Shown: positions 1 to 25,916 of the stretch, piece by piece | Layout of the letters: the number at the start of each line of letters is the position of its first letter | How positions within the stretch are numbered: position 1 is the first letter of the stretch | Source: a virus | IMG/VR virus record: IMGVR_UViG_3300042402_000803 | Coordinates: 1 to 25,916 of that record | DNA: 25,916 bases | Strand: one strand, 5' to 3' | Made by a program: the position numbers and the translations under genes | The notes under the pieces: model-generated | The model's database searches: none | Seen by the model: only the letters and a program-made list of their open reading frames with translations | Told to the model about the DNA's origin: nothing

Positions 1-326
1 CTGTCATATTTGACAAACTGACTAGGGCTGTAGATTGCTCTACCGGACCCGTCTTTTTTGTTGAACATATGCTTGTCCATGATAGAAAACTTCCCATCAG
101 AACCACGCCCGAATATCAATGCAGGATATCCGTCCCATTTAATTGTAATTGCTTTGGGATTTTTAACGGTGTTTACAATTGCATCTACAGCTTGATTGGC
201 GCCGTCACTTCCACCTAAAAATACCAGATCCTCAGGATGGTCTAAATGACCCTTTGCCTCAAAGACTAAAGAATCCAAATCCTTTAGCCTGTCTGTCAAT
301 TTAGATAAAGATTCCGATAAGTTCAT
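1..326 (-). CDS. Partial phage protein with a KxDG nucleotidyltransferase-like motif
   Basis: The start codon (ATG) is at 326 and the frame stays open to the left edge, so only the first ~108 residues are present. The readable part has a helical N-terminus (residues 1-25) and a GGSDGANQAVDAI stretch (38-50). It then shows K63-W-D65-G66 followed by YPALIFGR (67-74), and a segment with FNKKDG (88-93). K-x-D-G is motif I of the ATP/NAD-dependent ligase and capping-enzyme superfamily, where the lysine carries the nucleotide. Similar KWDG..A..FGR proteins occur in marine T4-like phages as uncharacterised proteins (from memory, possibly DUF6267). It follows the 83-residue gene with a one-base gap. 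The function is unproven, and the later ligase motifs would lie outside the window. Confidence 0.75.
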   Translation of the reverse strand, partial: MNLSESLSKLTDRLKDLDSLVFEAKGHLDHPEDLVFLGGSDGANQAVDAIVNTVKNPKAITIKWDGYPALIFGRGSDGKFSIMDKHMFNKKDGSGRAIYSPSQFVKYD

Positions 327-327
327 A

Positions 328-579
328 TTATTCGTCTTGTTCTTTAGTTTTCTTTAATGATTTTGAAAAACGGTTTTGGTCTCTGCTTTTTATAGCATTC
401 AAAAGTTTTCTTTCTAAAACCTCAGACTTATCTTTATCGTAATGTCTATTAATAAGTTCTAGTAAATTAATAGCACTGGTAATGATATTATGAGCCCTAT
501 TTTCAATAATATGTGACATGTCACGATTACTGCCAATGGACTCTAATTCTTCTAATAGGCTACGGGTTTTCTTTTGCAT
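328..579 (-). CDS. Small charged helical protein, unknown function
   Basis: An 83-residue, highly charged, predicted all-helical protein with a Lys/Glu-rich C-terminus (SLKKTKEQDE). It contains no recognisable catalytic motif. It lies between the gp41-like helicase gene and the KxDG-motif gene on the same strand, with a one-base gap to the latter. No Shine-Dalgarno sequence is visible. The start codon is preceded by a CTAGAT-rich stretch containing GATAAATA, close to the T4 late promoter TATAAATA. A later Met at residue 21 is an alternative start. I do not recognise the family. Confidence 0.65.
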   Translation of the reverse strand: MQKKTRSLLEELESIGSNRDMSHIIENRAHNIITSAINLLELINRHYDKDKSEVLERKLLNAIKSRDQNRFSKSLKKTKEQDE

Positions 580-583
580 CTAG

Positions 584-591
584 TATTTATC
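584..591 (-). promoter_or_regulatory. Late-promoter-like box GATAAATA
   Basis: On the minus strand GATAAATA matches 7 of 8 positions of the T4 late promoter TATAAATA. It sits in the 23-bp gap between the helicase stop and the next start codon, among three copies of CTAGAT. The expected transcription start would fall at or beside the ATG at 579, which leaves almost no leader. The match is short and could be chance. Confidence 0.3.
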
Positions 592-602
592 TAGTATCTA
601 GA

Positions 603-2018
603 TTATTTTTTGAGCGAATTTAATAGGGCCTTGAGTTTTGCACTTCCTACATCAGCGACCACTTTCTTAGTTTCAGGCTGAATTTCGCCTGTGTTTGGAT
701 CTACAGTTTCTGAAACTACTGTACTCTGAGTTTTAAGCCTATTCATTAGATCATTGGGACTAGGTTGCGGAGCTTTGTAAGTATTTGCGTCAGGATTAGG
801 ATCCGTAATTCTTAATGTTTCTACATTAAATTCCAACTCAATCTTTTGTCCCACACCCGAACTACTACGGGTTTTCATTAACTGTAATTGATACTGTCCA
901 CGCTCACGCATAGACCTAGAAGTAAAGATACCGAACACATTATCTGCTGTGTTAATCTTTGAAATACCACCTGAGATATGACTATGATCAAATTCAATTT
1001 CTTCTACAGCACTACGGTTCAACTGACTTGCTGTGACAAATAATACATTTAATTCTTTAGCCAAGTTACGCAACTCTTCCGATACATATTTGTCTTTCAC
1101 AAACAAGTCTGAAGGACTGACCTTTGCGCTGACAGGCATGAGCAAGTCCAAATAGTCTACACACAAAAAGTCAAGTCTCAAACCTGTTTGAATTTGAAGT
1201 TCTTTACAATATGCTCTTAAATCATTTACTGTACTTTGAGCAGGCATATATTTGATTCGCAAGCCACCTGCTTTCTTTTGTAGCATCTTGACCTTCATTT
1301 CAACATTGTCAATGTCTTTGAAGATTTCACGGCTGCTTGTATCTGTCATCATACTATCAATACGCATACTACACAAGCCCTCACTAAGTTCTAGTGTTAC
1401 ATACACACCGTTTAATCCTGCTTGTGCCCAGTTAACTGCTAAATTCTGCATGAACAAACTCTTGCCTGATCCTGAGCCACCTGCAAAAATTTGAAGTTCA
1501 CCGCGATTGAAACCACCATATAATTTCTGATCCATACTAGGCCAGCCAGTGCTATTCTGTCCATTGTTAGATTTCAATGCCATCAATCGTGCTCTAGGAT
1601 CAGCAAAGTAATCTGTACCCATATCTTTCTGTAGACTAATCTGCACGGCGTCTTTGATTAGTTTTTCTACAGGACCATACTCACCCTTTTCAAGTAAGTC
1701 TGCTGATTTAAGAATCGCTCTTTCAAGTTCTTGTCGTTTAGTGAATTGTTCAAATTCATCTAGAAACCACTGATAGTGCCCATCATCAAGTTCTGAAATG
1801 TTTTCAACTTCAACTCCTGTTGATGCCTTTACCTGCGCAGGGTCGGGCATAATGTTATATTTTTTGCTATGCTCTACTAAAAATTCTGCTACAGGTTTTA
1901 ATTTGCGGTCAAAATTACTTGGGTTCATGATATTCATGACCCGTGTATACAGTTCTGCGTTTGTAACCATCATACGCAAAAACAACAACTGCATATCACT
2001 ATTATATTCTGTGCTCAA
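603..2018 (-). CDS. 41: Replicative DNA helicase, DnaB/gp41 family
   Basis: A 471-residue RecA-fold hexameric helicase that unwinds duplex DNA ahead of the phage polymerase and pairs with primase in the primosome. The N-terminal helical domain (about 1-140) is followed by the DnaB C-terminal ATPase. Visible motifs are Walker A GGSGSGKS (180-187), H1a-like VTLELSEG (207-214), Walker B FLCVDYL (284-290) and the H3 region VTASQLNRS (328-336). The length is close to T4 gp41 (475). The start codon is TTG at 2018, chosen because AGGAG lies five bases upstream; the next ATG would remove eight residues. The gene overlaps the end of the primase gene by 17 bases, so translation of the two primosome partners is probably coupled. 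Confidence 0.95.
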   Translation of the reverse strand: MSTEYNSDMQLLFLRMMVTNAELYTRVMNIMNPSNFDRKLKPVAEFLVEHSKKYNIMPDPAQVKASTGVEVENISELDDGHYQWFLDEFEQFTKRQELERAILKSADLLEKGEYGPVEKLIKDAVQISLQKDMGTDYFADPRARLMALKSNNGQNSTGWPSMDQKLYGGFNRGELQIFAGGSGSGKSLFMQNLAVNWAQAGLNGVYVTLELSEGLCSMRIDSMMTDTSSREIFKDIDNVEMKVKMLQKKAGGLRIKYMPAQSTVNDLRAYCKELQIQTGLRLDFLCVDYLDLLMPVSAKVSPSDLFVKDKYVSEELRNLAKELNVLFVTASQLNRSAVEEIEFDHSHISGGISKINTADNVFGIFTSRSMRERGQYQLQLMKTRSSSGVGQKIELEFNVETLRITDPNPDANTYKAPQPSPNDLMNRLKTQSTVVSETVDPNTGEIQPETKKVVADVGSAKLKALLNSLKK

Positions 2019-2976
2019 GTTTTCTCCTCTGTATTTCTATTTTGACTTTACTTGTAGTTGCACTCTGTAAGATACTTAGTAATGTAGGGAGTTTACCATA
2101 TTTTACTACTGCATCGTTTACATCTTTTACATCATTGTCCCAATTTGGTATACTAACACTATATCCTAATTCTAATGCTTTATCACAAGTACTAAGCCCT
2201 GTCTTATCACGATCTGGTACAAAGATAATTTTTCTATTGAGTTGGCTCAATAACTCAACTTGGTCATCATTAATTGTGTTATGAGTTAACGCACAACCAT
2301 TGATACTTAATGCGTCAAAAATACCTTCTACCAATATACAAACTTCATATTCAGGTTTTTGAAAATCAATACCAAACACATATCCTTGCTGTTGCTCATT
2401 GATGTATTTAGGTGTCTTGTTGTCTAAGAAGCGACTGGTGTGACCTACAATTTTATTTTGATAGGTATATGGAATGATTATTCTATTGCCTTGGCGACCA
2501 CTTTCATTTGGTGTAATCATGAACGGGTAGTCACTAACATTTATACCCCGTGCCTGCACATAATCCACATATACTTTGTGTAATGGATTGTTTACATCAA
2601 GTAATTCACCTTCGGGAAGAGTATGTTCTTTAAACTTGATTTTCTTTTTATTCTTTTTAACTTGTACATAAGACAATAAATCTTTATGCTGTAAACTTTC
2701 AAGGCTCCAGCGTTGGATTTGCTGTTCGTCTATGCCAGACCACATCAATAATTGTTTTGTATTTTTGGTTATGCTTTTTCCCAACATGAATCCACACTTG
2801 AACCCACAGTTGAAACAATGCATACTCCAATTATCACCGTCCATTCTGATTCCGCCGCGACTGCGTTTATCGGGTTTGTGACCACGATTATGGCAACACA
2901 CTGCGTTGAAACTATGCCAACCGCTTTGTGTGAGTTTTTTCTTACCCGGAATAACAGACAGGATATCAAACATCAT
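2002..2976 (-). CDS. 61: DNA primase, gp61-like
   Basis: A 324-residue primase that makes RNA primers for lagging-strand synthesis. The N-terminal zinc-binding region has Cys27/Cys28, His29/His33, and C54-x2-C57. The Toprim catalytic core shows LVEGIFDAL (215-223, Glu217) and IFVPDRDKTG (251-260, with the Asp255/Asp257 pair). The length is similar to T4 gp61 (342). It starts at tandem ATGs (2976/2973) with no obvious Shine-Dalgarno sequence. It lies directly upstream of, and overlaps, the helicase gene, which fits primosome co-expression. Confidence 0.92.
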   Translation of the reverse strand: MMFDILSVIPGKKKLTQSGWHSFNAVCCHNRGHKPDKRSRGGIRMDGDNWSMHCFNCGFKCGFMLGKSITKNTKQLLMWSGIDEQQIQRWSLESLQHKDLLSYVQVKKNKKKIKFKEHTLPEGELLDVNNPLHKVYVDYVQARGINVSDYPFMITPNESGRQGNRIIIPYTYQNKIVGHTSRFLDNKTPKYINEQQQGYVFGIDFQKPEYEVCILVEGIFDALSINGCALTHNTINDDQVELLSQLNRKIIFVPDRDKTGLSTCDKALELGYSVSIPNWDNDVKDVNDAVVKYGKLPTLLSILQSATTSKVKIEIQRRKLEHRI

Positions 2977-3011
2977 GTAAGTATAACATGATTTCTATAG
3001 AAGATCAACTA

Positions 3012-3716
3012 TTATCTAGCCAATATGTTTGTTGCAACGCCGGCGTTGCTCGTAAATACCATTCTTACATATGGGTGATATCCACGAATAGACCATCCAA
3101 ATGTGTCAGTTACATTGGCATAATCTTCACTAATAGTAATTGGATACCAATCACCGTCAACAATAGTAGATCCTTCAATTCCAACCGTACCGTTAAACTC
3201 TGTCAAATGAGTTTGTATGGTTAGTACGGGATTGTCTTCTGTGTTGATAACACTACTATAGTAAATGTTAGCGTTAGGTAATGGATTATTGGGATTTACA
3301 TCAGGATTTAAATTAGGAAACGGTTGTCCTGTAGGAATTGTAATAGTTTCGCTAGGAATAAATGCAGGTAATACAGAATTAACAATATACAAATCTCCGC
3401 GGGCGCCTGCATTCTGATCCACGAAAACCGGGAAATCAAATTCACCGATTGGAATTTCTAATGAATAATGTGCTCTTTGTGCATCAATATTTTCAATGTC
3501 TGCTGCATTCAAATATAATGATGCGATACCTGTTAATGGTAACTGTAATGTCAATGCTTTTCGCAATAGAACTTCGCTACCATTATAACTGATAGCTCTA
3601 AAAACTATGCTTTTTCCAGTAATGTCAACTGGCTTTTGTTCTTGATTTAAAAATTGAAACTGGAGCTGATTGTCAACTCCCTTATGTAGAGTTAGAGGTT
3701 TGGCATACTGTGGCAT
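3012..3716 (-). CDS. Putative virion structural protein (BppU-N-like beta domain)
   Basis: A 234-residue protein when started at the ATG at 3716, chosen because AAGGAA lies just upstream. A longer frame opens at 3794 but its extra residues look like untranslated leader. Residues 1-100 follow the pattern of phage baseplate/tail proteins with a BppU-type N-terminal beta-sandwich: DITGKSIVFRAI, then GIASLYLNAADI, then HYSLEIPI. A Pro/Asn-rich linker follows (about 150-175), then a second beta-rich part ending at the C-terminus. It has no enzymatic motif. It lies downstream of a divergent spacer and next to replication genes, so assignment as a structural protein rests on composition and domain pattern only. 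Confidence 0.6.
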   Translation of the reverse strand: MPQYAKPLTLHKGVDNQLQFQFLNQEQKPVDITGKSIVFRAISYNGSEVLLRKALTLQLPLTGIASLYLNAADIENIDAQRAHYSLEIPIGEFDFPVFVDQNAGARGDLYIVNSVLPAFIPSETITIPTGQPFPNLNPDVNPNNPLPNANIYYSSVINTEDNPVLTIQTHLTEFNGTVGIEGSTIVDGDWYPITISEDYANVTDTFGWSIRGYHPYVRMVFTSNAGVATNILAR

Positions 3717-3886
3717 ATATTTCCTTACTGAATTGCCCGTCAATAACACAACTATCTGTCGTTGTGTGTAAATAAAAACCGATGTTGAATACACAAAAGA
3801 TTTCCTTTACTGTATTTAGCATGAAAAAAATTAAAATAAATAGTTCGGGTAAGGTGAGTAAATAATAGTTATTCATATAATAATTA

Positions 3887-4267
3887 ATGGCTTTAAACGA
3901 TTTTTTTAAGAAGTTGAGCGAAAATCATCCCTTTATAACGGTTTGCTCATACGCTAATCAAGACTATGTAGGAATAGTGCAAAACAGGGATGATACAGTC
4001 ACCACAATATATGATTACGGAGCCATTGTTGATCAGGAAATCAAGAGTAAATTCTTAGAACTAGGTGATATTTGGTGGTGGGAAAGCAATAGACTTATAC
4101 CTATAAATCTATTTTTGAAAGATGAATGGAGTATTTTTAAGCCCTATCTAAGAACTTTTAATAATAAAAGTTTAGTAATTTTACACGGGCCCACATGTAG
4201 TATGAATGAACTTCACAAACGCCGTAGTAAGAGGCGTAGTATCACGCTAGTCAAGCGTATTTCCTAA
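3887..4267 (+). CDS. Conserved phage protein, the only plus-strand gene
   Basis: A 126-residue protein with a WWWESNR-IPINLFLKDEW core (about 62-81) and a basic tail (HKRRSKRR, about 109-116). From memory it resembles a conserved uncharacterised protein of marine T4-like phages; I know no function. It is the sole gene on this strand, and its end overlaps the tail of the DnaE-like gene by 21 bases. No Shine-Dalgarno sequence is visible before the ATG. TATAAT at 3876-3881 lies five bases upstream of the ATG without a good -35 box, so a very short leader is possible. Confidence 0.7.
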   Translation: MALNDFFKKLSENHPFITVCSYANQDYVGIVQNRDDTVTTIYDYGAIVDQEIKSKFLELGDIWWWESNRLIPINLFLKDEWSIFKPYLRTFNNKSLVILHGPTCSMNELHKRRSKRRSITLVKRIS

Positions 4268-4831
4268 TTCTACTAATAAATTCATATGTACTGCTACTAG
4301 CCACGCATACCCAACCGCGTGTGCTTTCTTAAACTGATATCCGTCAGTGCCACGATCCCATATTGTTTTTGCTACTTCAATCCAGGGTAGTCCAATCAGA
4401 TGCTTTTTTCCCGGGCGAATCAATGCTAGAAACATAGCAAGTCTAGGAATACTATTGACTGGTTCGGGCATCTTAGTTAGTGACGGATAATGATTTCCAA
4501 TATGAATTAGTTTTTCTACAAAGAACGGATCATTCAATTTCTTCCAGTCAGGATCCCGCATAAGTTCTATCAAATGCTTTTCATCACGGACATGCTTATA
4601 AACATGTACATTCAATAAATCCAACTTAAAATAACCCCTCTTTTCTGCGTCTGAATAGTCAATAGCTGCCATATCATTTACAGGATCGTAGGGTATTTCT
4701 GTAATATGAACTCCAGTAGCATGCTTGCGAATAGGATTTACCTTTAGCATAGCTGAAGGGATATGTTTTATATGTTGCAGTAATGTACTTCTATCTGCTA
4801 AGTCAATGTCTACATCAGTATCAATTTTCAT
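4247..4831 (-). CDS. Miniature DnaE-like (DNA polymerase III alpha palm/finger) protein
   Basis: A 194-residue protein that reads like a condensed DnaE (C-family polymerase) core, normally ~1,100 residues. Collinear matches are: DVDIDLADR (6-14) to the catalytic P-D-F-D-x-D-F motif; HATGVHI (37-43) to DnaE HAAGVVI; GYFKLDLLNV (66-75) to L-x-K-x-D-F-L-G-L, which holds the third catalytic Asp; IPRLAMFLALIRPG (128-141) to the AxALYRPGP motif; and FKKAHAVGY (167-175) to FNKSHAxAY. The PHP exonuclease, thumb, beta-binding and OB domains are absent. The start overlaps the MarC stop as ATGA. Whether it polymerises, only binds nucleotide/DNA, or is a remnant is unknown. The family call is inferred by eye from motif order. 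Confidence 0.7.
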   Translation of the reverse strand: MKIDTDVDIDLADRSTLLQHIKHIPSAMLKVNPIRKHATGVHITEIPYDPVNDMAAIDYSDAEKRGYFKLDLLNVHVYKHVRDEKHLIELMRDPDWKKLNDPFFVEKLIHIGNHYPSLTKMPEPVNSIPRLAMFLALIRPGKKHLIGLPWIEVAKTIWDRGTDGYQFKKAHAVGYAWLVAVHMNLLVELGNTLD

Positions 4832-5418
4832 AATTGTATTGTTTTTATGCCACGCAATAACATTTCAACGCTAACTGCTACCAATATAAGACCCATTAAT
4901 CTTTCCATAGCAATTAAAAATCTATTACCCAATAGATGTTGTATTCTATCACCTATTAATAAAGCAATCATACTTATGGTAATACCTACTCCCATCGCTG
5001 CCACCCATACCCAAAACTCATCGGGTTGCTGACTAACTAATAACATCACAGTAGCTAACGCACTAGGTCCTGCAATCAATGGTATTGCCAATGGCACTAT
5101 AAATGGTTCATGGTCCAATATTTCTTCTTCAACATTAGAATCATTAGGAAATACCATTTTTATAGCAATAAGAAATAAAATAACTGCGCCTGCTAATTGG
5201 AGACTAGCATTACTTAATCCCAATGCACTTAAAAAGTGCTGACCCACAATCATAAAAAGAAATAGAATACCGAAAGCAATAAAATGCTCACGCACGATAA
5301 TCCAACTTCTTTTTTCTACGCTATACTTTTTTAGTGTACTACTAAAGATGGGAAAATTTCCAAACGGATCAAATATAAGTATCAGTAGCATCAATGCTGA
5401 AACAAATGTGTAGGTCAT
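4828..5418 (-). CDS. MarC-family integral membrane protein
   Basis: A 196-residue, strongly hydrophobic protein with about six membrane segments. The N-terminal FDPFGNFPIF (16-25) matches the MarC/UPF0056 signature DPxGxxPxF. Also visible are LAGAVILFLIAIKM (75-88) and PLAIPLIAGPSAL (108-120), a conserved pore-like Pro/Gly motif of the family. Its length is normal for the family, so the protein appears intact. MarC proteins are bacterial inner-membrane proteins of unsettled function; the old link to multiple antibiotic resistance was not upheld. The gene overlaps both neighbours by ATGA, so it is co-translated with the exonuclease and the DnaE-like gene. It is probably host-derived. Confidence 0.9.
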   Translation of the reverse strand: MTYTFVSALMLLILIFDPFGNFPIFSSTLKKYSVEKRSWIIVREHFIAFGILFLFMIVGQHFLSALGLSNASLQLAGAVILFLIAIKMVFPNDSNVEEEILDHEPFIVPLAIPLIAGPSALATVMLLVSQQPDEFWVWVAAMGVGITISMIALLIGDRIQHLLGNRFLIAMERLMGLILVAVSVEMLLRGIKTIQL

Positions 5419-5972
5419 GACATAAAACCTGCCTTCATTAATTTCATGTAAGCCTGTTGTACAACAATTGCCTGTCGTTCAGCATCTTCTACTGCTTTGT
5501 GACTAGTCTTGTGTCCACCATCTTTTAATTTTACTCCGGCAATCTCATACAATGTTCTAGTATCACGAACAGTATAGAAAGGCCAGGGTATAGGATTAGG
5601 ATAATCAGTTAATGTTTGACGCATGCCTGTTTCGCATGCGACCACATCAAATGCCGCTCCGTTACTCCAAACTGCTCTACGATTCCAACAAAACTTATAA
5701 AGTTGTTCCATACATTCTTTAAATGAAATACGATCCCTATCTCCCAATGCTTCTTCCATTGCTTCAGGACTTTGTGTACTCCACCAACGCAATGTATCTT
5801 CGTTGATAACTCTGTTGTGTATTTCTGTCTGATCCTCAATTGTAGGACGCAACTCTAACCGTTCTATAACACCTTGACCCTTAGGATCAAATCTCACAGC
5901 CCCGATGGTAAGTATAACACAATAAGGGCTTGTGTCAAGCGTCTCCAGATCAACCATTATATCATTTGCCAT
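5415..5972 (-). CDS. dexA: DexA-like 3'-5' exonuclease (DEDDh)
   Basis: A 185-residue DnaQ/RNase T-fold exonuclease. Metal-binding residues are visible in order: D8 and E10 in MVDLETL, D109 in NGAAFDVV, and H158/D163 in SHKAVEDAERQ. This gives the DEDDh subtype. T4 DexA (about 227 residues) is the likely counterpart, and similar proteins are common in marine T4-like phages. It probably degrades or trims single-stranded DNA ends in nucleotide recycling or repair. The ATG at 5972 shares a base with the upstream stop (TAATG), and its own stop overlaps MarC as ATGA. Confidence 0.85.
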   Translation of the reverse strand: MANDIMVDLETLDTSPYCVILTIGAVRFDPKGQGVIERLELRPTIEDQTEIHNRVINEDTLRWWSTQSPEAMEEALGDRDRISFKECMEQLYKFCWNRRAVWSNGAAFDVVACETGMRQTLTDYPNPIPWPFYTVRDTRTLYEIAGVKLKDGGHKTSHKAVEDAERQAIVVQQAYMKLMKAGFMS

Positions 5973-6253
5973 TACTGAAACTTTAATAGAAATAGTAAAT
6001 ATTTTTTCTCGTCCATAATCTTGTAACCATCAGTAATGTTACCATTGACCATGTTCATCTTTACACCATAATTATTTTCTAGATAATCTTCAAATTCGTA
6101 GGCATCAAATTGATTACTTGATGTATCCAAGATACTCATATATTCTTGCCGAACTTGTTTTAATGCTGCCCAGTAATCCCAGCGTTTTTTCCGTTGATCG
6201 TTCAACGGGTCATCTTCATCATAGTCTTGAAAACTTTTAGGGATGCTAGCCAT
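5972..6253 (-). CDS. Small acidic protein, possible member of the short F-x-L family
   Basis: A 93-residue acidic protein with no recognised domain. Its C-terminus (MDEKKYLLFLLKF, about 80-92) resembles the C-termini of the small proteins encoded at 6949-8194: acidic residues, an aromatic, then F-x-L-[KR]-[WF]. It could therefore be a separated member of that set. It overlaps the oxygenase gene by 8 bases and the exonuclease start by one base. Function unknown. Confidence 0.7.
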   Translation of the reverse strand: MASIPKSFQDYDEDDPLNDQRKKRWDYWAALKQVRQEYMSILDTSSNQFDAYEFEDYLENNYGVKMNMVNGNITDGYKIMDEKKYLLFLLKFQ

Positions 6254-6947
6254 TACTTTGCCAAATATTATCTAGACTTCTTACATCTTCAATGATACTA
6301 CTGTCAAGATAATTAAGCAAGAGAGCTGGGCGATTTTGTTTAGTAGGATTGGGCATACTAGAATGCAATACCCTAGAGTTATATAGCAACACACTACCTT
6401 TTGGTAAAGAGGGCTGAATAGAATTCGCTTTAAAGAATCCGTCGTACATTCCCTGATAACAAAAATCTATATTGTAATTTACCATTTGACTTTTAGGAAC
6501 TATACCTGTAGCTCCATTAGTTTTATCTAAGTCATATAAGGAAACTATAGCTTGTATGCCTAAAAAGTTTTTGTTAAAGTTATATTTTTTAAATCTATGC
6601 GGAGTATCAACATGGGGATTGATCCAAGTAGATCCTGCGTTTATAGTTACAATGTCGCTAGCATACCATTCTGCTTTAGGCAGATGCATATTAACTGTGG
6701 GGTTTATTAATTGTTCTATTTGTATAACTTCGGGCCAATCCATAACAAATTGGCTCCACCAAACACTTACATTAGGTAATTTTTCAATCTCATTACGCTC
6801 GGCATACTTTTTGTTACTAGAACTAGCACGAACTGGATACAGTAATTCTTTTTTAGCCAAGATACTATCAATCAATTCATCTGGTATTATTTTTTCAAGG
6901 ATAAGGTAGCCGTTGCCTGTGGTAAGCTGGTGTTTAACTACATTCAT
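6246..6947 (-). CDS. 2-oxoglutarate/Fe(II)-dependent dioxygenase (PhyH-like)
   Basis: A 233-residue double-stranded beta-helix oxygenase. The iron ligands read as H112-x-D114 (NPHVDTPHRF) and H195 (NSRVLHSSMPN). R206 (KQNRPALLLNYL) is placed to bind 2-oxoglutarate. GATGIVPKSQ (145-154) is the usual PhyH-type turn before the distal histidine. Such oxygenases are frequent in marine and cyanophage genomes, with substrates mostly unknown. The gene starts one base after the stop of the upstream small protein and overlaps the following gene by 8 bases. Substrate and timing cannot be inferred. Confidence 0.85.
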   Translation of the reverse strand: MNVVKHQLTTGNGYLILEKIIPDELIDSILAKKELLYPVRASSSNKKYAERNEIEKLPNVSVWWSQFVMDWPEVIQIEQLINPTVNMHLPKAEWYASDIVTINAGSTWINPHVDTPHRFKKYNFNKNFLGIQAIVSLYDLDKTNGATGIVPKSQMVNYNIDFCYQGMYDGFFKANSIQPSLPKGSVLLYNSRVLHSSMPNPTKQNRPALLLNYLDSSIIEDVRSLDNIWQSNG

Positions 6948-6948
6948 A

Positions 6949-7182
6949 CTATTCCCATTTTAATTTATATAAGGTAGCATGAGCAGGGTTTTTAAAAATA
7001 AATTCTACTTTTGATGTTGCGTCCTCAGTAGGTGTATACCATACCCATTGAAAATCAACATCAAGAACAAGACCTGCTCTTATAAGTTCATACTTGTAGT
7101 CTATTGCTTCTGTAGCTTTAATTTTGTACAGCCTAACTACATTATCTACCCATTCTATATTTATGCTTTTAGGAGTTTCCAC
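6949..7182 (-). CDS. Small protein of the tandem F-x-L-[KR]-W set (77 aa)
   Basis: A 77-residue protein. It starts with GTG at 7182, supported by AAGG about five bases upstream and by overlap with the end of the preceding gene; there is no in-frame ATG nearby. The C-terminus reads VEFIFKNPAHATLYKLKW (about 59-76), matching the pattern hydrophobic-F-x3-x-[D/H]-A-x2-x-x-L-[KR]-W seen in its neighbours. The middle has FQWVWYTP, and a similar aromatic patch (HVWYSN) occurs in the next gene upstream. No enzymatic motif is visible. Function unknown. Confidence 0.7.
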   Translation of the reverse strand: METPKSINIEWVDNVVRLYKIKATEAIDYKYELIRAGLVLDVDFQWVWYTPTEDATSKVEFIFKNPAHATLYKLKWE

Positions 7183-7499
7183 ATGTACCTTTTTTCTAAT
7201 TCTGTTTGTAGGTCAGTTGCGTGTTCTTTACTATCAAACACAACTCCAGTAATGTTATATTGGCTCATTAACCATTCGCTATAATTCATTCCACTATTGC
7301 TATACCAAACATGGGCATTAATAGTAACCATGTTGTCGGTATTCAATAGCAACTGCACCTGATTTAATTTAAATTTTTCAAATAACATTTTGAGTAAGTT
7401 ATTGCAACTGTCATTACCTCGTATGTCGTGGAATGCGGGCCATGTAACTGTGTATTTGTGTTTTAACTTATTTAATATAAAAGGGCTACTCATGACCAT
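7161..7499 (-). CDS. Small protein in the tandem set (112 aa)
   Basis: A 112-residue protein opening with a YTVTWP segment (16-21), a strand pattern shared with the 69-residue neighbour (YTVNIPW). It then has an amphipathic helix and an INAHVWYSN strand (60-68). Its C-terminus (FDSKEHATDLQTELEKRYMWKL) is longer and diverges from the shared pattern. The ATG at 7499 is given here, but the second ATG at 7493 overlaps the upstream stop as ATGA and is equally plausible (110 residues). It overlaps the next gene by 22 bases. Function unknown. Confidence 0.65.
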   Translation of the reverse strand: MVMSSPFILNKLKHKYTVTWPAFHDIRGNDSCNNLLKMLFEKFKLNQVQLLLNTDNMVTINAHVWYSNSGMNYSEWLMSQYNITGVVFDSKEHATDLQTELEKRYMWKLLKA

Positions 7500-7741
7500 C
7501 TCAATGTAAACATAATATAATCACGCTCATATCTAAATTTAAAGCCAGAACTTTCCGCAAATCGTATCCATCTAGTATGCCGTTCAGTTCCATCTATATT
7601 CTCATAGAGCCAAGTTACTATTTCAGAGTGTTTGAACGGACTTGTGTTTTCTAAAATGATAGTATACCATCCTGGATTAGTATTGTCCCATCCTTTATCA
7701 TAATCATAGTAATTAAAGACAGCAACATCAGTCTTGCTCAC
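7490..7741 (-). CDS. Small protein of the tandem F-x-L-[KR]-W set (83 aa)
   Basis: An 83-residue protein started at GTG (7741), inside the end of the upstream gene; no in-frame ATG exists near the N-terminus. The C-terminus FRYERDYIMFTLRW is the clearest example of the shared motif: aromatic, acidic pair with Tyr, then F-x-L-R-W. The centre has WYTIILEN and a helix with EIVTWLYENIDG. The order strand, helix, helix-turn, hairpin suggests a compact alpha/beta fold. Function unknown. Confidence 0.68.
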   Translation of the reverse strand: MSKTDVAVFNYYDYDKGWDNTNPGWYTIILENTSPFKHSEIVTWLYENIDGTERHTRWIRFAESSGFKFRYERDYIMFTLRWS

Positions 7742-7994
7742 CTGTAATCTCTTTTTCTACTAATGTGTATGGGCGCCAATCATCGTTAGGATCATACATC
7801 AATGTAAAGTATGTATAGTCACTTTCTTTAGTGAACCATACAAACAATTCATAACCCGCAGTTTGATACTTAAACTCTACACCTTGTTCTTTGCGGAATC
7901 GTTCAAATCTTCTTAGTACTAATGCTCTAGCCATTTGCGCTGACATACCACCAGCACCATATGGCAAATCAAATTTTAGTAATTTTATAAACAT
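7728..7994 (-). CDS. Small protein of the tandem set (88 aa)
   Basis: An 88-residue protein with a glycine-rich YGAGGMSAQMARAL segment (12-25) leading into a basic helix (RRFERFRKEQG). It then has the family-like hairpin ELFVWFTKESDYTYFTLMY (about 49-67), followed by about 20 extra residues. It overlaps its neighbours by 14 and 10 bases. The ATG at 7994 is the only nearby start. Function unknown. Confidence 0.68.
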   Translation of the reverse strand: MFIKLLKFDLPYGAGGMSAQMARALVLRRFERFRKEQGVEFKYQTAGYELFVWFTKESDYTYFTLMYDPNDDWRPYTLVEKEITGEQD

Positions 7995-8194
7995 ACTAAA
8001 GAAAAATGTATAGCGTCCTTTTCTTCCATAAAAATAAAATCCATACTATCTTCGGTAAGATGAGTAATATACTTCAACCCCGGAAGTCCAAATGTTTCTA
8101 TGGCAAAGATACATTTTTCATCCCAATTTGAAATTGTATCTCCGTACTTCCATGGAATATTGACGGTATACTTGTATTTAGTATCCTGCGGCAT
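7985..8194 (-). CDS. Small protein of the tandem set (69 aa)
   Basis: A 69-residue protein. The frame opens at a TTG (8197), but the ATG at 8194 is the better start. It shows a YTVNIPWKYGD strand near the N-terminus, a central helix (WDEKCIFAIETFG) and a C-terminal MDFIFMEEKDAIHFSLV hairpin matching its neighbours. It ends in CL instead of the usual RW because the frame runs into the overlapping start of the next gene. It overlaps the zinc-finger gene by 17 bases upstream. Function unknown. Confidence 0.68.
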   Translation of the reverse strand: MPQDTKYKYTVNIPWKYGDTISNWDEKCIFAIETFGLPGLKYITHLTEDSMDFIFMEEKDAIHFSLVCL

Positions 8195-8879
8195 CAAGCA
8201 AACCCTTGATTTCTTTTACTTTGTCGGGATTCCGTTTAAATTTGATAGCCCATAGTTCAGGATTAATATAATCAAGAACCATCTTAACCTGTGTTTGATC
8301 TAGTTCATCTAAAAACTTTGTGCCACTATTACTTTGATATAACATCCATGGGCTAATTTTACCTGTTGTTATCGCATAACAAACACGGTTACGGTTAGCA
8401 TAACGCAATACATCTTTAGTTTGTATCGTTTCAACTTCAGCTAGTTTTTGTGTTGTTTCAATACTTCTTGCAACTGCATCAAGTGGATCTTCTTCACGCA
8501 AGTATTCAACTAGAAATTTTGTATAGGTGGTGTCAGTATTCCATGTATCAATCTTGACTTGATTCTTTAACAGCCAATCTACAAATCTGCTAACATTCAA
8601 CACATTGGCATCACTACAATATGTGCCGAATTTTACGAATGCAGTATAGTATGCCGACTTAATAAATTCTTCGTAGGTTTTTTGCTTTTTAGTACTAGTA
8701 TTCTTTTTGTAAAACTGTAGCCATGCTTGAAAGCCCAGTCTATTACCTTGCAGTTCTTTGTTCAACCATCGTTGTTTGTATTCACACAAATGCTTTGCGA
8801 TGGTAGTCTCGCGCAAAAAACTACGCCCACAAAAATCACAACTAAAATTTTTAGTTTCAGTTGCCCCTGTCTTTTTCAT
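8178..8879 (-). CDS. N-terminal zinc-finger phage protein, unknown role
   Basis: A 233-residue protein from the ATG at 8879; a TTG at 8888 would add three residues. Residues 14-32 form a C-x2-C-x12-H-x-C finger (CDFCGRSF...KHLC), a DNA- or RNA-binding type. The rest is predicted helical, with Trp-rich segments (FQAWLQFYKK; FVDWLLKNQ) and a charged C-terminus (KRNPDKVKEIKGLL). Comparable proteins near uvsW in marine T4-like phages are, as far as I recall, unassigned. Its position among replication genes suggests a nucleic-acid role such as a loader or transcription accessory factor, but nothing identifies it. It overlaps the upstream gene by 23 bases. Confidence 0.75.
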   Translation of the reverse strand: MKKTGATETKNFSCDFCGRSFLRETTIAKHLCEYKQRWLNKELQGNRLGFQAWLQFYKKNTSTKKQKTYEEFIKSAYYTAFVKFGTYCSDANVLNVSRFVDWLLKNQVKIDTWNTDTTYTKFLVEYLREEDPLDAVARSIETTQKLAEVETIQTKDVLRYANRNRVCYAITTGKISPWMLYQSNSGTKFLDELDQTQVKMVLDYINPELWAIKFKRNPDKVKEIKGLLDAAGY

Positions 8880-9444
8880 ATTGTTCAATGTCTTTGTCGG
8901 TTACGATTTGATTTAATGTTTCAATATCTTCAATTTTAAGATAAGGAAACAATTCACTTAAATGAATTTTACGCTTGTTGTCTCGGACGAATTCTTCTGC
9001 GAATTCTTGCAATGTACTACTATCTGTGTTTGGATATACCTTTGCAAAGTACTCTTTAATGTCTTTGACTTTTGCCGGAGATTTTAACTTACTTACACTA
9101 CTTGAGATATGCGGGATCCACTGATGAAACTGTTTACCTACACCCGGACTTGATGCACACAACATCATCCAAACTAGTTTAGGATGCTTTTGTACATTTT
9201 CATTAAACAAATATTTGTTAGCGAACTGGTTAACGCTCATTACATAGTAACGGCTTAAGCCTTCACTACCTTTGATTGCGCTCATCCAATGAGTCATCAT
9301 AAAGGGAACAAACTTTTTCTGTTGCTCCTCAGTCAACTTATCATAGTATCCATAATCTTTTTTGTCTAAAGCCGCAAGCACTTCAAACAAGTCAAGATCC
9401 TGCTTTTCAAACTTTTCGTCTTTGGATAACTTTTCTTTTGCCAT
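8857..9444 (-). CDS. Helical conserved phage protein, possibly gp62-like clamp-loader subunit
   Basis: A 195-residue, mainly helical protein from ATG 9444. The frame opens one codon earlier at TTG, but the ATG shares a base with the upstream stop. The N-terminal part reads DLFEVLAALDKKDYGYYDKL (18-37), followed by FVPFMMTHWMSA (45-56) and HPKLVWMMLCASSPG (86-100). A short helical C-terminal domain ends the protein. The spacing of a DLF..L..LD motif, an F.PFM..W stretch and an HP.L.W..L helix reminds me of small clamp-loader subunits (gp62-like) in marine T4-like phages. That resemblance is remembered, not computed, and no clamp or large clamp-loader gene is in the window. Treat the function as tentative. 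Confidence 0.65.
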   Translation of the reverse strand: MAKEKLSKDEKFEKQDLDLFEVLAALDKKDYGYYDKLTEEQQKKFVPFMMTHWMSAIKGSEGLSRYYVMSVNQFANKYLFNENVQKHPKLVWMMLCASSPGVGKQFHQWIPHISSSVSKLKSPAKVKDIKEYFAKVYPNTDSSTLQEFAEEFVRDNKRKIHLSELFPYLKIEDIETLNQIVTDKDIEQYEKDRGN

Positions 9445-9944
9445 CAAAACGCCTGATTATAATCTACAATCTCACAGTTTCTACTAATCTCTTTAACAAA
9501 GTAAACACATCTGGGCTTAGGACCATCGTCAATGGGCACAGATAAAAACTGCCCGTTCTTTAATCTAGGAGCATACCAAGTTACATCATGGTATATGTCT
9601 ATGATTTCAATGGGTAGAAAATCTGGTCTAAAGCTACTAAGTGGATTAAATTCAAATGCTGAAAAGCCCCTGTCGTTAATACTAGTAAGTGGAAGTGTTT
9701 CTAAGTCGCCGTGTTCTTTCTCACCGATAAGTATCTGCCAATCTACTGGCATCTTAATACGCTTGTTGCCAATGTTTAATACCAGTGCAGGCGCACTAAA
9801 GCTTTCTAAAAAGATTAATGGAATATAATGATAGTCTACATTTTGTGGATTACTGTTGTCTAGTATTGCAAAACGCAGATCGTCTATTTCTTCGGGAAGA
9901 TTTTCTAGGTTGTAAGGTTGATTGTCTAATGTTAATATCCGCAT
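9444..9944 (-). CDS. Conserved T4-like phage protein, unknown function
   Basis: A 166-residue beta-rich protein. It contains PALVLNIGNKRIKMP (52-66), then DRGFSAFEFNPLSSFRP (91-107) and DVTWYAPRLKNGQFLSVPI (120-138). These segments look strongly constrained and recall a protein family seen beside uvsW in marine T4-like phages, for which I know no function. It has no catalytic motif I can name. It begins 12 bases after the UvsW stop and ends overlapping the next start by one base, so it is co-transcribed with UvsW. Confidence 0.75.
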   Translation of the reverse strand: MRILTLDNQPYNLENLPEEIDDLRFAILDNSNPQNVDYHYIPLIFLESFSAPALVLNIGNKRIKMPVDWQILIGEKEHGDLETLPLTSINDRGFSAFEFNPLSSFRPDFLPIEIIDIYHDVTWYAPRLKNGQFLSVPIDDGPKPRCVYFVKEISRNCEIVDYNQAF

Positions 9945-9956
9945 ATTATGAATATA

Positions 9957-11414
9957 TCACTTATAATTAAGTTTTTCAATATCAAATGGATAACTTGCCT
10001 CTTTGTAAAAGGCTTTTCGTTGGCTCAAATGCCGTTTGGCAAACTTGCAACTACTTGTTATGTCCCAGATTTGTACGAAGTCCTTGTCCTCAGCTTTTCT
10101 AATGCCTCGCCCAATAGATTGTATAACCCTAACAAAGCTTTTTCCGGGCTCCAAAAGAACCAGATTAAAAATCCGAGGAATATTAATACCCACAGCGGCC
10201 ACACCGTAAGTCGCCACAATAATCTTATCACTACTCGTCGCCACCTCATCATATTCTTCTTTTCTTTCAGTTAATTTTGTTTCGCCACTGACAAATACTG
10301 CATTAGGTAATCGGTCTACTAATTCTTTGCCGGCTGCTACACGGTCAACAAGGATTAAAGTATTACCACTGTCTTTTATTTTTAAGATTAGCTCGGCGAT
10401 TGTGTCTAATCTTTTCTTATCTTCTAATAGATGTTTTAGCTCACTTTGATAGTTTGTAAACTCTACGCCATCTTGTAACTGCACAATGTTTACATGACAT
10501 TGTGCCAACACACCTTTGTCTTGTAATTCGCTGGCACTTAGTTTTCCTACAACGGACCCGATACTAACAAACAATGCTTGTGCTTCAAACTTTGCTTTGG
10601 GAATAGTTCCAGTAAGACCCCAACGAATAGGTACATGACTGAATACGCTAGTCATTAGTGTTTTAAGTGCGTCTGCCTTTGCTTGATGCACCTCGTCTAC
10701 AATGATACAAACAACATCTTCAATAAACTCACCGATAGGAATTTCTGCTTCACCTGCTTTAGTTTTCTTCAACATATTGTTGAGACTTTGCCAAGTACAA
10801 ATTGTGTGTGTCTTGCCTATTTCTTTTCTATCACCGAAGTAGACACCTACATCTAATCCTACATTGCGATAATCTTCTTCTGTTTGTGTAACAAGTGACT
10901 TGTTAGGAACGATTACGATACTGCGACCATAGTTTTGTATGCTATAACTCAATGCTGCCGTTGTAATTGTTTTACCTGCACCTGTTGCTACTTCCTGAAT
11001 ACACTGCGGATTCTCTAAGAAACGGTTGATAACTTCTACTTGATAGTCACGCAACTTAATAGGCTGACCCTCTAATGGATGCTTCTTGGGCCATACATGT
11101 TGAGAAAATAGATCCTCGGACACTTGAGCAAAATTGAATGTTGTGGAGTATTCGCGCAAGTCCTCTAACTGAATGTCATATCCTGCCTGATCAAGTAAGG
11201 GCAAAATCTCAGGCAATAGATTAAGATAAGTGCTACCACCTAAACTAAAATAACTTACCTTACCATTCCAACGACCTAACCTAACCGCGGGCAAATACCT
11301 TGCACCAGGAATTTCGTACTCAAACATATGAAGTAACGTTTTTCTGTCTCCTAAATCCAAGTTTTCTATTTTACAATTAACTTCATCCTTAACAATAATT
11401 TTACAAGTTTTCAT
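9957..11414 (-). CDS. uvsW: UvsW helicase (SF2 branch-migration/recombination helicase)
   Basis: A 485-residue superfamily 2 helicase, close in size to T4 UvsW (503). In T4 it remodels R-loops, D-loops and stalled forks and shifts replication from origin- to recombination-dependent. The N-terminal accessory domain (1-115) includes RLGRWNGKVSYF (45-56), a UvsW hallmark. Helicase motifs are the LRDYQ Q-like motif (121-125), motif I ATGAGKT (143-149), motif II DEVH (240-243), motif III-like GLTGT (about 271-275) and motif VI QSIGRGIRK (about 441-449). The ATG overlaps the upstream stop as ATGA. Confidence 0.95.
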   Translation of the reverse strand: MKTCKIIVKDEVNCKIENLDLGDRKTLLHMFEYEIPGARYLPAVRLGRWNGKVSYFSLGGSTYLNLLPEILPLLDQAGYDIQLEDLREYSTTFNFAQVSEDLFSQHVWPKKHPLEGQPIKLRDYQVEVINRFLENPQCIQEVATGAGKTITTAALSYSIQNYGRSIVIVPNKSLVTQTEEDYRNVGLDVGVYFGDRKEIGKTHTICTWQSLNNMLKKTKAGEAEIPIGEFIEDVVCIIVDEVHQAKADALKTLMTSVFSHVPIRWGLTGTIPKAKFEAQALFVSIGSVVGKLSASELQDKGVLAQCHVNIVQLQDGVEFTNYQSELKHLLEDKKRLDTIAELILKIKDSGNTLILVDRVAAGKELVDRLPNAVFVSGETKLTERKEEYDEVATSSDKIIVATYGVAAVGINIPRIFNLVLLEPGKSFVRVIQSIGRGIRKAEDKDFVQIWDITSSCKFAKRHLSQRKAFYKEASYPFDIEKLNYK

Positions 11415-12442
11415 GATATCTTTATGGGAGTGTTGTTGAGTACTTTGATTCTTTTAGTAATGTTAAGATCGGATACAGTATGCTTGTAATTCATTTTGCT
11501 AGAAAAATAAATGATAGCTATTTTTTTAGTTTGATAACTATCAACATCTTCTAAGAATAATTTCATTAAATTAAAAACTTGAATTCCAGATTCAGAAAAC
11601 TTTTGTCTTAGTTCGGTCTTCAATGATTGGGGCAAAGAGTGTTCTGCAATTATACCAACTGCATCGCATTCTATTTCACGAAGCCAATGAGGTAGATCAA
11701 AAATATCTTCAATTAAAATTTCAGTATCGTATTCACTAGCAAATTTGGTTTTTTTGTTTTGAAATTTTATCTCGTCTGAGATATCTACACCTAGAGTAGA
11801 AAGATATGCTAGTGTTTTTATATCAGTATTTAGTGTTATATTAGACAACTGATTATGAATATGATTGTTGATAGCCGCAATCATATACTGATTATTTACC
11901 TTTACCAGAGTTGGGTTCCAATACTTGACAGAATCATGTCTTTTTAGTTTTTCTAAAAGTGTTTTAGTCGTATCGCAGTAATTAATCACTGGATAATATT
12001 TTTTAGCTGTGTCTAAAATCAACTTCAAAGAATACGACCCATACGGAGCCGAATATCTTTTGTTATCCTTATCCCATTTAAAAAAATGAGTTTGTGTTCT
12101 TAAATCACTTATAAATTTTTTACTGAAGGGGGACCGAAAGTATATGAAATTGTTTTCAATAGAAACCTTTGCCTCTGTATATTCTTTTTCGCTGGGGACA
12201 ATATTGGTTGCTTGCCAATTTAATTTAGATATCAAGGTAGGTGAAATTTTATTTTTTGTTAGTTGTCGTTGATACTTAATCACTAATTTTTCAAATAACG
12301 CTATTTGGTTTGTAGTCACAGACTGATTTTGTAAAATGGCAAAGTGCAAATTAGTAACAAACTTTAAGTCCAACGAACTTAGTTTCATCATTCCAACCTG
12401 CATGTAGTATACCAAATGTTCCCGAGTTTTTAATTCAATCAT
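11411..12442 (-). CDS. UvsW-operon partner protein, unknown function
   Basis: A 343-residue protein translationally coupled to UvsW (ATGA overlap). Residues 20-60 carry a helical LSSLDLKFVTNL...TTNQIALFEKLVIKY pattern that I have seen as an N-terminal module in phage nucleic-acid proteins. Residues about 98-140 (FIYFRSPFSKKFISDL, then FKWDKDNKRYSAP) resemble the small HARP/SMARCAL1-like or helicase-accessory module with W-D-x3-K-x-[WY]-x-x-P. There is no Walker A motif, so it is not itself a helicase. The C-terminus has alternating strands (VGIIAEHS; KIAIIYFSS) suggestive of a degenerate Rossmann-like domain. A plausible role is a DNA-binding partner of UvsW. The leader is very short and lacks a clear Shine-Dalgarno sequence. 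Confidence 0.75.
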   Translation of the reverse strand: MIELKTREHLVYYMQVGMMKLSSLDLKFVTNLHFAILQNQSVTTNQIALFEKLVIKYQRQLTKNKISPTLISKLNWQATNIVPSEKEYTEAKVSIENNFIYFRSPFSKKFISDLRTQTHFFKWDKDNKRYSAPYGSYSLKLILDTAKKYYPVINYCDTTKTLLEKLKRHDSVKYWNPTLVKVNNQYMIAAINNHIHNQLSNITLNTDIKTLAYLSTLGVDISDEIKFQNKKTKFASEYDTEILIEDIFDLPHWLREIECDAVGIIAEHSLPQSLKTELRQKFSESGIQVFNLMKLFLEDVDSYQTKKIAIIYFSSKMNYKHTVSDLNITKRIKVLNNTPIKIS

Positions 12443-12456
12443 CTTTTGATTTTAGC

Positions 12457-12484
12457 ATTTTACAATATACAATCACAAGTACAA
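12457..12484 (-). promoter_or_regulatory. Putative sigma70 promoter for the uvsW operon
   Basis: On the minus strand TTGTAC (12479-12484) and TAAAAT (12457-12462) are separated by 16 bp. The site sits just after the terminator of the AAA+ ATPase gene and about 15 bp before the start of the 343-residue gene. Transcription would start near 12450, leaving about 8 nt of leader. The boxes are weaker than those of the early promoters. Confidence 0.5.
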
Positions 12485-12488
12485 AGGC

Positions 12489-12512
12489 AAAAAAAGGGAA
12501 CCAAAGTCCCCT
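12489..12512 (-). terminator. Rho-independent terminator after the AAA+ ATPase gene
   Basis: Minus-strand transcript: stem AGGGGAC / GTTCCCT (7 bp, one G-U pair) with a TTTG loop, followed by a run of seven T. It lies 29 bp past the ATPase stop, exactly where early transcription from the ATPase promoter should end and before the uvsW-operon promoter. Confidence 0.85.
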
Positions 12513-12540
12513 AAAACTTGTTTAATCTACTTACGGAATA

Positions 12541-13563
12541 TCAGCCCTTCATGCACGTGGCACGTGCCAGATTCTGCCAATTGGTCGGGCTAATCTTAAC
12601 CAAATCAGCAATCTTCAAAGTCATACGCAAGGACACTTCACGCAACTTGTTGTGATTGTCCCACATGAAATTCAGAATCGTTTCCTCTTGTTCCTTGTCA
12701 AACCCATAGTCAACGAACAACCCGGGGTCAGCATCACGATGGACTTGCTTGATACGGAGCATCTTATCACGCTCGGTGTTGATAGTCAGGTCCAAGAAGT
12801 GACTGCGAGACTGGAGAGCATCCAAGTGCGGCTGAATCTTAGTGGCTCGCTTGTTATCAAAGGTCTTGTTAGTGATAAAAATGATAGAACCATGGAAGTC
12901 AAAAGTGTTGGGGACACCTTCTTCACGCAACAGTCGGCTATCCTTGTTGTAAGAGATACGACGGGTCTTGCCTGAATCCAAAGCACCCTTGAGAATATTC
13001 ACAGCATCCTGATCTTCCCAAATGTCGCAATCGTCAAAGACCAATACATTCTTGCGATCCGAATACTTGTACAACAGAGCAAACAATCCGATAGCGGACA
13101 TAGTACCCTTGACAATTTCAAAACGCAACTTGCGGCCTACAACCTGATCAAACAGGCTAGCCTTTTCCATTTGCGTAGTGACGCCGAAACTCTTACCGAC
13201 ACCGGGGGGGCCAGTCACAATCATAGCACGGATATCACCTGAGATACATGCCTTAGACATTTCATCAAGGACTGCAAAACGCTCCTTGATGCGGTCCATA
13301 GCCTGCTCATCAGTCTCGGTAACAACCTCAGCAGGAGCCTCGGACACTTGACTGACAACCGAAGAGCCGTTCAGAAATTCAATAGCCTGCATATTGTCAA
13401 CCTTGATTTTAATCTCATCACTGTAGCCGGGAAACTGGCCGTCATTCTTGACAGTAACATAGTTACCTTTCTTGCCGGTTTGAAAACCCTTGACAAGGGT
13501 AAAAACCTCGTTACGAACGGTTTGATTGCGATACGAACCAGAGAGAATGCGAATCGTTGACAT
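12541..13563 (-). CDS. AAA+ ATPase, early gene of unknown target
   Basis: A 340-residue AAA+ protein. The first ~65 residues form a beta-rich domain (VFTLVKGFQTGKKGNYVTV), followed by an acidic linker. The ATPase has Walker A GPPGVGKS (118-125), Walker B VLVFDDCD (173-180), a sensor-1-like IIFITN (227-232) and a possible arginine-finger region RSH near 253. The C-terminal helical lid has KLREVSLRM. It resembles MoxR/RuvB-size AAA+ proteins found in T4-like environmental phages with no assigned function. The start is firm: AGGAG six bases upstream, and a perfect sigma70 promoter (13597-13625). It is monocistronic and ended by a terminator. Base composition appears less AT-rich than in flanking replication genes. 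Confidence 0.88.
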   Translation of the reverse strand: MSTIRILSGSYRNQTVRNEVFTLVKGFQTGKKGNYVTVKNDGQFPGYSDEIKIKVDNMQAIEFLNGSSVVSQVSEAPAEVVTETDEQAMDRIKERFAVLDEMSKACISGDIRAMIVTGPPGVGKSFGVTTQMEKASLFDQVVGRKLRFEIVKGTMSAIGLFALLYKYSDRKNVLVFDDCDIWEDQDAVNILKGALDSGKTRRISYNKDSRLLREEGVPNTFDFHGSIIFITNKTFDNKRATKIQPHLDALQSRSHFLDLTINTERDKMLRIKQVHRDADPGLFVDYGFDKEQEETILNFMWDNHNKLREVSLRMTLKIADLVKISPTNWQNLARATCMKG

Positions 13564-13596
13564 ATTTGCTCCTGTGTCTTAACTGTCTATGTATGT

Positions 13597-13625
13597 ATTA
13601 TATAGCCAAATCCATTTATTGTCAA
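13597..13625 (-). promoter_or_regulatory. Early sigma70 promoter P1 (AAA+ ATPase)
   Basis: TTGACA (13620-13625), 17-bp spacer, TATAAT (13597-13602), a perfect consensus. The spacer (ATAAATGGATTTGGCTA) and the downstream CATAGACAGTTA leader are shared with the promoters at 14691 and 15523. The predicted start is near 13590, giving a leader of roughly 27 nt ending in AGGAG. Confidence 0.9.
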
Positions 13626-13629
13626 CCTA

Positions 13630-13818
13630 TTAAAAATCTACAAATCCTAGGTTGTACATTGCGTCACGGAAAGGTTCATAGCAATCCGGATCTCCGAATG
13701 AATAAATCAGTTCACGCAATTCCTCGGTGCATCCATCTTCAAACAAGTCAAAAATTGCATAGTTATCCAAGGTCTTGCAGGCTTCAATAAAATCAGAAAG
13801 ATCGGAAAGTAGAGTCAT
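13630..13818 (-). CDS. Small acidic early protein (62 aa)
   Basis: A 62-residue, highly acidic protein with a helical N-terminus (LSDLSDFIEACKTL) and repeated DLFEDG / FGDPDCYEPFRDA segments. It has its own promoter (13849-13877) and a Shine-Dalgarno sequence (AGGA, 8 bases before the ATG). Its stop lies a few bases before the -35 box of the ATPase promoter. Size, acidity and early expression are typical of phage proteins that bind host enzymes, but no target can be inferred. Confidence 0.75.
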   Translation of the reverse strand: MTLLSDLSDFIEACKTLDNYAIFDLFEDGCTEELRELIYSFGDPDCYEPFRDAMYNLGFVDF

Positions 13819-13848
13819 GTTTATTCCTGAAGTTGACTGAAAGATCCT

Positions 13849-13877
13849 AGTTTAACACAGGATCCATTTATTGTCAA
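13849..13877 (-). promoter_or_regulatory. Early sigma70 promoter P2 (62-aa gene)
   Basis: TTGACA (13872-13877), 17-bp spacer, TAAACT (13849-13854). The spacer starts ATAAATGGATCC, related to the other copies. The -10 box is weaker than in P1 and P3-P5. Confidence 0.8.
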
Positions 13878-13879
13878 CC

Positions 13880-14191
13880 TCAGGCCGTGATCCAAACTTC
13901 CTCAGATTCTAATACCAATGATTCGGAGCCATCGTATTCATCAATACGAAACTGTGCCCCTTCAGGTACCCACTTTACAATCAAGTCGCCTGCTCCGCCA
14001 GTGTACCCCTCAGGGTACTTCAAGTCAGCATAAGCCACAAGTTCCTCAGACTCAGCACCGCTCAATACCAAATCCACAAGGGTGGGATCAAACAACAATT
14101 CGGGCATTTCTTTGTTCCAAGTATACCAGCCGGCACCGAAGCCGGGAGATACTAGCACGGCAACCATGCCGTCACGCACAATTTTATCCAT
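13880..14191 (-). CDS. Early conserved hypothetical protein (103 aa)
   Basis: A 103-residue acidic protein beginning MDKIVRDGMVAVLVSPGFGAGWYTW, with several glycine-rich turns and a GDLIVKWVPEGAQFRI strand pattern (about 70-85). It is translated from an ATG sharing a base with the stop of the 155-residue gene (TAATG), so the two form a unit driven by the promoter at 14691-14719. Its own stop lies two bases before the TTGACA of the next promoter. I know no function. Confidence 0.78.
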   Translation of the reverse strand: MDKIVRDGMVAVLVSPGFGAGWYTWNKEMPELLFDPTLVDLVLSGAESEELVAYADLKYPEGYTGGAGDLIVKWVPEGAQFRIDEYDGSESLVLESEEVWITA

Positions 14192-14658
14192 TACGCAGCC
14201 TTTGCGAGGTATTCGGACACTTGATCACCGGTGACAATTGCTCCGTCACGCATCGTATACACAACACGATAGTTGGCACGACCGCCAGCCATCTCCATAT
14301 CATACTCCTCGGTCTTACGCTCGACCTTGGAGTTCATATAGCCATACTCACCGTTCTCAACGGTGCGATTAGCGATCCAACGACCGCCGATCCAACGGAG
14401 TTCAAACGGGGTCTCCCACGGCTCGGTAACCTTAACATCATTGTCAAGGATGGCGTAGTCAACCACATACTCCTCAAACATATCCGAATGGGTTTCAATC
14501 AATGCCTTGAGGGTGGGTATACCACGCTCCTTGACCTTAAGGGTTTGTTCAACTGTCAGATCGGGAACAACAAAGACCTCACCGCCCTTCATCTTCCAGT
14601 AGGGTTCAGCAACGGTACCGTAGTTTTCGCGGACTTGAGTGTAAATGACGACCTTCAT
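14191..14658 (-). CDS. Early conserved hypothetical protein (155 aa)
   Basis: A 155-residue protein opening MKVVIYTQVRENYG, with a PYWKMKGGEVFVV segment (19-31) and a C-terminal YRVVYTMRDGAIVTGDQVSEYL part. From memory, short proteins starting with this Y-T-Q-V-R-E-N-Y-G pattern are widespread in phages and plasmids, with no function known to me. The start is supported by a GGAG motif six bases upstream and by promoter P3. It is first in a two-gene unit with the 103-residue gene. Base composition matches the less AT-rich early block. Confidence 0.8.
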   Translation of the reverse strand: MKVVIYTQVRENYGTVAEPYWKMKGGEVFVVPDLTVEQTLKVKERGIPTLKALIETHSDMFEEYVVDYAILDNDVKVTEPWETPFELRWIGGRWIANRTVENGEYGYMNSKVERKTEEYDMEMAGGRANYRVVYTMRDGAIVTGDQVSEYLAKAA

Positions 14659-14690
14659 ATTTGCTCCGTTATCTAACTGTCTATGAGACT

Positions 14691-14719
14691 ATTATATAAC
14701 CAAATCCAATTATTGTCAA
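14691..14719 (-). promoter_or_regulatory. Early sigma70 promoter P3 (155- and 103-aa genes)
   Basis: TTGACA (14714-14719), 17-bp spacer, TATAAT (14691-14696). The core and about 20 bases of downstream leader (AGTCTCATAGACAGTTAGAT) are the same as in promoter P4 at 15523, so the promoter-leader cassette appears duplicated. Confidence 0.92.
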
Positions 14720-14721
14720 CC

Positions 14722-14895
14722 TCAGGAATTCACCGTGCTGAACGGATCAAAATCCTCAGATTTAGATTCCATGGATTCTAGGGTGTCATAGACCCAACTC
14801 AACGGAATATTAAGAATCCTAGCAATCTTAGTGGGGTGCATACCCTCTTCCAAATATTCTTGAATATCCATGGAAATATCACTCATCCTAGACAT
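14722..14895 (-). CDS. 57-aa helix-turn-helix protein
   Basis: A 57-residue protein read directly from the sequence. The central HPTKIARILNIPLSWVYDTL (20-39) has the length and pattern of a helix-turn-helix (A-x2-L-x-I-P-x-S-x-V-Y), as in sigma-factor region 4 or small repressors. The C-terminus is acidic (ESKSEDFDPF). Similar ~55-residue proteins occur in marine T4-like phages, as far as I recall. ATGs at 14895, 14886 and 14871 are possible starts; the first is used, though its Shine-Dalgarno sequence is weak. It is last in the unit begun by promoter P4, and its stop is two bases from the -35 box of P3. Confidence 0.7.
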   Translation of the reverse strand: MSRMSDISMDIQEYLEEGMHPTKIARILNIPLSWVYDTLESMESKSEDFDPFSTVNS

Positions 14896-14909
14896 TTTTT
14901 GTCAACCTT

Positions 14910-15122
14910 TCAGCGTGAGAGAAAACGAGCCAACTCCTCATTGAGAGTGTTCATTTCAAATTGTTCAACATAGAAATCAGTCTTGGGATCCCAGTATTGA
15001 CCTGCCTTCGGATCGTAATACAATACACGACCACCCACGAAAGCAAACGGACCCTCAAGACCCTTGATAGGCTTGTACCCACCATAAACATCTTCAGTGC
15101 GACCAAGAACCTTGTAACCCAT
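14910..15122 (-). CDS. Small early protein (70 aa)
   Basis: A 70-residue protein with a beta-rich, Gly/Tyr-rich first part (MGYKVLGRTEDVYGGYKP; FAFVGGRVLYYDPKAGQYWDP) and a helical acidic tail (FEMNTLNEELARFL). The YYDPKAGQYWDP stretch looks like a small beta-hairpin. Its ATG follows the stop of the 29-residue gene by one base, with GGAAGG upstream, so it depends on the same transcript from P4. A second frame over the same stretch is rejected. Function unknown. Confidence 0.75.
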   Translation of the reverse strand: MGYKVLGRTEDVYGGYKPIKGLEGPFAFVGGRVLYYDPKAGQYWDPKTDFYVEQFEMNTLNEELARFLSR

Positions 15123-15123
15123 T

Positions 15124-15213
15124 TTACTGACCCTTCCATGCTTGGTCTTGAATACGCTTCCATGTCTCAGCTACCCATTTATTCATCTGGGCCGAGGTGA
15201 TCATCTTAGCCAT
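15124..15213 (-). CDS. 29-aa early micro-protein
   Basis: A 29-residue reading frame with an excellent Shine-Dalgarno sequence (AAGGAG, five bases before the ATG). It fits tightly between two genes: ten bases from the upstream stop and one base from the next start. The peptide (MAKMITSAQMNKWVAETWKR, then nine more residues) is an amphipathic, Trp-containing helix. The tight packing and ribosome site argue that it is translated, either as a real micro-protein or as a translational coupler for the next gene. Confidence 0.65.
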   Translation of the reverse strand: MAKMITSAQMNKWVAETWKRIQDQAWKGQ

Positions 15214-15222
15214 AATTACTCC

Positions 15223-15489
15223 TTAAATGAGGTCAACTTGAACCTGAACATCAACCTTTTGACCATCGTGGTCATAGGCATTGTATGTACGGGCGATACC
15301 AGTAATTTCCTTGCCCGTCAGAGCCTGACTAGTACCGATGGTTTGTAGAGCCATAAGCACAGAGACACGCTGGGCAATAAAACACATATCAAACACGCCA
15401 GCCACCGTAGTAAAGAAGCCAACACCGTCAACAATCACACGGATTTTTTGGCTGTTATTCAGACCTTCAACCAAACGCTTTGCACGCAT
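15223..15489 (-). CDS. Early conserved hypothetical protein (88 aa)
   Basis: An 88-residue protein. A basic N-terminus and strand (KIRVIVDGVGFFTTVAGV, 15-32) precede a helix (RVSVLMALQTIG) and a final strand pair ending VDVQVQVDL. It is the first gene of the P4 unit (88, 29, 70 and 57 residues). The start is firm: AGGAG six bases before the ATG at 15489. Its TAA stop forms part of the AAGGAG site of the 29-residue gene. I do not recognise the family. Confidence 0.78.
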   Translation of the reverse strand: MRAKRLVEGLNNSQKIRVIVDGVGFFTTVAGVFDMCFIAQRVSVLMALQTIGTSQALTGKEITGIARTYNAYDHDGQKVDVQVQVDLI

Positions 15490-15522
15490 AATTCGCTCCT
15501 GTATCTAACTGTCTATGAGACT

Positions 15523-15551
15523 ATTATATAACCAAATCCAATTATTGTCAA
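15523..15551 (-). promoter_or_regulatory. Early sigma70 promoter P4 (four-gene unit)
   Basis: TTGACA (15546-15551), 17-bp spacer, TATAAT (15523-15528), a perfect consensus. It shares its spacer and leader with P3. The TGA inside the -35 box (15548-15550) is the stop codon of the upstream 57-residue gene. Confidence 0.92.
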
Positions 15552-15721
15552 CCAATAATTGTAAGGAAAGTATACACTCGGACATCACGCTTTGCGAGCG
15601 TCCGAGCATCATGCAGGGCTCCGATTTTTGCGCCCTTGAGTGTTTTGTATTGCTTACCCATCTCGGCCCAAAGATAGCCCTCGGCGTTCTTAATTAGGGT
15701 AACATGTTGTTTTTTCAGCAT
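15548..15721 (-). CDS. 57-aa early basic protein, apparently leaderless
   Basis: A 57-residue basic protein (starts MLKKQHVTLIKNAEGYLWAE; continues GKQYKTLKGAKIGALHDA, then ends FLTIIG). The pattern strand, turn, YLWAEMGKQYKTLKGAK, helix suggests a small compact domain. There is no Shine-Dalgarno sequence. The -10 TATAAT of promoter P5 ends only six bases before the ATG, so the mRNA most likely begins at or within a base of the start codon. Its stop lies inside the -35 box of P4. Function unknown. Confidence 0.72.
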   Translation of the reverse strand: MLKKQHVTLIKNAEGYLWAEMGKQYKTLKGAKIGALHDARTLAKRDVRVYTFLTIIG

Positions 15722-15727
15722 ATTTGT

Positions 15728-15756
15728 ATTATATGCCCAAATCCAATTATTGTCAA
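15728..15756 (-). promoter_or_regulatory. Early sigma70 promoter P5, placing +1 at the start codon
   Basis: TTGACA (15751-15756), 17-bp spacer, TATAAT (15728-15733). Seven bases beyond the -10 box is 15721, the A of the ATG. The TGA within TTGACA (15753-15755) is the stop codon of the upstream 93-residue gene. Confidence 0.92.
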
Positions 15757-16034
15757 CCGTTTTTTAGTGCTAGAAAAATCAGTTTAGTGTCACGGGGAGT
15801 CCAACGCTTTCCGTCAGGACCACAGGCTTCGTAGGTTCCACGCATTACATTGCAACTATGAAAATAACCCGGGGTAATTTTACCGAACACCGGGTCATAC
15901 TTTTCCTCATTCCAGGACTCGGGAATATGGCACTTGAAAAAATAACTTTCACGCAATAGCCGAGCCATGAATGAGCCCTTGGCGTGTTTACAATCCTTGC
16001 ACTTAAGTTCCTTATTGTACACAGGCTGTGACAT
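15753..16034 (-). CDS. Cysteine-rich small protein (93 aa), probable metal binder
   Basis: A 93-residue protein from the ATG at 16034. That start has AAGGA five bases upstream; an ATG six bases earlier overlaps the ribosome site and is less likely. Cysteines at 12, 15, 35, 61 and 71 include a CKDCKH knuckle at the N-terminus and a CGPDGKRWTPR C-terminal motif. This C-x2-C ... C ... C ... CGxxGxxW arrangement matches a recurrent group of small phage/plasmid proteins thought to bind zinc. It overlaps the 48-residue gene by 23 bases and uses the same transcript from P6. Function unknown. Confidence 0.8.
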   Translation of the reverse strand: MSQPVYNKELKCKDCKHAKGSFMARLLRESYFFKCHIPESWNEEKYDPVFGKITPGYFHSCNVMRGTYEACGPDGKRWTPRDTKLIFLALKNG

Positions 16035-16158
16035 GTTCATCCTTCAAAATCTGTTGTGAAAAAACAACGCCACCGTATGCTTGCTGGTAGCACAATGCAG
16101 TGGCTTCAATGTAGAAAGTGTAGATACGACCTTGGGGAGTTACCAGAGTGTAGTTCAT
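16012..16158 (-). CDS. 48-aa early conserved small protein
   Basis: A 48-residue protein, MNYTLVTPQGRIYTFYIEAT followed by ALCYQQAYGGVVFSQQIL and a short tail. The pattern T-P-x-G-x-[IV]-Y-T-F ... C/M-Y-Q-x-A-Y-G-G-V-[VI]-F recalls small proteins of T4-like cyanophages and environmental phages. AAGGA lies seven bases before the ATG, and promoter P6 is just upstream. Its end overlaps the start of the cysteine-rich gene by 23 bases, so the pair is translationally linked. Function unknown. Confidence 0.75.
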   Translation of the reverse strand: MNYTLVTPQGRIYTFYIEATALCYQQAYGGVVFSQQILKDEHVTACVQ

Positions 16159-16182
16159 ACAGTTCCTTATCAACTATACCTT

Positions 16183-16211
16183 AGTATAGCACAGGAACCA
16201 TTTATTGTCAA
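16183..16211 (-). promoter_or_regulatory. Early sigma70 promoter P6 with an inverted repeat over the -10 box
   Basis: TTGACA (16206-16211), 17-bp spacer, TATACT (16183-16188). A perfect inverted repeat CTATAC-CTTA-GTATAG (16174-16189) covers the -10 box and could be an operator or a 5' hairpin. It drives the 48- and 93-residue genes and lies just past the methyltransferase stop. Confidence 0.87.
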
Positions 16212-16213
16212 AT

Positions 16214-17206
16214 TTAGTTTTTATAGACTACAGTGGTATCCGCACTCTTGGCATTCTTTTGTGAAGTCTGATTGCTTTGCCTTTTACTGCTCACCACATT
16301 GAGGGTGTTCACAACACTAAAACCCAATTCTTTATGGTAGGCAAGTACATCATCACTCATGTCCCGATTGCGTACCTTACCTACATTCCAGCAACTAACA
16401 CCATCTTCTTTAAGATGTTCAATGCTCAAATGAATGATCCCACGCAAAAAAGTATCTGCCCAAGCTTGGTAGGTTGGTGTATTGGTAATTGATTGCGTAT
16501 TTTGATGTGCGTATACTTCAAGGTCAAAGTAGGGAGGACTTGTTAAAACTAAATCTACCTTAGGTAGGTTGTATTTTTTCATGTTTAACGCATCATCACA
16601 AATCAAGGTCACACGATTTTGTATCCCCAAAAAGTTCACAATGTCATTTAGATTTTTATAAGTTTCAGTGTTTGGTTCAAATGCTATGTAATGGGCCCCA
16701 TACGATACTGCACCGAGCATGCGACCTCCCCAACCTGCACAAGGATCAAGGACTATTTCAGGCTTGTATTTTATGCAGGCTAGTTTCATCATTTGAGGTC
16801 TGTACATTGTGTTTTTTGTTAGACCACAACAAAAGTAAATGCCACGCTTTAACTCACTCATGTACGGGGTGCTATGACTTTTACGGTTCCATCTTAGAAT
16901 TTTTTCTAAATTTTCTGCCTTCCACAAACTCTTAAAACTAGTTCCTGTTGCACTTTCAATATCATAGAAATTAGGGCAAAAGTGTTCACTCAATTTCATA
17001 CCCAATCTAGAGGTAGAATTGATATCGTTATCTGTGGTAGTCCATTTGCAAAGTTTTTGCCAATCTTTTTTTAATTCGTCAACAGAATAATTATGTAGGA
17101 AACTAGTTTGTTCTAACTCTTTAGCAAGATGGGGCAATAGATTTTCAAAATCAGAATTTGATAAATTTCTTAAACTAAATCTTTTATTTAAATAATTTAA
17201 AATCAT
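16214..17206 (-). CDS. DNA methyltransferase (N4-cytosine or N6-adenine, TSPPY type)
   Basis: A 330-residue protein. S-adenosylmethionine-binding motif I is LDPCAGWGGRMLGA (153-166). The following acidic residue is in AFEPN (175-179), and catalytic motif IV is TSPPY (222-226), which marks amino-methyltransferases that act on adenine N6 or cytosine N4. CGLTKNTMYRPQMM (127-140) precedes motif I, so the motif order is I then IV. The N-terminal ~110 residues are helical and may hold the recognition domain. Its start overlaps the stop of the 198-residue gene as ATGA, so the two are co-translated from promoter P7. It is markedly AT-rich compared with the early block next to it. With its partner it probably forms a restriction-modification pair. 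The target sequence cannot be read. Confidence 0.85.
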   Translation of the reverse strand: MILNYLNKRFSLRNLSNSDFENLLPHLAKELEQTSFLHNYSVDELKKDWQKLCKWTTTDNDINSTSRLGMKLSEHFCPNFYDIESATGTSFKSLWKAENLEKILRWNRKSHSTPYMSELKRGIYFCCGLTKNTMYRPQMMKLACIKYKPEIVLDPCAGWGGRMLGAVSYGAHYIAFEPNTETYKNLNDIVNFLGIQNRVTLICDDALNMKKYNLPKVDLVLTSPPYFDLEVYAHQNTQSITNTPTYQAWADTFLRGIIHLSIEHLKEDGVSCWNVGKVRNRDMSDDVLAYHKELGFSVVNTLNVVSSKRQSNQTSQKNAKSADTTVVYKN

Positions 17207-17799
17207 TTTGTTAGGTTTATAAATTTTTGAAGCATTACTTTACTCATACATTTTTTTGAATTATTTTCATCAAAGTAAAGTATTTCTAAATTTGGGCAGT
17301 CAATATATTGTTTATATCCAAATCTCACGGATTTACGAGTGGTTGAATTGTTAATTTTCTTTAAGAGTTTTGCTTCTAAATCTGAAGTGATATGATTTGC
17401 AGGGAACCTCACCACAAAAAGGCATTTATCGTCTGCAAACCCTGAACAAAGAATATCCCAGTCTTTAATATCATTGATTTTTTTCAAGGTAATATCATTA
17501 AAACTACCGCCACCTGTTAATTTTTTTTGTTTCCCCTTTTCATTTTTGTGAGCGTATTCAGGTTTTACTTCAACATATTTTTTTCTTGTACTGTCATAGC
17601 CGTCTGCTCCTTGTTTTTTATCTATTTTTTTGCAACCTGCCACAGAAAGTGTTAGTTCCTCTCTTAATGTACTTGAATTTTTGTCAAATAAAAATGTCTC
17701 AATAATTTCTTGTGCTACTTTGGTCAATTTGTTAAATTCTTTTTTATCACCAAAAAAATAGTTTTTTATCAATTTAAGTGCATCTGGGCTAAGACTCAT
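17203..17799 (-). CDS. Putative PD-(D/E)XK restriction endonuclease partner of the methyltransferase
   Basis: A 198-residue basic protein. GADGYD (64-69), then YVEVKPE (75-81), gives D66-x10-E77-x-K79, the spacing of the PD-(D/E)XK nuclease active site. It is followed by GGGSFNDIT (96-104) and a strand ILCSGF...CLFVVRFP. The N-terminal ~60 residues are helical. Small type II endonucleases have similar size and layout. AGAGG precedes the ATG, the promoter is at 17830-17858, and the stop overlaps the methyltransferase start (ATGA). The nuclease call is inferred from motif spacing and the paired methyltransferase. It might instead be a nicking enzyme or a specificity accessory. Confidence 0.6.
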   Translation of the reverse strand: MSLSPDALKLIKNYFFGDKKEFNKLTKVAQEIIETFLFDKNSSTLREELTLSVAGCKKIDKKQGADGYDSTRKKYVEVKPEYAHKNEKGKQKKLTGGGSFNDITLKKINDIKDWDILCSGFADDKCLFVVRFPANHITSDLEAKLLKKINNSTTRKSVRFGYKQYIDCPNLEILYFDENNSKKCMSKVMLQKFINLTK

Positions 17800-17829
17800 A
17801 AGTTCCTCTCAATAAACTGTATAGAATAA

Positions 17830-17858
17830 ATTATATAGTAATTTTACGGGTATGTCAA
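17830..17858 (-). promoter_or_regulatory. Sigma70 promoter P7 (methyltransferase module)
   Basis: TTGACA (17853-17858), 17-bp spacer, TATAAT (17830-17835), a perfect consensus. The spacer sequence differs from the P1-P6 cassette, so it may have arrived with the module. Transcription would start near 17823. Confidence 0.9.
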
Positions 17859-17883
17859 CAAAAAAACCCGCACTAGGCGGGTT
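17859..17883 (-). terminator. Rho-independent terminator after the 79-aa membrane protein gene
   Basis: Minus-strand stem AACCCGC / GCGGGTT (7 bp) with loop CTAGT, then a run of T. It lies just past the 79-residue gene stop and abuts the -35 box of promoter P7, so the methyltransferase module is insulated from upstream transcription. Confidence 0.9.
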
Positions 17884-17904
17884 CTGTGTTAGTGTGTGAA
17901 ACGA

Positions 17905-18144
17905 TTACTTTTTGTTCCAAGCCCAAAAAATAACTGCTAGGGCAATCAAGCCTACAAGACCCTTCTCGCCTAATGCACCAACGAACTTAGCGATAGAGCC
18001 AACTACATCAATGCCTAGGAATGGTACTGCCGCACCAAATAGGATTTGTAGAACAACGCCTACGGCAATCAGTTTGATTCCTAAATCCATAACATGACCT
18101 AGAAATACTCCTGCCATGCCAAATGCTTTGCTTACTTGTTCCAT
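17905..18144 (-). CDS. Small two-span membrane protein, holin candidate
   Basis: A 79-residue protein with two long hydrophobic segments (about 20-45 and 58-76), a short glycine/proline turn region (AVPFLGIDVVGSI), few charges, and a basic C-terminal tail (WNKK). Size and layout match class II/III holins or other small phage membrane proteins, but no lysis gene lies nearby in this window. The ATG at 18144 has AAGGA about ten bases upstream. It is followed by a strong terminator, so it ends a transcript. Which promoter drives it is unclear. Confidence 0.7.
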   Translation of the reverse strand: MEQVSKAFGMAGVFLGHVMDLGIKLIAVGVVLQILFGAAVPFLGIDVVGSIAKFVGALGEKGLVGLIALAVIFWAWNKK

Positions 18145-18248
18145 GTTTTTTGTTTCCTTTCACAAACTAATATTTACCGTAATAAGGTACCATATTAAGT
18201 GTCAGGACTATGTGTAATAACATAGAACAGTTAGCACATTAACTGCGA

Positions 18249-19049
18249 TTAGTTAACCAAATCATACTTTTCAACTTGATAGAATCCTATATCGTGCTTT
18301 CGTTTAGTATAATAAAGACCACTGAGAGTGATAGGATTTTGTATGAGTTGTTCAAATATACCAGTCAATGGATTATTTTTATCTAAGTAAAGAGCAACAA
18401 CATTATTGTTTTCGTCACTAAACCAATATTCATTACGCTTTAATGATCGGCGATCTAACACAGTTTTACTAATGAATGATAATGTTTTTAACTCTTTGCC
18501 TATAACATTTTTTGATACTACCGTTTTTCTTCCGCTGAAAATTTTATCAATCTCTATATCATAGAAGTAGAACTGGGGCAAACGATATGCCAATCCAAAT
18601 GTTTGCTCTACAAATTTAGTTCCATCGCTGTGAACAAATTTATTCAAGTCCTCAGTATAGTTAGAGATATGTTCGTTTTTTAATTTCAGCATCATAATTT
18701 TTTTGCTGTAATAGTCACGAACCTTACCTGCTAATTCTTTATCTTCGTCAGTTACTAACGGGAACAAATCTCTATCCAGAAGCTTACTAATTGTAGGGCG
18801 AATGGCTAGATTAGTATCTGTAGAACTGTTTCGTATTCTATACCAAGCACAACTCAATGCCAACAAATCTTCTTCTGATTCGTAAATTTCGTATTTTTTA
18901 AAATACTTAGATTGTTGTTCTTCACCAAAAGAAAAAATATTCACATTTCCAGATCCTTGAATGGTACCGTTCGTAGACAAACTATTAGGGAAAGTAATGT
19001 TACCTAATATTTTATTAATTTGTTGAGCGGATAATTTTGTATTAGCCAA
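18249..19049 (-). CDS. Conserved T4-like phage protein next to uvsX/uvsY, unknown function
   Basis: A 266-residue protein started at TTG (19049), with GGAGG nine bases upstream and no in-frame ATG near. The N-terminus (KLSAQQINKILGNITFPNS) is followed by a long part containing SCAWYRIRN (about 66-74), DYYSKKIMMLKL (112-123) and YRLPQFYFYDIEIDKIF (153-169). These segments look familiar as a conserved uncharacterised family of cyanophages and other marine T4-like phages. No enzymatic motif is seen. The stop is followed by inverted repeats but no clear terminator. Confidence 0.75.
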   Translation of the reverse strand: MANTKLSAQQINKILGNITFPNSLSTNGTIQGSGNVNIFSFGEEQQSKYFKKYEIYESEEDLLALSCAWYRIRNSSTDTNLAIRPTISKLLDRDLFPLVTDEDKELAGKVRDYYSKKIMMLKLKNEHISNYTEDLNKFVHSDGTKFVEQTFGLAYRLPQFYFYDIEIDKIFSGRKTVVSKNVIGKELKTLSFISKTVLDRRSLKRNEYWFSDENNNVVALYLDKNNPLTGIFEQLIQNPITLSGLYYTKRKHDIGFYQVEKYDLVN

Positions 19050-19500
19050 TTGTAATGTCCTCCATACCGGCTGTTCGTAATCTTACAATGTGTCCCATCT
19101 GCCATTGTTTGGCTTCAAGACCCTTCATAATGCCTAACCAACGATTGCGTAGTAGTGCTACTTCATTGATAATGGTTTCAAAGTCAATGACTTCATCCTC
19201 ACCATCAACATACTTTTCAGCATCACGGCTAGTCAATGCTCTATTATACGCTTCTAAATATTTTTGAAAATGCTTTCGGCGAATTTTCCTAAGTTGTATG
19301 TTGAGGTAATTTAACACAGCCTCAATTTCTTGAAGCTGGTTAAATCTATGCTCAGTAACACCCGGTAGGTTGGCAATGTTCTTTTCTACATTGCCATAAA
19401 TGGAAACTTCTTTTTTTGCCGAGATTAATTCTGATTCATAATGTGTAATAAAATCGGGTATCACACCAAGATTTTGTGTGACTTTAGTGTACCAATTCAT
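19042..19500 (-). CDS. UvsY-like recombination mediator (tentative)
   Basis: A 152-residue, largely helical, charged protein. It has a coiled stretch (HRFNQLQEIEAVLNYLNIQL, 51-70), a KYVDGEDEVIDFE centre and a C-terminal helix WLGIMKGLEAKQWQMGHIVRLR (about 122-143). T4 UvsY (137 residues) has a comparable C-terminal W-x-I-L ... I-x-H-I-x-D-M-R layout. UvsY loads UvsX recombinase onto gp32-coated single strands, and both UvsX and gp32 genes are encoded nearby. The assignment is by layout and neighbourhood only and needs a profile search. Its stop overlaps the next start by 8 bases. Confidence 0.6.
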   Translation of the reverse strand: MNWYTKVTQNLGVIPDFITHYESELISAKKEVSIYGNVEKNIANLPGVTEHRFNQLQEIEAVLNYLNIQLRKIRRKHFQKYLEAYNRALTSRDAEKYVDGEDEVIDFETIINEVALLRNRWLGIMKGLEAKQWQMGHIVRLRTAGMEDITIG

Positions 19501-19503
19501 TCA

Positions 19504-19749
19504 TCACCATTCTTCATCTTCGTCGTCGTAATCTTCTTCGTATTCTTCTTCTAATTCATGTTCACTGACATAATCTTTGAGTGCGTTCAAAATTTCTTTT
19601 TCACCACGGAAAGATTCTTTGATTTCATCTGCTTCATAATTGTTGTCAATTAAAAAGCTAACCAATGTGTCAGCGGCATCTTTTCTTTCAGAGATATCAA
19701 TATGACCTCTTAATGCATCCCATACTTCTGCTACAAAATCTAAACTCAT
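19504..19749 (-). CDS. Small acidic phage protein (81 aa)
   Basis: An 81-residue protein with an Asp/Glu-dominated C-terminus (about 65-80: EEEYEEDYDDEDEEW). The N-terminal domain is helical (VAEVWDALRGHID; ADTLVSFLIDNNYEADEIKESF). Similar acidic proteins appear between uvsX and uvsY-type genes in marine T4-like phages, as far as I recall. It might mimic DNA or bind a replication protein, which is speculation. Its ATG overlaps the stop of the GIY-YIG gene as ATGA, so in this phage its translation is linked to the inserted endonuclease. Confidence 0.75.
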   Translation of the reverse strand: MSLDFVAEVWDALRGHIDISERKDAADTLVSFLIDNNYEADEIKESFRGEKEILNALKDYVSEHELEEEYEEDYDDEDEEW

Positions 19750-20495
19750 TCTGTAATGTTCTCCTCTGTTGATACATTACTTATCTTTGAATTATATTTT
19801 TCAACAAACCATCCTTTACATGAACCGCGGGCTGGTATCTTTTTATTTCTCATAATCTTTTCCATAGTAGGCACACTTAAATTGTGTAGGTTACAAAAAT
19901 TATAAAACCCCTCAGCTATATATTCAACTGAATCGGGTGAAATAAATCTATAGGTTTTTATATTGTTTTTGTTACCCTTCATTCTTTCTGAATGTTTCTT
20001 TTTGTTTTCGTCTGTGTGGTGCTTGTTATAAAACCCGTTCTTCTCACCTGTGACACCTAACCCAATTTTCTTTTTTGTTTCTGCTGTCATGGGTTTTCTG
20101 CCATTTTCTAATAGAGTATTTTTATAACTTTCTATTCTTTTTTCTAAATGAGCAGGTGCTTGCTTTTTACCTTTATGAGAAGGGGGTCGTTTATCTAAAC
20201 AAATGTTGGTCAATATACCGCCTTCATCAATATTTTCTCTCCCGTATTTTTTAATATAAGATGCCTCAATCTCATATGCGACATTTTCATCAATAATATT
20301 GTCAGTCAAAATACTTATAGGTATCTCGTATCCCTGTTCTCGTAAATATTGAATCTTAAAGAACTTATGACGATTATCAGTATTGTCAATAGTTTCCTTG
20401 AAGTGATCCAAATGTCTTTGATTTTCAGTTTTACCTTTACCTATATAAAAAGGAAGGTTGGTTCTATTATCTATTAGGGCGTATATGTAATACAT
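19746..20495 (-). CDS. GIY-YIG homing endonuclease, free-standing
   Basis: A 249-residue protein when started at ATG 20495, preferred because GGAG lies six bases upstream; an ATG at 20507 would add four residues. YYIYAL (2-7) and FYIGKGK (16-22) form the GIY-YIG signature, followed by an Arg/His segment, E75/E77 and TNIC. The middle carries NUMOD3-like DNA-binding repeats (GKKQAPAHLEK; TAETKKKIGLG; HTDENKKKHSERMKG). The C-terminal part, with a helix-turn-helix (SVPTMEKIMRNKK) and GSCKGWFVEKY, matches related homing enzymes. It sits between uvsX and the acidic gene without an intron. Its start is covered by the hairpin described at 20493-20532. Confidence 0.9.
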   Translation of the reverse strand: MYYIYALIDNRTNLPFYIGKGKTENQRHLDHFKETIDNTDNRHKFFKIQYLREQGYEIPISILTDNIIDENVAYEIEASYIKKYGRENIDEGGILTNICLDKRPPSHKGKKQAPAHLEKRIESYKNTLLENGRKPMTAETKKKIGLGVTGEKNGFYNKHHTDENKKKHSERMKGNKNNIKTYRFISPDSVEYIAEGFYNFCNLHNLSVPTMEKIMRNKKIPARGSCKGWFVEKYNSKISNVSTEENITE

Positions 20496-20532
20496 AGCAG
20501 TCTCCATAATATTATTTATGCTAACTGCTATG
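20493..20532 (-). promoter_or_regulatory. Start-codon hairpin with internal late-promoter-like box
   Basis: Perfect 9-bp inverted repeat: CATAGCAGT and ACTGCTATG around a 22-base loop on the minus strand. The 3' arm contains the endonuclease start codon, and GGAG lies in the loop next to it. The loop also holds CATAAATA (20513-20520), 7 of 8 matches to the T4 late promoter. Read-through mRNA from uvsX would fold and mask the start, while a late transcript would begin inside the loop and escape the fold. Confidence 0.6.
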
Positions 20533-20542
20533 AATCCATATT

Positions 20543-21598
20543 TTATTCTTCATCAGGAGATTCCATCGGAGTTTCTTTGGGTGAAAGCATGATATCTTTC
20601 ATTACAATATTCAGACAATTATCGTCATTTCGCTCCCAGCCTTTGCGAAACTTTTTTATGATTTCTCCGTCTTTTGTGGTATATACCAGACTATTACCTT
20701 CTTTTGAGAGTAATCCTTTTCCTTCAATCAAATCTGTAAGACCTGAAAACGGACTCATACCTTGGTCGTACGGGATCTTAACTTGAACACTTTCAAATGG
20801 TTTTGCGTAGCGAGTTTTCATAACCTTACAAGCACTACGAATACCTCTAACTTCACTTACCTTGTTGCCATCTTCATCTTCTTTAAGTTTGAGTTTACGC
20901 ATAGCAACAACAATACTTGAAGCATAGATAAAGCCTTGACCACCTGAAATCTTATCATCAGGATCAAACATATCTTGTGAAGCATATGTGTGATTAGTCG
21001 CAACCAATCCTACATTGTGACTGCCAAACATATTAACACAGTTGCGAACAAGTGCCGTCAATGCCTTAGGCTTACGACCCATGTCACCCTTCATGTCACC
21101 TGCTTCAAACTGATTAACATCAGTAGGTGTCAGTAGCATACCTAGACTGTCAATGATGAAAAGAACTTTAGGCTTATCATCAGCAGGCAGTGCCTTGTAG
21201 TTCTTCATAAACTCTGAAATAGTCTTGGCAACATCATCAATCATTGCCATGTTGAGTTTCAATAGTTTATCTTCACTGGTATCTACACCGAGTGCTTTCA
21301 GCCAATCTTCATCCAAGGCATTTTCTGAGTCAACCAAGACAACAAAGATGCCTTGTTGTTGTGCGTGTCTGACGAGGTTGCCTGAACAGATGTATGACTT
21401 TCCTGATCCTGACTCTCCGGCAAAGACAGTAACTTTACCAAGAGGTACGCCTTTATTAAAGTCACCACTAATGAGGTAATTGAGAGCATAATTTCCTGTA
21501 CTCACCCAATCTGTCGGGTCATTGAAACCAATGCTCAAGCCCTCAATAGACTTGGTGATATCCTTTCTAAATTTACTTACGTCAAATGGCTTTCCCAT
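20543..21598 (-). CDS. uvsX: UvsX RecA-like recombinase
   Basis: A 351-residue strand-exchange ATPase that coats single-stranded DNA and drives recombination-dependent replication with gp32 and UvsY. Walker A is GESGSGKS (61-68). The catalytic Glu92 lies in VDSENALD (89-96), Walker B is VLFIIDSLGM (145-154), and the loop-2 region with the sensor is VGLVATNHTY (196-205). The C-terminus is acidic and disordered (SPKETPMESPDEE), typical of the family. The length is near T4 UvsX (391). Its start is preceded by the stop of the 62-residue gene within two bases. The homing endonuclease gene lies immediately downstream. Confidence 0.96.
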   Translation of the reverse strand: MGKPFDVSKFRKDITKSIEGLSIGFNDPTDWVSTGNYALNYLISGDFNKGVPLGKVTVFAGESGSGKSYICSGNLVRHAQQQGIFVVLVDSENALDEDWLKALGVDTSEDKLLKLNMAMIDDVAKTISEFMKNYKALPADDKPKVLFIIDSLGMLLTPTDVNQFEAGDMKGDMGRKPKALTALVRNCVNMFGSHNVGLVATNHTYASQDMFDPDDKISGGQGFIYASSIVVAMRKLKLKEDEDGNKVSEVRGIRSACKVMKTRYAKPFESVQVKIPYDQGMSPFSGLTDLIEGKGLLSKEGNSLVYTTKDGEIIKKFRKGWERNDDNCLNIVMKDIMLSPKETPMESPDEE

Positions 21599-21599
21599 A

Positions 21600-21788
21600 T
21601 TAATTATCCAACTTTTTAATGTTATATTCTTTAATCATTTCAATCAGTTGTTCTTCGGTGTTACACACAATTTTAGTAGTTTTCCAATCATTTTCTGTGT
21701 CACGCCCGCTGATTTCAATCATCCAACCATTATCATAACGATAAATGGTAAAGGAATCACTTACTTTATCAAGTTTATTAAGTTTCAT
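21600..21788 (-). CDS. Small conserved phage protein upstream of uvsX (62 aa)
   Basis: A 62-residue protein with a FTIYRYDNGWMIEISGRD strand region (13-30), then DWKTTKIVCNTEEQL and a helical end. Proteins with D-N-G-[WF]-M-[IV]-E-[IV]-S-G-R-D occur beside uvsX in other T4-like marine phages, as far as I recall. It has AAGGAA upstream of the ATG and ends at the base before uvsX begins its leader. Function unknown; a modulator of UvsX is only a guess from position. Confidence 0.78.
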   Translation of the reverse strand: MKLNKLDKVSDSFTIYRYDNGWMIEISGRDTENDWKTTKIVCNTEEQLIEMIKEYNIKKLDN

Positions 21789-21797
21789 TTTATTTCC

Positions 21798-22034
21798 TTA
21801 TTTTGTAATGCCGTTTGTATACAGTCTATCAGTAAATGATAGTTTGTCAAGGTATTCTGGGCAGTTATCGGCAATCCGTTCTAGTTCAAAATCACTAGGA
21901 TAATGCCTTAGGCAACCTCTTGCCCTATCTCTTACAACACTGGGTACTCTAGGAGTACGACCAGGATCGCATAACTCTTCCAGTAATTTTTTACTTTGCT
22001 TTAAAGCCCGAAATCTTTCATCTGGTAATGTCAT
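21798..22034 (-). CDS. BPSL0761-like small protein, probably host-derived
   Basis: A 78-residue protein beginning MTLPDERFRALKQSKKLLEE, followed by LCDPGRTPRVP, VVRDRARGCLRHYPSDFEL and a short tail. This order (T-x-P-D-E-R-x-R-A, then L-x-x-L, then P-R-[VL]-P-x-x-V-R, then A-x-x-L-R-H-Y-P) matches the BPSL0761 family, which I know from Burkholderia and relatives and which has no known function. AGGAG is seven bases before the ATG. It lies between gp32 and the uvsX cluster. The match is from memory. Confidence 0.75.
   Translation of the reverse strand: MTLPDERFRALKQSKKLLEELCDPGRTPRVPSVVRDRARGCLRHYPSDFELERIADNCPEYLDKLSFTDRLYTNGITK
21823..21850 (-). promoter_or_regulatory. Possible sigma70 promoter for the uvsX cluster
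   Basis: TTGACA (21845-21850) and TAGACT (21823-21828) with 16 bp between, inside the end of the BPSL0761-like gene. It points at the 62-residue gene and uvsX. The -35 box is perfect and the -10 box is poor. Confidence 0.4.
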
Positions 22035-22049
22035 AGTTATCTCCTATGG

Positions 22050-22067
22050 AAGGGGCCTAAGCCCCTT
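22050..22067 (-). other. GC-rich hairpin between gp32 and the BPSL0761-like gene
   Basis: Minus-strand stem AAGGGGC / GCCCCTT, 7 bp with loop TTAG, eight bases past the gp32 stop. Only two T follow the stem (within the arm itself), so it is not a classical terminator. It may stabilise the 3' end of gp32 mRNA or partly attenuate downstream genes. Confidence 0.6.
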
Positions 22068-22074
22068 ATTCCGT

Positions 22075-23076
22075 TTAAGCAGACTTATTCTGTCTTGCTC
22101 GGATCATTGCCAAAATGTCTTGTGCTTTATCGCTTGATGGGGCACTAGGAACCTTGACAGGTTGTGAAGATGTTTGTGGTTCTTCATCTTCCCAAGGAGC
22201 AGAAGATTCTGCTACGGGTTGTTTAACGGGTGCACTGGTTCCAGCAGTCGCAGTTGGTTCAGCCGTTGTAGAACCTGCAGGAGCTTCAAGTCCATAAGGA
22301 CGATAGTATTGACCCCAACGCTCATTATCGTAAGGCTTACCATCAACACTTGCTTCAAACATTTCTTTGATAACACGAAGTTCTGCTTCAGTGGGCTTCT
22401 TGGGCAAGAAGTCAGCAAGATTAAACAAGCCATGACTTTCAAGTGCGGCTTGTTCAGCCTCAGTCAATGAGCTTTCCTTACGGGCCCAGTTTGAAGTACT
22501 GTAATCAGCATAACCACCTTTGCTGGTCTTCTTAATGTTGAAATCAAGACCGCGCATATAATCAGTTGGCAATTCTTCCATTTCAGGATCCATCAAACTA
22601 GACTTGATGATAGTAAAGATTTGCGGGCTGATAATGAACCTGCGAATAGGGTTAGCAGGAGCCTTGTCATCACCTAAAGGATTTGTACGAACGAAACCCT
22701 GGAACAAATAACTACGCTTCTTCCAATACTTGTTAGCCATTTCTTTCAATGACTCATCCTTATACCAAGGACGAACTTCTGCCAAAACTGGGCAACTGTC
22801 GCCATACATCTCCGTGCACGGAACTTGTACAACAACTTGCTTCATGTTTGGATCACCCTTCACACCATTGAAGGGAAGCTTAATGATTTGACGCTCTACC
22901 CAAAAGAATGTGTTGCTAGAGTTGGCATCGGGCAAAAATCGCACAGTAGCGATTGTACCTTCATCCATATTCCAGTGGGGGTAGATTGCGTTATCAGATG
23001 TAGCGCCTGATGCGCCTTTGTTTGACTTGTTTTCTTGGGCAGCAATTCGTGCCCTGATTTCTGCTAATGAGGCCAT
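22075..23076 (-). CDS. 32: gp32-like single-stranded DNA-binding protein
   Basis: A 333-residue protein that coats single-stranded DNA during replication and recombination. The basic N-terminus (MASLAEIRARIAAQENKSNK) matches the cooperativity region. The core OB region (30-250) includes VRFLPD (45-50), FFWVERQIIKLPF (57-69), YWKKRSYLFQGFV (117-129) and RRFIISPQIF (145-154). Cys87 and Cys95 remain where T4 gp32 has a His-Cys3 zinc site, so metal binding may be weaker or lost. The C-terminal tail is Ser/Pro/Ala-rich with an acidic PWEDEE motif for protein contacts. AAGGAG precedes the ATG by about seven bases. Its promoter is at 23160-23189. Confidence 0.93.
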   Translation of the reverse strand: MASLAEIRARIAAQENKSNKGASGATSDNAIYPHWNMDEGTIATVRFLPDANSSNTFFWVERQIIKLPFNGVKGDPNMKQVVVQVPCTEMYGDSCPVLAEVRPWYKDESLKEMANKYWKKRSYLFQGFVRTNPLGDDKAPANPIRRFIISPQIFTIIKSSLMDPEMEELPTDYMRGLDFNIKKTSKGGYADYSTSNWARKESSLTEAEQAALESHGLFNLADFLPKKPTEAELRVIKEMFEASVDGKPYDNERWGQYYRPYGLEAPAGSTTAEPTATAGTSAPVKQPVAESSAPWEDEEPQTSSQPVKVPSAPSSDKAQDILAMIRARQNKSA

Positions 23077-23159
23077 AATATTTCTCCTTAAGTTGGTCTT
23101 TGTTGAGCCTAATATAAATTCGCTGATTCCCTATGAATCAACTAACATACACAATATGA

Positions 23160-23189
23160 ATATTAAACTATTCTCGGTGCCTATGTCAA
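23160..23189 (-). promoter_or_regulatory. Sigma70 promoter for gp32
   Basis: TTGACA (23184-23189), 18-bp spacer, TAATAT (23160-23165). The leader to the gp32 ATG is about 75 bases. The spacer sequence is unlike P1-P6, which suggests a separate timing class. Confidence 0.78.
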
Positions 23190-23192
23190 TAG

Positions 23193-23200
23193 TATTTATC
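23193..23200 (-). promoter_or_regulatory. Late-promoter-like box GATAAATA upstream of gp32
   Basis: GATAAATA on the minus strand, 7 of 8 matches to T4 TATAAATA, lies just upstream of the gp32 -35 box. T4 gene 32 is known to use more than one promoter class, so a late start is plausible here. The match is short. Confidence 0.35.
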
Positions 23201-23222
23201 CCATTAATGGGAAAACACAAAA

Positions 23223-25916
23223 TTAAAACTGTATAACTGGTGATGTGGGCGGTGTGAAGTTAGCTGTATAACGGGCTACACCGTTTGTTACTCGTAAGTC
23301 ATCTATGTAGCCGTTGAATTCAGTGAAATAACTTTCTCCCCCGTACCCTACATAGAGTGGTTGAGTGGTAAATGTAATATTTGTGCTATTTGACCCAGTG
23401 CCGGATGCCACCCCGTTTATATACCAAGTCCAAGTGCTTCCGTTACGCACAAACGCAAGGTGAGTCCAGGTATTTGCAGTGATCGCACTAGTGGCTGTTG
23501 TGTAAATATCCGAACCGCCTGTCAATCCGTTATAATGAATACTGGGTGTCCCTGCATTAAGGTGCATCACAAATTTGGGCACACCACCAGGTCCGCCACT
23601 TAGTGCATAAAAACCGCGTATTCCGGCAATGCTACTTGGGTATAACCAGGCTTCAAAAGTAAAACTTCCAGTACCTAAATTATTATTTACTGAGAATGGT
23701 GAGACCAAGTAATCGCCAGTGCCATCAAACGACATACTGCTATTACCGTATTTCTTGATTACTCCAGTGGTACTAGCATTGCCCAGTGTTTCGTAAGTGG
23801 CCATCATGGCACTGTCGTAAATGGCTGCACTGGTACCGTTAGCCAATATCAGGGTGTTTTGTATAGGCTGTAATGGTGCCACTGGTGGTGCAAAAGACGC
23901 AGTATAAAGAACTGTGCCTCTAATGTATCTTAGATTAGATATGTATCCAGTCCAAAACTTTGCAGGATTTAAAGTGCTACCAATATAAAAATTTTGAGTT
24001 GTTTGATCATAATAAGTTCCTGTAGCGGAACTGCCAGACGCAACGCCATTTATATAGTAACTGATAGTATTATCAGACCTAGTTACAACAACGTGGTTCC
24101 ATTGATTTATGCGTACAACAGAAGAACCCGAAGATGTTCCAACGGATGCTCCGTCTCCATTATTATCTGACTGTACAGTTCCATTGGTGTTAACCATGAG
24201 ACTTAATCCTCTGGAATTGCCGTTAAATGTACCAAAAAACGCACTTTGGGCTGCTAGACTGGTTGGATATAACCAAACCTCTATAGTCCAATTACCATTG
24301 GTAAGATTAAGTACTGGTGATAAAACACTAACTAAGTAATCCCCAGTACCATCAAAATACATGCTGCCACCGTAATTTGCCACACTGTAAGTAGCATTGC
24401 TACCAGTGGTACTAGTCCAGCCAAATGGGTTGAATTGAGTGGGCTGGCTGTTACCAAAGACGGTTATGGCGAAGTTGTTGGTGCTATTATCAACGAATGT
24501 GGCGTTTTGGCATGTTAGTAGACTTGTACCTGACACTGCGGTTAGTGGTGCAGTTGGGGGCGTGAATGCTGCTGTGTAAACTGCTGTGCCTTTGACCAAA
24601 CGCACATTGGATATGTATCCTGTACATACACCTGTTACACTTCCGTTGAAAAATTCAGCTCCTATATACGTTGTTCCCGAAAATGTAGCCGATGAAGTCC
24701 AAGTACCCAGTGAAGCTCCGTTTAAATAGAGAGTCACTGTTGTTCCTGCCCGAACCACAGCAACATGTGACCAAGTTCCAACTGCAGGTAATGTTGCACT
24801 ACTGATACGGTTAGCTCCATTGGAATACACTATTAGTGCAGATCCTGTACTACCTATATAAACTTCAATCCCCGTAGAAGTAAAAGAATCTCCAAGAGTA
24901 AAGAAAAAGTTGTTGCCGCTTGCAGAACGGTAAACCCAAAACTCAATAGTAAAGTCTGCATTTAGTGTAGTGGCAGCATTATTTGGCGCTGTCAAATAAT
25001 CCCCAGTGCCATCAAAGTAACCACTATAACTTGTGGGAGTAGTCAACACTGGGTTGAAGGGGTTGAAGCGTTGTACGCTAACATCACCGTTTCTTGTTAT
25101 AGTAAAGTTGTTACCACTGTCATCTATGAATCTATTATCAGCACAAGTTAGTAGGCTGGTGTTAGCGATTGGTGTGAGAGGTGCTGTGGGTGGCGTGAAC
25201 GCTGCGGTATATACTGCTGTACCTCTTACTATGCGTAAATTTGAAATATAACCATTGTATCCAGTATTTTGCACCGAACCTAAATTTAAGGTAGAACCCG
25301 AGGGCCCCTGTGGGGTACCAGATTTTGATACTGAAAATGCTTGAACCCCGTTAATGTAACCCTTAAGGGTGGAATTTGAATTAGTGTAAACCATGGCAAC
25401 ATGAGTCCAGGTGTTCAAAGCAACAGTAGAAGTACTGACTGCGTTAGTTACTCCAGCACCATTATAGTAATAAAAATATAAGTTACCCGATGAATTTGTA
25501 CCAAAACTCCAGTATGTATCTGCACTAGTTGGTAAACCATATGCAACTTGTAATGGCAAACTATTAGTAGCACTCTGGGCGTTTACTCTATTGAAAATCC
25601 ACATTTCAATAGTGTAATCTGTGTCCCACCACTGGACTGTAGATGCACTGTAAGGCATTGTTAAATAATCTCCAGTGCCATCAAAATAATTGCTCCAGCC
25701 ACCACCATAGGGCGTAAAACTGCCCTGTGTTGTATTACCATTTCTAGTAATTAAAAAGTTACTGGCACTACTATCCAAAAACATATTATTGTTGTTGGGC
25801 TGATTGTTTTGTAGTGTTAGTAGTTGTGTGTTTGCAACTGCGGTTAATGGTGCTGTGGGCACAGTTATAGTGGTTTGCGTAGGGTTATATACTGCTGTGC
25901 CCTTTACAAATCTTAC
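23223..25916 (-). CDS. Multi-repeat LamG (ConA-like lectin) virion protein, partial
   Basis: At least 897 residues; the frame remains open to the right edge. A GTG at 25862 is not a true start, because the coding pattern (VKGTAVYNPT) continues upstream of it. Four LamG-like jelly-roll units recur every ~209-223 residues. Each contains YFDGTGDYL, then T-x-E-x-W, then WTHVA / WNHVVV, then Y-I-N-G-x-A/V, then GYISNLR-x-x-[RK]-G-T-A-V-Y-T, and between them P-P-T-A-P-L-T linkers. LamG units bind glycans, and such large beta-repeat proteins in phages are usually tail-fibre or capsid adhesins for host attachment. The C-terminus here is short after the last unit (PPTSPVIQF), so this is the distal end of the protein. 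Confidence 0.92.
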   Translation of the reverse strand, partial: VRFVKGTAVYNPTQTTITVPTAPLTAVANTQLLTLQNNQPNNNNMFLDSSASNFLITRNGNTTQGSFTPYGGGWSNYFDGTGDYLTMPYSASTVQWWDTDYTIEMWIFNRVNAQSATNSLPLQVAYGLPTSADTYWSFGTNSSGNLYFYYYNGAGVTNAVSTSTVALNTWTHVAMVYTNSNSTLKGYINGVQAFSVSKSGTPQGPSGSTLNLGSVQNTGYNGYISNLRIVRGTAVYTAAFTPPTAPLTPIANTSLLTCADNRFIDDSGNNFTITRNGDVSVQRFNPFNPVLTTPTSYSGYFDGTGDYLTAPNNAATTLNADFTIEFWVYRSASGNNFFFTLGDSFTSTGIEVYIGSTGSALIVYSNGANRISSATLPAVGTWSHVAVVRAGTTVTLYLNGASLGTWTSSATFSGTTYIGAEFFNGSVTGVCTGYISNVRLVKGTAVYTAAFTPPTAPLTAVSGTSLLTCQNATFVDNSTNNFAITVFGNSQPTQFNPFGWTSTTGSNATYSVANYGGSMYFDGTGDYLVSVLSPVLNLTNGNWTIEVWLYPTSLAAQSAFFGTFNGNSRGLSLMVNTNGTVQSDNNGDGASVGTSSGSSVVRINQWNHVVVTRSDNTISYYINGVASGSSATGTYYDQTTQNFYIGSTLNPAKFWTGYISNLRYIRGTVLYTASFAPPVAPLQPIQNTLILANGTSAAIYDSAMMATYETLGNASTTGVIKKYGNSSMSFDGTGDYLVSPFSVNNNLGTGSFTFEAWLYPSSIAGIRGFYALSGGPGGVPKFVMHLNAGTPSIHYNGLTGGSDIYTTATSAITANTWTHLAFVRNGSTWTWYINGVASGTGSNSTNITFTTQPLYVGYGGESYFTEFNGYIDDLRVTNGVARYTANFTPPTSPVIQF
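23722..25916 (-). repeat. Tandem LamG repeat units
   Basis: The segment coding FDGTGDYL recurs at 23722, 24349, 25009 and 25678 (first base of the shared CCATCAAA on the plus strand), spacings of 627, 660 and 669 bp. A fifth unit is entered at the right edge (VRFVKGTAVY). The repeats are also similar at DNA level, especially the P-P-T-A-P-L linkers, which suggests recent duplication. Confidence 0.9.

Follow-up and report, generated by a model that had tools for sequence, protein, structure and literature searches.

A 194-aa open reading frame (ORF) in a 25,916-nt stretch of viral DNA (hereafter the window) carries motifs of the bacterial replicase DnaE at one-sixth of its length, which raises the question of whether so short a protein is a polymerase by itself or something else. 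Our analysis points to the C-terminal half (C-half) of a split polymerase, whose N-terminal half (N-half) is predicted to be encoded elsewhere in the genome, rather than to a stand-alone minimal polymerase. The ORF starts with the ATG at 4831, overlapping the stop codon of the preceding gene (Table 1). All five DnaE motifs that the original prediction had read in it (DxDxD, HxxG, KxD, RP and YxFxKxH) are present and stand in the order in which bacterial DnaE carries them. Aligning the ORF with E. coli K-12 DnaE, with the numbering checked on the K-12 sequence, matched T5-D6-V-D8-I-D10 with P400-D401-F-D403-V-D405 and K69-L-D71 with K553-F-D555, so that the assignment of Asp6, Asp8 and Asp71 to D401, D403 and D555, made from the letters of the DNA, was correct; D10 corresponds to D405 besides. 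D401, D403 and D555 are metal ligands kept across the whole C family, and D405 is found in the DnaE groups and not in PolC, where Asn stands (PMC3919608). D10 was found in 137/137 homologues, indicating that the DnaE-type residue is present.

Table 1. Features of the DnaE-like gene and its neighbours (window positions; residue counterparts in E. coli DnaE numbering)
Feature	Position	Strand	Basis
Predicted C-terminal half of split minimal DNA polymerase III alpha (PHROG 11778), 194 aa	4247..4831	-	profile, model, conservation
D6-V-D8-I-D10, counterpart of D401/D403/D405 (metal ligands D401, D403)	4802..4816	-	alignment
H37-A-T-G40, counterpart of HAGG motif (H511)	4712..4723	-	alignment, profile-profile
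K69-L-D71, counterpart of K553 and D555 (third metal ligand)	4619..4627	-	alignment
R139-P-G-K142, counterpart of RPG motif (R639); K142 invariant	4406..4417	-	alignment
Y165-Q-F-K-K-A-H171, counterpart of YGFNKSH, fingers (H760)	4319..4339	-	alignment
Rv2179c-like 3'-5' exonuclease (PF16473), usual upstream neighbour	5415..5972	-	
MarC/YhgN-type membrane protein (PF01914, E 1.3e-47), between exonuclease and DnaE-like gene	4828..5418	-	
Convergent 126-aa gene, phrog_11637, unknown function	3887..4267	+	
DNA primase, conserved neighbour downstream	2002..2976	-	
DnaB-like replicative helicase (T4 gp41 type), conserved neighbour downstream	603..2018	-	

The 194-aa ORF is a real C-family (DnaE) homologue that covers the palm/finger region and keeps the catalytic Asp triad. 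PHROG 11778, annotated 'DNA polymerase', matched its residues 2-188 in a profile search (E 2.4e-55), and profile-profile comparison with ten C-family polymerases gave a probability of 97% (E 1.9e-11), thus bearing out the family assignment of the original prediction. Searching Pfam, NCBIfam and PDB sequences with the ORF as a single sequence returned nothing relevant, so that the similarity to DnaE is visible only by profiles or structure; a PDB profile search gave nothing beyond a sub-threshold match to Pol III (5lew, E 0.72). The AlphaFold2 model of the ORF (mean pLDDT 92.9, pTM 0.83) has the expected Pol III-like fold, with D6 at the edge of strand 7-11 and D71 inside strand 69-74. Its 13 best PDB fold matches were all Pol III alpha chains, including those of Taq, M. 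tuberculosis and E. coli; the best of them had a probability of 1.00, but an E value of 2.6e-3 and a TM-score of 0.43 by query length. Homologues were numerous: tblastn found 90 isolate-phage records with a C-half, each covering at least 80% of the query and, among the matches listed, belonging to jumbo phages (RaK2-like, PA5oct/MIJ3-like, Atu_ph07, Phosso and others) or being shorter records, probably partial ones of jumbo phages, and IMG/VR added at least 130 more stretches. Twenty columns were invariant when 45 diverse members, the most distant of them ~40% identical, were aligned, and D6, D8, D10, H37, G40, K69, D71, R139, P140, K142, W158, H171 and N184 never varied in 137/137 homologues, the three catalytic Asp of the original prediction among them.

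Unlike bacterial DnaE, whose Pol III alpha fold it shares, the ORF is without PHP, GRGS, OB, HhH and tau-binding parts, and its thumb and fingers carry large deletions. In comparison to E. coli DnaE, ~79 residues are gone between D405 and H511 (thumb region) and ~89 between R639 and H760 (fingers). Q687/E688 and R709 fall in the second gap; none of the ten C-family polymerases of the DnaE set varies at these positions. The F609-Q610 pair, likewise invariant in that set, is also not conserved in the C-half family. The R709 region of DnaE presumably contacts the incoming nucleotide. The GRGS segment of DnaE polymerases lies just ahead of the DxDxD strand and contributes to nucleotide binding; this segment was absent from the ORF and from the whole window, and in relatives the frames upstream of the C-half allow at most 43 residues of extension. 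The PHP and (HhH)2 domains, which are near universal among bacterial C-family enzymes (PMC3919608), were both absent from the 194-aa ORF, which has no room for them because the DnaE palm/finger match fills nearly all of it.

Searching 18 related records with PF07733, we found a second small protein in 10/10 records of at least 287 kb, matching PF07733 only at positions ~16-98. This N-half family (PHROG 11127) is 168-174 aa long in the window's clade, carries the GRGSS nucleotide-binding motif and ends with a sequence such as GVGRGSSVASFVLFLIGIHRINSLYYDLSIDEFLK-stop. The alignment of the N-half profile with DnaE stops at residue ~392 (E. coli L392; E 1.4e-7) and the C-half starts at about DnaE P400, indicating that the halves are complementary and do not overlap. 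The distance from GRGS to the stop was 33-35 residues in 101/101 N-half frames, and no fused N+C protein was found among the 158 C-halves and 101 N-halves of all loci fetched. Because the N-half ends at ~392, the C-half resumes at ~400 and no frame carries both, the chain is split in the short linker that joins FERFLN to PDFDVDF, locating the break to DnaE residues ~393-399. Modelled alone, the N-half reached a pLDDT of ~55-70 in its DnaE-like end and had no PDB match, so it is by its sequence that we identify it. The papers on phages CBB and Atu_ph07 had noted a small Pol III alpha-like protein (PMC5259590, PMC6102473), which we identify here as the N-half, and in a marine survey PF07733 was noted for one jumbo-phage group, about half of which had it (PMC9123017).

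A six-frame search of the 25.9-kb window with the N-half's own profile found no N-half, and the distances in relatives are large. In 13/13 contigs of the window's clade both halves share a strand, with the N-half 39.7-48.8 kb downstream (in one contig after wrapping the contig end), and the 56-kb contig of a 73%-identical C-half homologue also carries an N-half. For this phage we predict an N-half on the strand of the C-half, 40-49 kb past the window's left end. Other lineages have the halves 30-308 kb apart, never as adjacent genes. Both halves were present in 22/23 near-complete records tested, the 22 being at least 267 kb long. The exception, a 349-kb contig (G014), carries the N-half and not the C-half, and contig truncation explains the loss: the contig extends 42 kb past its N-half in the direction in which a C-half would be expected 40-49 kb off, and the conserved convergent neighbour gene is gone as well. 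Counted by host genus, isolate phages with C-half/N-half numbered 34/34 for Escherichia, 11/11 for Pseudomonas, 8/8 for Salmonella, 8/8 for Erwinia, 3/3 for Xanthomonas and 11/10 for Klebsiella, two of the Klebsiella C-half records being short. Further N-half matches in Bacteroides, Cellulophaga, Bacillus and Enterococcus are probably full-length polymerases. A family B polymerase was encoded in 10/10 near-complete related records tested; the window, being a fragment, does not show one. Two C-half contigs of 335 and 153 kb (L265 and L272) had been binned into a Neomarinimicrobiota MAG and are likely misbinned jumbo phage.

Both halves sit in replication modules, as the C-half adjoins the primase and DnaB-like helicase genes, upstream of which it lies, and the N-half is found near the clamp loader (a few genes away in CBB, Atu_ph07, Ettore and SCTP-2; in Phosso, the gene eight places downstream of the N-half encodes an AAA-ATPase). 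T4-type genes in the window comprise helicase, primase, UvsW, UvsX, UvsY and a gp32-like gene. The best-conserved neighbour, at 83/86 loci, is the convergent 126-aa gene, which overlaps the DnaE-like gene tail to tail by 21 bp. On the other side the order is exonuclease, MarC-like gene and DnaE-like ORF, with an overlap of 4 bases at both junctions. That the exonuclease gene stands two genes upstream, as originally noted, holds literally in the window, but the MarC-like gene between them is a rare insertion, present at 3/86 related loci and probably unrelated cargo. The exonuclease itself is found nearby upstream of the C-half in 65/86 loci and shows no BLASTP similarity to the annotated Pol III epsilon of phage CBB; it might serve the DnaE-like protein as a proofreader. 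A PhyH-type dioxygenase-like gene (6246-6947, minus strand; PF05721, E 8e-10) occurs in 17/86 related loci.

From homology, catalytic-residue conservation, the split point, co-occurrence and location in replication modules we infer association of the two chains, catalysis and a division of labour with the family B polymerase. In the reading that we favour, and consider reasonably probable, the two halves rebuild one C-family active site, giving jumbo phages with a T4-like replisome a second polymerase beside their family B enzyme. The Asp triad that binds metal would come from the C-half, together with part of the fingers, and the GRGSS segment, a nucleotide contact in DnaE, from the N-half; the two chains would associate into one palm active site, and the rebuilt enzyme would add nucleotides at the fork. 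As PHP, OB and C-terminal regions are missing, processivity and proofreading would have to come from other proteins, which makes short synthesis (primer extension, gap filling or repair) likelier than bulk replication, a task that the family B enzyme could perform. More specifically, but only tentatively, we propose from the sequences that the two chains of ~170-195 aa together make up a working DNA polymerase. It would be the smallest C-family core known and would do without both PHP and the RRxMGKK finger segment, serving next to the family B polymerase as a second replicase with a task of its own, such as primer extension or lagging-strand synthesis. The strongest caution on polymerase activity is the missing finger segment with its normally invariant residues. 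We found no biochemical assay of the split polymerase in the literature, most subscription papers lying outside our search.

The loss of that segment, with R709 and Q687/E688, and the presence of a full family B polymerase that could do all synthesis would fit a DnaE-like complex of both halves which no longer polymerises and instead binds nucleotide or primer-template as a structural or regulatory subunit of the replisome. We think this unlikely, since the three metal ligands and K69, H37, R139 and H171 are invariant in 137/137 homologues, and a non-catalytic scaffold could be expected to have given up some of these residues. A decoy or modulator that takes the place of DnaE at a replisome protein of either host or phage (host Pol III, clamp or tau), along the lines of the decoy raised in the original prediction, appears very improbable: apart from the DnaE similarity nothing was found in favour of a decoy for the host polymerase, nor anything in favour of the stand-alone nucleotide-binding regulator raised with it. 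The ORF has neither PHP nor OB nor the C-terminal part by which DnaE binds tau and the clamp, and the hosts of its carriers are very diverse; a decoy would have no need of the catalytic Asp, and we set this reading aside as accounting for neither the complementary, co-occurring partner nor the retained triad. The C-half fold is predicted with high confidence by itself, as a stand-alone minimal polymerase or nucleotidyltransferase would have it, yet such an enzyme is at least as hard to credit, for the ORF is without the GRGS that is present in every C-family polymerase aligned and in 101/101 N-halves. The new minimal form that the original prediction had envisaged thus gives way to a pair, in which this segment comes from another phage protein whose gene is tens of kb distant, and the split was published in 2021. 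That the gene is what is left of a formerly complete, now decaying phage dnaE, as the small size and the two large deletions might suggest, is the least credible reading of all, given intact frames throughout, conserved gene order and 20 residues invariant over homologues down to ~40% identity.

Comparing sequences, Iyer et al. (2021) described a phage-specific Pol III alpha that group 2.2 jumbo phages encode in two parts, and suggested a possible cooperation with the family B enzyme (PMC7824862). The protein of the window belongs to the same family (C-half, PHROG 11778; N-half, PHROG 11127). As in the group 2.2 system, near-complete relatives have the halves in distant genes and a family B polymerase besides, and T4-type replisome genes are seen in the window itself. 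To that description we add a new metagenomic clade member, the position of the break at DnaE residues ~393-399, and a partner consistently 40-49 kb downstream on the same strand within the clade. The split itself is not new, and because Iyer et al. had already described it, the window contributes one more member and a sharper anatomy. Single-chain DnaE of other phages (phrog_405; the phage members of the C-family set) is also a phage-encoded C-family polymerase, but unlike the split form it keeps every motif in a single long chain; the one of subgroup 3.2 jumbo phages is likely a host-derived replacement (PMC7824862). The T4 gp43-type family B polymerase is a replicative polymerase in genomes of the same phages, additional to the split Pol III alpha and unrelated to it in fold and family. 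If active, the pair would define the minimum of the bacterial replicase needed for catalysis, with a palm active site built from two chains encoded tens of kb apart, in a virus running bacterial-type and archaeal/eukaryotic-type polymerases together. The break point and gene contexts given here ease direct testing of the 2021 sequence observation.

Other genes on the minus strand of the window include a conserved P-loop/AAA protein of unknown function (12541-13563; phrog_1250, E 4.6e-90) in the recombination-replication cluster, a GIY-YIG/NUMOD3 homing-endonuclease-like gene (19746-20507) between the UvsX- and UvsY-like genes, and an 879-aa protein with four laminin-G/ConA-like lectin domains (23223-25862; PF13385), probably a structural or adhesion protein. 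GAP32 and several Erwinia phages have the C-half gene annotated as 'putative membrane protein'. In Atu_ph07 the annotated start of the C-half gene (gp074; NC_042013.1; L083:8001-8576) lies 27 codons downstream of the homologous start, so that the deposited gp074 protein is without DxDxD.
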